The notes beneath the pieces are model-generated. The model was not told the DNA's origin. It saw only the letters and a list, made by a program, of their open reading frames with translations, and ran no database searches. A program made the translations under genes and the position numbers. From positions 7,601,187 through 7,665,186 of the forward strand of contig NZ_GG657757.1 in the NCBI RefSeq assembly GCF_000158955.1: 64,000 bases of DNA, given 5' to 3'. Each line of letters starts with the position of its first letter. Positions within the stretch are counted from its first letter, which is position 1. Below, piece by piece: positions 1 to 64,000 of this stretch. Origin of the DNA: Streptomyces viridochromogenes DSM 40736 (GTDB lineage Bacteria > Actinomycetota > Actinomycetes > Streptomycetales > Streptomycetaceae).

Positions 1-287
1 CCCAGATCGAACGCGCCCTGGACCGCGGTCCGGTCGAGCGGCGCCGCCTCACCGGGCTGACCGCGCAGCGCGGGACGGCGGACGTCGACGTCAGCTCCGC
101 CTGCCGGGTCACGCTCACCGCGTACCGCCTCGACCGGTTCGCCCGCGCCCACATCCACGAACTCCTCGACCAGGTCCTCGAACCGGGCCGCCACCGCATC
201 GCCCTCGACGGCAAGGCCGTGAGGGGACAGTCGTTCCTGGTGGCGCGCACCTCCGGAAGCGTCCTGGTGACGGCCGTGACGCACTGA
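1..287 (+). CDS. C-terminal end of an unidentified protein (5' truncated by window edge)
   Basis: An open frame enters from the left edge (codons in register with base 3) and runs for 94 residues to a TGA at 285-287. The visible tail is rich in Arg, Leu and Val and ends with alternating beta-like stretches (SFLVARTSGSVLVTAV). Codon third positions are almost all G or C, as expected for a real gene. I do not recognise the family from this fragment and assign no function. The gene lies just upstream of the ABC-F gene, in the same direction, with only 46 bases between them. A 17-bp tandem duplication covers its stop codon. Confidence 0.6.
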   Translation, partial: QIERALDRGPVERRRLTGLTAQRGTADVDVSSACRVTLTAYRLDRFARAHIHELLDQVLEPGRHRIALDGKAVRGQSFLVARTSGSVLVTAVTH

Positions 288-307
288 CCGCCGTGACGCA
301 CTGACCG
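274..307. repeat. Exact 17-bp tandem duplication over a stop codon and promoter
   Basis: The unit CCGTGACGCACTGACCG occurs twice back to back (274-290 and 291-307). The first copy contains the stop codon of the upstream gene. The second supplies the putative -35 hexamer of the ABC-F promoter, so the duplication sits exactly where the intergenic promoter is built. Confidence 0.8.
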
Positions 308-323
308 ACGCGGCCATTAGGAT
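294..323 (+). promoter_or_regulatory. Candidate promoter of the ABC-F gene
   Basis: TGACGC (294-299) and TAGGAT (318-323) are spaced by 18 bp and resemble the -35 and -10 elements used by the Streptomyces principal sigma factor. The ATG lies 10 bases after the -10, so the message would be nearly leaderless. Confidence 0.4.
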
Positions 324-333
324 CAGCGCTCTG

Positions 334-1974
334 ATGACTGCCACCCTCGTCGCCAAGAACCTCGCCGCCGGCCACGGCGACCGCTCCCTGTTCACCGGCC
401 TCGACCTCGTCGTGGCGCCCGGCGACGTGATCGGTCTGGTCGGAGCCAACGGCGCGGGCAAGTCCACCCTGCTCACCCTGCTCGCCGGACTCGTCGCACC
501 CGAGCAGGGCGAGCTGCGCCTGTCCCCGCCGACCGCCACCGTCGGTCATCTGCCGCAGGAGCCGGACCGCAGGCCGGGCGAGACCGTACGCGCGTTCCTG
601 GGCCGACGCACCGGCGTCACCGAGGCCCAGCGGACCATGGACGAGGCGACCCAGGCCCTGGTCGACGGGGCACCCGGCGCCGACGACGCCTACGCTGTGA
701 GCCTGGAGCGCTGGCTCGGGCTCGGCGGCGCCGACCTCGACGAACGCGCTGAGGAGATCGCCGACTCGCTCGGGCTCACGGTCGACCTGGACCAGCCGAT
801 GACCTCCCTGTCCGGCGGCCAGGCGGCCCGCGCCTCACTCGCCTCCCTGCTGCTGTCCCGCTACGACCTCTTCCTCCTCGACGAGCCGACCAACGACCTC
901 GACCTGGACGGCCTGGAACGCCTCGAACGCTTCGTGAGCGGCCTGCGCGCCGGGACGGTGGTCGTCAGCCACGACCGCGAGTTCCTCACCCGCACCGTCA
1001 CCAAGGTCCTCGAACTCGACCTCGCCCAGCGGCGGATCAACCTCTACGGCGGCGGCTACGAGGCCTACCTGGAGGAGCGGGAGGTGGCCCGCAGGCACGC
1101 CCGCGACGAGTACGAGGAGTACGCCGACAAGAAGGCCGCCCTCCAGGACCGGGCCCAGACGCAGCGCGCCTGGATGGACAAGGGCGTGAAGAACGCGCGC
1201 CGCAAGGCGGGCAACGACAACGACAAGATCGGCCGCAAGTTCCGCAGCGAGGCCAGCGAGAAACAGGCCGCGAAGGCCCGGCAGACCCAGCGCATGATCG
1301 AGCGGCTGGAGGTCGTCGAGGAGCCCCGCAAGGAGTGGGAGCTGCACATGGAGATCGCCGCCGCACCCCGCTCGGGCGCGGTCGTGGCGACCCTGCGGGA
1401 CGCCGAGGTACGGCGCGGCGACTTCGTCCTCGGCCCGGTGTCCCTCCAGATCGACTGGGCGGACCGGGTCGCGGTGACGGGCGCGAACGGCGCCGGCAAG
1501 TCCACGCTGCTCGCCGCCCTGCTCGGCCGCGTCCCGCTCGACGCCGGACACGCCGCGCTCGGCTCGGGCGTCCTGCTCGGCGAGGTCGACCAGGCCCGCA
1601 AGCTGTTCCACGGCGAGGAACCGCTGCTCGACACCTTCCGCGCGGCCGTCCCGGACACCGAACCGGTCGAGGTCCGCACCCTCCTGGCCAAGTTCGGCCT
1701 CAAGTCGGACCACGTCCTGCGCCCCGCGGCGACCCTCTCCCCGGGCGAGCGCACCAGAGCCGCCCTGGCACTGCTCCAGGGCCGTGGCGTCAACCTCCTG
1801 GTCCTCGACGAGCCGACCAACCACCTCGACCTGCCCGCCATCGAGCAACTGGAGTCGGCCCTCGACGCCTACGACGGCACCCTGCTCCTCGTCACGCACG
1901 ACCGCCGCATGCTCGACGCCGTACACGTGAACCGCCGCCTGGAGGCGGCGGACGGCAAGGTGACCGAGCGCTAA
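334..1974 (+). CDS. ABC-F family ATPase (duplicated ATP-binding cassettes)
   Basis: This 546-residue soluble protein has two ABC cassettes and no membrane segments, the architecture of ABC-F proteins that act on ribosomes (translation factors or antibiotic-target protection). Cassette one has Walker A GANGAGKST at 37-45, signature LSGGQ at 159-163 and Walker B LLDEPTNDLD at 181-190. A charged, Lys/Arg-rich linker of roughly residues 245-330 follows, as in the family's interdomain arm. Cassette two repeats GANGAGKST near 383, has a variant signature LSPGE near 468 and DEPTNHLDL near 491. The ATG start is close to a TAGGAT -10 element. Whether it protects from a drug or has a housekeeping role cannot be told from sequence alone. 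Confidence 0.9.
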   Translation: MTATLVAKNLAAGHGDRSLFTGLDLVVAPGDVIGLVGANGAGKSTLLTLLAGLVAPEQGELRLSPPTATVGHLPQEPDRRPGETVRAFLGRRTGVTEAQRTMDEATQALVDGAPGADDAYAVSLERWLGLGGADLDERAEEIADSLGLTVDLDQPMTSLSGGQAARASLASLLLSRYDLFLLDEPTNDLDLDGLERLERFVSGLRAGTVVVSHDREFLTRTVTKVLELDLAQRRINLYGGGYEAYLEEREVARRHARDEYEEYADKKAALQDRAQTQRAWMDKGVKNARRKAGNDNDKIGRKFRSEASEKQAAKARQTQRMIERLEVVEEPRKEWELHMEIAAAPRSGAVVATLRDAEVRRGDFVLGPVSLQIDWADRVAVTGANGAGKSTLLAALLGRVPLDAGHAALGSGVLLGEVDQARKLFHGEEPLLDTFRAAVPDTEPVEVRTLLAKFGLKSDHVLRPAATLSPGERTRAALALLQGRGVNLLVLDEPTNHLDLPAIEQLESALDAYDGTLLLVTHDRRMLDAVHVNRRLEAADGKVTER

Positions 1975-2114
1975 CGGGCCGTCAGGCGAGTGGCGAGCTC
2001 GGGATAGTCCACGACGTACCCCTCCTCGTCGAACTCCAGGTCACCGCGGAAGTCGCCGGAGGCGAAACGGACCCGCCCGGGTCCGAGATGCGTGTACGTC
2101 TGCCGTAGGGCCAC
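1971..2114 (-). pseudogene. C-terminal remnant of a putative glycolipid-binding domain protein
   Basis: Reading the minus strand from about 2114 to the TAG at 1971-1973 gives 47 residues. They contain YTHLGPGRVRFASGDF and a tail EGYVVDYPELATRL. This resembles, from memory, the C-terminal end of putative glycolipid-binding (DUF1089-type) proteins, which are normally near 190 residues. A GTG could start it at 2114, but the N-terminal three quarters are absent; where they should be lies the inverted-repeat element 2125-2224. Its stop overlaps the ABC-F stop on the other strand. Most likely a gene truncated by recombination. A short expressed ORF is possible but less likely. Confidence 0.6.
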
Positions 2115-2124
2115 CCTAGGTTGT

Positions 2125-2224
2125 GAAGGGCGCGCAGCGCCCCTTCGAAAGGGGCGCGGGGCTGCGGTCCATATGCGGCTGCCGCCGCGCGGGCGCGACC
2201 AGCCACGACGGCCCCGCAGCCCCC
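2125..2224. repeat. Intergenic palindromic element of the type scattered in Streptomyces genomes
   Basis: A hairpin GCGCCCCTT-CGA-AAGGGGCGC is followed by a larger stem formed by GGGGCTGCGG (2158-2167) and CCGCAGCCCC (2214-2223). The interior contains the phrase GCGCGACCAGCCACGACGG, which I recall as a very common intergenic motif in Streptomyces. It may act as a bidirectional terminator between the convergent ABC-F and Tex genes. It directly abuts the truncated glycolipid-binding gene. Confidence 0.65.
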
Positions 2225-2251
2225 CACGACTCGACCACCCCGACGAAGCCG

Positions 2252-4636
2252 TCAGCGACGACCGTTCTTCGGGTCAACCAGCCCCGCCCGACGCAGAGCA
2301 TCCGCCATCGCACTGTTGGCCGGCGCCGCCGTCTGGCGCGAACCGCCACCACCGCCACGGCCCCCCTGCCGCTGCTGCGGCGGCCGCCCCCCGCGCTGCC
2401 GGCGCTCACCGGAACCGCCGCCCTGCCCCTGCGCGCCCTGTGCGGCCGCCTCGTCGTCCAGACGCAGCGTCAGCGAGATCCGCTTGCGCGGGATGTCGAC
2501 GTCGAGGACCTTCACCTTGACGATGTCCCCGGGCTTCACCACGTCCCGCGGGTCCTTCACGAAGGTCTTCGACATCGCGGAGACGTGCACCAGACCGTCC
2601 TGGTGGACACCGACGTCCACGAACGCCCCGAAGGCGGCGACGTTCGTCACGACGCCCTCCAGGACCATTCCGGCCGACAGGTCGGAGATCTTCTCCACGC
2701 CGTCCTTGAAGACGGCCGTCTTGAACGCCGGACGCGGGTCGCGGCCGGGCTTCTCCAGCTCCTTGAGGATGTCGGTGACCGTCGGCAGACCGAACGTGTC
2801 GTCCACGAACTCCTGCGGCTTCAGCGAGCGCAGCACGGAGGTGTTGCCGATGAGCCCGGCGACCTCCTGCCCCACGGTCTTCACCATGCGCCGCACGACC
2901 GGGTACGCCTCCGGGTGCACGCTGGAGGCGTCCAGCGGGTCGTCACCGCCGCGGATCCGCAGGAAGCCCGCGCACTGCTCGTACGCCTTCGGGCCCAGCC
3001 GCGTCACCTTCTTCAGCTCACTCCGGGACGCGAACGGGCCGTTGGCGTCCCGGTGGGCCACGATGTTCTCGGCGAGCCCGGAGGTGATGCCGGAGACCCG
3101 GGCGAGCAGCGGCGCCGACGCCGTGTTGACGTCCACGCCCACGCCGTTCACACAGTCCTCCACCACCGCGTCCAGCGACCGCGACAGCTTCACCTCGGAC
3201 AGGTCGTGCTGGTACTGGCCGACACCGATCGACTTCGGGTCGATCTTCACCAGCTCGGCCAGCGGGTCCTGCAGGCGCCGGGCGATGGACACGGCACCGC
3301 GCAGCGACACGTCCATGTCGGGCAGTTCCTGCGAGGCGAAGGCGGACGCCGAGTATACGGACGCGCCGGCCTCGGAGACCATCACCTTCGTCAGCTTCAG
3401 TTCCGGGTGCTTGGCGATGAGCTCACCGGCGAGCTTGTCGGTCTCGCGGGACGCCGTGCCGTTGCCGATCGCGACCAGCTCGACCGCGTGCTCCTTCGCG
3501 AGCCGCGCCAGCTTGGCGATGGCCTCGTCCCACCGGTTGGCCGGGACGTGCGGATGGATCACGTCCGTGGCGACGACCTTGCCGGTCGCGTCCACCACGG
3601 CGACCTTCACACCCGTACGGAAACCGGGGTCGAGACCGAGCGTGGCACGCGTGCCCGCGGGGGCCGCCAGCAGCAGGTCGCGCAGGTTCGCGGCGAAGAC
3701 CCGCACCGCCTCGTCCTCGGCGGCCGTGCGCAGCCGCAGCCGCAGGTCGATGCCGAGGTGCACGAGGATGCGGGTGCGCCACGCCCAGCGGACCGTGTCC
3801 GTCAGCCACTTGTCGCCGGGACGGCCGCGGTCGGCGATCCCGAACCGGTGCGCGACGATCCCCTCGTACGACGACGGGCCGTCGGCCGGCTCCTCGGGCT
3901 CCAGGACGAGTTCGAGGACCTCCTCCTTCTCGCCGCGCAGCATGGCGAGGATGCGGTGCGAGGGCAGCTCGGTGAACGGCTCGGCGAAGTCGAAGTAGTC
4001 GGCGAACTTCGCGCCGGCCTCCTCCTTGCCGTCCCGCACCTTGGCGGCCAGCCGTCCCCGCACCCACATGCGCTCGCGCAGTTCGCCGATCAGGTCGGCG
4101 TCCTCCGAGAACCGCTCGGTGAGGATCGCCCTGGCGCCGTCGAGGGCCGCCTGCGGATCGGCCACGCCCTTGTCGGCGTCGACGAACGCGGCGGCCGCGG
4201 CGAGGGGCTCGACGGCCGGGTCGCCGAGCAGCCCCTCCGCCAGCGGCTCGAGACCGGCCTCACGCGCGATCTGCGCCTTGGTGCGCCGCTTCGGCTTGTA
4301 CGGGAGGTAGATGTCCTCCAGACGCGCCTTCGTCTCGGCGCCCCGGATCCGTGCCTCCAGTTCCTCGGTGAGCTTGCCCTGCTCGCGCACCGACTCCAGG
4401 ATGGCGCTCCTGCGTTCCTCCAGCTCCCGCAGATAGCGCAGCCGCTCCTCGACCGTGCGCAGCTGCGCATCGTCGAGCATCTCGGTCGCTTCCTTGCGGT
4501 AGCGGGCGATGAAGGGCACCGTAGAACCGCCGTCGAGCAGTTCCACGGCGGCCCTGACCTGCCGCTCCCGTACGCCGAGCTCCTCGGCGATCCTGCTTTC
4601 GATGGACCCTGCTCCGAGGGACCCGGGTGTCGTCAC
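2252..4636 (-). CDS. tex: Tex family transcription accessory / RNA-binding protein
   Basis: The product is about 794 residues and collinear with bacterial Tex. The N-terminal helical region contains [20 protein letters not shown] YqgF/RNase H-like core follows ([21 protein letters not shown]), then a helix-hairpin-helix region ([20 protein letters not shown]). A C-terminal S1 RNA-binding domain begins at [20 protein letters not shown]. The last ~90 residues are a Gly/Arg/Gln-rich basic tail. I chose the GTG at 4636 because GGAGAAGG precedes it and the protein then starts at the usual place. A GTG at 4690 would add 18 residues and lacks a comparable site. Tex binds nucleic acids and influences transcription and stress survival; it is not operon-linked here. 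Confidence 0.93.
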
Positions 4637-4735
4637 GATCCCGTACCGCCTTCTCCACTGAGGTTGCGCGGCAATTGTGGCAGGTGACACCGCGACTCGG
4701 GGATCAGGGCGGCCCCGGCAAGTCGGGGACCGGGC

Positions 4736-4867
4736 TCAGGCCCTGCGGCTGCGGGTGGCGGAGGACGCCCCGCCGAACAGCCGGGCCAGGGCACGGAAGG
4801 GCAGGGTCACGACGGTGGCGATGGCGCCGCCGATCTGGCGCAGCACGTCTGCGATAGCACGGAACAC
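4736..4867 (-). CDS. LPFR motif small protein (43 aa)
   Basis: A 43-residue ORF on the minus strand starts at GTG (4865-4867), preceded by AAAGGGG at proper spacing, and ends with TGA at 4736-4738. It is an amphipathic, weakly hydrophobic peptide with the sequence VVTLPFRALARLFGG in the middle and a basic tail. The LPFR core identifies a family of actinobacterial small proteins that I recall as annotated LPFR motif small protein; its function is unknown. It stands alone between the Tex gene and the SCO6745-type gene, with its own ribosome binding site. A possible terminator hairpin separates it from the upstream gene. Confidence 0.75.
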   Translation of the reverse strand: MFRAIADVLRQIGGAIATVVTLPFRALARLFGGASSATRSRRA

Positions 4868-4883
4868 GTAATTCCCCTTTCAC

Positions 4884-4910
4884 CTCTCCCGACCGGACCG
4901 GCCGGGAGAG
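4884..4910 (-). terminator. Hairpin downstream of the SCO6745-type gene
   Basis: CTCTCCCG (4884-4891) and CGGGAGAG (4903-4910) form an 8-bp stem with an 11-base loop. It lies between the minus-strand gene ending at 4993 and the LPFR gene. There is no U tract, which is usual for Streptomyces terminators. Confidence 0.4.
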
Positions 4911-4992
4911 GACGGGTACCTCACCGACGCCTCACCATGCGTCATGACGATCACGTGTCCCCGGGACGGTCACGACCGGTGCGGAGCGGCCC

Positions 4993-5862
4993 TCACGCCT
5001 TGCCCAGGAGATCAGCCGGATAGGCCCCCGCCGTGAGCGCCGCGTGCACGAACGCCCCACCCAGCTCGGTCAGCCGGGCGACGCCATCCGGGCCGAGGTG
5101 CTCGTACGGGGCCCGGTCGAGGCGGTCGGTCTCCCGCTCGATCTCCTCGCGCAGGGCGACGCCCCGCTCGGTCAGCTCGCCGGGCCCCTCCAGCAGCCCG
5201 CGCTCACGCAGCCGGTCCGTCGCCGCGTCCCAGTCCTCCTGGCGCCAGCCGCGGGTGGAGAACACCCACTTCGGTGCCATGCCCTTGCCCGTCGCCGTGT
5301 GGGTCACCATGGCCTCGAGGCCGTCCAGTCCCGCGGACATCAGCACGGCCAGGTGCCCGTCACCCCGGTGCTCGCGCAGCAGGGTCGCCGCATGCCAGTA
5401 CGCGAGGTGCGGTTCCTCGGGAACGGGCAGGTCGGCGTGGGCGGCGTAGAGCGGCCGCGCCCCACGCGAGCAGGCCTCGGTGGCGCGCAGCGCGAGCCGC
5501 GCGGCCTCGGCCATCTCCGCCGACGCCACGGCCTCATCGCCCAGCAGACGGCGCAGCGTCGCGTCGACCGCACGCGCGCGGGCCGCCAGCACCTGGCCGG
5601 GCGTGGCGCTCTCCCACACCGCCGGCACGTGCCGGGCCACCAGCTCGTACTTGTAGTTGTAGAAGGCCGCCGCCACCGCCCCGGCCCCGACCGCTCCGAG
5701 GGCGGCGGACCGCACGGCGAAGTTCACGGCGTGGGGGTGGGTGACTCCGACGGCACCCAGCTCCCGCCCGAGGTCCGGCGAGAAGTAGTGCGTCGCGTGC
5801 AGGGAGTTGAGCACGTTGTGGCAGCGTCGGCCGGCGAGCGGCTCAAGGGCGGCAGTCGTCAT
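4993..5862 (-). CDS. SCO6745 family helical protein
   Basis: This 289-residue protein matches my recollection of the SCO6745 family of actinobacterial helical proteins. The N-terminus carries RCHNVLNSLHATHYFSP, followed by an Ala-rich segment HAVNFAVRSAALGAVGAGAVAAAFYNY. A winged-helix-like C-terminal half contains GKGMAPKWVFSTRGW and LLEGPGELTERGVALREEIE. The biochemical role of this family is not established. The gene is transcribed divergently from the GlxA-type regulator. A perfect TetR-type palindrome lies 12 bases in front of its start codon, so a regulator encoded elsewhere may control it. Confidence 0.8.
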   Translation of the reverse strand: MTTAALEPLAGRRCHNVLNSLHATHYFSPDLGRELGAVGVTHPHAVNFAVRSAALGAVGAGAVAAAFYNYKYELVARHVPAVWESATPGQVLAARARAVDATLRRLLGDEAVASAEMAEAARLALRATEACSRGARPLYAAHADLPVPEEPHLAYWHAATLLREHRGDGHLAVLMSAGLDGLEAMVTHTATGKGMAPKWVFSTRGWRQEDWDAATDRLRERGLLEGPGELTERGVALREEIERETDRLDRAPYEHLGPDGVARLTELGGAFVHAALTAGAYPADLLGKA

Positions 5863-5873
5863 GCCCGGCAGGT

Positions 5874-5889
5874 TACCAACCGCTTGGTA
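5874..5889. promoter_or_regulatory. TetR-type operator palindrome TACCAA-CCGC-TTGGTA
   Basis: A perfect 6-bp inverted repeat with a 4-base centre sits 12 bases upstream of the minus-strand SCO6745-type start, in the divergent region with the GlxA gene. This form (ACCAAxCGxTTGGT) is common for TetR-family repressors. No TetR gene is adjacent. Confidence 0.55.
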
Positions 5890-5976
5890 TGTCCTCTACG
5901 GTCGTGCCTCGCGTGGCAGGAAAGGTGGGGAACTCGTCATTGCGGCCGTACTCGACGCCCGCGAAGAATCGACGGC

Positions 5977-6936
5977 ATGGCCCAGCGCACCGTACTCGCC
6001 GTCCTCTTCGACGGCGTGCAGAGTCTCGACGTCAGCGGGCCCGTGGAGGTCTTCGCCGGGGCGGAGCTGCTCTCCCCGGGGTCGTACCGGATCCGCACGG
6101 CCTCCCTCGACGGCGCTCCCGTGCGGACCACCAGCGGCCTGACCCTCGTACCCGACGAGTCCCTGGCCACCGCGCCCGTCCCGCACATCCTCCTCGTCCC
6201 CGGCGGGCCGGGCTCCCTGAGCCCCGACCCGCGTCTGGTCGACTGGGTCCGCGAGCACGGACCGCGCCCGGCTCGTCTGGTCTCCGTGTGCACCGGCGCG
6301 GCGGTGCTCGCCGCGGCCGGCCTGCTGGACGGCCGTCGCGCCACCACCCACTGGGCCTACTGCGACCGGCTCGCCCGCGCCTACCCGGCCGTCGAGATCG
6401 ACCCCGAGCCGGTCTTCGTGCGCGACGGGCACATCGCCACCTCGGCCGGTGTCACCGCCGGCATCGACCTCGCCCTCGCCCTGGTCGAGGAGGACCTGGG
6501 CCGGGAGGCCGCCCTCACCATCGCCCGGCACCTGGTGGTGTTCCTGCGCAGGCCCGGGAACCAGGCCCAGTTCAGCGCCCAGCTCGCCGCCCAGACCGCA
6601 CAGCGCGAGCCCCTGAAGGAGATCCAGCGGTTCGTCGCCGAACGCCCCGACGCCGACCTCTCCGTCGAGGCCCTGGCCGCCCGCGCCCGCCTCTCACCCC
6701 GCCACTTCGCCCGCGCCTTCCGGGCGGAGACCGGCATGACGCCCGGCCGCTACGTGGACCGGGTCCGGCTCGAACACGCCCGCCGCCTGCTGGAGGACAC
6801 CACGGACGGCATCGAGGAGATCTCCCGCACCAGCGGCTACGGCACCCCCGAGGCCATGCGCCGGGCCTTCGTCAGAACCCTGGGCACACCTCCGGCCGAG
6901 TACCGCCGCCGCTTCCGCCCCGCGACCACGCCCTGA
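5977..6936 (+). CDS. GlxA family transcriptional regulator (DJ-1/PfpI plus AraC domain)
   Basis: A 319-residue two-domain regulator. Residues 1-190 form a DJ-1/PfpI amidotransferase-like domain with the nucleophile-elbow sequence VSVCTGAAVL (Cys105). Residues about 210-315 form an AraC/XylS DNA-binding domain (ALAARARLSPRHFARAF, then GIEEISRTSGYGTPEAMRRAF). Such proteins sense small metabolites through the first domain and control neighbouring or catabolic genes. I set the start at the ATG of 5977, where the MAQRTVLAVLFDG beginning fits the family; the same frame stays open far upstream but this is unlikely coding. It is followed after 42 bases by a single-domain DJ-1 gene that it probably regulates. 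Confidence 0.9.
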   Translation: MAQRTVLAVLFDGVQSLDVSGPVEVFAGAELLSPGSYRIRTASLDGAPVRTTSGLTLVPDESLATAPVPHILLVPGGPGSLSPDPRLVDWVREHGPRPARLVSVCTGAAVLAAAGLLDGRRATTHWAYCDRLARAYPAVEIDPEPVFVRDGHIATSAGVTAGIDLALALVEEDLGREAALTIARHLVVFLRRPGNQAQFSAQLAAQTAQREPLKEIQRFVAERPDADLSVEALAARARLSPRHFARAFRAETGMTPGRYVDRVRLEHARRLLEDTTDGIEEISRTSGYGTPEAMRRAFVRTLGTPPAEYRRRFRPATTP

Positions 6937-6978
6937 ACCGACCGTCCGGCCCACCCTCCGGCCCATGGAAAGGACCCC

Positions 6979-7614
6979 ATGCAGATCGCGATCGTCCTCT
7001 ACGACCGCTTCACCGCACTCGACGCCGTAGGACCGTACGAGACCCTCGGCCGGATCCCGGGCGCGGAGACCGTCTTCGTCGCCGAGGAGGCCGGACCCGT
7101 ACGCAACGACACGGGGAATCTCGCGCTCGTCGCCGACCGGACCCTCGCCGACGTGCCGAACCCGGGCATCGTCGTCGTCCCCGGCGGCCCCGGCCAGGGG
7201 GCGCTGATGGAGCACGCGCCCCTGCTGGACTGGCTGCGCACCGCCGACGCCACGAGCACCTGGACGACGTCGGTGTGCACCGGCTCCCTGCTGCTCGCCG
7301 CCGCCGGACTGCTCAGGGGGCGGCGCGCCACATCCCACTGGCTGACGCTGGAGGAGCTGAAGCGGTTTGGAGCTGAACCCACGGGGGAGCGGGTGGTCAC
7401 CGACGGGAAGTACGTCACCGCGGCGGGCGTGTCCTCCGGTATCGACATGGGGCTGACCCTGCTCGGCAGGGTCGCGGGCGACGAACACGCCCAGATCGTC
7501 CAGCTCGCCACCGAGTACGACCCGCAGCCGCCCTACGACGCCGGATCGCCCGGGAAGGCGCCCGCGCACCTCGTCGAGCTGCTCCGGACACACGCCGAGG
7601 CCATCCTCACGTAG
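6979..7614 (+). CDS. DJ-1/PfpI family protein
   Basis: A 211-residue single-domain DJ-1/PfpI protein. It has the conserved elbow TSVCTGSLLLAAAGLL with the putative catalytic Cys100, followed by GRRATSHW, and an upstream Glu-containing segment (GPYETLG). Members include isonitrile hydratases, glyoxalases and chaperones; the sequence does not decide between these. AAAGGA precedes the ATG. It follows the GlxA-type regulator on the same strand and shares its fold, suggesting a regulator-enzyme pair. Its 3' end overlaps the convergent crotonase gene by 8 bases. Confidence 0.85.
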   Translation: MQIAIVLYDRFTALDAVGPYETLGRIPGAETVFVAEEAGPVRNDTGNLALVADRTLADVPNPGIVVVPGGPGQGALMEHAPLLDWLRTADATSTWTTSVCTGSLLLAAAGLLRGRRATSHWLTLEELKRFGAEPTGERVVTDGKYVTAAGVSSGIDMGLTLLGRVAGDEHAQIVQLATEYDPQPPYDAGSPGKAPAHLVELLRTHAEAILT

Positions 7615-8356
7615 ACACGCTCCAGCCGAACCGCGGCTGCCGGCGCTCCAGGAACGCGGCGACGCCCTCGGCGGTGTCGCCGCTCGCCCGCGCCTGCCCG
7701 GCCCAGTGCGCGTCCCGGTCCGTACGTCCGTCCGCGAACTCCTTGGCCGCGGCCTGCGTCAGCTGTGAACGGGACACCAGGGTCCGCGTGAACTCGGCGA
7801 CCCGCTTGCCGAGTTCGCCCTCGGGCAGTACCTCGTCGACCAGACCGGTGCGCGACGCCCGCCCCGCGTCGATCAACTCGCCCGAGAACAGAAGGTACTT
7901 GGCGGTGGCCGGCCCCACCAGGGACACCAGGCGCCTGGTCGAGGACGCCGGGTAGACGATGCCGAGCTTCGCGGGCGTCACACCGAACAGCGCCCCCTCC
8001 TCGGCGAACCGCAGATCACAGGCCGCCGCCAGCTGCGCGCCACCGCCCACGCAGTGCCCGCGCACCGCTGCCAGCGTCGGCTTCGGGAACGCGGCGAGCG
8101 CCTCCTCGGCCGCCACGGCCAGCCCCTGCGCCTCGTCCGGCGAGCCCCGGAGCGTCGAGATGTCGGCCCCGGCGCAGAACGTCCCGCCCTCGCCGGTGAG
8201 CACCAGCGCCCGCACGGCCGGATCGCCCGCCAGCGTGTCGAGCACCGGTGGCAGGGAACGCCACATCGCCGCCGTCATGGCGTTGCGCTTCTCCGGATGA
8301 CGTATGACGACGGTCGCGACCGAGTCGGTCACGCTGTACAGCAGCTGCGGCTCCAT
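7607..8356 (-). CDS. Enoyl-CoA hydratase/isomerase (crotonase) family protein
   Basis: This 249-residue crotonase-fold protein is the usual size for the family. It contains HPEKRNAMTAAMWRSLP near the N-terminus and the oxyanion segment GGTFCAGADISTL. A second oxyanion segment GHCVGGGAQLAAACDLRFA follows, then GVTPAKLGIVYPASS. These enzymes act on acyl-CoA thioesters in fatty acid or aromatic catabolism; substrate is unknown. The start is the ATG at 8356, since a -10-like TAGCAT lies 7 bases ahead of it, implying a leaderless message; longer in-frame starts have no support. It is convergent with the DJ-1 gene and stands alone. Confidence 0.88.
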   Translation of the reverse strand: MEPQLLYSVTDSVATVVIRHPEKRNAMTAAMWRSLPPVLDTLAGDPAVRALVLTGEGGTFCAGADISTLRGSPDEAQGLAVAAEEALAAFPKPTLAAVRGHCVGGGAQLAAACDLRFAEEGALFGVTPAKLGIVYPASSTRRLVSLVGPATAKYLLFSGELIDAGRASRTGLVDEVLPEGELGKRVAEFTRTLVSRSQLTQAAAKEFADGRTDRDAHWAGQARASGDTAEGVAAFLERRQPRFGWSVST

Positions 8357-8391
8357 GCGCCGGATGCTATCCGGAGGCCAAACCCGTACAA
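8357..8391 (-). promoter_or_regulatory. Candidate leaderless promoter of the crotonase gene
   Basis: On the minus strand, TTGTAC (8391-8386) and TAGCAT (8369-8364) are spaced by 16 bp. The ATG begins 7 bases after the -10, where transcription should start. Confidence 0.45.
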
Positions 8392-8574
8392 CCCGAATAG
8401 TTCGCCGAGACGGCACAACAGAGGCAGGACCAGTCCCACAACTGACCGTGTCATACGCCAACGGTCAAAAGTGCTCGATAGTTGCTGACTTCTGTTCAGG
8501 CCTGGGGTCCGGAGCGCATCGTTACCAACACTCGAGGTGTGGCGACAATCGAGCGCGAGGGTGGCGACCGGACG

Positions 8575-9081
8575 ATGGACGACGACGGGCGCGGGCCGGG
8601 CCCACGCCCACAGGGCGGCGCGGAGCCCCTCGGCCCCGGCCCCGCTCACCCACTGCCGTACGAGGGGGTCTGGCGGTTCTCCGCTCCGGCGGTCGACGCC
8701 TCTGTCCCGCAGGCCCGGCACGCCGTACGGGACCTGCTGCTGCGGCAGGGCGTGCCGGTCTCGGACGACCTGGCCCAGGGGCTGCTGCTGATCGTCTCGG
8801 AGCTGGTGACGAACGCCGTGAAGCACGCCGCGGTGCTGTCCCCGACGATCGCCGTCGAGGTGGCCGTCGGCGCCGAGTGGCTGCGCGTGTCCGTGGAGGA
8901 CAACCACCCCTACCGGCCCACCGCCCTGGAGACCGACCACGGCCGGACCGGCGGACGCGGACTGCTGCTGGTGCGCGAGGTCGCCCGGGAGGCGGGGGGC
9001 CTGTGCGACGTCGACCACACCGCGAGCGGCGGCAAGGTGATCTGGGTCGCCCTGCCGCTCAAGCCCGCGCGCTTCTCCTAG
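8575..9081 (+). CDS. ATP-binding (HATPase_c_2) anti-sigma-factor-like protein
   Basis: About 168 residues with a GHKL ATPase domain of the RsbW/SpoIIAB-like single-domain class. The N-box is LLIVSELVTNAVKHA, followed by VEDNHPYRP and the G-box GGRGLLLVREVA, with a terminal SGGKVIWVALPL strand. Streptomyces carries dozens of these; they bind ATP and usually act as anti-sigma or partner-switching factors, but many lack known targets. Start choice is uncertain: ATG 8575 has GAGGG upstream. GTG 8539 would add 12 residues. No antagonist or sigma gene is adjacent. Confidence 0.8.
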   Translation: MDDDGRGPGPRPQGGAEPLGPGPAHPLPYEGVWRFSAPAVDASVPQARHAVRDLLLRQGVPVSDDLAQGLLLIVSELVTNAVKHAAVLSPTIAVEVAVGAEWLRVSVEDNHPYRPTALETDHGRTGGRGLLLVREVAREAGGLCDVDHTASGGKVIWVALPLKPARFS

Positions 9082-9099
9082 TGCCTGCTGCGGCACTAG
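9078..9099 (+). terminator. Hairpin overlapping the stop codon of the anti-sigma-like gene
   Basis: CTAGTGCC (9078-9085) pairs with GGCACTAG (9092-9099) around a 6-base loop; the TAG stop is inside the left arm. A second GC-rich inverted repeat (GGCGCC) follows to about 9130. It likely serves both this gene and the convergent idi gene. Confidence 0.55.
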
Positions 9100-9150
9100 A
9101 CGCCGGCGCCGCCCCTCTGGGCCCCGGCGCCGCCCCGCGCCGAGGAGGCA

Positions 9151-9744
9151 TCACCAGCCGGCCGACGAGCCCGTCAGCTCCCTGATCGCCGGCCGGGCCG
9201 CGTCCAGGACGGTCATGAACCAGGACGAGAAGGTGTCCTTGGCGTGCCGCTCCGACAGCTCGGGCGGCGTCACGAACGCCGTCGACGCCACCTCCTCCGT
9301 GTCCGGCCGCAGCACGGCCTGCACCATGCCGACGAAGAGGTGGTTGTACTCCTGTTCCACCAGCCCGGACTCCGGGTCCGGGTGGTTGTAGCGGACCGTG
9401 CCCGCCTCCGCCAGCAGGGACGGGGACGCGCCGAGCTCCTCGAAGGTCCGCCGCGCCGCCGCCGCGAAGGGCGCCTCGCCCGGGTAGGGATGGCCACAGC
9501 ACGAGTTCGACCACACGCCGGGGGAGTGGTACTTGCCGAGCGCGCGCTGCTGGAGCAGCAGCCGGCCGTACTCGTCGAAGAGGAACACGGAGAACGCGCG
9601 GTGCAGTTGTCCGGGTGGCTGGTGGGCGGCGAGCTTCTCCGCGGTGCCGATCGTCACGCCGTCCTCGTCGACCAGTTCCAGCAAAATCGCGTCTGCGGTG
9701 CCGTTCGACGGGTTGTGCGTCGCGGTGGCAGGTGTGATCGGCAT
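9151..9744 (-). CDS. idi: Isopentenyl-diphosphate delta-isomerase type I
   Basis: A NUDIX-type IPP isomerase of 197 residues that interconverts isopentenyl and dimethylallyl diphosphate. Visible hallmarks are the family opener LHRAFSVFLFD and the catalytic Cys in NSCCGHP (residue 82 or 83). The NUDIX-like helix ARRTFEELGASP and the catalytic Glu segment EQEYNHLFVG follow. I prefer the ATG at 9744 over the one at 9750 because GAAGGATG then sits at a proper distance. It is near but not joined to the hopanoid operon, where it could balance precursor supply for the prenyl synthase. The flanking CDF gene is on the same strand about 290 bases away. Confidence 0.95.
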   Translation of the reverse strand: MPITPATATHNPSNGTADAILLELVDEDGVTIGTAEKLAAHQPPGQLHRAFSVFLFDEYGRLLLQQRALGKYHSPGVWSNSCCGHPYPGEAPFAAAARRTFEELGASPSLLAEAGTVRYNHPDPESGLVEQEYNHLFVGMVQAVLRPDTEEVASTAFVTPPELSERHAKDTFSSWFMTVLDAARPAIRELTGSSAGW

Positions 9745-9894
9745 ACCCATCCTTCACATCGGTCTTCGCGCCCCAAGTCTGCCGTACGAATCCGGCACTC
9801 TCGGCACTTCGCGGCGCGCCCGCATGTCCCGCGCGACGGCGCGGAGCGCGGACAGGGCCGCTCGGTCGCCGGAAGAGGCACCCAGGAGGTGATC

Positions 9895-9945
9895 GTGCCC
9901 GGCGGGGTGGGCCGAAAATCGTCGCTGCCAAAGCGGTGGGAGTAG
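9895..9945 (+). CDS. Candidate 16-aa peptide behind a near-perfect Shine-Dalgarno sequence
   Basis: AGGAGGTGATC, a nearly full complement of the 16S rRNA 3' end, runs directly into a GTG at 9895. The frame encodes MPGGVGRKSSLPKRWE and stops at TAG 9943-9945. It is basic and has no recognised family. It lies in the 290-base gap between idi and the CDF gene, antisense to both. A real peptide, a leader, or chance in GC-rich DNA are all possible. I see no other gene in 9745-10034. Confidence 0.3.
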   Translation: MPGGVGRKSSLPKRWE

Positions 9946-10034
9946 GGGCCGGGGGCGCGCGCCGTAGGGCTGCGTTCCCCGGCGCACTCACCCCGGCACG
10001 CGCCCCACCAGCACCTCCAGTACCAGTGGTGGCG

Positions 10035-10973
10035 TCAGTGACAGAGACGCGCCTCGTGCTCCGCGTGACCGCTCGGCTCCAGCTGGAAGGTGCAGTGCTC
10101 CACGTCGAAGTGGCCACCGAGGCAGTCCTGGAGCTCGTGGAGCATCTTCTCGTGGCCGATCACACTCAGCACGTCCGAGCTGACCACCACGTGTGCCGAC
10201 AGCACCGGCATGCCCGAGGTGATCGTCCAGGCGTGCAGGTCGTGCACGTCCTCCACCCCGTCGGTGGCCAGGATGTGAGCCCGTACCTGCGCCATGTCGA
10301 CCCCCTTGGGCGCCGCCTCCAGCAGGACGCCGAGGGTCTCGCGCAGCAGCTTCAACGTACGCGGCACGATCATCAGCGCGATGACGAGCGAGGCGATCGG
10401 GTCGGCGGCCTGCCAGCCCGTGAGCATGATCACTCCGGCCGCGACGATCACCGTGACCGAACCCAGGGCGTCCGCCGCCACCTCCAGGAACGCGCCCCGC
10501 ACGTTCAGGCTCTCCTTCTGGCCGCGCATCAGCAGCGCCATCGACACCATGTTCGCGACGAGGCCGATCACACCGAACACGATGGCGAGCCCGCCCTCCG
10601 TGTCCGCCGGTGTGATGAAGCGCTGGACCGACTCGTACACGACGTAGCCGCCGACGCCGAGCAGCAGCAGACAGTTGGCCAGGGCGGCGAGGATCTCGGC
10701 GCGGGCGTAGCCGAAGGTGGCCCGGTCGCTGGGCGGGCGGTTCGCGAAGTGGATCGCGAGCAGTGCCATGCCGAGGCCCAGCGCGTCCGTCGCCATGTGC
10801 GCCGAGTCGGCGACGAGCGCGAGTGAGTCGGCGAGGACACCACCGACGATCTGCACGACCACGATGCCGAGCGTGATCGCCAGCGCGACCCGCAGCCTGC
10901 CGCGGTACGCCGAGGTCGCCGTACCGCCGGCCGCAGCGCCGTGCGCGTGCCCGTGATCGTGCCCTGCCCCCAT
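10035..10973 (-). CDS. Cation diffusion facilitator (CDF) family metal efflux transporter
   Basis: A 312-residue integral membrane protein with six predicted hydrophobic segments and a cytoplasmic C-terminal domain, the CDF layout. CDF proteins export Zn, Co, Mn or Fe in exchange for protons. The N-terminus is His-rich (GHDHGHAHG). The transport-site motif in TM2 is ADSAHMATDALG (HxxxD), but the TM5 counterpart reads LEVAADALGSV, with Glu where zinc transporters usually have His, so metal choice may differ. I chose ATG 10973 because AGGAGGG precedes it; a longer start exists. No metalloregulator is adjacent. Confidence 0.9.
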   Translation of the reverse strand: MGAGHDHGHAHGAAAGGTATSAYRGRLRVALAITLGIVVVQIVGGVLADSLALVADSAHMATDALGLGMALLAIHFANRPPSDRATFGYARAEILAALANCLLLLGVGGYVVYESVQRFITPADTEGGLAIVFGVIGLVANMVSMALLMRGQKESLNVRGAFLEVAADALGSVTVIVAAGVIMLTGWQAADPIASLVIALMIVPRTLKLLRETLGVLLEAAPKGVDMAQVRAHILATDGVEDVHDLHAWTITSGMPVLSAHVVVSSDVLSVIGHEKMLHELQDCLGGHFDVEHCTFQLEPSGHAEHEARLCH

Positions 10974-11076
10974 GAAGGCCGCCCTCCTGTGTCCGCCCTG
11001 ATCGTGCTCGGGCACCCCAGTGAACTACGGGTAGGGGGTATGTGCAACGCGGCACTGAACACCGTTGTCATGTGCC

Positions 11077-11105
11077 CTGACCTGCGGAAACGATGCGCAG
11101 GTCAG
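11077..11105 (-). terminator. Terminator hairpin after galE
   Basis: CTGACCTGCG (11077-11086) and CGCAGGTCAG (11096-11105) form a perfect 10-bp stem with a 9-base loop, 15 bases beyond the galE stop. Confidence 0.65.
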
Positions 11106-11120
11106 AGCATCCCGAGGGGA

Positions 11121-12092
11121 TCAGGCGTCGTGGTGCAGCAGCCAGCCGCGCCACGCCGACTCCGCCATCTCGCGCACCCCGCGCCGCGCGGTCCAGCCGA
11201 GTTCCTCGGCCGCCCGCGCCGCCGAAGCCACCGCCCGCGGCGCGTCCCCGGCGCGGCGGGGCTCGACGACCGGGGGGCGCCGGTCGCCGGTGACCTCGCC
11301 GATGACCGTGATCAGCTCGCGCACCGAGACGCCCTCGCCGCGCCCGATGTTGACCGTCAGATCGCCGGATCGACCCCGCTCGGCGAGCCGCCGGGCCGCC
11401 GCGAGGTGTGCCTCCGCCAGGTCGGCGACGTGAATGTAGTCACGAACGCAGGTGCCGTCCGGGGTCGGGTAGTCGTCGCCGAAGATCCTCGGCGCCTCGT
11501 CGCGCGTGAGCCGGTCGAAGACCATCGGGACGATGTTGAAGACACCCGTGTCGGCCAGCTCCGGCGCCGCGGCGCCCGCGACGTTGAAATAGCGCAGACA
11601 TACGGTGGAGATCCCGTGTGCCCGGCCCGCCGCCCGCACCAGCCACTCCCCGGTGAGCTTGGTCTCGCCGTACGGGTTCACCGGCGCGCAGGGCGTGTCC
11701 TCCGTGATGAGATCCACACCCGGGTCTCCGTACACGGCCGCCGACGAGGAGAAGACGAAGCGCTCGATCCCGGCCTCGGCGACGGCTTCCAGCAGGGTCG
11801 CCAGACCGCCGACGTTCTCCCGGTAGTACCGCGTCGGCTCCGCGACGGACTCCGCGACCTGCTTGCGTGCCGCGAGGTGCACCACCCCCGTCACGCCGTG
11901 CTCGGCGAACACCCGCTTCAGCAGGTCCCCGTCGAGCGACGAGCCCTCGACGAGCGGCACGCGGTCCGGGAGGCGCGCGGGCACCCCGGCCGAGAGGTCG
12001 TCCAGCGCGACGACGCGCTCCCCGGCCTCGGTCATGGCCCTGGCCACATGGGCCCCGATGTAGCCGGCCCCGCCGGTGATCAGCCAAGTCAT
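11121..12092 (-). CDS. galE: UDP-glucose 4-epimerase (SDR family)
   Basis: A 323-residue extended SDR enzyme. It has the NAD-binding GGAGYIG at 7-13, a substrate-binding Ser segment FVFSSSAAVYGDP, and the catalytic pair Tyr141 and Lys145 in NPYGETK. RYFNVAGA and the C-terminal LGWTARRGVREMAESAWRGW support GalE. It interconverts UDP-glucose and UDP-galactose, feeding galactosylated glycans. The gene faces away from the CDP-alcohol/glycan export unit, across a 411-base gap, and could supply its sugar donor. A 130-bp palindromic element ends 15 bases before its ATG, so the promoter must lie within or beyond that element. Confidence 0.9.
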   Translation of the reverse strand: MTWLITGGAGYIGAHVARAMTEAGERVVALDDLSAGVPARLPDRVPLVEGSSLDGDLLKRVFAEHGVTGVVHLAARKQVAESVAEPTRYYRENVGGLATLLEAVAEAGIERFVFSSSAAVYGDPGVDLITEDTPCAPVNPYGETKLTGEWLVRAAGRAHGISTVCLRYFNVAGAAAPELADTGVFNIVPMVFDRLTRDEAPRIFGDDYPTPDGTCVRDYIHVADLAEAHLAAARRLAERGRSGDLTVNIGRGEGVSVRELITVIGEVTGDRRPPVVEPRRAGDAPRAVASAARAAEELGWTARRGVREMAESAWRGWLLHHDA

Positions 12093-12106
12093 GGTCGCCC
12101 ACCCTA

Positions 12107-12236
12107 AGGGGTCCTTTCACCATGCCCGCCCGGGTCGCGCGGCCTGGCACCGCGCCTCGCAAGGCGCTCCGGCGCCTTGCGGTGCACGGCACCAGAGCAC
12201 GCGACCTGATCGGGCGCCCATAGTGAAAGGACCCCT
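12107..12236. repeat. 130-bp MITE-like imperfect palindrome
   Basis: The two ends are 14-bp inverted repeats, AGGGGTCCTTTCAC at 12107-12120 and GTGAAAGGACCCCT at 12223-12236. The interior is also largely self-complementary, ending in a perfect hairpin CGCAAGGCGC-TCCG-GCGCCTTGCG. The whole element folds into one long stem with bulges. It carries no ORF. It resembles a miniature inverted-repeat element or a large RNA hairpin, placed just upstream of galE. Confidence 0.65.
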
Positions 12237-12378
12237 GAGCTGCCCCCGCCGAAGCCGGCGCAATGTCCTCGATGCCCGGTCTGGGAGGCGCGGTTTGTGG
12301 GGCGGGCCCCGGATCCACGATGATGATCGCGGCAGCGGCTTTGCGCGAACCGCGTTGATCAATCCGCCGAACGGGCGG

Positions 12379-12409
12379 TGAACACGGCCTTCCCGGCATC
12401 CGATAGCCT
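12379..12409 (+). promoter_or_regulatory. Candidate promoter of the CDP-alcohol/glycan unit
   Basis: TGAACA (12379-12384) and TAGCCT (12404-12409) with a 19-bp gap resemble a vegetative promoter. It would give an untranslated leader of about 90 bases before the TTG at 12504. Nothing else definable is seen in 12237-12503. Confidence 0.3.
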
Positions 12410-12503
12410 CTGCCGACAATGCCGCCCGGGAGCCACCGGAGCGGGCGCCCCCACCATGTACTGCACCGGCGCGGACGCGTCGGTACCCAGGGAGTGAGTT
12501 CGG

Positions 12504-14309
12504 TTGTCGACCGCCATCCTCACCGGTCAGCCGGTCCCCGGTTCGTCGATCGAGGGCGAACTGCGGTCCCTCGGCTTCGACGTACGGGTCGCGTCCGACG
12601 CCGCCGAGGCCGAGACCCTGCTCGCCGGGGTCCCGGGTGACCAGCGGGTCGCCCTGGTCGACGCCCGGTTCGTGGGGCACGTGCACGCGCTGCGCCTCGG
12701 CCTCACCGACCCCCGCTTCCCGCTCGCCGCGATCCCGGGCGCCGTCACCGCACAGCCCGCAGGCCGCCAGGCCCTGACCCGGGCGATGGCCCGCGAGAAC
12801 TCCGCGGGCGGCGGCACCACCCTGGTCGACAGCCTCGCCGACCGCATCCTCACCGCCCTGGACGCCGACGGCACCGAGGTGCACCGCCCCGAGCTGGGCA
12901 GCCTCGTCGCCGCCGTCCCCGCCGACCCCCAGGCCCGCAACGAGGCACGGCAGGCGGTGGCGGACGTCGACGACGAGGCCGTACGCCTGAAGTCGGCCGT
13001 GAAGTCCCGCGACGGCTTCTTCACCACCTACTGCATCAGCCCGTACTCCCGCTACATCGCCCGCTGGTGCGCCCGCCGCGGCCTCACGCCCAACCAGGTC
13101 ACCACCGCCTCGCTGCTCACCGCCCTCATAGCGGCGGCCTGCGCGGCCACCGGCACCCGCGGCGGCTTCGTCGCGGCCGGTGTCCTGCTGATCGCGTCCT
13201 TCGTGCTCGACTGCACCGACGGCCAGCTCGCCCGCTACTCCCTGCAGTACTCCACGCTCGGTGCCTGGCTCGACGCCACCTTCGACCGGGCCAAGGAGTA
13301 CGCCTACTACGCGGGTCTCGCCCTCGGAGCCGCCCGCGGCGGCGACGACGTCTGGGCCCTCGCCCTCGGCGCCATGATCCTGCAGACCTGCCGGCACGTC
13401 GTGGACTTCTCCTTCAACGAGGCCAACCACGACGCCACCGCCAACACCAGCCCCACCGCTGCCCTCTCCGACAAGCTCGACAGCGTCGGCTGGACGGTCT
13501 GGGTACGGCGGATGATCGTCCTGCCCATCGGCGAGCGCTGGGCGATGATCGCGGTGCTCACCGCGGTCACCACCCCCCGCATCACCTTCTACGCGCTGCT
13601 CATCGGCTGCGCCTTCGCCGCGACCTACACCACCGCGGGCCGGGTGCTGCGCTCCCTGACCCGCAAGGCACGGCGCACCGACCGGGCCGCCGGGGCGCTG
13701 GCCGACCTCGCGGACAGCGGCCCGCTCGCCGACGCGCTCGCGCGGGTGCTGCGCAAGCTGCCGGCCAAGCCGCCGTCCGGCGCCCGCGTCCTCGTCGCCG
13801 TGCCCGGCGCGGCGCTGCTGATCCTCGCGGCGGCGCTCGAGCCGTACGGCAGCGTGCTGCCCGTCGCCGCGGCGGCCCTGTACGCGCTCACCTCGGCCGC
13901 CGCCGTCGCGCTGCCCCTCAAGGGCGCCCTCGACTGGCTCGTCCCCCCGCTCTTCCGTGCCGCCGAGTACGGCACGGTCCTCGTTCTCGCCGTCAAGGCG
14001 GACGTGAACGGAGCCCTTCCTGCGGCTTTCGGGCTGGTGGCCGCGGTCGCCTACCATCACTACGACACGGTGTACCGCATCCGCGGCAACGCCGGAGCGC
14101 CCCCGGCCTGGCTGGTGCGTTCCATCGGGGGGCACGAAGGACGGACGCTGCTCGTCACCGTCCTCGCCGCACTGCTCACCGCTTCGCAGTTCGTGGTCTC
14201 GCTCACGGTGCTCGCCGTGGCCGTGGCCCTGGTGGTGCTCGTCGAGAGCATCCGCTTCTGGGTGTCCGCAGGGGCGCCCGCCGTACACGATGAAGGAGAA
14301 CCCGCATGA
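12504..14309 (+). CDS. DUF5941 / CDP-alcohol phosphatidyltransferase family membrane protein
   Basis: A 601-residue multidomain protein starting at a TTG preceded by CAGGGAG. Residues 1-~165 are soluble and have no clear family. Residues ~170-400 hold a CDP-alcohol phosphotransferase domain, introduced by SRDGFFTTYCISPYSRYIARW, with the complete motif DGQLAR-x8-G-x3-D-x3-D (DCTDGQLARYS then GAWLDATFDR). The C-terminal ~200 residues are a multi-helix membrane region I assign to DUF5941. The entry into the transferase domain resembles archaeal-type di-myo-inositol-phosphate-phosphate synthases, so an inositol or other polyol phosphate acceptor is possible. It overlaps the next gene by ATGA and leads the unit. 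Confidence 0.8.
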   Translation: MSTAILTGQPVPGSSIEGELRSLGFDVRVASDAAEAETLLAGVPGDQRVALVDARFVGHVHALRLGLTDPRFPLAAIPGAVTAQPAGRQALTRAMARENSAGGGTTLVDSLADRILTALDADGTEVHRPELGSLVAAVPADPQARNEARQAVADVDDEAVRLKSAVKSRDGFFTTYCISPYSRYIARWCARRGLTPNQVTTASLLTALIAAACAATGTRGGFVAAGVLLIASFVLDCTDGQLARYSLQYSTLGAWLDATFDRAKEYAYYAGLALGAARGGDDVWALALGAMILQTCRHVVDFSFNEANHDATANTSPTAALSDKLDSVGWTVWVRRMIVLPIGERWAMIAVLTAVTTPRITFYALLIGCAFAATYTTAGRVLRSLTRKARRTDRAAGALADLADSGPLADALARVLRKLPAKPPSGARVLVAVPGAALLILAAALEPYGSVLPVAAAALYALTSAAAVALPLKGALDWLVPPLFRAAEYGTVLVLAVKADVNGALPAAFGLVAAVAYHHYDTVYRIRGNAGAPPAWLVRSIGGHEGRTLLVTVLAALLTASQFVVSLTVLAVAVALVVLVESIRFWVSAGAPAVHDEGEPA

Positions 14310-15058
14310 TCGGCCTCGTGCTGGCGGCCGGCGCCGGACGGCGTCTGCGCCCCTACACCGACAGCCTTCCCAAGGCTCTGGTGCCGGTGGGCCCCGCGGG
14401 CATAGAGGGCGAACCCACGGTTCTCGACCTCACTCTCGCCAACTTCGCCGAGGTCGGCCTCACCGAGGCCGGGATCATCGTCGGCTACCGCAAGGAGGCC
14501 GTGTACGCGCGCAAGGAAGCGCTGGAGAAGAAGTACGGCCTCAAGCTCACCCTCATCGACAACGACAAGGCCGAGGAGTGGAACAACGCCTACTCCCTGT
14601 GGTGCGGGCGTGACGCCCTCAAGGACGGTGTGATCCTCGCCAACGGCGACACCGTGCACCCGGTCTCCGTCGAGAAGACGCTGCTCGCCGCCCGCGGCGA
14701 GGGCAAGCGGATCATCCTCGCCCTGGACACGGTCAAGGACCTGGCCGACGAGGAGATGAAGGTCGTCGTCGACCCCGACAAGGGCATGACGAGGATCACC
14801 AAGCTCATGGACCCCGCCGAGGCCACCGGCGAGTACATCGGCGTCACCCTGATCGAGGGCGACGCCGCACCCGAGCTGGCCGACGCGCTGAAGACCGTGT
14901 GGGAGACCGACCCGCAGCAGTTCTACGAGCACGGCTACCAGGAACTGGTCAACCGCGGCTTCCGTATCGACGTGGCGCCGATCGGCGACGTCAAGTGGGT
15001 GGAGATCGACAACCACGACGATCTCGCCCGTGGACGGGAGATCGCATGCCAGTACTGA
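14306..15058 (+). CDS. Sugar-phosphate or polyol-phosphate nucleotidyltransferase
   Basis: A 250-residue GT-A-fold nucleotidyltransferase. The nucleotide-binding loop is LAAGAGRRLRPYT at 6-18, followed by LPKALVPV at 21-28, and an acidic metal-binding ANGDTV. A C-terminal WVEIDNHDDLARG is typical of LicC/phosphocholine-cytidylyltransferase-like members. These enzymes activate a phosphorylated alcohol or sugar to an NDP or CDP derivative. Given two CDP-alcohol transferase homologues and a glycerol-1-phosphate dehydrogenase-like gene around it, a CDP-polyol product is my inference. It overlaps both neighbours (ATGA upstream, 13 bases downstream), implying tight co-translation. Confidence 0.85.
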   Translation: MIGLVLAAGAGRRLRPYTDSLPKALVPVGPAGIEGEPTVLDLTLANFAEVGLTEAGIIVGYRKEAVYARKEALEKKYGLKLTLIDNDKAEEWNNAYSLWCGRDALKDGVILANGDTVHPVSVEKTLLAARGEGKRIILALDTVKDLADEEMKVVVDPDKGMTRITKLMDPAEATGEYIGVTLIEGDAAPELADALKTVWETDPQQFYEHGYQELVNRGFRIDVAPIGDVKWVEIDNHDDLARGREIACQY

Positions 15059-16107
15059 CCCGGCTGATTCCCTCACCGGTCGTCGTCGACATCCGCCCCG
15101 GCGCCCTCGACGACCTGGCCTGTGTGCTCGCCGACGAGCGGATCTCGCAGTCCGGCAAGCTCGCCATCGCGGTCAGCGGCGGCTCCGGCGCCAGGCTGCG
15201 CGAGCGGATCGCGCCGACGCTGCCCGGCGCCACCTGGTACGAGGTCGGCGGCGGCACCATCGACGACGCCGTGCGGCTGGCGAGCGACATAAAGGCCGGT
15301 CACTTCGACGCCGTCGTCGGGCTGGGCGGCGGGAAGATCATCGACTGCGCCAAGTTCGCGGCGGCCCGGGTCGGCCTCCCGCTGGTCGCCGTCGCCACCA
15401 ACCTCGCGCACGACGGGCTGTGCTCGCCGGTCGCGACCCTCGACAACGACGCGGGCCGCGGCTCCTACGGAGTGCCCAACCCGATCGCGGTCGTCATCGA
15501 CCTCAACGTGATCCGTGAGGCCCCCGTCCGCTTCGTCCGCTCCGGCATCGGCGACGCCATCTCCAACATCTCCGCCGTCGCGGACTGGGAGCTGGCCAAC
15601 CGCGTCAACGGCGAGAAGGTCGACGGTCTGGCCGCCGCCATGGCCCGGCAGGCCGGCGAGGCGGTGCTGAGGCACCCGGGCGGCGTCGGCGACGACGGCT
15701 TCCTCCAGGTGCTCGCCGAGGCACTGGTCCTCACCGGTATCGCCATGTCCGTGTCGGGCGACTCCCGCCCGTCCTCCGGGGCGTGCCACGAGATCAACCA
15801 CGCCTTCGACCTGCTCCACCCGAAGCGCGCGGCAGCCCACGGCGAGCAGTGCGGCCTCGGTGCCGCCTTCGCGATGTACCTGCGCGGAGCCCATGAGGAG
15901 TCGGCCTACATGGCCGAGGTGCTGCGCCGTCACGGCCTGCCCGTGCTGCCGGACGAGATCGGCTTCACGACGGACGAGTTCGTCGAGGCCGTCGAGTACG
16001 CCCCGCAGACCCGGCCCGGCCGCTACACCATCCTCGAACACCTCGACCTGAACACCGAACAGATCAAGGACACCTACACCGACTATGTCAAGGCCATCGG
16101 TAGCTGA
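15046..16107 (+). CDS. sn-Glycerol-1-phosphate dehydrogenase-like (iron-containing alcohol dehydrogenase fold)
   Basis: A 353-residue protein of the dehydroquinate synthase/glycerol dehydrogenase superfamily. The NAD-binding GLGGGKIID lies at 92-100 and ATNLAHDGLCSP follows. Metal ligands can be placed in GIGDAISNIS (Asp), GACHEINHAFD (His) and AAAHGEQCG (His). The spacing and the AHDG-xx-SP signature fit archaeal EgsA and bacterial AraM-type enzymes that reduce dihydroxyacetone phosphate to sn-glycerol-1-phosphate. A glycerol dehydrogenase role is an alternative. It overlaps the nucleotidyltransferase and the downstream CDP-alcohol transferase-like gene, so its product probably feeds them. 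Confidence 0.8.
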   Translation: MPVLTRLIPSPVVVDIRPGALDDLACVLADERISQSGKLAIAVSGGSGARLRERIAPTLPGATWYEVGGGTIDDAVRLASDIKAGHFDAVVGLGGGKIIDCAKFAAARVGLPLVAVATNLAHDGLCSPVATLDNDAGRGSYGVPNPIAVVIDLNVIREAPVRFVRSGIGDAISNISAVADWELANRVNGEKVDGLAAAMARQAGEAVLRHPGGVGDDGFLQVLAEALVLTGIAMSVSGDSRPSSGACHEINHAFDLLHPKRAAAHGEQCGLGAAFAMYLRGAHEESAYMAEVLRRHGLPVLPDEIGFTTDEFVEAVEYAPQTRPGRYTILEHLDLNTEQIKDTYTDYVKAIGS

Positions 16108-16864
16108 ACTACGCCCCGTCGTTCACCCCGCAGGGGTGAAGGACCGGCGCAGCGGTGAGCACTGGATGGGACGCCTCTACATGCGCGAGGTGTCCCTGCG
16201 GGTCGACCGCTACCTGGTGAACACCAGGGTCACGCCCAACCAGCTCACGTACCTGATGACCGTCTTCGGTGTGCTCGCGGCCCCGGCGCTTGTCGTGCCG
16301 GGGATCGCGGGCGCCGTGCTGGGCGTGGTGTGCGTCCAGATGTATCTGCTGCTGGACTGCGTCGACGGCGAGATCGCGCGCTGGAAGAAGCAGTACTCCC
16401 TGGGCGGCGTCTACCTGGACCGCGTCGGCGCCTACCTCACCGACGCCGCGGTGCTCACCGGCTTCGGCCTGCGCGCCGCCGACCTGTGGGGCAGCGGCCG
16501 TATCGACTGGCTGTGGGCCTTCCTCGGCACCCTGGCCGCCCTCGGCGCCATCCTGATCAAGGCCGAGACCGACCTGGTCGGCGTCGCCCGGCACCAGGCC
16601 GGGAAGCCGCCGGTCCAGGAGGCCGCCGCCGAGATGCGCTCCTCCGGCATGGCGCTGGCCCGCAAGGCCGCCGCCGCCCTGAAGTTCCACCGGCTGATCC
16701 TCGGCATCGAGGCGTCCCTGGTGATCCTGGTGCTGGCGATCGCCGACCAGGTCCGCGGCGACCTGTTCTTCTCCCGGCTCGGCGTGGCGGTGATGGCCGG
16801 GATCGCCCTGGTGCAGACCCTGCTGCACCTCGTGTCCATCCTGGCCTCCAGCAGGCTGAAGTGA
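16085..16864 (+). CDS. CDP-alcohol phosphatidyltransferase family protein with altered catalytic motif
   Basis: A 259-residue membrane protein with about six hydrophobic segments and the CDP-alcohol transferase core LLLDCVDGEIARW. The family motif is DG-x2-AR-x8-G-x3-D-x3-D. Here the first three acidic positions are kept, but the sequence GVYLDRVGAYLTD places Ala where the final Asp is expected. That Asp is thought to be the catalytic base, so the protein may be a non-canonical or regulatory paralogue, or may use the Asp four residues on. It overlaps the G1P dehydrogenase gene by 23 bases and the GT2 gene by a GTGA. Confidence 0.8.
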   Translation: MSRPSVAELRPVVHPAGVKDRRSGEHWMGRLYMREVSLRVDRYLVNTRVTPNQLTYLMTVFGVLAAPALVVPGIAGAVLGVVCVQMYLLLDCVDGEIARWKKQYSLGGVYLDRVGAYLTDAAVLTGFGLRAADLWGSGRIDWLWAFLGTLAALGAILIKAETDLVGVARHQAGKPPVQEAAAEMRSSGMALARKAAAALKFHRLILGIEASLVILVLAIADQVRGDLFFSRLGVAVMAGIALVQTLLHLVSILASSRLK

Positions 16865-17742
16865 GCGGCATGAAGGTCGGCGCCGTCATCATCACCATGG
16901 GCAACCGGCCCGAGGAGCTGCGCGCCCTGCTCGACTCCGTCGCCAAGCAGGACGGCGACCGGGTCGAGGTGGTCGTCGTCGGCAACGGCTCGCCCGTCCC
17001 GGACGTCCCCGAGGGCGTCCGCACCATCGAGCTGCCCGAGAACCTCGGCATCCCCGGCGGCCGCAACGTCGGCATCGAGGCCTTCGGCCCCGCCGGCCGG
17101 GACGTCGACATCCTGCTGTTCCTCGACGACGACGGCCTGCTCGCGAGCCATGACACCGCCGAGCTGTGCCGGAAGGCGTTCGAGGCGGACCCGAAGCTCG
17201 GCATCGTGAGTTTTCGCATAGCCGACCCGGAGACCGGCGTCACCCAGCGCCGCCACGTCCCCCGGCTGCGCGCCGCCGACCCGATGCGCTCCTCGCGCGT
17301 GACCACCTTCCTCGGCGGCGCCAACGCCGTCCGCACCCGCGTCCTCGCCGAAGTCGGCGGACTGCCGGACGAGTTCTTCTACGCCCATGAGGAGACCGAC
17401 CTGGCGTGGCGGGCCCTCGACGCGGGCTGGATGATCGACTACCGCTCCGACATGGTGCTGTACCACCCGACGACCGCTCCCTCGCGGCACGCCGTCTACC
17501 ACCGTATGGTCGCCCGCAACCGGGTCTGGCTGGCCCGCCGCAACCTGCCCGCGCCGCTCGTCCCGGTCTACCTCGGGGTGTGGCTGCTGCTCACCCTCGT
17601 ACGCCGCCCGTCCCGCCCCGCGCTGCGGGCCTGGTTCGGCGGATTCCGCGAGGGCTGGACCACTCCGTGCGGACCCCGCCGGCCCATGAAGTGGCGTACG
17701 GTGTGGCGGCTGACCCGACTGGGCCGGCCCCCCGTCATCTGA
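16861..17742 (+). CDS. GT2 family glycosyltransferase
   Basis: About 293 residues with a GT-A fold: VGAVIITMGNRPEELRALLDS at the N-terminus, NLGIPGGRNVGIE, and the metal-binding LLFLDDDGLL (DxD). FFYAHEETDLAWRA is the usual ED/acceptor segment. A C-terminal hydrophobic stretch (VPVYLGVWLLLTLV) may anchor it to the membrane, like rhamnosyl- or galactofuranosyl-transferases of cell-wall glycans. The GTG at 16861 overlaps the previous stop; an ATG at 16870 is an alternative. It sits between polyol-phosphate genes and the ABC exporter, so it likely glycosylates the polymer before export. Confidence 0.85.
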   Translation: MSGMKVGAVIITMGNRPEELRALLDSVAKQDGDRVEVVVVGNGSPVPDVPEGVRTIELPENLGIPGGRNVGIEAFGPAGRDVDILLFLDDDGLLASHDTAELCRKAFEADPKLGIVSFRIADPETGVTQRRHVPRLRAADPMRSSRVTTFLGGANAVRTRVLAEVGGLPDEFFYAHEETDLAWRALDAGWMIDYRSDMVLYHPTTAPSRHAVYHRMVARNRVWLARRNLPAPLVPVYLGVWLLLTLVRRPSRPALRAWFGGFREGWTTPCGPRRPMKWRTVWRLTRLGRPPVI

Positions 17743-17851
17743 CAAGCTCGTATCCGGAGTGTCCGGGAGTATCCGGGAGGGGCCGTACGCTGGCCCCCGG
17801 CTCATGCGGGCCCGCACTGGCCGCGCATCTCGAAGACGAAAGTTTCCACTA

Positions 17852-18781
17852 GTGAGTGAGACAACGCACGACGCCACGGTCGCGGTGAGCGCGACCGCGG
17901 CGCCCGACGAGGGCCTCACGGCGCCGGAACTCGCCGCCAAGCACGGGCTGAGCGTGAGCGGCGCCCGGCCGTCCCTCATCGAGTACGTCCGTCAGCTCTG
18001 GGACCGGCGGCACTTCATCCTCGCCTTCTCCCGGGCGAAGCTGACCGCCCAGTACAGCCAGGCCAAGCTCGGCCAGCTGTGGCAGGTGGCCACGCCGCTG
18101 CTGAACGCGGCCGTGTACTTCTTCATCTTCGGCCTGCTGCTGGAGGCCGACCGGGGCATGTCCCGCGAGGTGTACATCCCGTTCCTGGTCACGGGCGTGT
18201 TCGTGTTCACCTTCACGCAGAGCTCGGTGATGGCGGGCGTACGCGCGATCTCCGGCAACCTCGGACTGGTCCGCGCCCTGCACTTCCCGCGCGCCTCGCT
18301 GCCGATCTCCTTCGCGCTGCAGCAGCTCCAGCAACTGCTGTTCTCGATGATCGTGCTGTTCGCCGTGGCGATCGGCTTCGGCAGCTACCCGGACCTGTCC
18401 TGGGCGCTGATCGTGCCCGTGCTGGCCCTGCAGTTCTGCTTCAACACCGGCCTCGCGATGATCATGGCGCGGGCCGGGGCCAAGACGCCGGACCTCGCGC
18501 AGCTGATGCCGTTCGTGATGCGGACGTGGATGTACGCGTCCGGGGTGATGTTCTCCATCCCGATCTTCCTCAAGGACAAGCCGGACTGGATCGCGAACCT
18601 CCTGCAGTGGAACCCGGCCGCGATCTACATGGACCTGATGCGCTTCTCCCTCATCGACGGCTACGGCTCGGAGAACCTCCCCGACCACGTGTGGGCGGTC
18701 GCGGGCGGCTGGGCGGTGCTGTTCGCCCTCGGCGGCTTCGTGTACTTCTGGAAGGCGGAGGAGAGGTACGGCCGTGGCTGA
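17852..18781 (+). CDS. ABC-2 type polysaccharide/teichoic-acid exporter permease
   Basis: A 309-residue permease with a ~60-residue cytoplasmic N-terminus, then HFILAFSRAKLTAQYSQAKLGQLWQVATPLL, a hallmark entry helix of TagG/Wzm-type permeases. Six membrane segments follow. GTG at 17852 is the first start after the GT2 gene that fits the family; longer frames upstream are unlikely. Together with the adjacent ATPase it would export an undecaprenyl-linked or lipid-linked glycan across the cytoplasmic membrane. It overlaps the ATPase gene by 8 bases. Confidence 0.87.
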   Translation: MSETTHDATVAVSATAAPDEGLTAPELAAKHGLSVSGARPSLIEYVRQLWDRRHFILAFSRAKLTAQYSQAKLGQLWQVATPLLNAAVYFFIFGLLLEADRGMSREVYIPFLVTGVFVFTFTQSSVMAGVRAISGNLGLVRALHFPRASLPISFALQQLQQLLFSMIVLFAVAIGFGSYPDLSWALIVPVLALQFCFNTGLAMIMARAGAKTPDLAQLMPFVMRTWMYASGVMFSIPIFLKDKPDWIANLLQWNPAAIYMDLMRFSLIDGYGSENLPDHVWAVAGGWAVLFALGGFVYFWKAEERYGRG

Positions 18782-19562
18782 GCAGAAGCAGGACGCACGG
18801 ATTCCCACCGTCATCGCGGACGACCTGCACATCGTCTACCGCGTCAACGGCGCCAAGACCGGCAAGGGCAGCGCCACCGCCGCTCTGAGCCGCATGCTCA
18901 GGCGAGGCTCCGACGACGCGGCGCGGGGGGTGCGCAAGGTGCACGCCGTGCGGGGCGTCTCCTTCGTGGCGTACCGCGGTGAGGCCATCGGCCTGATCGG
19001 CTCCAACGGCTCCGGCAAGTCGACCCTGCTGCGGGCCATCGCCGGTCTGCTGCCCGCCGAGCAGGGCAAGGTCTACACCGACGGCCAGCCCTCGCTGCTC
19101 GGCGTCAACGCGGCCCTGATGAACGACCTCACCGGCGAGCGGAACGTCATACTGGGCGGCCTCGCCATGGGCATGTCCCGCGAGGAGATCAAGGACCGCT
19201 ACCAGCAGATCGTCGACTTCTCCGGCATCAACGAGAAGGGCGACTTCATCACCCTGCCCATGCGCACCTACTCGTCCGGCATGGCGGCCCGGCTCCGCTT
19301 CTCCATCGCCGCGGCCAAGGACCACGACGTCCTGATGATCGACGAGGCCCTCGCCACCGGCGACAGGAAGTTCCAGAAGCGTTCCGAGGACCGCATCCGG
19401 GAGCTGCGCAAGGAAGCCGGCACGGTGTTTCTGGTCAGCCACAACAACAAGTCGATCCGCGACACCTGCAACCGGGTCCTGTGGCTGGAACGTGGCGAGC
19501 TGCGCATGGACGGCCCGACCGACGAGGTGCTCAAGGAGTACGAGAAGTTCACGGGCAAGTAG
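18774..19562 (+). CDS. ABC exporter ATPase (TagH/Wzt type)
   Basis: A 262-residue ATPase with Walker A GSNGSGKST, the family-specific TLPMRTYSSGMAARLRFSIA signature region (YSSGM replaces the usual LSGGQ) and Walker B VLMIDEALATGD. The switch segment is VFLVSHNNKSI. These features define the polysaccharide and teichoic-acid exporter ATPases. There is no long C-terminal carbohydrate-binding domain, so it is TagH-like short form rather than O9a-type Wzt. It starts at a GTG inside the permease stop and ends the unit, before a strong terminator. Confidence 0.9.
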   Translation: MAEQKQDARIPTVIADDLHIVYRVNGAKTGKGSATAALSRMLRRGSDDAARGVRKVHAVRGVSFVAYRGEAIGLIGSNGSGKSTLLRAIAGLLPAEQGKVYTDGQPSLLGVNAALMNDLTGERNVILGGLAMGMSREEIKDRYQQIVDFSGINEKGDFITLPMRTYSSGMAARLRFSIAAAKDHDVLMIDEALATGDRKFQKRSEDRIRELRKEAGTVFLVSHNNKSIRDTCNRVLWLERGELRMDGPTDEVLKEYEKFTGK

Positions 19563-19574
19563 ACCGGCCGGCCG

Positions 19575-19605
19575 GGGCCCCGCCGGAACTGTTCCGGCGG
19601 GGCCC
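19575..19605 (+). terminator. Strong terminator after the exporter unit
   Basis: GGGCCCCGCCGGAAC (19575-19589) and GTTCCGGCGGGGCCC (19591-19605) are perfectly complementary, 13 bases after the ATPase stop. Confidence 0.8.
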
Positions 19606-19703
19606 GCGTCTGCAAAGGAAACGTCAACTCCGGCCCATCTCAGGAATCTTGGGGCCAATCGGTGTGTTCTCGTGATGCACAGGACACCCTGGCGAACCGC
19701 GAC

Positions 19704-19717
19704 ACGTTGTACAACGT
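19704..19717. promoter_or_regulatory. Perfect 14-bp palindrome upstream of the hopanoid operon
   Basis: ACGTTGTACAACGT is its own reverse complement and lies about 155 bases before the first ORF of the hopanoid operon. It is AT-richer than its surroundings and resembles a dimeric-regulator operator. The rest of 19606-19857 has TANNNT-like boxes (for example TAGAAC near 19837) but no convincing gene. Confidence 0.5.
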
Positions 19718-19857
19718 AAGCTGTACCGGTCCCGAAACACGGCAATCAGGGCGATAATGCGCGACACCGCTCGTCGGACCGCCGTGCGGACGGCTGGGCG
19801 GCGTGTCCGAAATAGTGTGTATTGGGTCGGCAGTGTAGAACGGGAGATGTGACGGCG

Positions 19858-19923
19858 ATGGCTACGGAAACTCCCCAGCTCCACGCAGCACGTGCCGTCC
19901 CCGCTCCGGGCAGTCGGCGGTGA
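19858..19923 (+). CDS. Candidate 21-aa leader ORF coupled to hpnC
   Basis: ATG at 19858 with GGGAG upstream begins a 21-codon frame rich in Ala, Pro and Arg. Its TGA (19921-19923) overlaps the GTG of hpnC as GTGA. That arrangement is typical for translational coupling in this operon, where nearly every junction overlaps. No family recognised; it may simply deliver ribosomes to hpnC, or be the true N-terminal region of an alternative reading. Confidence 0.4.
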   Translation: MATETPQLHAARAVPAPGSRR

Positions 19924-20822
19924 CGGGAACCGGCACGGCCCGCGCCCTCGATCCGGAGCGCGGCACCCTCGACAAGGCCGCGGGTGAGAACTTCCCGGTG
20001 GCCCCGTTCTTCCTGCCCCGGGCCTGGCGCGAGGACCTCATGGCCGTCTACGGTTTCGCCCGCCTCGTCGACGACATCGGCGACGGCGACCTGGCCCCGG
20101 GCGGCGCCGACGCCCGCCTGCTCGGCGTGTCCCCCGAGGAGGCCGAGGACCGGCTGGCCCTGCTGGACGCGTTCGAGGCCGACCTGCGCAGGGTCTTCGA
20201 CTCGACCCCCCACCACCCCCTGCTGCGCCGCCTCCAGCCGACCGTGCGCCGCCGTTCGCTCACCCCCGGGCCGTTCCTCGGCCTGATCGCCGCCAACCGC
20301 CAGGACCAGGTGGTCAGGCGGTACGAGACCTACGACGACCTCCTCGCGTACTGCGAGCTGTCCGCCAACACCGTCGGCCGTCTCGTCCTCGCCGTCACCG
20401 GCACCTCGTCGCCCGAGCGGATCCGCCGCTCCGACATGATCTGCACGGCCCTCCAGATCGTCGAGCACCTCCAGGACGTGGCCGAGGACCTCGGCAGTGA
20501 CCGTGTTTACCTGCCCGCCGCCGACATGAAGCGTTTTCATGTCGAGGAGGCGGATCTCGCCACGAAAACCGCCGGAGCGTCGGTCCGTGCGCTGATTGCG
20601 TACGAAGCGCAAAGGGCCCGGGATCTCCTGAATGAAGGCGCCCCCTTGGTGGGTAGCGTCCACGGCAGGCTGAAGCTGCTGCTCGCAGGGTTCGTGGCAG
20701 GGGGAAGGGCGGCCGTCCGCGCGATCGCCGCCGCCGATTACGACGTACTTTCCGGCCCGCCCAAGCCCGGCAAGGTCCAGTTGCTGCGTGAGGTGGGCGT
20801 GACTCTGCGAGGGAAGGGGTGA
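19920..20822 (+). CDS. hpnC: Squalene-pathway synthase HpnC
   Basis: A 300-residue trans-isoprenyl diphosphate synthase of the squalene/phytoene synthase superfamily. The first Asp-rich motif is FARLVDDIGDGDL, the second is LQDVAEDLGSDR, and CELSANTVGRLVL lies between them. HpnC converts presqualene diphosphate to hydroxysqualene in the three-step HpnCDE route to squalene. It starts at GTG 19920, overlapping the small leader ORF, and its stop overlaps the GTG of hpnD. The first enzyme gene of an 11-gene hopanoid operon. Confidence 0.92.
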   Translation: MTGTGTARALDPERGTLDKAAGENFPVAPFFLPRAWREDLMAVYGFARLVDDIGDGDLAPGGADARLLGVSPEEAEDRLALLDAFEADLRRVFDSTPHHPLLRRLQPTVRRRSLTPGPFLGLIAANRQDQVVRRYETYDDLLAYCELSANTVGRLVLAVTGTSSPERIRRSDMICTALQIVEHLQDVAEDLGSDRVYLPAADMKRFHVEEADLATKTAGASVRALIAYEAQRARDLLNEGAPLVGSVHGRLKLLLAGFVAGGRAAVRAIAAADYDVLSGPPKPGKVQLLREVGVTLRGKG

Positions 20823-21769
20823 TCCGGACCGTGGAGTCGGAACCGCACGCGTCCCCACCGGTACTCGCCGCCTACAGCTACTGCGAGGCCGTCACCGGGC
20901 GGCAGGCCCGTAACTTCGCCTACGGCATCCGGCTGCTGCCGGCGCCCCAGCGCCGTGCGATGTCGGCGCTGTACGCGTTCTCGCGGCGGGTCGACGACAT
21001 CGGCGACGGCGCGCTCGCCGGCGACGTCAAGGTCGCCAGGCTGGAGGAGACCCGGGCGCTGCTCACCCGGATCCGCGAGGACGAGATCGACGAGGACGAC
21101 ACCGACCCGGTCGCCGTCGCCCTCACCCACGCCGCCCGGCACTTCCCGATCCCGCTCGGCGGGCTCGACGAGCTCATCGACGGCGTCCTGATGGACGTCC
21201 GCGGCGAGACCTACGAGACCTGGGACGACCTGAAGGTCTACTGCCGCTGTGTGGCGGGTGCCATCGGGCGCCTCTCGCTCGGGGTGTTCGGCACGGAACC
21301 GGGGGCGCGCGGCGTCGACCGCGCGCCCGAGTATGCCGACACGCTCGGGCTCGCGCTCCAGCTCACCAACATCCTCAGAGACGTACGCGAGGACGCCGTG
21401 GGCGGCCGTACCTATCTGCCCGCCGACGACCTCGCCAAGTTCGGCTGCTCGGCCGGTTTCAGCGGGCCACGGCCACCGGAGGGCTCCGACTTCGCGGGCC
21501 TCGTGCACTTCGAAGTGCGACGGGCCCGCGCTCTTTTCGCCGAGGGCTACCGGCTGCTCCCGATGCTCGACCGGCGAAGCGGCGCCTGCGTCGCCGCCAT
21601 GGCCGGCATCTACCGCCGCCTCCTCGACCGCATCGAGCGCGACCCGGAGGCCGTGCTGCGCGGCCGCGTCTCCCTGCCCGGCCGGGAGAAGGCCTATGTC
21701 GCGGTGCGCGGCCTGTCCGGCCTGGACGCCCGGCACGTGACCCGACGGGCCGTCAGGAGGCGTGTGTGA
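20819..21769 (+). CDS. hpnD: Presqualene diphosphate synthase HpnD
   Basis: A 316-residue squalene/phytoene synthase homologue. Its first Asp motif is FSRRVDDIGDGAL and its second LTNILRDVREDAV; FAYGIRLLPAPQRRAMSALYAF is the typical N-terminal segment. HpnD couples two farnesyl diphosphates to presqualene diphosphate, supplying HpnC. GTG 20819 overlaps the hpnC stop; a GTG at 20831 is an alternative. It ends in a short basic tail, and its stop overlaps a GTG that opens the next, unusual ORF. Confidence 0.92.
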   Translation: MIRTVESEPHASPPVLAAYSYCEAVTGRQARNFAYGIRLLPAPQRRAMSALYAFSRRVDDIGDGALAGDVKVARLEETRALLTRIREDEIDEDDTDPVAVALTHAARHFPIPLGGLDELIDGVLMDVRGETYETWDDLKVYCRCVAGAIGRLSLGVFGTEPGARGVDRAPEYADTLGLALQLTNILRDVREDAVGGRTYLPADDLAKFGCSAGFSGPRPPEGSDFAGLVHFEVRRARALFAEGYRLLPMLDRRSGACVAAMAGIYRRLLDRIERDPEAVLRGRVSLPGREKAYVAVRGLSGLDARHVTRRAVRRRV

Positions 21770-22290
21770 CGAACGAACGGACGCGCGGTCAGGTCCCCGG
21801 CGGGACGGCTTGTCCCCGCCGCGGGGCGACGCCGTGCGGCGACCCCCGCGTGCGCCGTGCGGCCGGACAGGTGCTCGCCGGGAGGGGCACCCCCCGGCCC
21901 CCGTACGGCTGCTGCGCGCGGCCGGGGTCCGGGAGGCCGCCCGGAGCGGGGCGCGCCTCCGGCGGCCAGGTGTCGCACGGCGGTACCCCGCCGTGCGAAC
22001 GGAGTGTCCGCCGCGTGGCCGAGCCTTTGTTCGTCCTGTCCGGTCACGGTGGCGAGGTGACGCATGGCGGTGTCCTGCCGTGCGACTGGCGCTTTTGCCG
22101 CGCGGCCGAGTACTCGTTCGTCCCGGCCCGGTCGCGTGAACGCGTAGCGGTCGGCGGTGCGTCGTGCCCCGGCGCCGCCCGGGACAAGCGGCGGGCAACC
22201 CTCCGGCGTGCGGTCGCGTCCCTGACTGAGATGGTCGGCCGTGCGTCATGCGAGCCGCACGGCCGCCGCGCAGGGGAGGGTGCACGATGA
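21766..22290 (+). CDS. Repeat-containing DUF6380-like ORF between hpnD and hpnE
   Basis: A continuous frame joins hpnD to hpnE with overlaps at both ends (GTG in the hpnD stop; its TGA overlaps the hpnE ATG). It encodes up to 174 residues, Cys-, Arg- and Gly-rich. The last ~40 residues (KRRATLRRAVASLTE, then GRRAGEGAR) match my memory of the small DUF6380 proteins found at this spot in other Streptomyces. The rest consists of degenerate 29-residue repeats beginning V-x-H-GG. The expressed product may be only the C-terminal part, for example from GTG 22056. The function is unknown. Confidence 0.5.
   Translation: MTNERTRGQVPGGTACPRRGATPCGDPRVRRAAGQVLAGRGTPRPPYGCCARPGSGRPPGAGRASGGQVSHGGTPPCERSVRRVAEPLFVLSGHGGEVTHGGVLPCDWRFCRAAEYSFVPARSRERVAVGGASCPGAARDKRRATLRRAVASLTEMVGRASCEPHGRRAGEGAR
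21968..22141 (+). repeat. Two degenerate 87-nt tandem repeats
   Basis: Units starting at 21968 and 22055 align in phase (87 nt, 29 codons): GTGTCGCACGGCGG versus GTGACGCATGGCGG, then CCGTGCGA in both, then GTGGCCGAG versus GCGGCCGAG and TTCGTCC. A weaker third unit begins near 22142. The codon-length period keeps the frame open. Confidence 0.6.
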
Positions 22291-23693
22291 CCCACGGCAC
22301 GCGGTCCGAGGGACCGGACGGACGGCACGCCGTCGTGGTGGGCGGCGGACTCGCCGGCACCACCGCCGCGCTCGCGCTCGCCGACGCCGGAGTGCGCGTC
22401 ACCCTGCTGGAGGGCCGGCCGCGACTCGGCGGCCTGGCCTTCTCCTTCCAGCGCGGCGAGCTCACCATCGACAACGGACAGCACGTCTACCTGCGCTGCT
22501 GCACCGCCTACCGCTGGTTCCTCGACCGCGTCGAGGGCGCCGCCCTGGCTCCGTTGCAGGACCGGCTCGACGTACCCGTCCTGGACGCCGCGCGGCCCGC
22601 GGGGCGCCGGCTCGGCAGGCTGCGGCGCGACGCGCTGCCCGTGCCCCTGCACCTGGGCCGCAGCCTCGCCGCCTACCCACACCTGTCGCTGGCCGACCGC
22701 GCCCGGGTGGGCCGGGCCGCGCTCGCGCTCAAGGGGCTCGACCTCGCCGATCCGGCCCTGGACACACAGGACTTCGGCAGCTGGCTGGCCGCGCACGGCC
22801 AGTCCGCGCGGGCCGTCGAGGCCCTGTGGGACCTGGTCGGGGTCGCCACCCTCAACGCGGTCGCCGGGGACGCCTCGCTGGGGCTCGCCGCGATGGTGTT
22901 CAAGACCGGTCTGCTCTCCGACCCGGGCGCGGCCGACATCGGCTGGGCGCACGTCCCGCTCGGCGACCTGCACGACCGGCTGGCCCGCAAGGCCCTCGAC
23001 TCCGCGGGCGTCCGCACCGAGGTCCGCACCCGGGTCGCCTCCGTCTCCGGGAACGGGGACGGACGCTGGAACGTCCAGGTGCCCGGCGAGACGCTTCAGG
23101 CCGACGCGGTGGTGCTCGCCGTACCGCAGCGCGAGGCCCACGACCTGCTTCCCGACGGTGCCCTCGACGCCCCCGAACGGCTCCTGGGCATCGGCACCGC
23201 GCCCATCCTCAACGTCCATGTGGTCTACGACCGGAAGGTGCTGGCCCGGCCGTTCTTCGCCGCGCTCGGCAGCCCCGTGCAGTGGGTCTTCGACCGCACC
23301 GCGGCATCCGGGCTGCGTGACGGGCAGTACCTCGCCCTCTCCCAGTCGGCGGCCCAGGACGAGATCGACCAGCCCGTGGCCGTGCTCCGCGAGCGGTACC
23401 TGCCCGAACTGGAGCGCCTGCTGCCGCTCACCCGCGGTGCCGAAGTGAAGGACTTCTTCGTCACCCGGGAGCGCACCGCGACGTTCGCTCCCACCCCCGG
23501 CGTCGAGCGCCTCAGGCCCGGCGCCCGCACCAAGGCATCCGGCCTGTACCTGGCCGGAGCGTGGACCGCCACAGGGTGGCCCGCGACCATGGAGAGTGCG
23601 GTCCGCAGTGGCGTCGGCGCGGCGGACGCCGTGCTGGACGCCCTGGGCCGGCCCCGCCCTCGCCACCTCTTCGAGTTCGAGGAGGCGGCGTGA
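22287..23693 (+). CDS. hpnE: Hydroxysqualene dehydroxylase HpnE
   Basis: A 468-residue FAD-dependent amine-oxidase-fold enzyme. The dinucleotide loop VVVGGGLAGTTAALALADAG is near residues 16-35, followed by the EGRPRLGGLAFSF flavin-binding segment. The C-terminal FAD motif is GLYLAGAWTATGWPATMESAV. HpnE reduces hydroxysqualene to squalene, completing the HpnCDE path. The ATG at 22287 has CAGGGGAGGG upstream, an unusually strong site. It lies between the DUF6380-like ORF and the prenyl synthase gene. Confidence 0.92.
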   Translation: MTHGTRSEGPDGRHAVVVGGGLAGTTAALALADAGVRVTLLEGRPRLGGLAFSFQRGELTIDNGQHVYLRCCTAYRWFLDRVEGAALAPLQDRLDVPVLDAARPAGRRLGRLRRDALPVPLHLGRSLAAYPHLSLADRARVGRAALALKGLDLADPALDTQDFGSWLAAHGQSARAVEALWDLVGVATLNAVAGDASLGLAAMVFKTGLLSDPGAADIGWAHVPLGDLHDRLARKALDSAGVRTEVRTRVASVSGNGDGRWNVQVPGETLQADAVVLAVPQREAHDLLPDGALDAPERLLGIGTAPILNVHVVYDRKVLARPFFAALGSPVQWVFDRTAASGLRDGQYLALSQSAAQDEIDQPVAVLRERYLPELERLLPLTRGAEVKDFFVTRERTATFAPTPGVERLRPGARTKASGLYLAGAWTATGWPATMESAVRSGVGAADAVLDALGRPRPRHLFEFEEAA

Positions 23694-23758
23694 CGCTCGA
23701 TCAGGGCAGCGCGGCAGGCGGCCCCCGCACCCTCGGTACCGCAACAAGAGGAGAGACT

Positions 23759-24832
23759 GTGCCCACTGTGCCCCCGGCCTCGAAGGCCGCTCGAGAGACC
23801 GCGGTGGACGTGGCCGCGCTCCTGGAGCGCGGCCGGACCCTGGCCTCGCCGGTACTGCGGGCGGCCATCGACCGCCTGGCACCTCCCATGGACACTGTTG
23901 CCGCCTACCACTTCGGATGGATCGACGCCCAGGGCAGGCCCGCGGCCGGAGACGGCGGCAAGGCCGTGCGCCCCGCGCTCGCCGTGCTGTCCGCCGAGGT
24001 CATGTCCGCCGCCCCCGAGACCGGCATCCCCGGCGCCGTCGCCGTGGAACTCGTCCACAACTTCTCCCTCCTCCACGACGACCTGATGGACGGCGACGAA
24101 CAGCGCCGGCACCGCGACACCGTGTGGAAGGTGCACGGCCCCGCCCAGGCCATCCTGGTCGGCGACGCCCTGTTCGCCCTGGCCAACGAGATGCTCCTCG
24201 AACTCGGCACCGTCGAGGCCGGCCGCGCCACCCGCCGTCTCACCACCGCCACCCGTGCCCTGATCGACGGTCAGGCCCAGGACATCTCCTACGAGCACCG
24301 CGACCGCGTCACCGTCGAGGAGTGCCTGGAGATGGAGGGCAACAAGACCGGCGCCCTGCTCGCCTGCGCCAGCTCCATCGGCGCGGTCCTCGGCGGCGCC
24401 GACGACCGCACCGCCGACACCCTCGAGAGGTACGGCTACCACCTGGGCCTCGCCTTCCAGGCCGTCGACGACCTCCTCGGCATCTGGGGCGACCCGGACT
24501 CCACCGGCAAGCAGACCTGGAGCGACCTGCGCCAGCGCAAGAAGTCGCTGCCGGTGGTGGCCGCGCTCGCGGCGGGCGGGTCCGCCTCCGAGCGGCTCGG
24601 CGAGATCCTCGCCGCCGACGCCAAGAGCAGCGACTTCGAGAACTTCTCCGAGGAGGAGTTCGCGGCCCGGGCCGCCCTCATCGAGGAGGCGGGCGGCCGC
24701 GAGTGGACCGCCGACGAGGCACGCCGTCAGCACACCATCGCCATCGAAGCCCTCGACGCCATCGACATGCCCGACCGGGTGCGGGAGCAGTTCACGGCGC
24801 TCGCCGACTTCGTCGTCGTACGAAAGAGATGA
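23759..24832 (+). CDS. Polyprenyl (farnesyl/geranylgeranyl) diphosphate synthase
   Basis: A ~357-residue all-helical prenyl synthase. The first aspartate-rich motif is LLHDDLMDGDEQRR and the second is FQAVDDLLGIWGD; GGKAVRPALAVL is the IPP-binding segment. The residues before the first motif (VHNFSLLHDD) lack the large aromatic pair of short-chain forms, but chain length cannot be settled by eye. Farnesyl diphosphate for HpnD is the logical product in this operon. I chose GTG 23759 because AAGAGGAGAG precedes it; GTG 23690, overlapping the hpnE stop, would add 23 weakly conserved residues. Confidence 0.9.
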   Translation: MPTVPPASKAARETAVDVAALLERGRTLASPVLRAAIDRLAPPMDTVAAYHFGWIDAQGRPAAGDGGKAVRPALAVLSAEVMSAAPETGIPGAVAVELVHNFSLLHDDLMDGDEQRRHRDTVWKVHGPAQAILVGDALFALANEMLLELGTVEAGRATRRLTTATRALIDGQAQDISYEHRDRVTVEECLEMEGNKTGALLACASSIGAVLGGADDRTADTLERYGYHLGLAFQAVDDLLGIWGDPDSTGKQTWSDLRQRKKSLPVVAALAAGGSASERLGEILAADAKSSDFENFSEEEFAARAALIEEAGGREWTADEARRQHTIAIEALDAIDMPDRVREQFTALADFVVVRKR

Positions 24833-24954
24833 TCACTATCGGCCGAATAACCCTCGCGTAGTCGCCGGCCGGTGCCGCGAGACACCACGGAGCACCGGCC
24901 GACGGCGGACCCACAGCAGCTGCACACCTTGCACCACTGCACGAAGGGGAAGCC

Positions 24955-26949
24955 ATGACAGCGACGACCGACGGAAGCACCGGGGCCCTGCCACCCCGGG
25001 CCGACGCGGCCAGCGAACACGACATCGAGACCCCCGAGGCGGCCGGGGTACGAGAAGCCGCCGTACGCGCCGCACGGCGCGCCACCGACTTCCTGCTCTC
25101 CCGCCAGGACGCCCAGGGCTGGTGGAAGGGCGACCTCGAAACCAACGTCACGATGGACGCCGAGGACCTGATGCTACGTCAGTTCCTTGGGGTCCTCGAC
25201 GAGAAGACCGCACAGGCCGCGGCGCTCTTCATCCGCGGCGAGCAGCGCGAGGACGGCACCTGGGCCTCTTTCTACGGCGGACCGGGCGAACTCTCCACCA
25301 CCATCGAGGCGTACGTCGCTCTGCGCCTGGCCGGTGACGCGCCCGACTCCCCGCACCTGGCGAAGGCCTCCGCCTGGATCCGCGAGCAGGGCGGCATCGC
25401 CGCCGCCCGGGTCTTCACCCGGATCTGGCTGGCCCTGTTCGGCTGGTGGAAGTGGGAGGACCTGCCCGAACTCCCGCCGGAGCTCATCTGGTTCCCGAAG
25501 TGGGTGCCGCTCAACATCTACGACTTCGGCTGCTGGGCCCGGCAGACCATAGTGCCGCTCACGATCGTCTCCGCGAAGCGGCCGGTACGCCCCGCGCCCT
25601 TCCCGCTCGACGAGCTGCACACCGACCCGGCCCGGCCCAACCCGCCCAGACCCCTCGCGCCGGCGTTCAGCTGGGACGGGGCGTTCCAGCGCATGGACAA
25701 GGGTCTGCACGCCCTGCGGAAGGTGGCTCCGCGCGGACTGCGCCGAGCCGCCATGAACGCCGCCGCCCGCTGGATCATCGAGCGGCAGGAGAACGACGGC
25801 TGCTGGGGCGGCATCCAGCCCCCCGCCGTGTACTCGATCATCGCCCTGCACCTGCTCGGCTACGACCTTCAGCACCCCGTGATGCGCGAAGGCCTGGCCT
25901 CCCTGGACCGGTTCGCCGTGTGGCGCGAGGACGGGGCCCGGATGGTCGAGGCCTGCCAGTCGCCGGTGTGGGACACCTGCCTCGCCGCGATCGCGCTCGT
26001 CGACGCCGGACTGCCCGCCGACCACCCGCAGTTGGTGAAGGCCGCGGACTGGATGCTGGGCGAGGAGATCGTCCGCCCCGGTGACTGGTCGGTGCGCCGG
26101 CCCGGACTGCCGCCCGGTGGCTGGGCGTTCGAGTTCCACAACGACAACTACCCCGACATCGACGACACCGCCGAGGTGATCCTCGCGCTGCGCCGGATCA
26201 CCCACCACGACCCGGTGCGGGTCGACAAGGCCGTCGGGCGCGGGGTGCGCTGGACCCTCGGCATGCAGTCGAAGAACGGGGCGTGGGCCGCCTTCGACGT
26301 CGACAACACCAGCCCGTTCCCCAACCGGCTGCCGTTCTGCGACTTCGGCGAGGTCATCGACCCGCCCTCCGCCGACGTCACCGCGCACGTCATCGAGATG
26401 CTCGCGGTGGAGGGCCTCGCCCACGACCCGCGCACCCGGCGCGGCATCGAGTGGCTGCTGGCGGAGCAGGAACCGGACGGCTCGTGGTTCGGACGCTGGG
26501 GCGTCAACTACGTCTACGGCACCGGCTCCGTCGTACCCGCCCTGGTCGCGGCCGGCCTCCCCGGGGCGCACCCGGCGATCCGGCGGGCGGTGAGCTGGCT
26601 GGAGTCGGTCCAGAACGACGACGGCGGCTGGGGCGAGGACCTGCGCTCCTACAAGTACGTCAAGGAGTGGAGCGGCAGGGGCGCCTCGACCGCCTCCCAG
26701 ACGGCATGGGCCCTGATGGCCCTGCTCGCGGCGGGGGAGCGGGACTCCAAGGCCGTCGAACGTGGCGTCGAGTGGCTCGCCGCCACCCAGCGGGAGGACG
26801 GCTCCTGGGACGAGCCGTACTTCACGGGGACGGGCTTCCCGTGGGACTTCTCGATCAATTACCACCTCTACCGGCAGGTGTTCCCGCTCACCGCGCTCGG
26901 CCGGTACGTCCACGGGGAGCCCTTCGCCGACCGGCTCAAGGGCAGCTGA
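24955..26949 (+). CDS. shc: Squalene-hopene cyclase
   Basis: A 664-residue (alpha/alpha)6-barrel triterpene cyclase that turns squalene into hopene or hopanol at the membrane. The protonating DxDD motif is D401-I-D403-D404 in NYPDIDDTAEV. Several QW repeats are visible (QDAQGWWKGD, QENDGCWGG, QNDDGGWGED, QREDGSWDE). GAAGGGGAAGCC precedes the ATG. The gene is the operon's central enzyme. Its TGA overlaps the ATG of hpnG. Length and motifs are normal for the family. Confidence 0.96.
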   Translation: MTATTDGSTGALPPRADAASEHDIETPEAAGVREAAVRAARRATDFLLSRQDAQGWWKGDLETNVTMDAEDLMLRQFLGVLDEKTAQAAALFIRGEQREDGTWASFYGGPGELSTTIEAYVALRLAGDAPDSPHLAKASAWIREQGGIAAARVFTRIWLALFGWWKWEDLPELPPELIWFPKWVPLNIYDFGCWARQTIVPLTIVSAKRPVRPAPFPLDELHTDPARPNPPRPLAPAFSWDGAFQRMDKGLHALRKVAPRGLRRAAMNAAARWIIERQENDGCWGGIQPPAVYSIIALHLLGYDLQHPVMREGLASLDRFAVWREDGARMVEACQSPVWDTCLAAIALVDAGLPADHPQLVKAADWMLGEEIVRPGDWSVRRPGLPPGGWAFEFHNDNYPDIDDTAEVILALRRITHHDPVRVDKAVGRGVRWTLGMQSKNGAWAAFDVDNTSPFPNRLPFCDFGEVIDPPSADVTAHVIEMLAVEGLAHDPRTRRGIEWLLAEQEPDGSWFGRWGVNYVYGTGSVVPALVAAGLPGAHPAIRRAVSWLESVQNDDGGWGEDLRSYKYVKEWSGRGASTASQTAWALMALLAAGERDSKAVERGVEWLAATQREDGSWDEPYFTGTGFPWDFSINYHLYRQVFPLTALGRYVHGEPFADRLKGS

Positions 26950-27590
26950 TGAGCACCCGGCCCGCCCCGGCCCCGCTGCTGATCGCCTGCGCGCTCGGCA
27001 TCGAGCAGCTCGCCCTGCGCGCGGGGGAGTGCGGCGGCGCGGGCGTCCCGGTGACCGTGCTGCGCACGGGCATGGGGCCCGCGGCGGCCGAGCGGTCCGT
27101 CACCCGGATGCTCGCCGACGTGGCCCTGCGCGACGCCGCCGTCCTGGCCACCGGCTTCTGCGCGGGACTCGCCCCCGGCATGCACCCCGGGGACCTGGTC
27201 GTCGCCGAGGAGACCCGCGACCCGCACGGCACGACCGCCTGTGTGGGGACCGAACGGCTGGTCAAGGAGCTGGTCCGCGCCGTGCCCGGACGGACCGTGC
27301 ACACCGGTCCGCTCACCGGCTCCGACCATGTCGTGCGCGGCCAGGAACGCTCCGATCTGTTCGCGACCGGCGCGATCGCGGTCGACATGGAGTCCGCCGC
27401 CACGCTCCTGAGCGCCGTGCGCGCGGGCGAGCGCCCGGTTGCGGCCGTCCGGGTGGTCGTGGACGCTCCTGAACATGAACTGGTCCGGATCGGCACGGTG
27501 CGCGGTGGAATATCGGCTTTCCGTGTCCTTCGCTCCGTCTTTCCCGCTTATCTCGAATGGCACCGTTCCTTGCTGCTCCCCAGGAGGTGA
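26949..27590 (+). CDS. hpnG: Adenosylhopane nucleosidase HpnG (purine-nucleoside-phosphorylase-like)
   Basis: A 213-residue phosphorylase superfamily protein with VLRTGMGPAAAERSVTRML, a substrate loop LATGFCAGLAPGMHPGDLVVAEE and the catalytic AIAVDMESAATLLSA. In hopanoid operons this protein releases adenine from adenosylhopane to give ribosylhopane, the precursor of C35 polyols. The ATG overlaps the shc stop. hpnH, whose product makes the substrate, begins 5 bases after its end, consistent with consecutive steps. Confidence 0.9.
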   Translation: MSTRPAPAPLLIACALGIEQLALRAGECGGAGVPVTVLRTGMGPAAAERSVTRMLADVALRDAAVLATGFCAGLAPGMHPGDLVVAEETRDPHGTTACVGTERLVKELVRAVPGRTVHTGPLTGSDHVVRGQERSDLFATGAIAVDMESAATLLSAVRAGERPVAAVRVVVDAPEHELVRIGTVRGGISAFRVLRSVFPAYLEWHRSLLLPRR

Positions 27591-27595
27591 GCCAG

Positions 27596-28618
27596 ATGGC
27601 CATGCCGCTCCGACAGTCCATCAAGGTCGCTACGTACTTGGCTGAACAGAAGCTCCGCCGGCGGGACAAGTTCCCGCTCATCGTCGAGCTGGAGCCGCTG
27701 TTCGCCTGCAACCTCAAGTGCGAGGGTTGCGGCAAGATCCAGCATCCGGCGGGGGTGCTCAAGCAGCGGATGCCGGTCGCCCAGGCCGTGGGGGCGGTGC
27801 TGGAGTCCGGTGCCCCGATGGTGTCCATCGCCGGTGGCGAGCCACTGATGCACCCGCAGATCGACGAGATCGTGCGTCAGCTGGTGGCAAGGCGCAAGTA
27901 CGTCTTCCTGTGCACCAACGCACTGCTCCTGCGTAAGAAGATGGACCAGTTCAGGCCCTCCCCCTACTTCGCCTTCGCCGTGCACATCGACGGGCTGCGT
28001 GAGCGGCACGACGAGTCGGTCGCCAAGGAGGGCGTCTTCGACGAGGCGGTGGAGGCCATCAAGGAGGCCAAGCGGCGCGGCTTCCGGGTGACCACCAACT
28101 CGACCTTCTTCAACACCGACACCCCGCAGACCGTCGTCGAGGTGCTGAACTTCCTCAACGACGACCTCCAGGTCGACGAGATGATGATCTCGCCCGCCTA
28201 CGCCTACGAGAAGGCTCCCGACCAGGAGCACTTCCTGGGCGTGGAGCAGACCCGCGAGCTGTTCAGGAAGGCCTTCGCGGGTGGTAACCGGCGCCGCTGG
28301 CGGCTCAACCACTCCCCGCTCTTCCTGGACTTCCTGGAGGGCAAGGTCGACTTCCCGTGCACCGCGTGGGCGATCCCGAACTACTCGCTCTTCGGCTGGC
28401 AGCGCCCCTGCTATCTGATGGCCGACGGGTACGTGCCGACGTACCGGGAGCTGGTCGAGGACACCGACTGGGACAAGTACGGCCGCGGCAAGGATCCGCG
28501 GTGCGCCAACTGCATGGCGCACTGCGGCTACGAGCCCACCGCCGTCCTCGCCACCATGGGGTCCCTGAAGGAGTCGCTGCGCGCCATGCGCGAGACGGTC
28601 TCCGGAAACCGGGAGTGA
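27596..28618 (+). CDS. hpnH: Radical SAM adenosylhopene transferase HpnH
   Basis: A 340-residue radical SAM enzyme. The cluster motif is C38-x3-C42-x2-C45 in [12 protein letters not shown], with the SAM-binding [10 protein letters not shown] next. A C-terminal Cys group ([15 protein letters not shown]) marks an additional metal or SPASM-like site typical of HpnH. It joins adenosine to diploptene, the first step of side-chain elongation. AGGAGG lies 10 bases ahead of the ATG at 27596, so an upstream ATG at 27557 is unlikely. Confidence 0.94.
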
Positions 28619-28622
28619 CGAC

Positions 28623-29780
28623 ATGACCGCCGTACCCCTGGGGGTCCCCGAGGTGCCGGCCCGGCCGATCGCGGAGCGGCGCGTCTCGCGCCGGATCCAG
28701 GTCGGTCCGGTGGCGGTCGGCGGCGGGGCGCCGGTGTCGGTGCAGTCGATGACGACGACCCGCACCTCCGACATCGGCGCCACGTTGCAGCAGATCGCCG
28801 AGCTCACCGCGTCCGGCTGCCAGATCGTCCGGGTCGCCTGCCCCACGCAGGACGACGCGGACGCGCTGGCGACCATCGCCCGCAAGTCGCAGATCCCGGT
28901 GATCGCGGACATCCACTTCCAGCCCAAGTACGTCTTCGCGGCCATCGAGGCGGGCTGCGCCGCCGTCCGCGTCAACCCCGGCAACATCAAGCAGTTCGAC
29001 GACCGGGTCAAGGAGATCGCGCAGGCCGCCCAGGACCACGGCACCCCGATCCGGATCGGCGTCAACGCCGGATCACTGGACCGGCGGCTGCTCCAGAAGT
29101 ACGGCAAGGCGACCCCGGAGGCGCTCGTCGAGAGCGCGCTGTGGGAGGCGTCCCTGTTCGAGGAGCACGGCTTCCGGGACATCAAGATCTCCGTCAAGCA
29201 CAACGACCCGGTCGTGATGATCGAGGCATACCGGCAGCTCGCGGAGCAGTGCGACTATCCGCTGCACCTGGGCGTCACGGAGGCGGGCCCGGCCTTCCAG
29301 GGCACGATCAAGTCGGCGGTCGCCTTCGGGGCGCTGCTGTCGAGGGGCATCGGCGACACGATCCGGGTGTCGCTGTCGGCGCCGCCGGCCGAGGAGGTCA
29401 AGGTCGGCATCCAGATCCTGGAGTCCCTGGGACTCAGGCAGCGGCGACTGGAGATCGTCTCCTGCCCGTCCTGCGGCCGCGCCCAGGTCGACGTCTACAA
29501 GCTCGCCGACGAGGTCACCGCCGGACTCGAAGGCATGGAGGTGCCGTTGCGCGTCGCCGTCATGGGCTGTGTGGTCAACGGCCCCGGCGAGGCCCGGGAG
29601 GCCGATCTGGGGGTGGCCTCCGGCAACGGCAAGGGACAGATCTTCGTGAAGGGCGAGGTCATCAAGACCGTCCCCGAGTCGAAGATCGTCGAGACGCTGA
29701 TCGAAGAGGCGATGAAGATCGCCGAGCAGATGGAGCAGGACGGCGTGGGGTCGGGGGAGCCGGCCGTCACCGTGAGCTGA
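28623..29780 (+). CDS. ispG: 4-hydroxy-3-methylbut-2-enyl diphosphate synthase IspG
   Basis: A 385-residue IspG. The N-terminal TIM barrel carries [26 protein letters not shown] and AVRVNPGNI. The C-terminal [4Fe-4S] domain has ligands Cys281, Cys284 (SCPSCGR) and Cys316 ([11 protein letters not shown]). It performs the seventh step of the MEP pathway, reducing MEcPP to HMBPP. Its place inside the hopanoid operon ties isoprenoid precursor output to hopanoid demand; a second genomic copy is probable but not visible here. Confidence 0.95.
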
Positions 29781-29809
29781 GCAGCACGGAATTCGAAGGG
29801 GGCCCGAGC

Positions 29810-31705
29810 GTGACGATTCTGGAGAGCATCCGGGGACCACGCGACCTGAAGGCGCTGTCCGAGGCGGAACTGGGGGAACTGTCCGACGAGATCAGGGAGT
29901 TCCTGGTGCACGCGGTAGCAAGGACCGGCGGGCACCTGGGACCCAACCTGGGCGTGGTCGAGCTGACCGTCGCCCTGCACCGGGTCTTCGAGTCACCGGT
30001 CGACCGCATCCTGTGGGACACCGGCCACCAGAGCTACGTCCACAAACTGCTCACCGGACGCCAGGACTTCTCCAAGCTGCGCGGCAAGAACGGTCTGTCC
30101 GGCTATCCCTCGCGTGAGGAGTCCGAGCACGACGTCATCGAGAACAGCCACGCCTCCACGGCGCTCGGCTGGGCCGACGGGCTCGCCAAGGCTCGTCAGG
30201 TGCAGGGGGAGAAGGGCCATGTCGTCGCGGTGATCGGCGACGGCGCCCTGACCGGCGGCATGGCCTGGGAGGCGCTGAACAACATCGCGGCGGCCAGGAA
30301 CCGCCCGCTGATCATCGTCGTCAACGACAACGAACGCTCCTACGCCCCGACCATCGGCGGCCTCGCCAACCACCTCGCGACGCTGCGCACGACCGACGGC
30401 TACGAGCGGGTGCTGGCCTGGGGCAAGGACGTGCTGCAGGGCACGCCCCTGGTCGGCAACACCCTCTACGAGGCGCTGCACGGAGCGAAGAAGGGCTTCA
30501 AGGACGCGTTCGCGCCGCAGGGCCTGTTCGAGGACCTGGGCCTGAAGTACGTCGGGCCGATCGACGGGCACGACATCGGGGCCGTGGAGTCCGCGCTGCG
30601 GCGCGCGAAACGCTTCCACGGGCCGGTCCTCGTCCACTGCCTCACGGAGAAGGGCCGCGGCTACGAACCCGCCCTCGCCCACGAGGAGGACCACTTCCAC
30701 ACCGTCGGCGTGATGGACCCGCTGACCTGCGAGCCGCTCTCCCCGTCGGGCGGACCTTCCTGGACCTCCGTCTTCGGCGAGGAGATCGTGCGGATCGGCG
30801 AGGAACGGGACGACGTGGTCGCGATCACCGCCGCCATGCTGCACCCGGTCGGCCTGGGCGCCTTCGCCGAGCGGTTCCCGGACCGGGTGTGGGACGTCGG
30901 CATCGCCGAGCAGCACGCCGCCGTCAGTGCGGCGGGCCTGGCGACGGGCGGCCTGCACCCCGTCGTCGCCGTCTACGCCACCTTCCTCAACCGCGCCTTC
31001 GACCAGCTCCTGATGGACGTGGCCCTGCACCGCTGCGGGGTGACCTTCGTCCTGGACCGGGCGGGTGTCACCGGCGTCGACGGCGCCTCCCACAACGGCA
31101 TGTGGGACATGTCCGTCCTCCAGGTCGTCCCGGGCCTCAGGATCGCCGCGCCCCGCGACGCCGACCAGCTGCGCCTGCAGCTGCGCGAGGCGGTCGCCGT
31201 CGACGACGCGCCGACCCTGCTGCGGTTCCCCAAGGAGTCCGTCGGCCCGTCGATCCCGGCGGCCGACCGGGTGGGCGGGCTGGACGTGCTGCACCGTTCT
31301 TCCCAGCCGGGGGTTCTCCTGGTGGCCGTCGGCGTCATGGCGCCCGTCTGCCTCCAGGCCGCCGAGCTGCTGGAGGCCCGCGGCATCGGCTGCACCGTCG
31401 TCGACCCCCGCTGGGTCAAGCCCGTGGACCCGGCGCTCCCGGGTCTCGCCGCCGCGCACCGCCTGGTCGCCGTCGTCGAGGACAACAGCCGGGCGGCCGG
31501 GGTCGGCTCGGCCGTCGCGCTGGCCCTCGGGGACGCCGACGTCGACGTCCCCGTACGGCGCTTCGGGATCCCGGAGCAGTTCCTCGCGCACGCCAAGCGC
31601 GGCGAGGTGCTCGCCGACATCGGCCTGACGCCCGTCGAGATCGCCGGACGGATCAGCGCCAGCCTGACCGTCAAGGAAGAGCTGTCCAAGGAGCCACAGG
31701 AATGA
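29810..31705 (+). CDS. dxs: 1-deoxy-D-xylulose-5-phosphate synthase
   Basis: A 631-residue thiamine-diphosphate enzyme that condenses pyruvate and glyceraldehyde 3-phosphate, the entry step of the MEP pathway. Visible are [15 protein letters not shown], the TPP motif [16 protein letters not shown], the central transketolase domain with [16 protein letters not shown], and the C-terminal swivel domain. The GTG at 29810 is preceded by AAGGGGG. Its TGA overlaps the ATG of the aminotransferase gene. With ispG it gives the operon its own supply of isoprenoid units. Confidence 0.95.
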
Positions 31706-33117
31706 CAACCGCCGAACCCGCGTCGGAGCCGTCGCGGGCCGGGGCGTTCGACCTCGGCAAGCTGCTGGCCGAACGGGGAGCCGAGCGCTACGAGCTGCAC
31801 ACCCGGTACCTCAACCACCAGCTCCCTCGCATGCTGCACACCATCGGCTTCGACAAGGTCTACGAGCGCGCCGAGGGCGCCTACTTCTACGACGCGGACG
31901 GCAACGACTACCTGGACATGCTCGCCGGGTTCGGGGTGATGGGGCTCGGCCGCCACCACCCCGTCGTGCGCAAGGCACTGCACGACGTCCTCGACGCCGA
32001 GCTCGCCGACCTCACCCGGTTCGACTGCCAGCCGCTGCCCGGCCTGCTGGCGGAGAAGCTGCTCGCGCACAGTCCGCACCTGGACCGGGTGTTCTTCGGC
32101 AACAGCGGCACGGAGGCGGTCGAGGGTGCGCTGAAGTTCGCCCGGTTCGTCACCGGCCGGCCCAGGGTCCTGTACTGCGCGCACGCCTTCCACGGCCTGA
32201 CCACCGGCTCCCTCTCCGTCAACGGCGAGTCCGGCTTCCGTGACGGCTTCGCCCCGCTGCTGCCCGACACGGCCGTACCGCTCGGCGACCTCGACGCGCT
32301 GGAGCGGGAGGTGAGGAAGGGCGACGTCGCCGCCCTGATCGTGGAGCCGATCCAGGGCAAGGGTGTGCTGGCGCCCCCGCCCGGCTATCTGCGGGCGGCC
32401 CAGGAGCTGCTGCACCGGCACAAGGCGCTGCTCATCGCCGACGAGGTGCAGACGGGCCTCGGCCGGACCGGCGACTTCTACGGCTACCAGCACGAGGAGG
32501 GCGTGGAACCCGACCTGGTGTGCGTGGCCAAGGCGCTCTCCGGCGGCTACGTGCCCGTGGGCGCCACGCTCGGCAAGGACTGGATCTTCAAGAAGGTCTA
32601 CTCGTCGATGGACCGGGTGCTGGTCCACTCGGCGAGCTTCGGATCCAACGCGCAGGCCATGGCGGCGGGCCTCGCGGTGCTGTCGGTGCTGGAGGACGAG
32701 CAGATCGTCGCGGGCGTCCGCAGCACCGGGGAACTGCTCAGATCGCGGCTCGCGGCGCTGACGGACAAGTACGAGATGCTCGCCGACGTGCGCGGCCGGG
32801 GCCTGATGATCGGCATCGAGTTCGGTCGGCCGAAGTCGCTGAAGCTCCGCGGCCGCTGGGCCATGCTCCAGGCCGCGCGCAAGGGACTCTTCGCGCAGAT
32901 GGTCGTCGTGCCGCTGCTCCAGAAGCACCGGATCCTGACCCAGGTCTCGGGCGACCACATGGAGGTGATCAAGCTGATCCCGCCGCTGATCATCGGCGAA
33001 CGGGAGGTGGACCGGTTCGTCGACGCCTTCACCGCTGTGATGGACGACGCGCACGACGGCGGGCTGGTCTGGGACTTCGGCAGGACGCTGGTCAGGCAGG
33101 CGGTCGCGAACCGCTGA
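31702..33117 (+). CDS. hpnO: Class III aminotransferase, HpnO-like (aminobacteriohopanetriol formation)
   Basis: A 471-residue PLP enzyme of the ornithine/acetylornithine aminotransferase class. The PLP-phosphate segment is [18 protein letters not shown], the ring-stacking Asp is in [15 protein letters not shown], and the Schiff-base lysine is Lys277 in [13 protein letters not shown]. Being the last gene of the operon, it fits HpnO, which aminates the C35 terminus of ribosylhopane to give 35-aminobacteriohopanetriol. Other amine acceptors cannot be excluded by sequence. No obvious terminator follows before the XRE operator region. Confidence 0.85.
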
Positions 33118-33149
33118 CGTGCCGCCGTCCGACGGCCGAACCAGGGCTT

Positions 33150-33184
33150 TTGCCTACGAGGCAAGAAATTTGCCAATGAGGCAA
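33150..33184. promoter_or_regulatory. Tandem operator TTGCC-N5-GGCAA, two copies 20 bp apart
   Basis: TTGCC-TACGA-GGCAA (33150-33164) and TTGCC-AATGA-GGCAA (33170-33184) are perfect palindromes with the same 5-base gap. Their centres are exactly 20 bp apart, about two helical turns. The site ends 20 bases before the XRE regulator's ATG, so autoregulation is likely. The second copy's TTGCCA could also be the -35. Confidence 0.65.
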
Positions 33185-33204
33185 GGATCCGGCTGAATGG
33201 ACGC

Positions 33205-33894
33205 ATGAGCTCCTCCGATCCCGAGCGCTCCTCCGAGGCCGGGTATTCCTCCGCGGCCGGGCATTCCTCAGGGCCGCACACCGAGACCGAGCCGTCCGCC
33301 GGCCCGGCCGATGCCCTGCCCTCCGTCGCGCCGCGGCTGCGGGCCCTGCGGCGCCAGGCCTCCCTGACGCTGGAGGCCGCCGCCCGCGCCGCCGGGCTGT
33401 CGCCCGCGCATCTCTCCCGGCTGGAGACCGGGCAGCGTCAGCCCTCGCTGCCGATGCTGCTCGCCCTCGCCCGTGTCTACAGTACGACCGTCTCCGAGCT
33501 GCTCGGCGAGACGGCCGTCGACCGGGACGCCGTGGTGCGCGCGGCCGACATGGAGCCGACCGTGGCGGGCGGCTGGAAATACTGGCAGGCCGGCGCCTCC
33601 GGGCGCGGGATGCAGGCGCTGCGCGTCCACGTCCCCTACGGCTCCCAGGGGGACATCGTGCGCGTCCATCCGGGCGAGGAGTGGCTCCATGTGCTGCGGG
33701 GGCGGCTGCGGCTGCGCCTCGGGGACTCCACCCACCGGCTGGCGCCCGGCGACAGCGCCCACTTCGACTCGCTCACCCCGCACCGGATCGCCGCCGAGGA
33801 CCACGACGGCGTCGAACTGCTCTTCGTCCACACCCTGTTGCAGAGCCCCACGGCCGCACTGTGCCTGGGCCCCACCCCTGGAGATCTGTCATGA
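33205..33894 (+). CDS. XRE-family regulator with C-terminal cupin domain
   Basis: A 229-residue regulator. After a Ser-rich ~35-residue N-terminus, an XRE helix-turn-helix (AAARAAGLSPAHLSRLETGQRQPSL) spans about 40-95. A cupin domain occupies about 130-215 (VHPGEEWLHVLRGRLRLRLGD, then APGDSAHFDSLTPHRI), likely binding a small ligand. The tandem TTGCC-N5-GGCAA palindromes just upstream point to self-repression. Its stop overlaps the ATG of a 39-residue membrane protein. No ribosome binding site is evident before the ATG, so the message may be leaderless or nearly so. Confidence 0.88.
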   Translation: MSSSDPERSSEAGYSSAAGHSSGPHTETEPSAGPADALPSVAPRLRALRRQASLTLEAAARAAGLSPAHLSRLETGQRQPSLPMLLALARVYSTTVSELLGETAVDRDAVVRAADMEPTVAGGWKYWQAGASGRGMQALRVHVPYGSQGDIVRVHPGEEWLHVLRGRLRLRLGDSTHRLAPGDSAHFDSLTPHRIAAEDHDGVELLFVHTLLQSPTAALCLGPTPGDLS

Positions 33895-34010
33895 GCGACA
33901 TGGAGGAGAAGTTTCCCCGAGCCCTGTGGGTGCGGTTGCTGATCTACCTCGTACTGGGGCACGTCTTCGCCGCGTTCGTGTGGTTCCTGTTCGAGGCGGG
34001 GGCCCGCTGA
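33891..34010 (+). CDS. DUF6126-type small membrane protein (39 aa)
   Basis: A 39-residue protein with one transmembrane helix (LLIYLVLGHVFAAFVWFLF) flanked by MSDMEEKFPRALWVR and a short AGAR tail. I recall it as a DUF6126 protein, found next to XRE-cupin regulators in Streptomyces. It overlaps the regulator by ATGA, so the two are made together. A role as a membrane partner or target of the regulator is inference; no activity is known. Confidence 0.75.
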   Translation: MSDMEEKFPRALWVRLLIYLVLGHVFAAFVWFLFEAGAR

Positions 34011-34020
34011 CCGCGCCCGG

Positions 34021-34818
34021 TCACTCGAGCAGCCGCTCGCGCAGCCGCTTCCGGTCCTGCGGAGTGAGCCCGAGCCCCTCCTCCAGATAGGCGTCGACAC
34101 CGCCCCAGTGCTCGTCGATGGTGTCGAAGGCCGCCGTCAGGTACTCGGCGCGCGCGTCGAACAGAGGGCTGAGCAGCTCCATGACCTCGGGGGAGTAGGC
34201 CGAGGCGGCGGAGCTGCTGCGGTGCACCTTGTAGCGGCGGTGCTTGGCGTTCGACTTCAGGTAGTCGTCGACGATCGCCTCGCGCTCGACGCCCAGGGCG
34301 AGCAGCGTCACCGCGATGGACAGGCCCGCGCGGTCCTTGCCCGCCGCGCAGTGCATCAGCGCGGGGACGCTGTCCTCGGCGAGCGCGCGCAGCACCTGGG
34401 AGTGTTCGGCGGTGCGGTGCTTGATGATCGTGCGGTAGGAGGCGATCATGCGGCCCGCGCCCTTGCCGTCCGAGAGGATCTCACGCAGCTGGTCCAGGTC
34501 GCCGTCGCGGACCATCTTCCAGAACTCCGCGCCGTCGGCCGGGTCGCTCAGCGGCAGGTTCACGTTGCGCACGCCCGGCAGCTCGACGTCCGGCCCTTCG
34601 AGCTTCTGATCGGCCGCGTTGCGGAAGTCGAAGATCGTGTGCAGGCCCAGACCGGTCAGGAAGGCGGCGTCCTCCCCGGTCGCGTGGGCGAGGTGGCCGC
34701 TGCGGAACAGCACCCCCTGCCGCACCCGGCGTCCGTCCGAGGTCGGCAGCCCGCCCACATCACGGAAGTTGCGCACTCCGGCCAGCTCGGGTTCGGTCGA
34801 CGGGACCTGCTGTGTCAC
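34021..34818 (-). CDS. Tyrosine/dual-specificity-type protein phosphatase (DSP/Ptp family)
   Basis: A 265-residue bacterial tyrosine-phosphatase-like protein. The P-loop is HCAAGKDRAGLS with Cys157 and Arg163, and the N-terminal GVRNFRDVGGLPTSDGR is the hallmark of the family's first strand. Substrates may be phosphoproteins or phosphoinositides. I chose GTG 34818 because GGGAGGAG precedes it; an ATG at 34833 would add five residues. Divergent from the alpha-galactosidase gene; convergent with the small DUF6126 gene, only 10 bases apart. Confidence 0.88.
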   Translation of the reverse strand: MTQQVPSTEPELAGVRNFRDVGGLPTSDGRRVRQGVLFRSGHLAHATGEDAAFLTGLGLHTIFDFRNAADQKLEGPDVELPGVRNVNLPLSDPADGAEFWKMVRDGDLDQLREILSDGKGAGRMIASYRTIIKHRTAEHSQVLRALAEDSVPALMHCAAGKDRAGLSIAVTLLALGVEREAIVDDYLKSNAKHRRYKVHRSSSAASAYSPEVMELLSPLFDARAEYLTAAFDTIDEHWGGVDAYLEEGLGLTPQDRKRLRERLLE

Positions 34819-34998
34819 GGGGGCTCCTCCCATTCAGCGCCCGCCGACGCGGCTCATCGACGGGCACCACTCGACGATACGACATGGCTGCCAGGGGCAA
34901 TCAGTTGTCCACAGGCGTTGCCCGGAGCCCCCGAAGCACTCGATGATGTTGGGGCCTGCTCGCACCTGGTCGGGCTTGTTCGAATCTGTGAGGCCTTG

Positions 34999-37068
34999 AT
35001 GCTGGACATCTCCGAAGACGGTCGTACCTGGGTCCTCTCGGGGCCGGCCAGCAGCTACGCCGTCCACGTCACCGACCGGGACGAGCTGCTGCACCTGCAC
35101 TGGGGCCCGCGGATCGGCCTCGCCGACGCCGAGGCCCTCGCGGTCCGCCCACTGCCGGACTACTGGCCCTTCGAGTCGCCGCTCGACGGACGCGAGGACT
35201 ACCCGGTCGAGGGCGGCCCCCGCTTCGTCCGCCCCGCCCTGTCCCTGCGTACCGGCGAGCGGCGCGGCACGGAGTGGGCCTACCAGGGACATGACACCGA
35301 GGCCGGCGAGCTGAGGCTCCGTTTCCGCGACGGCGACCTGGCCGTCACGCTGCACTACCGGATGCGCGACGACGTGATCGAGCGCCGGGTGACCCTGGAG
35401 AACCACGGCCCGGCCGTCGAGGTGCTGCGCGCCGACTCCGCCACCTGGACCCTGCCCGACCGCGACAGCTGGCGGCTGTCCCAGCTGCACGGCCGCTGGG
35501 GCGCCGAGTCCCGCTTGGAGCGCTCCCTCCTCACCCATGGCGAGAAGGTCATCGGCAGCCGCCGCGGCCACACCTCCCACCAGCACCTGCCGTGGGTCGC
35601 GCTCGACACCGACGCGACCGAGGAGCGCGGCGAGGTCTACGGATGCGCCCTGGGGTGGTCCGGGTCCTGGCGGATCGCCGTGGCCCAACTCCCGGACGCG
35701 CGCGTGCAGATCACCGGCGGGGCCGGGTACGACGACTCGGGCCTGCTGACGCTGGGCACGGGGGAGTCGTACACCACCCCCGTCTTCGCCGGGCTCTGGA
35801 GCGACGGCGGCTTCGGCGGGGCCAGCCGCGCCTGGCACGCCTACCAGCGGACCCATGTCGTCCCGGACGCGGACCAGGACCGGCCGGTGCTGTTCAACTC
35901 CTGGGAGGCCACCGAGTTCGACATCTCCGAGGAGCAGCAGCGGGCGCTCGCCGAGCGAGCCGCCGCCATGGGCGTCGAGCTGTTCGTGGTCGACGACGGC
36001 TGGTTCGGGACGCGTACGAGCGACCGGGCCGGGCTCGGTGACTGGACGCCGAACCCCGACCGCTTCCCCGGCGGGCTGGGGCCGCTCGCCGACCATGTGC
36101 ACGGCCTCGGCATGCAGTTCGGGATCTGGGTCGAGCCGGAGATGGTCAACCCGGACAGCGACCTGTACCGCGCCCATCCGGACTGGGTGCAGTACCAGCC
36201 GGGACGAAAGCGGACGGAATTCCGCAATCAGCTCGTATTGAACCTCGCCCGCGAGGACGTCCAGGAGTACCTCTGGGAGCAGCTCGACGGGCTGCTCTCC
36301 AGCGCCCCGATCGACTACGTGAAGTGGGACTTCAACCGCTGCTTCTCCGACGCCGGCTGGCCGGAGGACCCCTACCCGCAGCGGCTGTGGGTCGACCACG
36401 TCCGTGCCCTGTACGCCCTGCTGGACCGGCTGCGGGCCGCCCATCCGGGGGTGGCTTTCGAGTCCTGCTCGGGCGGCGGCGGCCGGATCGACCTGGGTGT
36501 GCTGAGCCGCACGGACCAGGTGTGGACCTCCGACAACACCGACCCGCTCGACCGGCTCGCCATCCAGCACGGCTTCAGCCAGATCCACCCGGCCCGGGTC
36601 ATGGCCGCCTGGGTCACCGACAGCCCGAACGCCATGCTCAACCATCGCGCCAGCTCCCTGCGGTTCCGGTTCGTCAGCGCCATGGCCGGTGTGCTCGGGG
36701 TCGGCGGCGACCTCACGAAGTGGACCGAGGGGGAGCTCGCGGAGGCGCGGGACTGGGTGGAGCTCTACAAGGAGATCCGGCCCGTGGTGCAGCGCGGCGA
36801 CCTCTACCGGCTGCGCGCGCCCGAAGGCGGCCTGAGTTCGGTGCAGTACGTCCTCGGCGACGAGACCGTCGTCCTCGCCTGGCTCCAGGCGCAGCGCTAC
36901 GGCGAGCCCGTGCCGGCGCTCAGGCTGCGGGGCCTCGACCCGTCGGCGACGTACGAATGCCTCAAAACGGGCGAAGTTCATCGAGGGGCCGTACTGCTCC
37001 ACCACGGGCTGCGGGTCGGTCTGCGCGGGGACCTGGACGCCACGATCGTCCGGCTTAAGCGGAAGTAG
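34999..37068 (+). CDS. GH36 alpha-galactosidase
   Basis: A 689-residue family 36 glycosidase without signal peptide, so cytoplasmic. It has an N-terminal beta-sandwich (1-~290), a catalytic (beta/alpha)8 barrel beginning near VLFNSWEATEFDISEE, and a C-terminal beta domain. The nucleophile is Asp444 in YVKWDFNR, the acid/base Asp512 in WTSDNTDPLDR; the galactose-binding VVDDGWFG and FESCSGGGGRIDLG are present. It would release galactose from raffinose-type or other alpha-galactosides. ATG 34999 is preceded by GAGG. No sugar transporter is adjacent. Confidence 0.93.
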   Translation: MLDISEDGRTWVLSGPASSYAVHVTDRDELLHLHWGPRIGLADAEALAVRPLPDYWPFESPLDGREDYPVEGGPRFVRPALSLRTGERRGTEWAYQGHDTEAGELRLRFRDGDLAVTLHYRMRDDVIERRVTLENHGPAVEVLRADSATWTLPDRDSWRLSQLHGRWGAESRLERSLLTHGEKVIGSRRGHTSHQHLPWVALDTDATEERGEVYGCALGWSGSWRIAVAQLPDARVQITGGAGYDDSGLLTLGTGESYTTPVFAGLWSDGGFGGASRAWHAYQRTHVVPDADQDRPVLFNSWEATEFDISEEQQRALAERAAAMGVELFVVDDGWFGTRTSDRAGLGDWTPNPDRFPGGLGPLADHVHGLGMQFGIWVEPEMVNPDSDLYRAHPDWVQYQPGRKRTEFRNQLVLNLAREDVQEYLWEQLDGLLSSAPIDYVKWDFNRCFSDAGWPEDPYPQRLWVDHVRALYALLDRLRAAHPGVAFESCSGGGGRIDLGVLSRTDQVWTSDNTDPLDRLAIQHGFSQIHPARVMAAWVTDSPNAMLNHRASSLRFRFVSAMAGVLGVGGDLTKWTEGELAEARDWVELYKEIRPVVQRGDLYRLRAPEGGLSSVQYVLGDETVVLAWLQAQRYGEPVPALRLRGLDPSATYECLKTGEVHRGAVLLHHGLRVGLRGDLDATIVRLKRK

Positions 37069-37141
37069 TCGTTCTGTCCGAATAGGGAACTTCGGCTGCT
37101 TCGGTATAACGTGCCCCAAAAGTAAAGGAGATGGGGTTCAG

Positions 37142-37219
37142 GTGTGTGGGCATCGTCATATTCGTGACGATGTGTTGTTGCCATGTTCACGTAATTCTGG
37201 CGATATTCAGGGCCTTTGA
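37142..37219 (+). CDS. Candidate 25-aa peptide in an AT-richer leader region
   Basis: AAAGGAG (37124-37130) precedes a GTG at 37142 by 11 bases. The 25-codon frame starts MCGHRHIRDDVLLPCS and ends at TGA 37217-37219. It holds a perfect hairpin CATCGTCA-TATTCG-TGACGATG (37151-37172) within its first codons. Codon use is unlike neighbouring genes, so this may be a regulatory leader or chance. The remainder of 37069-37374 shows no gene. Confidence 0.3.
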   Translation: MCGHRHIRDDVLLPCSRNSGDIQGL

Positions 37220-37374
37220 GGAAAGTGGGAGATCGGTAATCCACGCTCGGTGACGGGAAATGTGCCGACGCGTCAAGAAAAACGCCGTCATGTGCAACCG
37301 CAAGCTTGTCCCATTGCGTCTTGGTCGCTTACGTTCCACACCAATCCGGACGGACGCCCAATCCTGCCGCCGCC

Positions 37375-37524
37375 CGGAGCCCGCACACACTGACCCGTGA
37401 ACGGCAGGAGCGGGGGACCCACAGGTACGACGCCTGTTCCGGTTCCCGGAACGGCTTGGGGTTAAGCCGCGCCTCGGCGCGGCCGGGCATCTCCAGCCCG
37501 AACCCGACAGCTCACCTCGCAGGC
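37375..37524 (+). promoter_or_regulatory. c-di-AMP riboswitch (ydaO/yuaA type)
   Basis: The leader before the LysM/M23 gene contains the conserved blocks of this class in order: GAGCGGGGGACCCACAGG, TTGGGGTTAAGCCGC, then GCCGGGCATCTCCAGCCCG, and finally AACCCGACAGCTCACCTCGC just before the ribosome binding site. These spacings match actinobacterial ydaO leaders, which sit in front of cell-wall hydrolase genes and shut expression when cyclic di-AMP is high. Boundaries are approximate. Confidence 0.9.
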
Positions 37525-37542
37525 GCCGGAGAGGAATTCGCC

Positions 37543-38451
37543 ATGCCCGCGAAGGGTAAGCACCGCCGTCCGAAGACCCAGCGTTTCACCCGCTCCATAG
37601 CCGTCGCCGGAACCGGCGGCGCCGCCCTCGCCCTTCCCCTCATGGGGGCCGCCGGCGCCCACGCCGCCACCCCGCAGTCGGCCCCGGAAAAGGCCGTCCA
37701 GTCCGCTCCGGCCGCCGAGAAGAAGACCGCCGAAAAGGCCACGGGTGCCCACACGTACACCGTGAAGGCCGGTGACTGGCTCGCGAAGATCGCCGACGAC
37801 CAGCACGTCAGCGGAGGCTGGAAGAAGCTCTACGCGGACAACCGCGACGCCGTCGGCGACGACCCGGCGCTGATCCACCCGGGCCTGAAGCTCTCCCTCG
37901 GCGAGAAGGCGGCGAGCGCGCCCGAGGCGAAGCCGTCCGTGCCGAAGGCGTCGGCCGAGAACTCCGCCGCCGAGTCGTCCCCCAAGGCCGACACCGCCGC
38001 GAAGCCCGCCGCGGCCAAGCCGGCCGCCGAGACCGGCGCCGGCGGCTTCACCCTCCCGGTGGACGGGGCCACCATCGGCACTCCGTACCACATGTCGGGC
38101 AGCATGTGGTCCAGCGGCTACCACACCGGTGTCGACTTCGTCGTCCCGACGGGCACCTCCCTCAAGGCCGTCGGCGCGGGCACGGTCGTCTCCGCCGGCT
38201 GGGGCGGCGCGTACGGCAACCAGGTCGTCATCCAGCTGGAGGACGGCAAGTACGCGCAGTACGCCCACCTGTCCCAGCTCTCCGTCTCGGCCGGCCAGAC
38301 CGTGACGGCCGGGCAGCAGGTCGGCCTGTCCGGCGCCACCGGCAACGTCACCGGACCGCACCTGCACTTCGAGATCCGCACCACGCCGGACTACGGCTCG
38401 GACGTGGACCCGGTCGCCTACCTGCGCTCGCACGGCGTCTCCGTCGGCTGA
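37543..38451 (+). CDS. Secreted LysM-M23 peptidoglycan endopeptidase
   Basis: A 302-residue exported cell-wall hydrolase. It has a basic start and a hydrophobic signal with an AHAAT cleavage region near 45. A LysM peptidoglycan-binding domain covers about 68-118 (YTVKAGDWLAKIADD). A Pro/Ala/Lys-rich linker to ~165 leads to an M23 metallopeptidase domain with zinc ligands in SSGYHTGVDFV (HxxxD) and TGPHLHFEI (HxH). It would cut peptide cross-links during growth or resuscitation. GGAGAGG precedes the ATG, and expression is under a c-di-AMP riboswitch. A perfect terminator follows. Confidence 0.93.
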   Translation: MPAKGKHRRPKTQRFTRSIAVAGTGGAALALPLMGAAGAHAATPQSAPEKAVQSAPAAEKKTAEKATGAHTYTVKAGDWLAKIADDQHVSGGWKKLYADNRDAVGDDPALIHPGLKLSLGEKAASAPEAKPSVPKASAENSAAESSPKADTAAKPAAAKPAAETGAGGFTLPVDGATIGTPYHMSGSMWSSGYHTGVDFVVPTGTSLKAVGAGTVVSAGWGGAYGNQVVIQLEDGKYAQYAHLSQLSVSAGQTVTAGQQVGLSGATGNVTGPHLHFEIRTTPDYGSDVDPVAYLRSHGVSVG

Positions 38452-38483
38452 CCGACCGCACCCACCTGCCTGACACTCCCGCG

Positions 38484-38515
38484 AAGGCCGGACCCCGATC
38501 CCCGGGTCCGGCCTT
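38484..38515 (+). terminator. Terminator of the LysM-M23 gene
   Basis: AAGGCCGGACCC (38484-38495) pairs with GGGTCCGGCCTT (38504-38515), a perfect 12-bp stem with 8-base loop, 33 bases past the stop. Confidence 0.75.
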
Positions 38516-38591
38516 CGGCGTGCGCGCGGTGGCGATCGCCTCAAGGGATCGACAGGGGGCGGCAGTTGGGCCACAGTGATCCCGTCGTGAG

Positions 38592-38605
38592 TGCAAGCGC
38601 TTTCT
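38592..38605. promoter_or_regulatory. LacI/CRE-like operator TGCAAGCGCTTTCT
   Basis: The central AAGCGCTT is a perfect palindrome and the full site matches the LacI/GalR-type consensus TGxAAxCGxT closely. It lies about 17 bases before the GTG of the DUF6250 gene, overlapping where its promoter or leader would be. Confidence 0.5.
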
Positions 38606-38621
38606 GAAGGAGCTGTGTCCC

Positions 38622-39335
38622 GTGCCGACCACCCGCAGAACGTTCGGAGCCCTGGCGGCCGGAGCCGCGCTGGCGGCCCTCGCCCCGACCGGGAACGCGC
38701 ACGCCGCACCCCGGCACCGCCGCCTCATCGCCCACGACGACTTCTGCCACGGCCTCGCCCAGTGGGTGACCGAACTCCAGGCCGGGGGCACCGTCACCGC
38801 CTCCCGCGGCGTGCTGGAGATCGACGTGCCCGGCGGGGCCACCGTGTGGTTCAAGCAACGGCTCCAAGGCCCGTACGTCCTCGAATACACCGCCACACCC
38901 GTCTCCGAGGGCGGGGTCAACGACCGGGTCTCGGACCTCAACAACTTCTGGAACGCGACCGACGTCCGCTCCCCGGACGACCTCTTCGCGACGCCGCGCG
39001 GCGGGGCGCTCGACGAGTACGACCACCTGACGGCGTACTACGCGGGGTACGGCGCCAACTACAACACCACGACCCGGCTGCGGCGTTACGTCGGTCAGGC
39101 CGGCGTCCGTCCCCTGATCCACGACTACACCGAGCCGCTGCTCGTGCCGGGCGAGCCGAACCGGGTCCGGATCGTCTCCGACGGCTCGACGGTCCGATGG
39201 TGGAACAACGGGCGGCTCGTGTTCGACTACCGCGACCCGCAGCCGTACACCGGCGGGCACTTCGCCTTCCGGACCGTGTGGAGCCACTTCCGCATCACGG
39301 GCTTCCGGGTCTGGTCGCCACTCCAACACCCCTGA
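38622..39335 (+). CDS. Secreted DUF6250 domain protein
   Basis: A 237-residue protein with a twin-arginine-type signal (TTRRTFGALAAGAALAAL, AHAA cleavage). The rest is a beta-rich jelly-roll-like domain that I recognise as DUF6250: GGTVTASRGVLEIDVPGG, NDRVSDLNNFWNATDVRSPDD and PYTGGHFAFRTVWSHFRI. These concanavalin-like folds accompany glycan-degrading systems, but no catalytic role is shown. GAAGGAGC precedes the GTG. A LacI-type operator upstream suggests induction by a sugar. Confidence 0.8.
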   Translation: MPTTRRTFGALAAGAALAALAPTGNAHAAPRHRRLIAHDDFCHGLAQWVTELQAGGTVTASRGVLEIDVPGGATVWFKQRLQGPYVLEYTATPVSEGGVNDRVSDLNNFWNATDVRSPDDLFATPRGGALDEYDHLTAYYAGYGANYNTTTRLRRYVGQAGVRPLIHDYTEPLLVPGEPNRVRIVSDGSTVRWWNNGRLVFDYRDPQPYTGGHFAFRTVWSHFRITGFRVWSPLQHP

Positions 39336-39447
39336 CAGGCGGTCTGTTCCGGAGTTGGTGAACACTTGAGGAGTGGCTTATGTCACCGCCCGTCAACCTC
39401 TTCCTACGGTCGCGTAGGTCACATTCGAGGGTGAATCATGAGCTGCT

Positions 39448-40266
39448 GTGGCAGACGATTCGAAGAGTGACAGCAGAGCAGTGATCGGGTCGTACGTGGC
39501 GGTGGGGGACAGCTTCACCGAGGGCGTCGGTGATCCCGGCCCCGACGGGGCGTTCGTCGGCTGGGCCGACCGGTTCGCCGTCCTGCTCGCCGACCGCCGG
39601 CCCGAAGGCGACTTCCAGTACACCAACCTCGCCGTGCGCGGAAGGCTCCTCGACCAGATCGTGGCGGAGCAGGTCCCGCGGGCCGTCGACATGGCCCCGG
39701 ATCTCGTCTCGTTCTGCGCCGGCGGCAACGACATCATCCGGCCCGGCACCGATCCGGACGAGGTGGCCGAGCGTTTCGAGCGGGCGGTGGCACGACTCGC
39801 CGCGGTGGCGGGCACGGTCATGGTGACGACCGGGTTCGACACCCGGGGCGTGCCCGTGCTCAAGCATCTGCGCGGCAAGATCGCCACGTACAACGGGCAT
39901 GTCCGGGCCATCGCCGACCGGTACGGCTGCCCGGTGCTCGACCTGTGGTCCCTGCGCAGCGTTCAGGACCGCAGGGCCTGGGACTCCGACCGGCTGCACC
40001 TGTCCCCGGAGGGGCACACGCGGGTGGCACTGCGCGCGGGGCAGGCGCTCGGCGTCGACGTACCGGCCGACCCCGAGCAGGAGTGGCCCCCGCTGCCGCC
40101 GCGCGGCACGCTCGACATCCGGCGCGACGACGTCCACTGGGCACGGGAGTTCCTGGTGCCGTGGATCGGGCGGCGGCTGCGCGGGGAGTCGTCGGGGGAC
40201 CACGTGACGGCCAAGGGCGCGCTGTCGCCGGACGACATCAGGGTGCGGATCGCTTCGGTGGCGTGA
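39448..40266 (+). CDS. SGNH/GDSL hydrolase family protein
   Basis: A 272-residue lipase/esterase-fold protein. Block I is YVAVGDSFTEGVGDPG with the nucleophile Ser22, the Gly block lies in YTNLAVRGRLLDQI, the Asn block is CAGGNDIIRPG, and the DxxH pair is DSDRLHLSPEG. There is no signal peptide, so it is probably cytoplasmic. The substrate is unknown. It begins at a GTG and ends 6 bases from the convergent TetR gene. Confidence 0.88.
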   Translation: MADDSKSDSRAVIGSYVAVGDSFTEGVGDPGPDGAFVGWADRFAVLLADRRPEGDFQYTNLAVRGRLLDQIVAEQVPRAVDMAPDLVSFCAGGNDIIRPGTDPDEVAERFERAVARLAAVAGTVMVTTGFDTRGVPVLKHLRGKIATYNGHVRAIADRYGCPVLDLWSLRSVQDRRAWDSDRLHLSPEGHTRVALRAGQALGVDVPADPEQEWPPLPPRGTLDIRRDDVHWAREFLVPWIGRRLRGESSGDHVTAKGALSPDDIRVRIASVA

Positions 40267-40272
40267 CGGGCC

Positions 40273-40887
40273 CTACGGCCCGGTCGAGCGGGCCGGCCGC
40301 AGCCCCAGTTCGCGCGTCAGGAGCTCCTCGACCCACTCCTGCGCTCGCGCCCGCGGCACCGCGTCCGCGTAGGAGGTCAGCTGCACGGCCAGGCCGTCGA
40401 GGAGCGCGGTCAGGCGGAGGGCCGTGCCGTGCGGGTCGGGGCAGTGGAACTCGCCCGCGGCCACGCCCTCCGCGATGACCTCGGTGATGGCCGCCTTCCA
40501 CTGCCGGTCGAGGTCCTGGGTGACCTCCCGCAGCGCGGGCTCGCGCAGGGCCGCCGCCCAGCCCTCGATCCACAGCCGCCAGCCCTTGGCCTGGCCCGTG
40601 GGGGCGTACCACCGCACGGCCGACCGCAGCCGGCGCAGCGCCGGTGTACGGCGGCCGAGCAGCTTGCGCAGATGCGCGAGGTCGCCCTCCGCCGCGTGCC
40701 GGAACGCGGCGGCGACCAACCGCTCCTTCGTCGAGAAGTGATAGAGCACCAGCGCGTTGCTCACCCCGAGCGCCGACGCCACATCGGCGATCCGCACCGC
40801 CGCCACGCCCCGGGCCTCGATCTGCTCGACGGCGGCCCGCAGCAGTTCCCCACGCCGCTCCGCCACGCTCAACCGGACTCTCGTCAC
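40273..40887 (-). CDS. TetR family regulator
   Basis: A 204-residue TetR protein: an N-terminal helix-turn-helix (ELLRAAVEQIEARGVAAVRI, then ALGVSNALVLYHFSTKERL) and a ligand-binding helical C-terminus. It lies 73 bases downstream of the leucine-dehydrogenase-like gene on the same strand and probably shares its transcript. The palindrome TACTGA-N8-TCAGTA in front of that gene is a good candidate operator, so it would regulate its own operon and perhaps the divergent MBL-fold gene. Confidence 0.88.
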   Translation of the reverse strand: MTRVRLSVAERRGELLRAAVEQIEARGVAAVRIADVASALGVSNALVLYHFSTKERLVAAAFRHAAEGDLAHLRKLLGRRTPALRRLRSAVRWYAPTGQAKGWRLWIEGWAAALREPALREVTQDLDRQWKAAITEVIAEGVAAGEFHCPDPHGTALRLTALLDGLAVQLTSYADAVPRARAQEWVEELLTRELGLRPARSTGP

Positions 40888-40960
40888 GCCGTCACCCTAC
40901 ACACGCGCCCGTACCCCCTCGACGGGGTGTTTCGGCCGGTCCGGCAAGGCCCGCGGCGCC

Positions 40961-42139
40961 TCAGCGGTACCAGCCGAACCGGTCCGCCAGCTCCGGCAGC
41001 CGGTCCGCGGCGATCGCGTGGGCGGCGGCCCGCGGAGTCGTCCCGTCGGCCTGCGCGCGGGCCAGCATCCGCTCCACCAGGGCCCGCATCGAGCGGCGCA
41101 CGTGCGCGAACGCCTCCTCCGCGTCGGCGCCGACGTCCCCGAACAGCGTCCACCACCACCAGGCGTTCGTCCCGGAGTTGACGACGACGTCCGGCAGCAC
41201 GGTCACCCCGCGTGCGGCCAGCAGCAGCTCCGCCTCCGGCCGTACGGGCATGTTGGCCGCCTCGACCACCCAGCGGGCGGTGATCCGATCCTGGTTGCCG
41301 GCGTCGATCGCGTACGAGACGGCCGCCGGCACCAGGACGTCCGTGTCGGCCGAAAGCCAGGCCTCGCCCGGCAGCTCGCGGTCGCCGGACCGCAGCGCGG
41401 AGCGGTCCACGGTCCCGTACGCGTCCCGTGCGGCGAGCAGCGCCTCGACGTCGAGGCCCGCCGGGTTGGCGATCGTGCCCTTGACGTCGGCGACGGCCAC
41501 GACCGTGAGGCCCGCGCGGGTGAGGAAGCGTGCGGTGGCTCCGCCCATGGTGCCCAGTCCCTGGAGGGCGACCCGCGTCCCCGCGTACGGCACACCGGCC
41601 CGGTCCAGGGCCGTGAGGGCCGCCTCGGCGACACCGCAGCCACCCGCCAGCTCGTCCAGCCCGATGCCGTCCACCTCGATCGCGAACGCGTCCGCGAGTC
41701 GCCGCCGTGCCTCCGCCTCGTCGTCCAGCAGCGGATACACGGCCTGGACGGAGGAGACCAGCCCCGCCTCGGCCGCGGCCCGGTCCACCAGGTCCTGGGT
41801 GAGGCCGAGGTCCTCGCCGGTCGTCCAGAGGCTCTCGACGTACGGCCGCATGGCACGCAGGTAGCGCACCAGCAGCGGGTAGGCCTCGGGGTCCCGCGGG
41901 TCGCAGTCGATGCCGCCCTTGGCGCCGCCGAGCGGGACGTAGCGGCTGTCGGGGTCGTAGTGCAGGGCTTCCTTCATGGTCATGCCGCGGGCCAGCCCGG
42001 TGACCTCCTCCAGGGTGCAGCCGGCCCGCATCCGCAGTCCGCCGCTGGCGACGCCGCGCACCAGCCGGTCGACGACGAGAAAGCCCTGGTGGCCGGTGAG
42101 GTGGTCGGTCCAGGTGAGGGACAGCAGGGGGGCGGCCAT
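40961..42139 (-). CDS. Glu/Leu/Phe/Val dehydrogenase family protein
   Basis: A 392-residue amino-acid dehydrogenase. The N-terminal domain has GGLRMRAGCTLEEVTGLARGMTMKEAL and the substrate lysine in PLGGAKGGIDCDP (Lys74). The NAD domain carries VALQGLGTMGGATARFL. It deaminates a branched-chain or aromatic amino acid to its keto acid. The catalytic Asp segment LPDVVVNSGTNAWWWW has an unusual Trp run, where relatives have a shorter aromatic patch. GAAGGAGC precedes the ATG. It heads an operon with the TetR gene. Confidence 0.88.
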   Translation of the reverse strand: MAAPLLSLTWTDHLTGHQGFLVVDRLVRGVASGGLRMRAGCTLEEVTGLARGMTMKEALHYDPDSRYVPLGGAKGGIDCDPRDPEAYPLLVRYLRAMRPYVESLWTTGEDLGLTQDLVDRAAAEAGLVSSVQAVYPLLDDEAEARRRLADAFAIEVDGIGLDELAGGCGVAEAALTALDRAGVPYAGTRVALQGLGTMGGATARFLTRAGLTVVAVADVKGTIANPAGLDVEALLAARDAYGTVDRSALRSGDRELPGEAWLSADTDVLVPAAVSYAIDAGNQDRITARWVVEAANMPVRPEAELLLAARGVTVLPDVVVNSGTNAWWWWTLFGDVGADAEEAFAHVRRSMRALVERMLARAQADGTTPRAAAHAIAADRLPELADRFGWYR

Positions 42140-42158
42140 ACGGGCTCCTTCGCCGGGT

Positions 42159-42178
42159 TACTGAATCAGCGGTCAGTA
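42159..42178. promoter_or_regulatory. TetR-type operator TACTGA-N8-TCAGTA
   Basis: A perfect 6-bp inverted repeat with 8-base centre, 20 bases upstream of the dehydrogenase ATG and 86 bases upstream of the divergent MBL-fold gene. The TetR gene encoded in the dehydrogenase operon is the obvious candidate binder. Confidence 0.6.
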
Positions 42179-42264
42179 TGGCCGTCGGCGGGACACCTGT
42201 GTCGCGGCGTTGTCGGAGGGGCCGACCATAATGGAAAGCCAGACCGACTCCACCTGGAGGTACC

Positions 42265-43530
42265 GTGGCCGGTTTCCGTTCCCAGAGCTCCGGGCTCCGT
42301 GCGCTGCGGCCCGGGGCGTTCGGCGCGGACCCGCGCGGTGAGCGCATGGCGCGCATCCGCAGATCGCCCCACTTCAAGGACGGGGTCTTCCAGAACCCCG
42401 GCGGCCCCGCGCGCACCCGCCCCTCGGGCTCGACCCTGGACTTCGCGAAGGTCTTCTTCGACAAGGAGACCCGGCCCCGGCGCAGCCCGAAGGGCACGGT
42501 GCCGGTGCACGCCACCACGCTCGCCGACATCGCCCGGCCCCCGGCCTCGGGGCTGCGGCTGACCTGGATGGGGCACTCCAGCGTGCTCGCGGAGATCGAC
42601 GGCACCCGGGTCCTGTTCGACCCGGTGTGGGGCGAGCGTTGCTCCCCGTTCCCCTTCGCCGGCCCCAAGCGGCTGCACCCGGTTCCCCTGCCGCTGGCCG
42701 CGCTCGGCCCGGTCGACGTCGTGGTCATCTCGCACGACCACTACGACCACCTGGACATGCCCACCATCAAGGCCCTGGCCGGCACGGACACGGTGTTCGC
42801 CGTGCCGCTCGGCGTCGGGGCGCACCTGGAGCACTGGGGCGTGGCCGAGAGCCGGCTGCGTGAACTGGACTGGCACGAGGCGACCAAGATCGGCGGCCTC
42901 ACCCTGACCGCGACCCCCGCCCGGCACTTCTGCGGCCGCGGGCTGCGCAACACCCAGCACACCCTGTGGGCCTCCTGGGTCGTCGCCGGTGACGAGCACC
43001 GCGTCTACCACAGCGGCGACACCGGGTACTTCGACGGCTTCAAGGAGATCGGCGCCGAGCACGGTCCGTTCGACGCCACGATGATCCAGATCGGCGCGTA
43101 CTCCGACTTCTGGCCCGACATCCACATGACGCCCGAGGAGGGCATGCGCGCCCACCTCGATCTCCAGGGCGGACCGGAGCACGGCCTGATGCTGCCGATC
43201 CACTGGGCCACCTTCAACCTGGCGACACACCCGTGGGCGGAACCCGGCGACGGGACGATCGCGGCCGCCGAAGCGGCGGGGGCCCGTGTCGCCCTGCCCC
43301 ACCCCGGCGAGCCTTTCGAACCCACGGCCGAGACCGTCCCGTCCGAGCCGTGGTGGCGTGGGGTGGCGCTCGCCCCGGCGGGTGGCTTCCCGGCCGGGAA
43401 AGTCCTCGCCGACGCCACGATCAAGACCGCCTCGAACGCGGCAGCCATGGCCCAGGCCGACACGGTGAGTGACGGCACGCGCGGGACGGAGGAGGGCGCC
43501 GAAGACCCGGAGACGCTCCCCGCGGGCTGA
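42265..43530 (+). CDS. MBL-fold metallohydrolase (UlaG/NAPE-PLD-like)
   Basis: A 421-residue metallo-beta-lactamase-fold enzyme with the zinc motif HDHYDH at 157-162 (VVISHDHYDHLD). Further ligands lie in TATPARHFCGRG and VYHSGDTGYF, and in LPIHWATF. This is the layout of the NAPE-PLD/UlaG branch, which acts on phosphodiesters or lactones; substrate is unknown. The ~55-residue N-terminus is basic and without a signal. TGGAGG precedes the GTG. A very strong terminator follows it. Confidence 0.87.
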   Translation: MAGFRSQSSGLRALRPGAFGADPRGERMARIRRSPHFKDGVFQNPGGPARTRPSGSTLDFAKVFFDKETRPRRSPKGTVPVHATTLADIARPPASGLRLTWMGHSSVLAEIDGTRVLFDPVWGERCSPFPFAGPKRLHPVPLPLAALGPVDVVVISHDHYDHLDMPTIKALAGTDTVFAVPLGVGAHLEHWGVAESRLRELDWHEATKIGGLTLTATPARHFCGRGLRNTQHTLWASWVVAGDEHRVYHSGDTGYFDGFKEIGAEHGPFDATMIQIGAYSDFWPDIHMTPEEGMRAHLDLQGGPEHGLMLPIHWATFNLATHPWAEPGDGTIAAAEAAGARVALPHPGEPFEPTAETVPSEPWWRGVALAPAGGFPAGKVLADATIKTASNAAAMAQADTVSDGTRGTEEGAEDPETLPAG

Positions 43531-43550
43531 CCGGAGGCGGACGGAGGACC

Positions 43551-43595
43551 GACGGCGAGGGCCGGGGAGCGAGAGGCTCCCCGGCCCTCGCCGTC
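43551..43595 (+). terminator. Perfect 20-bp-stem terminator
   Basis: GACGGCGAGGGCCGGGGAGC (43551-43570) and its exact reverse complement (43576-43595) flank GAGAG, 20 bases after the MBL-fold stop. Confidence 0.9.
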
Positions 43596-43964
43596 TCTCT
43601 GTGACCACTTCTGACCAGTTCGGATCGAACTCGCTTGGGTTACGGCCGGAACCGGGAGGGGGTTATCGGTCTGTCGTGCGAGACCTCATACCAGAGCAGG
43701 ACGCTTGCCGTATGAGTTTGTCAACTGCCCACCGCACATGATGCGCTGACGACTACTGTCAGTGTCCGTCGGTAAACAGGCGGATCAGGGAGTGGGGACC
43801 GGCACGTGCAGGCGCAAGGCGGACGAGGGAGTCGACGCGAGGGTGAGCCCCGCTCCCCGCGCACGACGGACGCCGGCGACGGGCGGAAGCGACCGCGCGA
43901 GCCCGGTCGTACCCCCGCAAGCCCTCCTGGCGACCAGGCCCGACGGACCAGTACGAGGACACCG
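43596..43964 (+). other. Gene-free region upstream of the conservon
   Basis: This ~370-base stretch is less GC-rich at first and must hold the conservon promoter. A small inverted repeat CTGAC-GACTACT-GTCAG lies at 43746-43762. An open frame continues upstream of the kinase ATG to 43806, but it lacks a start with ribosome binding site. I see no gene. Confidence 0.5.
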
Positions 43965-46004
43965 ATGTCTCACCTCCGTGCCCCGGCCGCACGCGCGGAC
44001 CGCCGTGAGGGCGGGCGGCACGGGCGGCCGGCCTCCCGCACCGCACCCGCGCTGCCCGAGACCCACATACGGCCCCAGCTGCTGCGGATCGCCGTGCTGC
44101 CGCCCGTCGCCGTAGCCCTCAGCGGCTGCGCGGCCGTTCTCTTCACCGTCCGGTCCACCGGAACGCGGCCGGGTCCCACGCTGTGGGCCGTGCTCGCCGG
44201 GGCGGTCTCGGTGACCCTGGTCGCCATCGTCGTGGCCGCCGTGGCCGCCAACCGCGCCGCCCGGTCCGTGCACGACCGCGTCGGCGTACTGCGCCGCACC
44301 ACCGCGCGGCGCGAGGCCGACCTGCGCACCCTGGTCGAGACGCTGCGCCGCGGCGACGGACCGCCGCAGCACGTGCCGCACGGCCCGCGGGGCGGCACCC
44401 CGGACGACGCGGACGACTTCGACCTGCTCGCCGCCGACCTGACCCGGGCGCACGACGGCGCCGTCACCGCCGTCGTCCAGGCCTCGCAGCTCTCCAGCCA
44501 GGCCGGCAGCGAACAGAAGCTCGACGTGTTCGTCAATCTGGCCCGGCGCCTGCAGTCGCTCGTGCATCGCGAGATCTCCATTCTCGACGAGCTCGAGAAC
44601 GAGATGGAGGACCCCGAGCTGCTCAAGGGGCTCTTCCACGTCGACCACCTCGCCACTCGTATCCGCCGCCACGCCGAGAACCTCGCCGTGCTCGGCGGGG
44701 CGGCCTCCCGCCGCCAGTGGAGCAACCCGGTCCCCATGACCGAGGTGCTGCGCTCGGCCATCGCCGAGGTCGAGCAGTACTCGCGGGTCAAGCTGGTGCC
44801 GCCGATCGAAGGCACCCTGCGTGGACACGCCGTCGCCGACGTCATCCACCTGCTGGCCGAACTCGTCGAGAACGCAACGGTGTTCTCCGCACCGCACACC
44901 CAGGTGCTGCTGCGCGCGGGCCTCGTCACCTCGGGGCTCGCCGTCGAGGTCGAGGACCGGGGGCTCGGCATGCCCCTGGAGGAGCAGACGCGGATGAACG
45001 CCCTGCTCACCGATCCCGACCAGGTGAACGTGGCGCGGCTCCTCGCGGACGGCCGCATCGGGTTGTTCGTCGTCTCACAGCTGGCCCGGCGGCACGGCAT
45101 CACCGTCCGCCTCCAGAGCAACATCTACGGCGGAGTGCAGGCGGTGCTCGTCGTGCCGCAGGCGCTGCTGGGGACCGACGCGAAGGCGCCCGGGGCCGGA
45201 GCGGGCCGGCCGGAGGGCGTGGCGACGGGTACGGATGGTCCGGCCGTGCCGGCACGGCAGCACGGGCAGCGGTCCGGGCCTGCCGGACAGGGCGGGCCGG
45301 ACGGGCACATCGTTCCGGAGTTCCGCGCGGCGTCCGTGCCCGGACTCCCACCGGCACCGGCACCGGCCCCGGCACCAGCACCGGAATCGGCCTCGACCTC
45401 GGCGTCGGGATCGGTGCCGGTGACCGCCTCCGACGCGCCGTCGTCGGTCCCGCCTGCCGCACACGCCACACCCCCGGGCCCCCAGCAGGAGTTCCAGCCG
45501 GCCCGGAGCGCAAACACGTCGAGCGGTCGGCCCGCGCCCCTGCCCGTGCGCGGAACCCGCCGGGAACGTCCCAACCCGGCCGAGGCGAGGCCCGGCATCA
45601 GGCCCGACGACCGGCACGCTCTCGCCGAGAACGTGACCGAGCTCCCCACCGCGGGGGGCGGCACCGTGCGCGGCACCATGGACAGGCCGCGACTGCCCCG
45701 CCGCCGCGCCCAGGAACACATCGTGCCCCAGCTGCGCGACGGCCCGGCGCCCCGCCAGGACTCCGACCACCTCGTCGGCCACGACCCGGGCCTGATGGCG
45801 GCCTTCCAGCGCGGCATCAGCCTCGCCGAGGCCCAGCAGCACATCCAGGCCGGAAACGCCGGGAACACCGGCAACGGGGAGTGGGGCGCCACCCACACGG
45901 AGCCGCCCCACACGGAGCCGCCCCGCACGGAGCCGTTCCCCTCAGAGCCGTCACTCCAGGACCACCTCACCATCCGGCACGACGGGAGCGCGCCCGCCGG
46001 ATGA
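43965..46004 (+). CDS. Conservon sensor-kinase-like protein (CvnA type)
   Basis: A 679-residue membrane sensor. Two hydrophobic segments near 40-65 and 72-100 flank a very short outside loop, unlike kinases with large sensor domains. A coiled-coil region and a helical stretch (LSSQAGSEQKLDVFVNLARRLQSLVHREI) precede a GHKL ATPase domain (LLAELVENATVFS, VEDRGLGMPLEEQ, RIGLFVVSQLARRHG). The last ~270 residues are a Pro/Ala/Gly-rich, disordered tail with short tandem repeats. CvnA proteins team with CvnB-D in G-protein-coupled-receptor-like membrane complexes. GAGGACACCG precedes the ATG. Confidence 0.88.
   Translation: MSHLRAPAARADRREGGRHGRPASRTAPALPETHIRPQLLRIAVLPPVAVALSGCAAVLFTVRSTGTRPGPTLWAVLAGAVSVTLVAIVVAAVAANRAARSVHDRVGVLRRTTARREADLRTLVETLRRGDGPPQHVPHGPRGGTPDDADDFDLLAADLTRAHDGAVTAVVQASQLSSQAGSEQKLDVFVNLARRLQSLVHREISILDELENEMEDPELLKGLFHVDHLATRIRRHAENLAVLGGAASRRQWSNPVPMTEVLRSAIAEVEQYSRVKLVPPIEGTLRGHAVADVIHLLAELVENATVFSAPHTQVLLRAGLVTSGLAVEVEDRGLGMPLEEQTRMNALLTDPDQVNVARLLADGRIGLFVVSQLARRHGITVRLQSNIYGGVQAVLVVPQALLGTDAKAPGAGAGRPEGVATGTDGPAVPARQHGQRSGPAGQGGPDGHIVPEFRAASVPGLPPAPAPAPAPAPESASTSASGSVPVTASDAPSSVPPAAHATPPGPQQEFQPARSANTSSGRPAPLPVRGTRRERPNPAEARPGIRPDDRHALAENVTELPTAGGGTVRGTMDRPRLPRRRAQEHIVPQLRDGPAPRQDSDHLVGHDPGLMAAFQRGISLAEAQQHIQAGNAGNTGNGEWGATHTEPPHTEPPRTEPFPSEPSLQDHLTIRHDGSAPAG
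45892..45936 (+). repeat. 15-bp tandem repeats in the CvnA tail
   Basis: Three copies of CCCACACGGAGCCGC (the third with two changes) encode HTEPP-type repeats. Nearby, a PAPAPAPAP run (about 45350-45390) shows that the whole tail evolves by simple-repeat expansion. Confidence 0.75.
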
Positions 46005-46072
46005 CCACCCCCGTTTCCACCCCCACCCCCAGCGCTCCCGCAGACCTTCGTACCCCAAGGAGTCGATCCACC

Positions 46073-46507
46073 ATGGCGAGCGATGCGCCGACCGCCCAGG
46101 TATCCGATCTCGACTGGCTGATGAGCGGCCTCGTGCAGCGCGTACCGCACACGACCGCCGCCGTGCTGCTGTCCTGCGACGGGCTGGTCAAGTCCGTGCA
46201 CGGCCTCGACCCGGACAGCGCCGACCACATGGCCGCCCTGGCCTCCGGCCTCTACTCCCTCGGCCGCAGCGCCGGTGTCCGCTTCGGCGACGGCGGCGAC
46301 GTACGGCAGGTCGTCGTCGAACTCGACTCGACGCTGCTGTTCGTCACCACCGCGGGCTCCGGCACCTGCCTGGCCGTGCTCGCCGGCCGCGAGGCCGACG
46401 CGGCGGTGCTCGGCTACGAGATGGCGATGCTGGTCAAGAGCGTCCGCCCGTATCTGGTGACCGCTCCCCGCCAGCAGTCCACCGGATCCCCTGCGATGAG
46501 GCCTTGA
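46073..46507 (+). CDS. Roadblock/LC7 domain protein (CvnB type)
   Basis: A ~144-residue roadblock/LC7 protein (QVSDLDWLMSGLVQRVPHTTAAVLLSCDGL, then ADHMAALASGLYSLG and LFVTTAGSGTCLAVLAG). Such proteins bind small GTPases, here the CvnD product. AAGGAG is 12 bases ahead of the ATG at 46073. An ATG at 46001, overlapping the kinase stop as ATGA, would add 24 Pro/Ser/Thr-rich residues; translation may begin at either. Confidence 0.9.
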   Translation: MASDAPTAQVSDLDWLMSGLVQRVPHTTAAVLLSCDGLVKSVHGLDPDSADHMAALASGLYSLGRSAGVRFGDGGDVRQVVVELDSTLLFVTTAGSGTCLAVLAGREADAAVLGYEMAMLVKSVRPYLVTAPRQQSTGSPAMRP

Positions 46508-46509
46508 AC

Positions 46510-46881
46510 GTGGCGGCGGCCGGCGACGGCCCCTGGCTCGACGACGCGGCCGGGCGGCTGGTGCGCCCGTTCACGGTCAGCGACGGCCGCACCCGTCCGA
46601 CCGTCGCGCTCGACCTGATGTCGCAGTTGATGGTCACCGGGGCGACCCCTCTCGGCTATCTCGGCCCCGAGCACACGCAGGCGCTCGACCTGTGCCGCGC
46701 GCCCGTCCCGGTCGCCGAGGTCGCCGCCCATCTGAAACTGCCGGTGGCCGTCACCAAGGTGCTGCTGGCGGACCTCGTCGACTGCGGGGCGCTGACCACC
46801 AAGCCCCCCGCGTTCCACCACAACCCGACGGACCGGGCCCTTCTGGAGGCAGTGCTCGATGGACTACGACGACAGCTCTGA
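46510..46881 (+). CDS. DUF742 protein (CvnC type)
   Basis: A ~123-residue DUF742 protein with WLDDAAGRLVRPFTVSDGRTRPT and a winged-helix-like C-terminal half (VPVAEVAAHLKLPVAVTKVLLADLVDCGAL). It is the third member of a conservon and probably links the kinase to the GTPase module. I favour GTG 46510, 9 bases after GAGG; a TTG at 46504 that overlaps the roadblock stop is an alternative. It overlaps the GTPase gene by 23 bases. Confidence 0.88.
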   Translation: MAAAGDGPWLDDAAGRLVRPFTVSDGRTRPTVALDLMSQLMVTGATPLGYLGPEHTQALDLCRAPVPVAEVAAHLKLPVAVTKVLLADLVDCGALTTKPPAFHHNPTDRALLEAVLDGLRRQL

Positions 46882-47488
46882 CTACACCGACGGACCCGGC
46901 CGTGGCGCCGACCCGTTCCCCACCGCACTGAAGATCCTGGTCGCGGGCGGGTTCGGCGTCGGCAAGACGACCTTCGTCGGCGCGGTCAGCGAGATCGCGC
47001 CGCTCAGCACGGAGGAACTCCTCACCACCGTCAGCGCCGCGACCGACAACCTCGACGGCATCGAGAACAAGGTCGAGACGACCGTGGCCATGGACTTCGG
47101 CCGCATCACGCTCGACCCCGAGCACGTGCTGTACCTGTTCGGCACCCCCGGTCAGGAACGGTTCTGGTTCATGTGGGACGAGCTGTGCGAAGGCGCGCTC
47201 GGGGCGGTCATCCTCGCCGACACCCGCCGGCTCCAGGAGTGTTTCGCGGCCGTCGACTTCTTCGAGCAGCGCGGCCTCGGCTTCGTCGTCGCCGTCAACG
47301 AGTTCGACGGCGCCTACCGCTACGACCCCGAGGAGGTGCGCGGCGCCCTCGACCTGACCGAGGAGATCCCCGTCGTGTGCTGCGACGCCCGGATCTCCAG
47401 CTCCGGGGTCCAGACCCTGCTGACCCTCGTACGCCATCTCATCGCCCACACGCCGGCCCCTGCGACGGGGTATGGCGCCCACACGTGA
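46859..47488 (+). CDS. Conservon GTP-binding protein (CvnD type)
   Basis: A 209-residue small GTPase. G1 is AGGFGVGKTTFVGAV, G3 is LFGTPGQERFWFMWDEL, and the G4 position reads VAVNEFDGA, where classic GTPases have NKxD. Such divergence is normal in CvnD/MglA-like proteins. It would cycle on the membrane complex with the roadblock protein. The acidic N-terminal leader MDYDDSSDYTDG is not part of the fold. It is followed by a GAF gene after 61 bases, probably in the same transcript. Confidence 0.9.
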   Translation: MDYDDSSDYTDGPGRGADPFPTALKILVAGGFGVGKTTFVGAVSEIAPLSTEELLTTVSAATDNLDGIENKVETTVAMDFGRITLDPEHVLYLFGTPGQERFWFMWDELCEGALGAVILADTRRLQECFAAVDFFEQRGLGFVVAVNEFDGAYRYDPEEVRGALDLTEEIPVVCCDARISSSGVQTLLTLVRHLIAHTPAPATGYGAHT

Positions 47489-47549
47489 CACCCCAACACC
47501 CTCCAGGGAGCCCGTATATGACACATGCCCACACCCCAGGAGCACGCCC

Positions 47550-48122
47550 ATGAGCTACGACCCGCCCCGCCCGGCCGGTCGTCTGCTGCTCACACCCGAG
47601 GACAAGGAGGCACCCGCCCGCGTTCGCCGCCTGCGCGAGCTGGGCCTGGGGGAGCACCCCGAACCCGCACTCGACGCCTTCGCGCACCGCCTCGCCGAAC
47701 TCACCGGTGCGCCGTACGCCATGGTCAACTTCCCGCACGCGCAGGGGCAGTTCTACGCGGGCCTGTACGTCCCGGACGTCGTGCCGGTCGTGCGCGGCGA
47801 CGGCACCAGCCCCCGGGTGGGCCGCGCCCTGCCCCGCGATCACGGGTTCTGCCCCCACGTGGTGGCGCGACGCAAGGCCCTGGCCCTGGAGGACGTCCGC
47901 GACTACCCGCGGTTCGCGGGCAATCCGGTGGTCGACGAGTTCGGCGTCCACTCCTATCTCGGGGCACCGCTCATCGACGGCACGGGTCTCGTGCTGGGCA
48001 CGGTCAGCGTCGCCGACGTCGCCCCACGGCCGTGGGGGCGGCCGGGCCTGACCACCATCAAGGAACACGCCGCACAGCTCGCCCTGGAACTCCAGGGCCG
48101 GGACGGCCGGCTGCCCTACTGA
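47550..48122 (+). CDS. GAF domain protein linked to the conservon
   Basis: A 190-residue single GAF domain ([61 protein letters not shown], and [21 protein letters not shown]). GAF domains bind small ligands, haem or cyclic nucleotides; nothing tells which. The CPH segment with Cys and His could be a ligand site. CCAGGAGC precedes the ATG. It follows the conservon in the same direction and may be a fifth component. Confidence 0.85.
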
Positions 48123-48303
48123 CCGCCGGCTCTGCGCGGCGCGCCCGTGCGGGCGTGAAGCAGAGCTGAGGCGGCGCTTAAGAAATCCTCGATGGACCGG
48201 TGCGGCCGCCGTACGGCAGATTGCAGGCGATCCCACTCCTCTCCCGGCCCAGGGGTTTCTTCGGCATGCCCGGAGCCGGGACTCACCCCCAGGAGCCGTA
48301 GCG

Positions 48304-49332
48304 GTGAAGGCGCTGGTCAAGCAGAAGGCGGAGCCCGGACTGTGGCTCACGGACGTCCCCGAGCCCGAGATCGGGCCCGGCGACGTACTGATCAAGGTGC
48401 TGCGCACCGGGATCTGCGGCACCGACCTGCACATCAGGGCCTGGGACGGCTGGGCGCGGCAGGCGATCCGCACCCCGCTCGTGGTCGGGCACGAGTTCGT
48501 CGGCGAGGTCGTCGAGACCGGACGCGACGTCACCGACATCGCCGTCGGCGACCGGGTGGGCGGCGAGGGCCACCTGGTGTGCGGCAAGTGCCGGAACTGT
48601 CTGGCCGGCCGCCGTCACCTGTGCCGGGCCACCGTCGGGCTGGGTGTCGGCCGGGACGGGGCCTTCGCCGAGTACGTGGCCCTGCCCGCCGGCAACGTCT
48701 GGGTGCACCGGGTGCCCGTCGACCTCGACGTGGCCGCCATCTTCGATCCGTTCGGCAACGCCGTGCACACCGCGCTGTCGTTCCCGCTCGTCGGCGAGGA
48801 CGTCCTCATCACCGGCGCGGGCCCCATCGGCCTGATGGCCGCCGCCGTGGCCAAGCACGCCGGCGCCCGCCACGTCATGATCACCGACGTCAGCGAGGAG
48901 CGGCTGGAACTGGCCCGCAAGATCGGTGTGAGCCTCGCGCTCGACGTCTCCGGAGCCACCGTCGCCGACGGACAGCGCGCCCTCGGACTGCGCGAGGGCT
49001 TCGACATCGGCCTGGAGATGTCCGGCCGCCCCGAGGCGATGCGCGACATGATCGCCAACATGACGCACGGCGGCCGGATCGCGATGCTCGGCCTGCCCGC
49101 AGGGGAGTTCCCCGTCGACTGGGCCCGGATCGTCACCTCGATGATCACCGTCAAGGGCATCTACGGCCGCGAGATGTTCGAGACCTGGTACGCGATGTCC
49201 GTGCTGCTGGAAGGCGGCCTCGACCTCGCACCCGTGATCACCGGCCGGTACGGCCACCGCGACTTCGAGGCGGCGTTCGCCGACGCGGCGAGCGGCCGCG
49301 GCGGCAAGGTCATCCTCGACTGGACCGCGTAA
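48304..49332 (+). CDS. tdh: L-threonine 3-dehydrogenase (zinc MDR family)
   Basis: A 342-residue medium-chain dehydrogenase. Catalytic zinc ligands are Cys38 (GICGTDLH), His63 and Glu64 (VVGHEFVG). The structural zinc site is Cys93, Cys96, Cys99 and Cys107. The NAD loop is [13 protein letters not shown]. It oxidises L-threonine to 2-amino-3-ketobutyrate, which the neighbouring kbl product cleaves to glycine and acetyl-CoA. The GTG is preceded by CAGGAGCC. The gene pair is separated by only 34 bases. Confidence 0.94.
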
Positions 49333-49366
49333 CTCCCCTGTCCCGCAAACACCTCAGGAGCCCCCT

Positions 49367-50560
49367 GTGTTCGACTCCGTGCGCGACGACCTGCGCGCCG
49401 CCCTCGACGAGATCCGCGCCGCCGGTCTGCACAAGCCCGAGCGCGTGATCGGCACCCCGCAGTCCGCCACGGTGAACGTCACCGCGGGCGGGCGGCCGGG
49501 TGAGGTCCTCAACTTCTGCGCCAACAACTACCTCGGCCTCGCCGACCACCCCGAGGTCGTCGCCGCCGCCCACGAGGCCCTGGACCGCTGGGGCTACGGC
49601 ATGGCGTCCGTCCGCTTCATCTGCGGCACCCAGGAGGTGCACAAGGAACTGGAGGCGCGGCTGTCGGCGTTCCTCGGCCAGGAGGACACGATCCTGTACT
49701 CCTCCTGCTTCGACGCCAACGGCGGCGTCTTCGAGACGCTGCTCGGCCCGGAGGACGCGGTCATCTCCGACGCGCTCAACCACGCGTCGATCATCGACGG
49801 CATCCGGCTCTCCAAGGCCCGCCGCCTGCGCTACGCCAACCGTGACCTCGCCGAGCTGGAGGCCCGGCTCAAGGAGGCCTCCGACGCCCGGCGCCGGCTG
49901 ATCGTCACGGACGGCGTCTTCTCCATGGACGGCTACGTGGCCCCGCTGCGCGAGATCTGCGACCTCGCCGACCGCTACGACGCGATGGTCATGGTCGACG
50001 ACTCGCACGCCGTCGGGTTCGTCGGCCCCGGCGGCCGCGGCACGCCCGAGCTGCACGGCGTCATGGACCGCGTCGACATCATCACCGGCACCCTCGGCAA
50101 GGCGCTCGGCGGTGCCTCCGGCGGCTACGTCGCCGCCCGCGCCGAGATCGTCGCCCTGCTGCGCCAGCGCTCCCGGCCCTACCTCTTCTCGAACACCCTC
50201 GCCCCGGTCATCGCGGCGGCCTCCCTGAAGGTCCTCGACCTGCTGGAGTCGGCGGACGACCTGCGCGTCCGGCTCGCCGAGAACACGGACCTCTTCCGGA
50301 GCCGGATGACCGAGGAGGGCTTCGACATCCTCCCCGGCGACCACCCCATCGCCCCGGTGATGATCGGCGACGCGTCGGTCGCCGGACGCATGGCGGAGCT
50401 GCTGCTGGAGCGCGGTGTGTACGTGATCGGCTTCTCGTACCCGGTCGTACCGCAGGGGCAGGCCCGGATCCGCGTCCAGCTGTCGGCCGCGCACTCGGCG
50501 CAGGACGTCCACCGCGCGGTCGACGCCTTCGTGGCGGCACGGGCGGAGCTGGCCGGCTGA
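49367..50560 (+). CDS. kbl: 2-amino-3-ketobutyrate CoA ligase / glycine C-acetyltransferase
   Basis: A 397-residue PLP enzyme of the alpha-oxoamine synthase family. It has [32 protein letters not shown], the ring-stacking region [14 protein letters not shown] and the Schiff-base lysine in [14 protein letters not shown]. It cleaves 2-amino-3-ketobutyrate with CoA. CAGGAG lies before the GTG. Operon with tdh, so threonine breakdown to glycine is complete here. Confidence 0.95.
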
Positions 50561-50591
50561 GCGACGCCGGGAACCTGAGAGAATCGATCGC

Positions 50592-51509
50592 ATGATCGAA
50601 GCGCGGCGGCTCCACATCCTCCGTGCGGTGGCGGACCACCGTACGGTGACGGCGGCTGCCGCCGCGCTGTATCTGACCCCGTCGGCCGTGTCCCAGCAGC
50701 TCGCCGCGCTGGAGCAGGAGACCGGCCACCGGCTCGTCGAGCGCGGCGCCAAGGGCGTACGGCTCACGGCCGCCGGAGAGATCCTGCTCGGCCACACCAA
50801 CGCCGTCCTCGCCCAGCTGGAGCGGGCCGAGGCCGAACTGGCCGCGTACAGCTCGGGCGCGGCCGGCACCGTCACGGTCGCCTCCTTCGCCACCGGTATC
50901 GCCTTGGTCGTCGCGCCCGCGGTGGCCCGGCTCGCCGAGTCGGCGCCCGGGATCCGCATCCGCGTCCAGGACGCCGAGGGCGACGCGAGCCTGCCGATGG
51001 TGCTGGACCGGCAGCTCGACGTCGCCGTCGCCGTCGAGTACCGGGGCGCCCCGCCCGCCGACGATCCGCGACTGACCCACGTACCGCTCTACGCGGAACC
51101 CTTCGACGCGGTCGTCCCGGTCACCCACCGGCTGGCCGATGCGGCGGAGATCCCGCTCGCCGAGCTGGCCAAGGACCCGTGGATCGGCCCGTACCCCGGC
51201 AACCCCTGCCATGACGTGGTGGTCCTGGCCTGCGAGAACGCCGGCTTCCAGCCCCGTATGGAGCACTCCTCGGACGACTTCCGCGCGGTCGTCGCCCTCG
51301 CCTCGGCCGACGCCGGCGTCGCCCTGGTGCCGCGCTCGGCGCTGCGCGGCATGGACCTCACCGGGGTGCTCGTCCGCCCCGTCGACGGCACGGCTCCCAC
51401 CCGAAGGGTCTTCGCCGCCGTACGCAGGGGAGCCGAGGAGCACCCCCTGATCCGCCCCGTGCTGGACGCGCTCGGCGCGTCGGCCCAGGCGCAGCCCCTG
51501 CCGGTGTGA
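50592..51509 (+). CDS. LysR family transcriptional regulator
   Basis: A 305-residue LysR regulator: winged helix 1-60 (LHILRAVADHRTVTAAAAALYLTPSAVSQQLAALE), linker helix, and a periplasmic-binding-protein-like effector domain (VTVASFATGIALVVAPAVA). It begins 31 bases after kbl on the same strand, so it may regulate or be cotranscribed with threonine degradation, though LysR genes are often divergent from targets. No clear T-N11-A operator was seen. Confidence 0.9.
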   Translation: MIEARRLHILRAVADHRTVTAAAAALYLTPSAVSQQLAALEQETGHRLVERGAKGVRLTAAGEILLGHTNAVLAQLERAEAELAAYSSGAAGTVTVASFATGIALVVAPAVARLAESAPGIRIRVQDAEGDASLPMVLDRQLDVAVAVEYRGAPPADDPRLTHVPLYAEPFDAVVPVTHRLADAAEIPLAELAKDPWIGPYPGNPCHDVVVLACENAGFQPRMEHSSDDFRAVVALASADAGVALVPRSALRGMDLTGVLVRPVDGTAPTRRVFAAVRRGAEEHPLIRPVLDALGASAQAQPLPV

Positions 51510-51530
51510 GGACTCCGAAACAGCGGCGTC

Positions 51531-51561
51531 TCATATCCGGGATAGCGTCCCGGATATGAGA
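51531..51561. promoter_or_regulatory. 13-bp perfect inverted repeat spanning a leaderless start
   Basis: CTCATATCCGGGA (51531-51543) and TCCCGGATATGAG (51549-51561) flank TAGCG. The TAGCGT -10 box (51544-51549) lies at the centre and the ATG of the XRE gene (51556) is in the right arm, about 7 bases after it. Repressor binding here would cover both the -10 and the start. Confidence 0.75.
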
Positions 51562-52131
51562 ACGGATGACGACCTGGACGCCGTCGACACCCGGCTCGGC
51601 GCCCGCCTGGCCGAGCTGCGGGCCGAACACGGCTGGTCCCTGGGCGAGTTGGCCGAACGCAGCGGAGTGAGCCGGTCCACCCTGTCCCGGGCCGAACGCG
51701 CGGAGACCAGCCCCACGGCCGCGCTCCTGAACCGCCTGTGCGCCGTCTACGGACGGACCATGTCCCAGTTGCTCAGCGAGGTCGAGGCCGAACCGGCACC
51801 CGTGATGCGCGCCCCGGACCAGCCCGTGTGGCAGGACCGGACCTCCGGCTTCGTGCGGCGGTCCGTGTCACCGCCGCACCCCGCCCTGCGCGGCGAACTC
51901 GTCGAGGGACGGCTGACCGCCGGCGCCGACATCGCCTACGACCGTCCGCCCGTGGCCGGTCTCGAACAGCACATCTGGATCCTGGAAGGAGCTCTCCTGG
52001 TGACCGCCCAGGACACCGAACACCGTCTCGGCACCGGCGACTGCCTGCGGATGCGGGTGTGGGGGCCGACCCGGTTCCGGTGCGCCGCCCCCGACGGCGT
52101 CCGGTATCTGCTGGCGGTGGTGCGGCCGTGA
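51556..52131 (+). CDS. XRE-family regulator with cupin domain
   Basis: A 191-residue regulator. The helix-turn-helix spans about 13-65 (LAELRAEHGWSLGELAERSGVSRSTLSRAERAE). A cupin domain follows (GLEQHIWILEGALLVTAQ, LGTGDCLRMRVWGPTRF). The start codon lies within a 13-bp inverted repeat right after a TAGCGT -10 box, so the message is leaderless and likely self-repressed. Its stop overlaps the GTG of a GNAT gene; this regulator-acetyltransferase pairing is common in actinobacteria. Confidence 0.9.
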   Translation: MRTDDDLDAVDTRLGARLAELRAEHGWSLGELAERSGVSRSTLSRAERAETSPTAALLNRLCAVYGRTMSQLLSEVEAEPAPVMRAPDQPVWQDRTSGFVRRSVSPPHPALRGELVEGRLTAGADIAYDRPPVAGLEQHIWILEGALLVTAQDTEHRLGTGDCLRMRVWGPTRFRCAAPDGVRYLLAVVRP

Positions 52132-52661
52132 TCGTCGACCGGCTCGACGCAGCCCGACTGGCCGCGAACGCGGGCCCGTTGGCGGACCTGCTGGCCGATA
52201 CCGTCAACGCCGGCGCCTCGGTCGGTTTCCTCGCGCCCCTCGACCGCGCGGAGGCGCGCAGCTGGTGGGAAGAGCGGGCCGCGGACGTGGCCACGGGCCG
52301 GCTCGCCCTGTGGGCGGCGTACGACGGGGACCGGGTGCTCGGCACCGTGAGCCTGGCCTTCCCCGGCAAGGCCAACAGCCGTCACCGCGCCGAACTCGTC
52401 AAGCTCATGGTGCACCGGGACACCCGCGGCCGAGGCCTCGGACGCAGGCTCCTGGGCGTCGCGGAGGACGCGGCGGCGGCCGCCGACATCACCCTCCTGC
52501 ACCTCGACACCGAGACCGGCAGCCCCGCCGAGCACCTCTACCGGTCCGCCGGCTGGACCGCGATCGGCGCGATCCCCGACTACGCGGCGAGCCCCGGCGG
52601 GGAGCTGCGGCCGACGACGATCTACTACAAGCAGGTACCGGCAGGCGCTCTCACCAGGTGA
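52128..52661 (+). CDS. GNAT family N-acetyltransferase
   Basis: A 177-residue GNAT. The acetyl-CoA loop is VHRDTRGRGLGRRLLGVAED and the following LLHLDTETGSPAEHLYRSAGW is typical of the C-terminal half. The first ~60 residues bind the substrate, which is unknown. It overlaps the XRE-cupin gene by GTGA and must be expressed with it, so the acetylated molecule may also be the regulator's ligand. Confidence 0.88.
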   Translation: MIVDRLDAARLAANAGPLADLLADTVNAGASVGFLAPLDRAEARSWWEERAADVATGRLALWAAYDGDRVLGTVSLAFPGKANSRHRAELVKLMVHRDTRGRGLGRRLLGVAEDAAAAADITLLHLDTETGSPAEHLYRSAGWTAIGAIPDYAASPGGELRPTTIYYKQVPAGALTR

Positions 52662-52691
52662 GTGTCAGTGGCAGCGGCTAACGTGCCTGCC

Positions 52692-53051
52692 ATGCCGGAT
52701 GCCGAAGACGTACGCCGTATCGCCCTGTCCCTGCCGGACACCACGGAGAAGATCGCCTGGAGCATGCCCACGTTCCGGGTCGCGGGAAAGATGTTCGCCA
52801 CGCTGCCGGAGAACGAGACGTCCATCGCCGTGCGCTGCCCCAAGGTCGAGCGGGACGAGCTGGTGCTCGCCGAGCCGGGGAAGTTCTGGATCGCTTCCCA
52901 CGAGGCGCAGTTCGCCTGGGTGCGGGCCCGGCTCGACGCGCTGGAGGGCGAGGGCGAGCTGCGGGACATCCTCGCCGACTCCTGGCGCCAGGCGGCCCCG
53001 ACCCGGCTCCTGGAAGCACACCCCCGGCTGGGCCTCCCGGCGACGGAGTGA
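52692..53051 (+). CDS. MmcQ/YjbR family protein
   Basis: A 119-residue YjbR-like protein (VRRIALSLPDTTEKIAWSMPTFRVAGKMFATL, then VRCPKVERDELV). The fold is known from structures and resembles DNA-binding CyaY-type folds, but function is unproven. It follows the GNAT gene by 30 bases and converges on the split transketolase gene, 13 bases away. A start upstream at 52662 is less likely. Confidence 0.85.
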   Translation: MPDAEDVRRIALSLPDTTEKIAWSMPTFRVAGKMFATLPENETSIAVRCPKVERDELVLAEPGKFWIASHEAQFAWVRARLDALEGEGELRDILADSWRQAAPTRLLEAHPRLGLPATE

Positions 53052-53064
53052 CGGCCCACGGGTC

Positions 53065-53985
53065 TCACGCGGGGGCGACGGCCGCCCCCGCCCCGAGGAA
53101 GCTCCCGATGCGCTCCCGCAGTGACCGGGCGTCGAGGCCGTGGGCGGCGACATGCTCCTCGATCTGCCCGTACCGGCGCAGTTCGCGACGGCCCACACCC
53201 AGCCCCAGGACGCGGTGGGGGACCTCGTGCAGCGCGTCGTTCGCGGCGGCCGTCGAGGTGCCCGCCAGGTAGGGCTCGACGAGCACGACATCTGCCCCGG
53301 CGGCCCCGACGGCCCGGCGCAGAGCGGCCCCGTCGAACGGGCGGACGGTGGTCGCGTACAGGACGGTGACGTCGAGGCCCTCGGCGGCGGCGAGCACCGC
53401 GTCGAGCATCGGCCCGACCGCGACCACGACCCCGGACCGCCCCTCGCGGACGGTCCGGAAGCGCTCCCCGTCGACGGGCAGGGCCCGTCCGTTGGCCTGG
53501 AGCGACAGCCGCACGTACACCTTGTCGTCGCCCGCGGCGACCGCCTGCCGGAGCAGTGTCTCGGCCTCGTCCGGGTGGCCCGGCACATGGACGGTCCAGC
53601 CGTCCAGGGTGTCCAGCAGCGCGACGTCGCCCGGCGCCATGTGGGTGTAGCCGCCCGCCGGCCAGTCGAAGGAGGCGGCGGCGCTCACCAGCACTGCGCC
53701 CGCGTCCTGATGGCCGAGGTCCAGCTTGATCTGCTCGAAGGGCCGCTCGACGAGAAAGCTGGCGAAGGTGTGCACGACGGGCCGCAGCCCGGTCAGGGCC
53801 AGTCCCGCCGCCGCCCCGACCAGCAGCTGCTCGCGGATGCCGACGTTGACGACCCGGTCGGGATGGCGGCGGGCGGCCTCGTCGAAGCCGGCCGCGCCGA
53901 TCTCGGCGAGGACCACGGCGACCCGGGGGTCCTCGTCGAGCAGCCGGGAGACGACAGGAGCGAAGCGGTCACGCATGGTGTCCAT
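53065..53985 (-). CDS. Transketolase, C-terminal subunit
   Basis: A 306-residue protein holding the pyrimidine-binding and C-terminal domains of transketolase. The catalytic Glu segment is VNVGIREQLLVGAAAGLALTG; later comes a swivel-like domain (VAVGPMLDAVLAAAEG). Together with the adjacent 233-residue N-terminal subunit it forms a complete split enzyme that moves two-carbon ketol units between sugar phosphates. AAAGGAAC precedes the ATG. Split forms often serve special sugar pathways instead of the main pentose cycle. Confidence 0.9.
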   Translation of the reverse strand: MDTMRDRFAPVVSRLLDEDPRVAVVLAEIGAAGFDEAARRHPDRVVNVGIREQLLVGAAAGLALTGLRPVVHTFASFLVERPFEQIKLDLGHQDAGAVLVSAAASFDWPAGGYTHMAPGDVALLDTLDGWTVHVPGHPDEAETLLRQAVAAGDDKVYVRLSLQANGRALPVDGERFRTVREGRSGVVVAVGPMLDAVLAAAEGLDVTVLYATTVRPFDGAALRRAVGAAGADVVLVEPYLAGTSTAAANDALHEVPHRVLGLGVGRRELRRYGQIEEHVAAHGLDARSLRERIGSFLGAGAAVAPA

Positions 53986-54034
53986 GGAGTTCGGGTTCCT
54001 TTCGGGCAGGAGGGTTCAGGTCGGGCAGGGAGGT

Positions 54035-54736
54035 TCAGGCGGATTTGGGCTCGACCCGGGCCACGACCACGTGCGGACGGCCCGGGTGCGGCGCGGTGAA
54101 CGCCCCGTACAGCGCCTCGTGGTCACGGCCGTCGACGGTCAGCGCGGACCAGCCGGCCGCCTCGAAGCGGGCGGCGATCCCGCCGGGCCGCTGGTGCGAC
54201 GCCGAGGAGTTGTCGACCACGACGGTGTGCAGCCGGTCCAGTCCGGCGGGCCCGGCGAAGGCGATCGCCTCGTGGTTGCTGCCCTCGTCCAGCTCGGCGT
54301 CCCCGACCAGCGTCCACACCCGCGGCTCGTCGAGCCCCTGGGCGCGCAGCCCCAGCGCGGTGCCGACGGCGATCGGCAGCCCGTGCCCCAGCGATCCGCT
54401 GCCGATCTCGGCCCCCGGCACGAGCGTGCGATCGGGGTGGTGGCCGAGCGGGGAGTCGTACGAGCCGAAGCCGGGCAGCCACTCCACCGGCACGAAGCCC
54501 CGGGCGGCCAGCACGGCGTAGTACGCCATCGGCCCGTGCCCCTTCGACAGCAGGAACCGGTCCCGCTCCGGGTCGTCCCACCGCTCCGGGCTCACCCGGA
54601 GCACCCGGTCGTAGAGCACCCACAGCACGTCCAGCGTGGAGGTCGCGGCCGGGCCGTGCTTCTCGTCGCCGGTCATCAGGCCCATCAGCCCCGGCAGGTC
54701 GGCATAGGTGTACGTGGTGTCCGTCGCGTTCGTCAT
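54035..54736 (-). CDS. Transketolase, N-terminal subunit
   Basis: A 233-residue thiamine-diphosphate-binding half. Landmarks are SKGHGPMAYYAVLAARG, GSGSLGHGLPIAVGTALGL and the cofactor motif WTLVGDAELDEGSNHEAIAFA, ending with the GDG..N-like region. It is the first gene of the pair; 49 bases separate it from the second. No ribosome binding site is visible and a MerR/SoxR-like box with a promoter-like spacing lies right before its ATG, so it may be leaderless and activated by a MerR-type protein. Confidence 0.9.
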   Translation of the reverse strand: MTNATDTTYTYADLPGLMGLMTGDEKHGPAATSTLDVLWVLYDRVLRVSPERWDDPERDRFLLSKGHGPMAYYAVLAARGFVPVEWLPGFGSYDSPLGHHPDRTLVPGAEIGSGSLGHGLPIAVGTALGLRAQGLDEPRVWTLVGDAELDEGSNHEAIAFAGPAGLDRLHTVVVDNSSASHQRPGGIAARFEAAGWSALTVDGRDHEALYGAFTAPHPGRPHVVVARVEPKSA

Positions 54737-54743
54737 GCCGACG

Positions 54744-54774
54744 AGCGTGCAACCTCAACCAAGATTGAGGTCAA
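54744..54774 (-). promoter_or_regulatory. MerR/SoxR-like promoter box of the split transketolase
   Basis: ACCTCAA-CCAAGA-TTGAGGT (54752-54771) is a perfect 7-bp dyad that matches the SoxR/MerR pattern CCTCAA-N6-TTGAGG. On the minus strand it overlaps a TTGACC -35 at 54774-54769. A 19-bp spacer would place a weak -10 (CACGCT) at 54749-54744, 7 bases before the ATG. Overlong spacers bent by the activator are the mark of MerR-type promoters. Confidence 0.6.
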
Positions 54775-54872
54775 GCGCGGGCCGCCCGGAAACGGATGCG
54801 CGATCACCGGCGTGAGTGCGGTATTGTTTCCCTGCGCGTTCGGCCGGGGGAATCCCCAGGTCAGACGGGCAA

Positions 54873-54946
<74 letters not shown>

Positions 54947-54966
54947 CTGGAGACATTTGCAGGTCA

Positions 54967-54996
54967 GGCCGGTTTCGGAGGTATCCGAAACCGGCC
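54967..54996 (+). terminator. Terminator after tRNA-Pro
   Basis: GGCCGGTTTCGG (54967-54978) pairs with CCGAAACCGGCC (54985-54996) around AGGTAT, followed by TTT. Confidence 0.85.
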
Positions 54997-55262
54997 TTTG
55001 ACCGTTCTTGGGGACCAGTCGGGGCCAGCGTCCCTGACCGGGTCATCGGGTCACGACGATCGGGCTGGCGAGCGCGGTGCGCGCAGCCGACCTGGCCGAA
55101 GCCGCACTCCACGGCACCCCGCCGTCGGCCCACCTCCTGCCGGTGCTCAAGCAGCGCCTCTGCGCCGACCACCCCATCGACCGACCCCGCATCGCGCTGC
55201 CGCGCCTCGCCATGACACGTACGACAGCGGGGCGCCGCCACGCTCAAAGGGCTTTACGGACA
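54997..55262. other. Gene-poor stretch next to tRNA-Pro
   Basis: No convincing gene. A 65-codon frame on the plus strand (55077-55274) begins MRAADLAEAALHG but its start has no ribosome binding site and I know no relative. GGGGACCAGTCGGGGCCAG near 55010 resembles DNA often seen beside integration sites at tRNA genes; no integrase gene is present. Confidence 0.4.
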
Positions 55263-55291
55263 GGGGGCGGCTGACCGAATCAGCCGCCCCC
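55263..55291 (-). terminator. Terminator downstream of levansucrase
   Basis: GGGGGCGGCTGA (55263-55274) and TCAGCCGCCCCC (55280-55291) form a perfect 12-bp stem with a 5-base loop, 19 bases beyond the levansucrase stop. Confidence 0.8.
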
Positions 55292-55309
55292 CGACCCGCT
55301 CGGCCTGGT

Positions 55310-56644
55310 CTACGGAATGAAGCCGTAGTCCAACTGACCGGCCAGCCTCGTCCTGTCGTCCTTCAGGGACAGCGCGAGGGTGCGTGCGAGGGTGCCGCCG
55401 AAGCGGGTCCCGCCGTCGGCGGTCGGGACCGTGTCGATGAAGCTCTCCACGAGTCCGTTGGGCATCACGTAGTGCGAGTACTGCTGTGTCGGGGCGTCCT
55501 CGGGGTTGCCCAGCACCAGCGCGCTGCCGTTGAGCGGCTGGTACTCGCTGCGCAGCCCCGGGCCGACGAACCCGTAGAGGCCGTCCCAGCCGCTCAGTCC
55601 CGGCGCGAACGTGAACTTGTGGCTGATCGTGAACAGGTAGTACTTGCCGCCGCGGATGATCAGGTGCGGCCGTTCGGTCTGCTGGTTCACGCAGTTGGCC
55701 GAGAGCAGCGGGGGCTGGAGCTTCCAGTTCTCCATGCTGTCGCCGTCGGCCGTGGCCAGCCCGATGTTGCCCGTGTAGTACTTCGAGTCCTCCGGCACCT
55801 CGTGGCCGGCCGGGAGGTCACCCAGGTCACGCTTGGTGCACTGGTACGAGCCCGCGGTGCCGCCCGTGTTGCCCTCGAACAGCAGATGGATCTTGCGGTC
55901 CCGTGGGTCGCGGAAGACGAACGGGTCGCGGAAGGCGTAGATGATCGGGCCTTGTTGCGACTGTTCGAGGGTCTGGTACAGCTTGCCGTCTGCCTGGGCG
56001 ATGATGCGGTGGTCCCGGAAGCCGGAGAACCACACGCGGTTCTTGTCCGCGTGGATCTTGCCGGTCGCCTGCGCCAGGCGCTGCAGCGCGTCGCTGGGGT
56101 CGACCCCGCCGTTGTCGCGCCCGGAGGCGGTGTAGAAGGACTGCACCTTGTCGCCGATGAGCGCCGTCGAGCCGGCCCACTCACGCGAGCCGAACGAGGT
56201 GCCGGCCGGGAACAGGTCGCCGCCGTACTTCCAGCTCTTGGCGTCACGCGAGTAGAAGTAGCCGATCTTCGCGTACCAGTGCCGGTCACCGAACGGCACC
56301 GAGCGCGGGGCCGTCAGCGAGAAGATGACGTGCCAGCCCTTGTAGGTGGCGGTCTGCGTGTTGAGCTTGGTGAGCGGCCAGGTGTCCCACACCCACACCT
56401 TGTCGGTCATCACCGGGAAGTCCGGTGACACGCGAGGGGCGGTGTTGGTCCTGTCCTGCTTGAGTTTCAGGGCGTCCGCGCGGGACCAGACGGCTGTGTG
56501 GTCGTCGTCGGCGGTGTACTGCCGTGCGCCCGTCCGGGACGCCTCGTGGGGGGAGGCGGAAGCGGGAGTGATGATGCCGCTCAGCGTCGCGAGGGCTGCC
56601 AGACCCGTCGCCAGCCGGAGCACCACTCGTCTTGCTCTGTACAT
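55310..56644 (-). CDS. GH68 levansucrase (secreted)
   Basis: A 444-residue exported fructosyltransferase. A signal peptide with cleavage near ASA-SP (about 30) precedes the five-bladed propeller. Catalytic residues can be placed: nucleophile Asp87 (VWVWDTWPL), transition-state Asp240 (AFRDPFVF) and acid/base Glu324 (QQTERPHLI), with EWAGSTALI between. It converts sucrose into levan plus glucose, or hydrolyses it. AAGGGTG precedes the ATG. A LacI operator lies 40 bases upstream and the LacI gene is the next gene in the same direction. A neighbouring fructanase gene has decayed. Confidence 0.93.
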   Translation of the reverse strand: MYRARRVVLRLATGLAALATLSGIITPASASPHEASRTGARQYTADDDHTAVWSRADALKLKQDRTNTAPRVSPDFPVMTDKVWVWDTWPLTKLNTQTATYKGWHVIFSLTAPRSVPFGDRHWYAKIGYFYSRDAKSWKYGGDLFPAGTSFGSREWAGSTALIGDKVQSFYTASGRDNGGVDPSDALQRLAQATGKIHADKNRVWFSGFRDHRIIAQADGKLYQTLEQSQQGPIIYAFRDPFVFRDPRDRKIHLLFEGNTGGTAGSYQCTKRDLGDLPAGHEVPEDSKYYTGNIGLATADGDSMENWKLQPPLLSANCVNQQTERPHLIIRGGKYYLFTISHKFTFAPGLSGWDGLYGFVGPGLRSEYQPLNGSALVLGNPEDAPTQQYSHYVMPNGLVESFIDTVPTADGGTRFGGTLARTLALSLKDDRTRLAGQLDYGFIP

Positions 56645-56683
56645 ACGTCACCCTTGGGGGGAAGAGGGAACGAATGGAAGCTG

Positions 56684-56697
56684 TGGAGCCGGTTCCA
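56684..56697. promoter_or_regulatory. LacI-type operator TGGAGCCGGTTCCA
   Basis: TGGA-G-CCGG-T-TCCA is a near-perfect 14-bp palindrome with the central CG of LacI sites. It lies 40 bases before the levansucrase ATG, where it would cover the promoter. Confidence 0.6.
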
Positions 56698-56792
56698 TCG
56701 CTGACGCTACCTCAGTTTTGCGGGAAAAGAGTGAACTTGTGAGGTGAAGATTTACCTACGAGCAGCGGGCGGAGTCGCGCTGTGGAAGTTAA

Positions 56793-56806
56793 TGGAAACC
56801 GATCCA
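56793..56806. promoter_or_regulatory. Second LacI-type operator TGGAAACCGATCCA
   Basis: A relative of the site at 56684 (TGGA at one end, TCCA at the other, CCG at the centre), 109 bp further upstream and 22 bases past the LacI stop. Two sites about ten helical turns apart would permit looping. Confidence 0.5.
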
Positions 56807-56827
56807 ATGTCGTCGGCGCAGCGCGGA

Positions 56828-57841
56828 TCAGGTTCCGGCGACAGCCGTCGTACGCCGGGGCACGAGTTCCAGTTCCAGCATCTTCTCGACGGGCTCGCCA
56901 ACGGGCCGGCCGATGCGTTCCAGGAGCATGCGCGCGGCGATCCCGCCGCTGGTGCGCAGGGGCTGGCGTACCGTGGTCAGCCCTACGTAGGCCGCCACGT
57001 CGAGGTCGTCGAAGCCGACCACGGACAGTTCCTGAGGAACCCTCACGCCCGCCGAGTTCGCCGCTTCGATCACCCCCAGCGCCCGGGTGTCGGACGCGGT
57101 GACGATCGCGCTGGGGGGCTCCGGAAGGGCCAGCAACTCGTCGGTGAGGCGGTGCGCCACCGCGCGGCCGTGCGGCCCGACCCGGACGTATGGCTCCTCC
57201 AACGCGAGGCCGTACGCTCGCAGCGCCAGCTCGCAGCCCTCGCGGCGACGGGCGCTCGCGCTGAAACGGAAACGGTCGTCGGCGACGTCGCCCATGAACG
57301 CGATCCGGCGATGGCCGAGTTGCAGCAGATGACGCGTCGCCAGCATGCCGCCGCGCGCGTCGTCGATCACCACACGTGGCAGGTCCGGGTGCTCACAGTC
57401 CAGCAGCACCGTGGGTAGACCGGCCCGTGCCAGCTGCTCCGCTTCGTCGTCGGTGGGAGCGAGCGAGATCGCCAGCAGCCCGTCGAAGCGGTCACCGGCC
57501 GCCACCGTCCGGTACTGCTGATCGCGCTGATCCGGTGTGGCCACGTCGAGCAGAGTGAGGTCGTGGTCGCTGCCGTGCAGCACGTGTGAGATGCCGCGCA
57601 GCCGCTCGACGACCGACGGCTCGGTGGCGAAGGGCGCGATGACGGCGATGCTCTGGGTGCGTCCCGTGGACAGGGCGCGAGCGCGCCGGTTGGGCCGGTA
57701 GTCCAGATCCCGGATCACCCGCAGCACTCGCTCGCGGGTGTCCTCGCTGACGTTCCGGCTGTCGTTCAGGACGCGCGAAACCGTGCCGACCCCCACCCCG
57801 GCCCGGGCCGCGACATCGCCGATGGTTGCCCGTTCTCCCAC
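56828..57841 (-). CDS. LacI family regulator, probably of levansucrase
   Basis: A ~337-residue LacI repressor. The helix-turn-helix with hinge is ATIGDVAARAGVGVGTVSRVLND, then RPNRRARALSTGRT, and the sugar-binding domain follows (VVGFDDLDVAAYVGLTTVRQP). I favour GTG 57841, close after TACTGT, giving a leaderless or nearly leaderless message; GTG 57871 would add residues unlike the family. Two LacI operators between this gene and levansucrase make it the likely regulator, with sucrose or fructose as inducer. Confidence 0.88.
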   Translation of the reverse strand: MGERATIGDVAARAGVGVGTVSRVLNDSRNVSEDTRERVLRVIRDLDYRPNRRARALSTGRTQSIAVIAPFATEPSVVERLRGISHVLHGSDHDLTLLDVATPDQRDQQYRTVAAGDRFDGLLAISLAPTDDEAEQLARAGLPTVLLDCEHPDLPRVVIDDARGGMLATRHLLQLGHRRIAFMGDVADDRFRFSASARRREGCELALRAYGLALEEPYVRVGPHGRAVAHRLTDELLALPEPPSAIVTASDTRALGVIEAANSAGVRVPQELSVVGFDDLDVAAYVGLTTVRQPLRTSGGIAARMLLERIGRPVGEPVEKMLELELVPRRTTAVAGT

Positions 57842-58014
57842 GGCCGTACAGTACCCGAACTCGCAGATCAACCTGCTGACACGCAGTTCCTAGGTGCCCG
57901 GTGCCGGTCGGGCCCGTCAACTGCGCCGAGGCCCGCTCGCCGGAAGCCCCGGGGCACGGCGTCGCGCGGAAAACTCCGGTGCGTCGCCTCGTGCACCTCT
58001 GCGAACATCCCCGA

Positions 58015-60186
58015 ATGGCGCACACCTTCGAATCGCTGGTCATCCGGCACACTCATCGCGTGCCTTCCCCCGAGGGATCCGCAGGGGAAGGCGCCACCGC
58101 CGCCCGGCAGTTCGACGCGGCGCTGACCTCCGTGGGCTTCAAACTCTCCGCCGAACTGCTGGAGCGGCTGTCGGGGCTGTCCGAGGCCGCGGTCGTGCAC
58201 ACCGCCCGGCGAACGCTGGCCACCGTGAGTGAGATGGTGGGTGACCACGTCCGGCACAACTCCTACTTCATCGACTTCCCGGCGAATGTGCCGGACACCG
58301 AAGAGTTCTGGATGCGATGCGTGGCGAAGGCGCTCGCCGACGACACCTCGCGCGAGAACGTGCTGGCGCAGCTGACGCGGGGGGCCCTGAACCTGCTCAG
58401 CCTCCCCACGTACGGCCGCTACCAGCACACCTACGAGGAGATGCTCGCGGCACAGGACGAGCTGATGGCCTCGGCGGGTGACCGGGTGACCGTCCTGCAC
58501 CTCGGCCGGGACCTGGACGCCGAACTCACGGACCTCTACCTGGCCCTGGCGGGCAGCACGACGCCCCTGGGCGAGGACCACCTGCGCGACCTCAGGACCC
58601 TCGCCGAACGCTGCGCCGACGGCCCCCAGCCGGAGTCGATCCCCGTCCGGGAGCACCGGGCGGTCGTCAACGAGGCCCGCCTCGGCGTCGGCGCCGGCCT
58701 CCTGCTGGACACCGTCACCGACGTGCTGCGTCTGGCCTGCGCCCTGTCGGGCGGCGATGTGACGCTCCAGGAACCCACCCGGTTCCAGGCGCTGCCGCGG
58801 CCGGTCCGCCGGGGGCTGCTCGCGGGCCTCGACGCGGTGGTCGCGGCGAACCCGGCGAAGCTCGCCGACGTGCACGCGCACCGGGAGCCCTTCAAGCGCC
58901 TCGGTGAGCGTCTCCACCCGCACGAGTACCCCCGCTGGCCGCACGCCGCCGACGTGTTCGCCGTGGCGCGGGGCGAGAAGGAGGCCCGCTCCTTCGGCAG
59001 CCGCGTCGAGAAACTGCTCGACGAGTACGACGTCACCGGTGCGGTGAAGCTGCTGAAGTCCGCTCCCGGCAAGCTGTTCCGCGCCCTGGACCTGCTGCTG
59101 CGCGTCGCCGCCGGCCAGGAGGAGCGGGACGCGGTGGTGGCCGCCGCGGTGGAAGTCGCTCCCGAGGTCTCCGGCCGGGTCGTCCTCTCGGTCCGTGAGC
59201 ACTTCCACAACCGGGAGCGGGAGACCGACGCACCCCGTATCTTCGTCAACCGCCGGGGCCGCGCCTGGGTGACCCCCGACGACCGGCCCCCGGTACCGGC
59301 CGCGGACCGCGATCGTCTGATCTCCGCCCTCGACACGGAGATCCGCCGTCGCCTCCCGGCGCCGCGTCGCCTGCTGCTCGACCCCGAAGTCCTCGACGTG
59401 GCGCTCCCGCTCAGCGGCAGGGCGACCACGGCCGGGTTCGGCGTCCTGCCGCGGGGCTCGCTCTCGCGGGTCGACGGCGAACTGCTGCGCTTCTTCGTGT
59501 ACTGGAAGCAGACCGAGGTCCGCACCGACTACGACCTGTCGGCCCTGCTCCTGCACCGCGACTACAGCACCGACGCCTGGCTCTCCTACACGTCCCTCAA
59601 AGCCGTCGGGGGCCGGCACTCGGGCGATGTCACCGAGGCGCCCGACGGGGCTTCGGAGTTCATCGACCTCTCCCTGGACCGGGTGCGCGGCACCTACATC
59701 GTTCCGCAGGTCAACATCTACGCGGGCGAGGGCTTCGAGGAGGCCGAGGAGTCGTTCTTCGGGTTCATGCTGCGCGACCGTGCGCAGAAGGGCCGTCCGT
59801 TCGAGCCGCGCACGGTGCGGATGAAGTCGGAGCTGCGTGGGATCGGCCGTGTGGCACTGCCACTGGTCTTCCGGCGCGGGGACGACGGCACGTGGCACGC
59901 GAAGTGGCTGCACCTGTATCTGAAGGGCATCTCGCAGGCGAACCGGGTCGAGGAGAACCAGGTGTCGGTGTCCAAGGTGGTGCGTGCCCTCGTGGAGCGG
60001 GAGCAGCTCACGACGAGGTACCTGATCGACCTGATGTCCCGCGACACCACGGCCGTGGATCTGTGGGACGGCGAGCCGGTCCCTGAGGAGCCCGTGACGT
60101 ACATCGGTCTCGAACGGCCCGAGGGGCTGCACCCGGACTCCCGGATCATCACCCTCGAAAATCTGCGCGACCTGATCCCGGCCTGA
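58015..60186 (+). CDS. Large protein with C-terminal TerD-like domain (MXAN_6230/SCO0854-like, RING-less)
   Basis: A ~723-residue protein. From memory its body matches the MXAN_6230/SCO0854 family: NSYFIDFPANVPDTEEFWMRC, NLLSLPTYGRYQHTYEEMLAA and YLALAGSTTPLGEDHLRDL. That family usually has an N-terminal RING-type zinc domain; no Cys/His cluster is visible here. The C-terminal ~230 residues are TerD-like (LLRFFVYWKQTEVRTDYDLSA, SGDVTEAPDGASEFIDLSL, YIVPQVNIYAGEGFEE), including acidic residues of the calcium-binding type. Start is uncertain: ATG 58015 has no clear ribosome binding site. Ter proteins respond to envelope or oxidative stress; role here is unknown. Confidence 0.75.
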   Translation: MAHTFESLVIRHTHRVPSPEGSAGEGATAARQFDAALTSVGFKLSAELLERLSGLSEAAVVHTARRTLATVSEMVGDHVRHNSYFIDFPANVPDTEEFWMRCVAKALADDTSRENVLAQLTRGALNLLSLPTYGRYQHTYEEMLAAQDELMASAGDRVTVLHLGRDLDAELTDLYLALAGSTTPLGEDHLRDLRTLAERCADGPQPESIPVREHRAVVNEARLGVGAGLLLDTVTDVLRLACALSGGDVTLQEPTRFQALPRPVRRGLLAGLDAVVAANPAKLADVHAHREPFKRLGERLHPHEYPRWPHAADVFAVARGEKEARSFGSRVEKLLDEYDVTGAVKLLKSAPGKLFRALDLLLRVAAGQEERDAVVAAAVEVAPEVSGRVVLSVREHFHNRERETDAPRIFVNRRGRAWVTPDDRPPVPAADRDRLISALDTEIRRRLPAPRRLLLDPEVLDVALPLSGRATTAGFGVLPRGSLSRVDGELLRFFVYWKQTEVRTDYDLSALLLHRDYSTDAWLSYTSLKAVGGRHSGDVTEAPDGASEFIDLSLDRVRGTYIVPQVNIYAGEGFEEAEESFFGFMLRDRAQKGRPFEPRTVRMKSELRGIGRVALPLVFRRGDDGTWHAKWLHLYLKGISQANRVEENQVSVSKVVRALVEREQLTTRYLIDLMSRDTTAVDLWDGEPVPEEPVTYIGLERPEGLHPDSRIITLENLRDLIPA

Positions 60187-60283
60187 GTGCTAGCGTTGCC
60201 GACGGCGAGGCCATGAAGGGGCTTCCTTCTCATTCACTCCTTATGAAAACGAGTTCCTTCGCTCTCCTCGCCCTCGACTCCGG

Positions 60284-60316
60284 CCGGGAGGCGCCCGCGT
60301 GGCGCCTCCCGGTTTT
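60284..60316 (+). terminator. U-tailed terminator after the TerD-like gene
   Basis: CCGGGAGGCGCC (60284-60295) and GGCGCCTCCCGG (60301-60312) with CGCGT loop are followed by TTTT, the most classical terminator in the window. Confidence 0.85.
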
Positions 60317-60333
60317 CGTACGCCGACTGCTCG

Positions 60334-60552
60334 TCAGCGCCAGATGGACTTCACCCGCCACGCCTGGAGGTGGTCGAGGGTGGCGGTGCCTCCTTCGACG
60401 AACACCTGGACGCCGGTGCTGGAGGGGTCGGGGAAGATCTGGTCGGACCGGTGCGCACCTTCAGGCCGAAGCGCTCCGCGTCCTTGAGGAAGAAGGTCGC
60501 CTCGATGTCGAGTGCCTTGCCCTTGGCCCCGAGGCGGAATGCTCTGCGCGCC
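60334..60552 (-). pseudogene. Degraded C-terminus of a GH32 fructanase (levanase/inulinase)
   Basis: The minus strand reads in one frame FRLGAKGKALDIEATFFLKD then AERFGLKVRTG. Right after that, in a shifted frame, come SDQIFPDPSSTGVQVFVEGG and TATLDHLQAWRVKSIWR, ending at TGA 60334-60336. Both blocks belong to the C-terminal beta-sandwich of GH32 levanases. The ~45 residues that should lie between them and all of the catalytic domain are gone, so this is a pseudogene with an internal deletion and frame change. It lies in the same locus as the levansucrase. Confidence 0.75.
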
Positions 60553-60557
60553 CAGAA

Positions 60558-60597
60558 TCGTCAGCGGGCCCGCCGGAAACGGCGGGCCCGCTGACGA
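60558..60597 (-). terminator. 18-bp-stem terminator after the GH43 gene
   Basis: TCGTCAGCGGGCCCGCCG (60558-60575) and CGGCGGGCCCGCTGACGA (60580-60597) enclose a GAAA tetraloop, 9 bases after the GH43 stop. Confidence 0.9.
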
Positions 60598-60605
60598 CTA
60601 CCGAG

Positions 60606-61607
60606 TCAGCCGCCCCCGTCCAGATCCTCACGTCGGCGCAGCACCGACAGCTCGTGGCCGCGGAGTTCCATCTCGTACAGCTTTCCGCGTGCGTTCTCGA
60701 AGGGCCGGTGGAGGATCATCATCAGGCGGCCGTCGAAGGTGTGGAACAGCATGCCGTGGCCGCTGTCGTCGCGGACCAGCGGGCGGTGCTGCCGCCACGG
60801 TCCCGTGAGTTCTCCCGAGCGGGACACCGCGTACGTCTGCACGTAGCCGCCGCTGACGGTGCCGTCCCCGCCGGCCGTGTTCTTCTCGTAGGTCGACCAG
60901 AGCATGAGCAGGGACCCGTCGGGCGTGCGGTACAGCTGAGGGCCGTCGGTGACGTACGGCGCGAGCTGGTGCGGTACGCCGGCGGGGATCTGCTCGGCGG
61001 TCCAGGGCGCGTCCGAGGCCTTGAAGAGGTAGACCGGGTCACCGACCGTCCGGGACAGGTCAGGGGCCAGCCGGACGGCCTCCATGGTTCCGTCGATCGT
61101 CTGCAGCCACTCGTGCGCGTACACCATCCAGGGCTGCCCGGACGGGTCCACGTACAGCGTGCCGTCGAGGGTCATGAGGTGCTCGGGCGGGACGGGCCGT
61201 GAGGGGTCGAGCACGGTGAAGGGGCCGAGCAGAGAGTCGGAGACGGCGGTGATCGTGCCGCGCATATGGGTCGGGGTGCGGAACGGCACCCCCCACTGGT
61301 TCGGCGCCGGGACCGGGAGTGGCCGGTTCTCGTCGTGCAACGTGGTGAACAGGTAGTACCTGCCCTCCCAGGCGTGCACCTCCGGCGCCCACGCGCCGTC
61401 CGTCGCCCAGATGCCCTCCTGCGCGGCGGTCCGGAACACCACCACGGGGCGTGTCCAGTCGCGCAGGTCGGGGCTGCGGTAGACCATCGTGCCCGTGCCG
61501 TCCACGCCCGACACGGACGGGACGTTGGACGTGTAGAGGTGGTAGGTGCGCCTCTCGCGGTCGGCGACGACGAACGGATCGTGCAGCGGCATGTCGGCAA
61601 GCCGCAT
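60606..61607 (-). CDS. GH43 family glycoside hydrolase (cytoplasmic)
   Basis: A 333-residue five-bladed-propeller glycosidase. The general base is the Asp of PLHDPFVVAD near the N-terminus, the pKa-modulating Asp lies in IWATDGAWAPEVH, and the acid Glu is probably in WMVYAHEWLQTIDGT. GH43 enzymes act on arabinans, xylans or galactans; this subgroup's substrate is unknown. No signal peptide is seen, so the substrate is imported. AAGGGG precedes the ATG at 61607. It sits between the GH32 remnant and a NUDIX gene. Confidence 0.85.
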   Translation of the reverse strand: MRLADMPLHDPFVVADRERRTYHLYTSNVPSVSGVDGTGTMVYRSPDLRDWTRPVVVFRTAAQEGIWATDGAWAPEVHAWEGRYYLFTTLHDENRPLPVPAPNQWGVPFRTPTHMRGTITAVSDSLLGPFTVLDPSRPVPPEHLMTLDGTLYVDPSGQPWMVYAHEWLQTIDGTMEAVRLAPDLSRTVGDPVYLFKASDAPWTAEQIPAGVPHQLAPYVTDGPQLYRTPDGSLLMLWSTYEKNTAGGDGTVSGGYVQTYAVSRSGELTGPWRQHRPLVRDDSGHGMLFHTFDGRLMMILHRPFENARGKLYEMELRGHELSVLRRREDLDGGG

Positions 61608-61639
61608 CGGCTCACCCCTTCGTGAGGGCCCGCCCTTGG

Positions 61640-62176
61640 TCAGATCGCACAGCCCGCGTGCGCCAACGCCTGCTTGAGCAGCACCCCGTGGCCGCCGGGC
61701 ATCTCGCTCTGCACCGCCTCGGAGACGGCCTCCTGCGGGCTGAACCACACCAGGTCGAGCGCGTCCTGCCGGGGCCGGCAGTCGCCCGTCACCGGCACGA
61801 TGTAGGCGAGGGACACCGCGTGCTGGCGGGGGTCGTGGTACGGGGTGATGCCCTGCGTCGGGAAGTACTCCGCGACCGTGAAGGGCTGGAGCGACGTGGG
61901 GACGCGGGGCAGCGCGACCGGGCCGAGGTCCTTCTCCAGGTGGCGCAGGAGGGCGTCGCGGACGCGCTCATGGTGCAGCACGCGGCCGGAGACCAGCGTC
62001 CGGCTGACCGTTCCGTCGGGCCCCATGCGCAGCAGCACACCGACACTGGTGACTTCGCCGCTGTCGTCGACGCGGACCGGGACGGCCTCGACGTACAGGA
62101 TCGGCATGCGGGCGCGTGTCATCTCCAGTTCGTCGGAGGACAGCCAGCCGGGCGTGGTTTCGGTCATGTCAGACAT
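61640..62176 (-). CDS. NUDIX-like protein (DUF4916 type)
   Basis: A 178-residue protein (LYVEAVPVRVDDSGEVTSVGVLLRMGPDGT, then SGRVLHHERVRDALLRHLEKDLGP). It corresponds to the DUF4916/NUDIX-like family, in which the classical NUDIX box is degenerate (GRVLHHERVRDALLRHLEKDLG), so hydrolase activity is uncertain. A perfect -10 TATGAT lies 6 bases before the first ATG, with no ribosome binding site, suggesting a leaderless message. An internal ATG at 62167 is a possible start. It is 32 bases upstream of the GH43 gene and may share its transcript. Confidence 0.82.
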   Translation of the reverse strand: MSDMTETTPGWLSSDELEMTRARMPILYVEAVPVRVDDSGEVTSVGVLLRMGPDGTVSRTLVSGRVLHHERVRDALLRHLEKDLGPVALPRVPTSLQPFTVAEYFPTQGITPYHDPRQHAVSLAYIVPVTGDCRPRQDALDLVWFSPQEAVSEAVQSEMPGGHGVLLKQALAHAGCAI

Positions 62177-62251
62177 TGCTTGATCATACTTTCAGCCGTT
62201 CGGACTTCCTGGATAGCCGCTCCTGGAGAACTGTGACCGGCCCCACGTCGT

Positions 62252-63376
62252 TCAATCGTCATTCAGCCGGTAGATCCGCAGGGCGTTGTCCCGTCCGGCC
62301 CACCGGGCGAACCGCAGCGCGTCCGGCAGGGACAGCTCGTCGGCGTCCACCCGCTCCTGGAGCAGCCCCGCCAGGCCCTGCCGGAAGGCGAGCGCACCGA
62401 GGTGGTGGAACTCGGCCACACCGTAGGCGTCGGAGCTGTACAGCAGTTTGCGGAACGGTGTGATCTCCAGGGCCTCGGCGAGCACCGCACCCGCCCGGGC
62501 GGGGCCGACGTGGTGGAGGGTCAGGCCGACATCGAGGTACACCTGCTCGAAGACGGCGGACAGGTAGGCGGCCTGCCGCTGGTAGGGCCAGCAGTGCAGC
62601 AGCAGCACGGGGATCGTCCCGGCGGTCAGGTGCAGCCAGTCCGTGAGGAGGGCCGGGTCGGCCCGGTGCAGCCGGATGTCGTTGTCGCCGAACCCGGTGT
62701 GCAGCTGGAGCGGCAGGCCGAGGTCGACGGCCGTCCACAGCAGGTGCCTGACCAGGACCGGGTCGTCCAGGCGGCCGCCCCGGGGCAGCCAGTGCCGGGC
62801 GGCCTCGCCGACCTCCTCGTCCGACGGCCGGGCCGGATCCAGACCGAAGCCGGTGCGGTAGGCCGCCACCGACTTCACCGCCACCACGCCGGGCCGCCGC
62901 ACGGCGTCCAGTGCCGCCGCGCGGAAGGCGTCCGCGTACGCGTCCGGCTCCACCCCGGCGTCCCGCACCGACTCGGCGACGCTCTCCAGCCGTACGACCT
63001 CGTACGCGGAGCCGCCCGCCGCCTCGGCGACCTCGCGCGGAGTGGTCAGCCGGTCGGGGGAGTAGCCGGTGTCCACGCAGAAGACGTCCGCGCCCGAGGC
63101 CCGCAGGAAGCGCCGTTGCACCTCCCGCCAGCCCAGTTGGGAGCGCCGGGCGAGGTACTCCTCGGCGGGGGCGTGCCGCGGCAGGTCCAGCAGCGGAGCG
63201 CAGTGGCGGCGCACGGCCACGCCCACCGGGCTGTCGAAGGGCGAGACGCCCGGCCAGGCGTCGCCCTCCGTCAGGAGCGGCTCGAAGGCCTCCCGGCCGA
63301 GGTCGCCGGTCACCGTGCCGTGGCAGTGGTGGTCGACCAGCCTCAGGGCGTCGAGCGCCTCGCGGACCGCGCTCAC
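62252..63376 (-). CDS. FluG-like amidohydrolase
   Basis: A 374-residue TIM-barrel amidohydrolase. Metal ligands are visible in LVDHHCHGTV (HxH type), PLQLHTGFGDNDI (His), IPVLLLHCWPY (His) and LLYSSDAYGVAEFH (Asp). It matches the N-terminal half of fungal FluG. The GTG start is one base after the stop of the upstream glutamine-synthetase-like gene, so both are translated together. It may hydrolyse a gamma-glutamyl amide, but the substrate is unknown. Confidence 0.87.
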   Translation of the reverse strand: MSAVREALDALRLVDHHCHGTVTGDLGREAFEPLLTEGDAWPGVSPFDSPVGVAVRRHCAPLLDLPRHAPAEEYLARRSQLGWREVQRRFLRASGADVFCVDTGYSPDRLTTPREVAEAAGGSAYEVVRLESVAESVRDAGVEPDAYADAFRAAALDAVRRPGVVAVKSVAAYRTGFGLDPARPSDEEVGEAARHWLPRGGRLDDPVLVRHLLWTAVDLGLPLQLHTGFGDNDIRLHRADPALLTDWLHLTAGTIPVLLLHCWPYQRQAAYLSAVFEQVYLDVGLTLHHVGPARAGAVLAEALEITPFRKLLYSSDAYGVAEFHHLGALAFRQGLAGLLQERVDADELSLPDALRFARWAGRDNALRIYRLNDD

Positions 63377-63377
63377 G

Positions 63378-64000
63378 TCAGTACTTCCAGCGGTAGGCCG
63401 CCGCCACCTGGTCGTCGTCCAGCCCGGCGACGGACGCCGCCTCCCCGCGCCGCACCGCGATCACCGCGTCGGCCAGAACCGGGCCGAGGGCCGCCCGCAG
63501 CGGTTCGTCCGCGCGGAACTCCTCGACGGCCCGCTCCAGCGAGACCGGCAGCCGCCGCACGCCCCGGGCCGCCGCCTCCGCCTCGGCCAGCCGCGCCGGG
63601 TCCCCGGTGACCTCCTCGGGCAGGGCGGCGGACGACGTCAGGCCGTCCAGCCCGGCGGCGATCAGGCAGCCGAGCGCGAGATAGGGATTGGCGGCCAGGT
63701 CGACCGGCTTGACCTCCAGGTTGGCCGCCTGGTCGCGCAGGCCGGCGGTGCCGGTGACGACACGCAGGGCGGTCTCCCGGGTCTCGCGGCCCCAGGCGGT
63801 GAACACCCCGGCCCACTGGGAGGGCCTGAGCCGCAGATAGCTGGCGGGGCTCGGCGCGGTCACCGCCGTGAGGCCGGGCAGATGAGCCAGCAGGCCGGCC
63901 GTGAACGACTCGGCCTCGGCCGTCATGCCGTACCGGCCCTCGCCCCCGGCGTGCAGATTGGCCCCGTCGCGCCAGACGGAGAGGTGGACGTGCCCGCCGT
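63378..64000 (-). CDS. Glutamine synthetase-like protein, C-terminal part (cut by window edge)
   Basis: The 5' end lies beyond the window; 207 codons are visible. They begin GGHVHLSVWRDGANLH, the ATP/ammonium-binding strand of type I glutamine synthetase. They continue with AHLPGLTAVTAPSPASYLRLRPSQW and VKPVDLAANPYLALGCLIAAGLDG, which are hallmark catalytic-domain segments. An internal ATG at 63926 is not the start. Being followed by a FluG-like amidohydrolase after one base, it is more likely a gamma-glutamylamide ligase for amine metabolism than the main nitrogen-assimilating enzyme. Confidence 0.88.
   Translation of the reverse strand, partial: GGHVHLSVWRDGANLHAGGEGRYGMTAEAESFTAGLLAHLPGLTAVTAPSPASYLRLRPSQWAGVFTAWGRETRETALRVVTGTAGLRDQAANLEVKPVDLAANPYLALGCLIAAGLDGLTSSAALPEEVTGDPARLAEAEAAARGVRRLPVSLERAVEEFRADEPLRAALGPVLADAVIAVRRGEAASVAGLDDDQVAAAYRWKY

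Follow-up and report, generated by a model that had tools for sequence, protein, structure and literature searches.

Introduction

ECF promoters, coupled overlaps between genes and small intervening ORFs are all known kinds of element. In coupled gene pairs, the stop codon of one gene meets the start codon of the next in an ATGA, GTGA or TGATG overlap. The S. coelicolor sigma-E promoters hrdDp1 and cwg, as given in Table 1 of PMC6767563, combine an AAC-core −35, a 16-nt spacer and a CGTC −10 at a short distance from the downstream gene; the same source states that such promoters are also recognised by additional ECF sigmas. In S. coelicolor, the hopanoid cluster spans sco6759–6771, with sco6760 as phytoene synthase and sco6762 as phytoene dehydrogenase, and sco6761 is left out of the conserved set in PMC4551226. 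For both S. coelicolor and S. avermitilis, PMC3765725 describes a strong antisense RNA that lies opposite hopC/sco6762.

We analysed a 64,000-nt stretch of the Streptomyces viridochromogenes DSM 40736 genome (the window), in which an ORF, here called X, lies between hpnD and hpnE. Both junctions of X are of the same type as in coupled gene pairs, and relatives that lack X have a direct hpnD/hpnE overlap, as such pairs do; what sets X apart from plain coupled pairs is that the genes are separated by an entire ORF, which varies in length and sequence. The number sco6761 falls between sco6760 and sco6762, so this gene is probably the X of S. coelicolor, as judged by the gene number and PMC4551226. 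In the literature searched, we found no mention of DUF6380 (PF19907), the Pfam family to which the tail of X belongs, nothing on point about hpnD/hpnE coupling, and no description of a coupled ORF that houses an ECF promoter and belongs to a named protein family made up mostly of promoter. Sequence comparison makes it quite probable that X serves as a translational bridge and houses an internal ECF (sigma-E-type) promoter for hpnE and the genes that follow, with the protein as a by-product.

Results

ORF X overlaps hpnD and hpnE and ends in a DUF6380 tail

The upstream partner, hpnD (20819–21769, + strand), belongs to the squalene/phytoene synthase family (Pfam SQS_PSY, E 2.2e-72). The downstream partner, hpnE (22287–23693, +), is of the amine oxidoreductase or squalene/phytoene desaturase type (Pfam Amino_oxidase, E 1.2e-55, scanned from 22248). 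Between them, X occupies 21766–22290 on the + strand with 174 codons. It shares 4 nt with each neighbour: its GTG start overlaps the hpnD stop in a GTGA (21766–21769, +), and its TGA stop (22288–22290) overlaps the hpnE start in an ATGA (22287–22290, +). The last 37 residues of X (residues 138–174; 22177–22287, +) match DUF6380 with 47.8 bits (E 1.3e-12; curated cut-off, 27), so that by score the tail is a member of the family. Within this tail, GGGGAGGG (22273–22280, +) is likely the hpnE ribosome-binding site; it encodes part of the GEG of DUF6380 and shows low column entropy. The overlap with both neighbours, the DUF6380-like tail and the richness in Cys and Arg had been noticed in a preliminary description made from the sequence alone, and all of them held; of the 174 residues, 29 are Arg and 9 are Cys. 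Richness in Ala, Arg and Gly is common to X ORFs generally; Cys averages only 1.8% over 159 X. DUF6380 scored above the cut-off as a single copy in the window's genome and in 169 of 392 genomes of the genus. Two matches each were seen in the genomes G079, G106, G109, G125, G212, G244, G276, G326 and G373.

X is widespread and varies in length among relatives

A first set of 110 rows comprised the window and 109 of the 110 loci L036–L145; L075 was left out, as its contig starts inside hpnE. An ORF overlapping both hpnD and hpnE was present in 109 of the 110 rows. In the exception, L065, X begins directly after an hpnD stop in another frame. Because the first set had been selected by DUF6380 score or hpnE similarity, a second sample of 197 genomes of the order was drawn; 192 of them contained hpnE, and all 192 loci were compared. 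X ended on the hpnE start in 163 of the 192, with 159 overlapping the hpnD stop and four (L257, L259, L276 and L281) following directly after a shifted hpnD stop. In L257 and L259, as in L065, X begins right after the stop, here the TAG of hpnD, and it ends on ATGA. In all four of the abutting loci hpnD ends in another frame (TAG or TGA just before ATG), and the frame of X, the element described below and the ATGA are kept. A direct hpnD/hpnE overlap without X was found in 27 loci, made up of 15 from the window's genus and every one of the 12 hpnE-bearing genomes from another family. The remaining two loci were irregular: in L185 the element is present, but the ORF continues past the hpnE start, and L201, from another genus, has neither the element nor such an ORF.

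Comparison of lengths among strains, which the preliminary description had proposed, gave a span of 14 to 199 aa in the second sample. In close relatives, with hpnE at least 90% identical to that of the window, some X had 44 or 63 aa and others 100–207 aa. On a tree of HpnD plus HpnE, the fewest changes between X and direct overlap were 5, and the fewest for X attaining 80 aa were 13; owing to kinship among the sampled genomes the counts are not independent, and the tree counts correct for relatedness in part. Since the other family is direct throughout, the order that best fits is a direct overlap first, followed by a promoter-bearing insert with an open frame that kept the coupling, the lengths then varying by lineage.

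The reading frame is retained and the amino acids drift

The fewest changes on the HpnD plus HpnE tree put the number of span changes among the 159 X at no fewer than 76, all of them frame-preserving; spans were counted from stop to stop, which avoids one-codon effects of start choice. By side of the element, 60 changes fell before it and 37 after it. The start and stop of X overlap the stop and start of its neighbours, and these junctions persist through the length changes, with the proviso that the X class is itself defined by both junctions. Among loci with any insert, the hpnE junction was broken only in L185 and L201. By definition, all 159 X have an open true frame; of the two remaining forward frames, one was open in 36 X and the other in 95. 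Conservation of the frame in relatives, which had been named as a test of the ORF, was thus observed.

The amino acids behaved differently from the frame. Among 267 X (duplicates included), 238 distinct rows with the element were retained, and 65 X of one length class (1583 pairs) were used for dN/dS. Outside the core the ratio was 0.73 before it and 0.96 after it, compared with 0.64–1.11 for the wrong frames and 0.15 for hpnD; the hpnE row was not used, as it was misaligned at a variable N-terminus. Purifying selection on X amino acids outside the element was therefore not detected in this set, the ratio being near neutral and like that of the wrong frames. The G+C content by codon position was 73/68/77 in X (267 X) and 75/52/93 in hpnD, indicating that X is without the usual coding signature of these genomes.

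These data bear on the strongest of the alternatives, namely that X is a functional small basic protein of hopanoid synthesis, whose C-terminal domain, DUF6380, is conserved and whose N-terminal tail is free. The Pfam match above the cut-off, its recurrence in the genus and the frame open in 163 of 192 loci speak for it. A dN/dS near 1 and no lower than in wrong frames, a G+C pattern that is not of the coding type, the range of lengths and the 27 loci without X speak against it, as do the conserved residues, which are exactly those set by DNA frozen at synonymous sites. We regard such a protein as unlikely, and the fast-evolving hopanoid protein of the preliminary description did not find support. 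Its other proposal, a translational bridge that grew by duplication, fared better, as frame and junctions persist through the length changes and the amino acids drift.

X contains a tandem repeat and a putative captured gene fragment

The preliminary description took X to consist of 87-nt repeats. The repeat is real: by self-comparison and TRF (score 195), copy 1 (21960–22046, +) and copy 2 (22047–22133, +) are 74% identical over 82 nt and 71% over 87 nt. These are the only two clear copies and make up about one third of X, so that the wording "consists of repeats" was overstated. Further repeat-like matches from 21802 and 21859 were weak (8 of 29 residues). An X of 199 aa in L101 and L157 contains another short tandem repeat, of alternating GLAVSGG units, which is independent of the 87-nt repeat of the window.

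When X was searched against the rest of its genome, one significant second site was found. It is a 60-bp segment (21895–21954, +), overlooked in the preliminary description, that is identical at 57 of 60 positions to G000:C1:5308000–5308059, a fragment of an Amidohydro_3-family gene 2.3 Mb from X, in the same sense and another frame. The other X ORFs compared contained nothing comparable; the best match was 77% over 57 nt on the other strand. The fragment was therefore most likely copied into X in the window's lineage, and the direction, from the amidohydrolase gene to X, follows from the 60 bp belonging to a recognisable enzyme gene. Judged from these alignments, growth of X in this lineage is apparently tandem duplication plus one captured gene fragment. 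Captured fragments were also sought in the expanded X of G432 and G197, and only short weak matches were seen (best E 2.4e-4 and 1.7e-4, respectively). The expanded X of G456 was rejected as a capture, its matches being many and of low identity (best E 1e-9 at 75% identity).

A promoter-like element inside X is frozen at synonymous sites

The preliminary description had also missed that the tail of X is conserved as DNA. Its frozen core, GGCAACC-N16-CGTCCC, lies 64 nt 5′ of hpnE on the same strand and consists of a −35-like element, GGCAACC (22194–22200, +), and a −10-like element, CGTCCC (22217–22222, +), 16 nt past the −35. Column entropy was near zero at GCA ACC and at GCG TCC CTG ACT; the start and the GGGGAG ribosome site also had low values. 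The Ala codon seven before AS[LQP]T, where Thr follows, was GCA in 217 of 217 cases, a codon with 3.4% usage in the flanking genes, and the Thr codon after ASL was ACT in 182 of 232 cases (1.3% in the flanking genes); in one codon tally the A of the −35 codon is preset by the selection rule, and an unconditioned count was made separately. Where Ala was substituted at the −35 codon, TCA or ACA was used, so that the A before AC was retained. The codon frame of the element was identical in 138 of 139 exact matches. An in-frame AAC–CGTC pair was present in 153 of the 159 X and missing in six, and the AAC and CGTC cores persisted where flanking bases change. X is kept with a weak or missing element in L224 and L229 (<3 bits), and in L194 CGTC lies only 18 nt before the hpnE start, a distance that is short for a leader. 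In L262 (G328; X of 97 aa), the −35 word is apparently parted from the −10 word by a long in-frame insertion, so that the element would be broken naturally at this locus.

The element matches ECF sigma-E promoters

A matrix was built from the 91 predicted S. coelicolor sigma-E sites published in Table 1 of PMC6767563. The element at 22194–22222 scored 13.9 bits, compared with a median of 13.0 for the 91 sites, and ranked fourth among all sites on the two strands of the 64-kb window taken together. Among the 159 X, 143 reached at least 11 bits and 153 at least 8 bits. Codon shuffles of X reached these scores in 0.8% and 4.7% of cases, and the reverse strand of X in 0 and 1 of 159. The last 150 nt of hpnD reached 11 bits in 0 and 8 bits in 30 of 159; its shuffles reached 8 bits in 6.9%, and low scores therefore mean little. 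In a control of 29 rows first classed as without X, which covers the hpnD end only and includes L257 and L259, which have X, 5 of 29 reached 8 bits and none reached 11. A weaker match within X at 22136 (10.7 bits), in the expanded part, is not claimed as a promoter.

The element thus has the AAC-core −35, the CGTC/TC-core −10 and the 16–17-nt spacer of ECF sigma-E-type promoters, and points toward a nearby gene at a short distance. It shares these features with hrdDp1 and cwg in Table 1 of PMC6767563, and both it and hrdDp1, listed there as GGCAACCCTC..CGTCTT, carry GGCAACCCTC. It differs from the sigma-E promoters of that table in lying within an ORF in mid-operon, and in its −10, CGTCC, a minority form there, CGTCT being commoner. 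Moreover, sco6762 is missing from the targets in that table, so the element may serve a sigma other than sigma-E, which we consider a doubtful candidate.

The strict element pattern occurs at three sites in the 8.65-Mb genome, including that in X. The other two, G000:C1:5712517 (L368) and G000:C1:4547898 (L367), lie 100–130 nt before genes, one of the penicillin-binding-protein type (transglycosylase and transpeptidase domains) and one with an Exo_endo_phos domain. The transglycosylase/transpeptidase class of gene occurs among the sigma-E targets in Table 1 of PMC6767563. Both genes are possible members of one regulon with the element in X.

A binding site for a regulator, or another element that is not a promoter, would also be frozen as DNA. 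There are two conserved boxes, and the conserved CTCC and CTGACT fall outside what an ECF promoter strictly needs. Set against this, we found no evident palindrome or direct repeat, the match is strand-specific, the boxes and their spacing correspond to published sigma-E promoters, and AAC and CGTC outlast changes in the flanks; we hold this explanation to be improbable, slightly more so than that of a functional protein. X might instead be a pure translational bridge whose conserved core has no transcriptional role, as the few strains in which the element of X is weak or absent would allow. This would leave unexplained why synonymous sites are frozen in two boxes that keep a constant 16-nt spacing, and we give it little credence. 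Least probable of all, and rejected here, is a structured RNA (a leader, a riboswitch or a hairpin masking the hpnE ribosome site): by eye, GCAACCCTCC could pair with GGAGGGTGC of that site in the window, but the stretch folds like its shuffles (z −0.07), the consensus structure is empty in 65 aligned X, there is no Rfam match at the gathering score, and GCAACC is constant across sequences whose ribosome site differs (GGGGAGGG, GGAAGGAC and others).

A proposed mechanism for the bridge and its internal promoter

In the bridge-plus-promoter reading, ribosomes finishing hpnD would restart on X at the overlapping or abutting start codon, traverse X and stop on the hpnE start codon. In this way hpnD would stay coupled to an hpnE that it no longer adjoins. 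Transcription by RNA polymerase carrying an ECF sigma would begin some 55–60 nt 5′ of hpnE, so that hpnE and the later genes could be transcribed without hpnC–hpnD; the trigger is probably an envelope or developmental signal. The promoter, the hpnE ribosome site and the two junctions would fix their codons in X, and the other residues would drift, so that X could grow by tandem duplication and captured DNA, provided that its frame was preserved.

Compared with PF19907 as a protein family, the conservation of X is at the DNA level, in the promoter-like element and the ribosome site, and purifying selection was not detected elsewhere in X. On balance we lean towards regarding DUF6380 as for the most part the amino-acid reading of an ECF promoter plus a ribosome-binding site, and X as a "translated promoter", open only to lodge a promoter without uncoupling the genes. 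If so, a stress-type internal promoter splits hpnC–hpnD from hpnE and the later genes in Streptomyces hopanoid synthesis, and a named protein family conserved mostly through DNA signals would be a warning for the annotation of small ORFs. The suggested rule is that coupled operons take in promoters by keeping the frame of the insert open. Translated bridges may be a general route to internal promoters in operons, and a place where new proteins arise.

Sites upstream of hpnC

An ECF-like site, CGGAAC-N17-CGTCTG (19584–19612; 14.1 bits), lies about 337 nt 5′ of hpnC, and 57 of 79 named loci have it at the same distance. The site falls on a terminator-like hairpin that follows the upstream gene, and we do not claim it as a promoter. 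A perfect palindrome, ACGTTGTACAACGT (19704–19717), about 200 nt 5′ of hpnC, is a candidate operator for the hopanoid operon.
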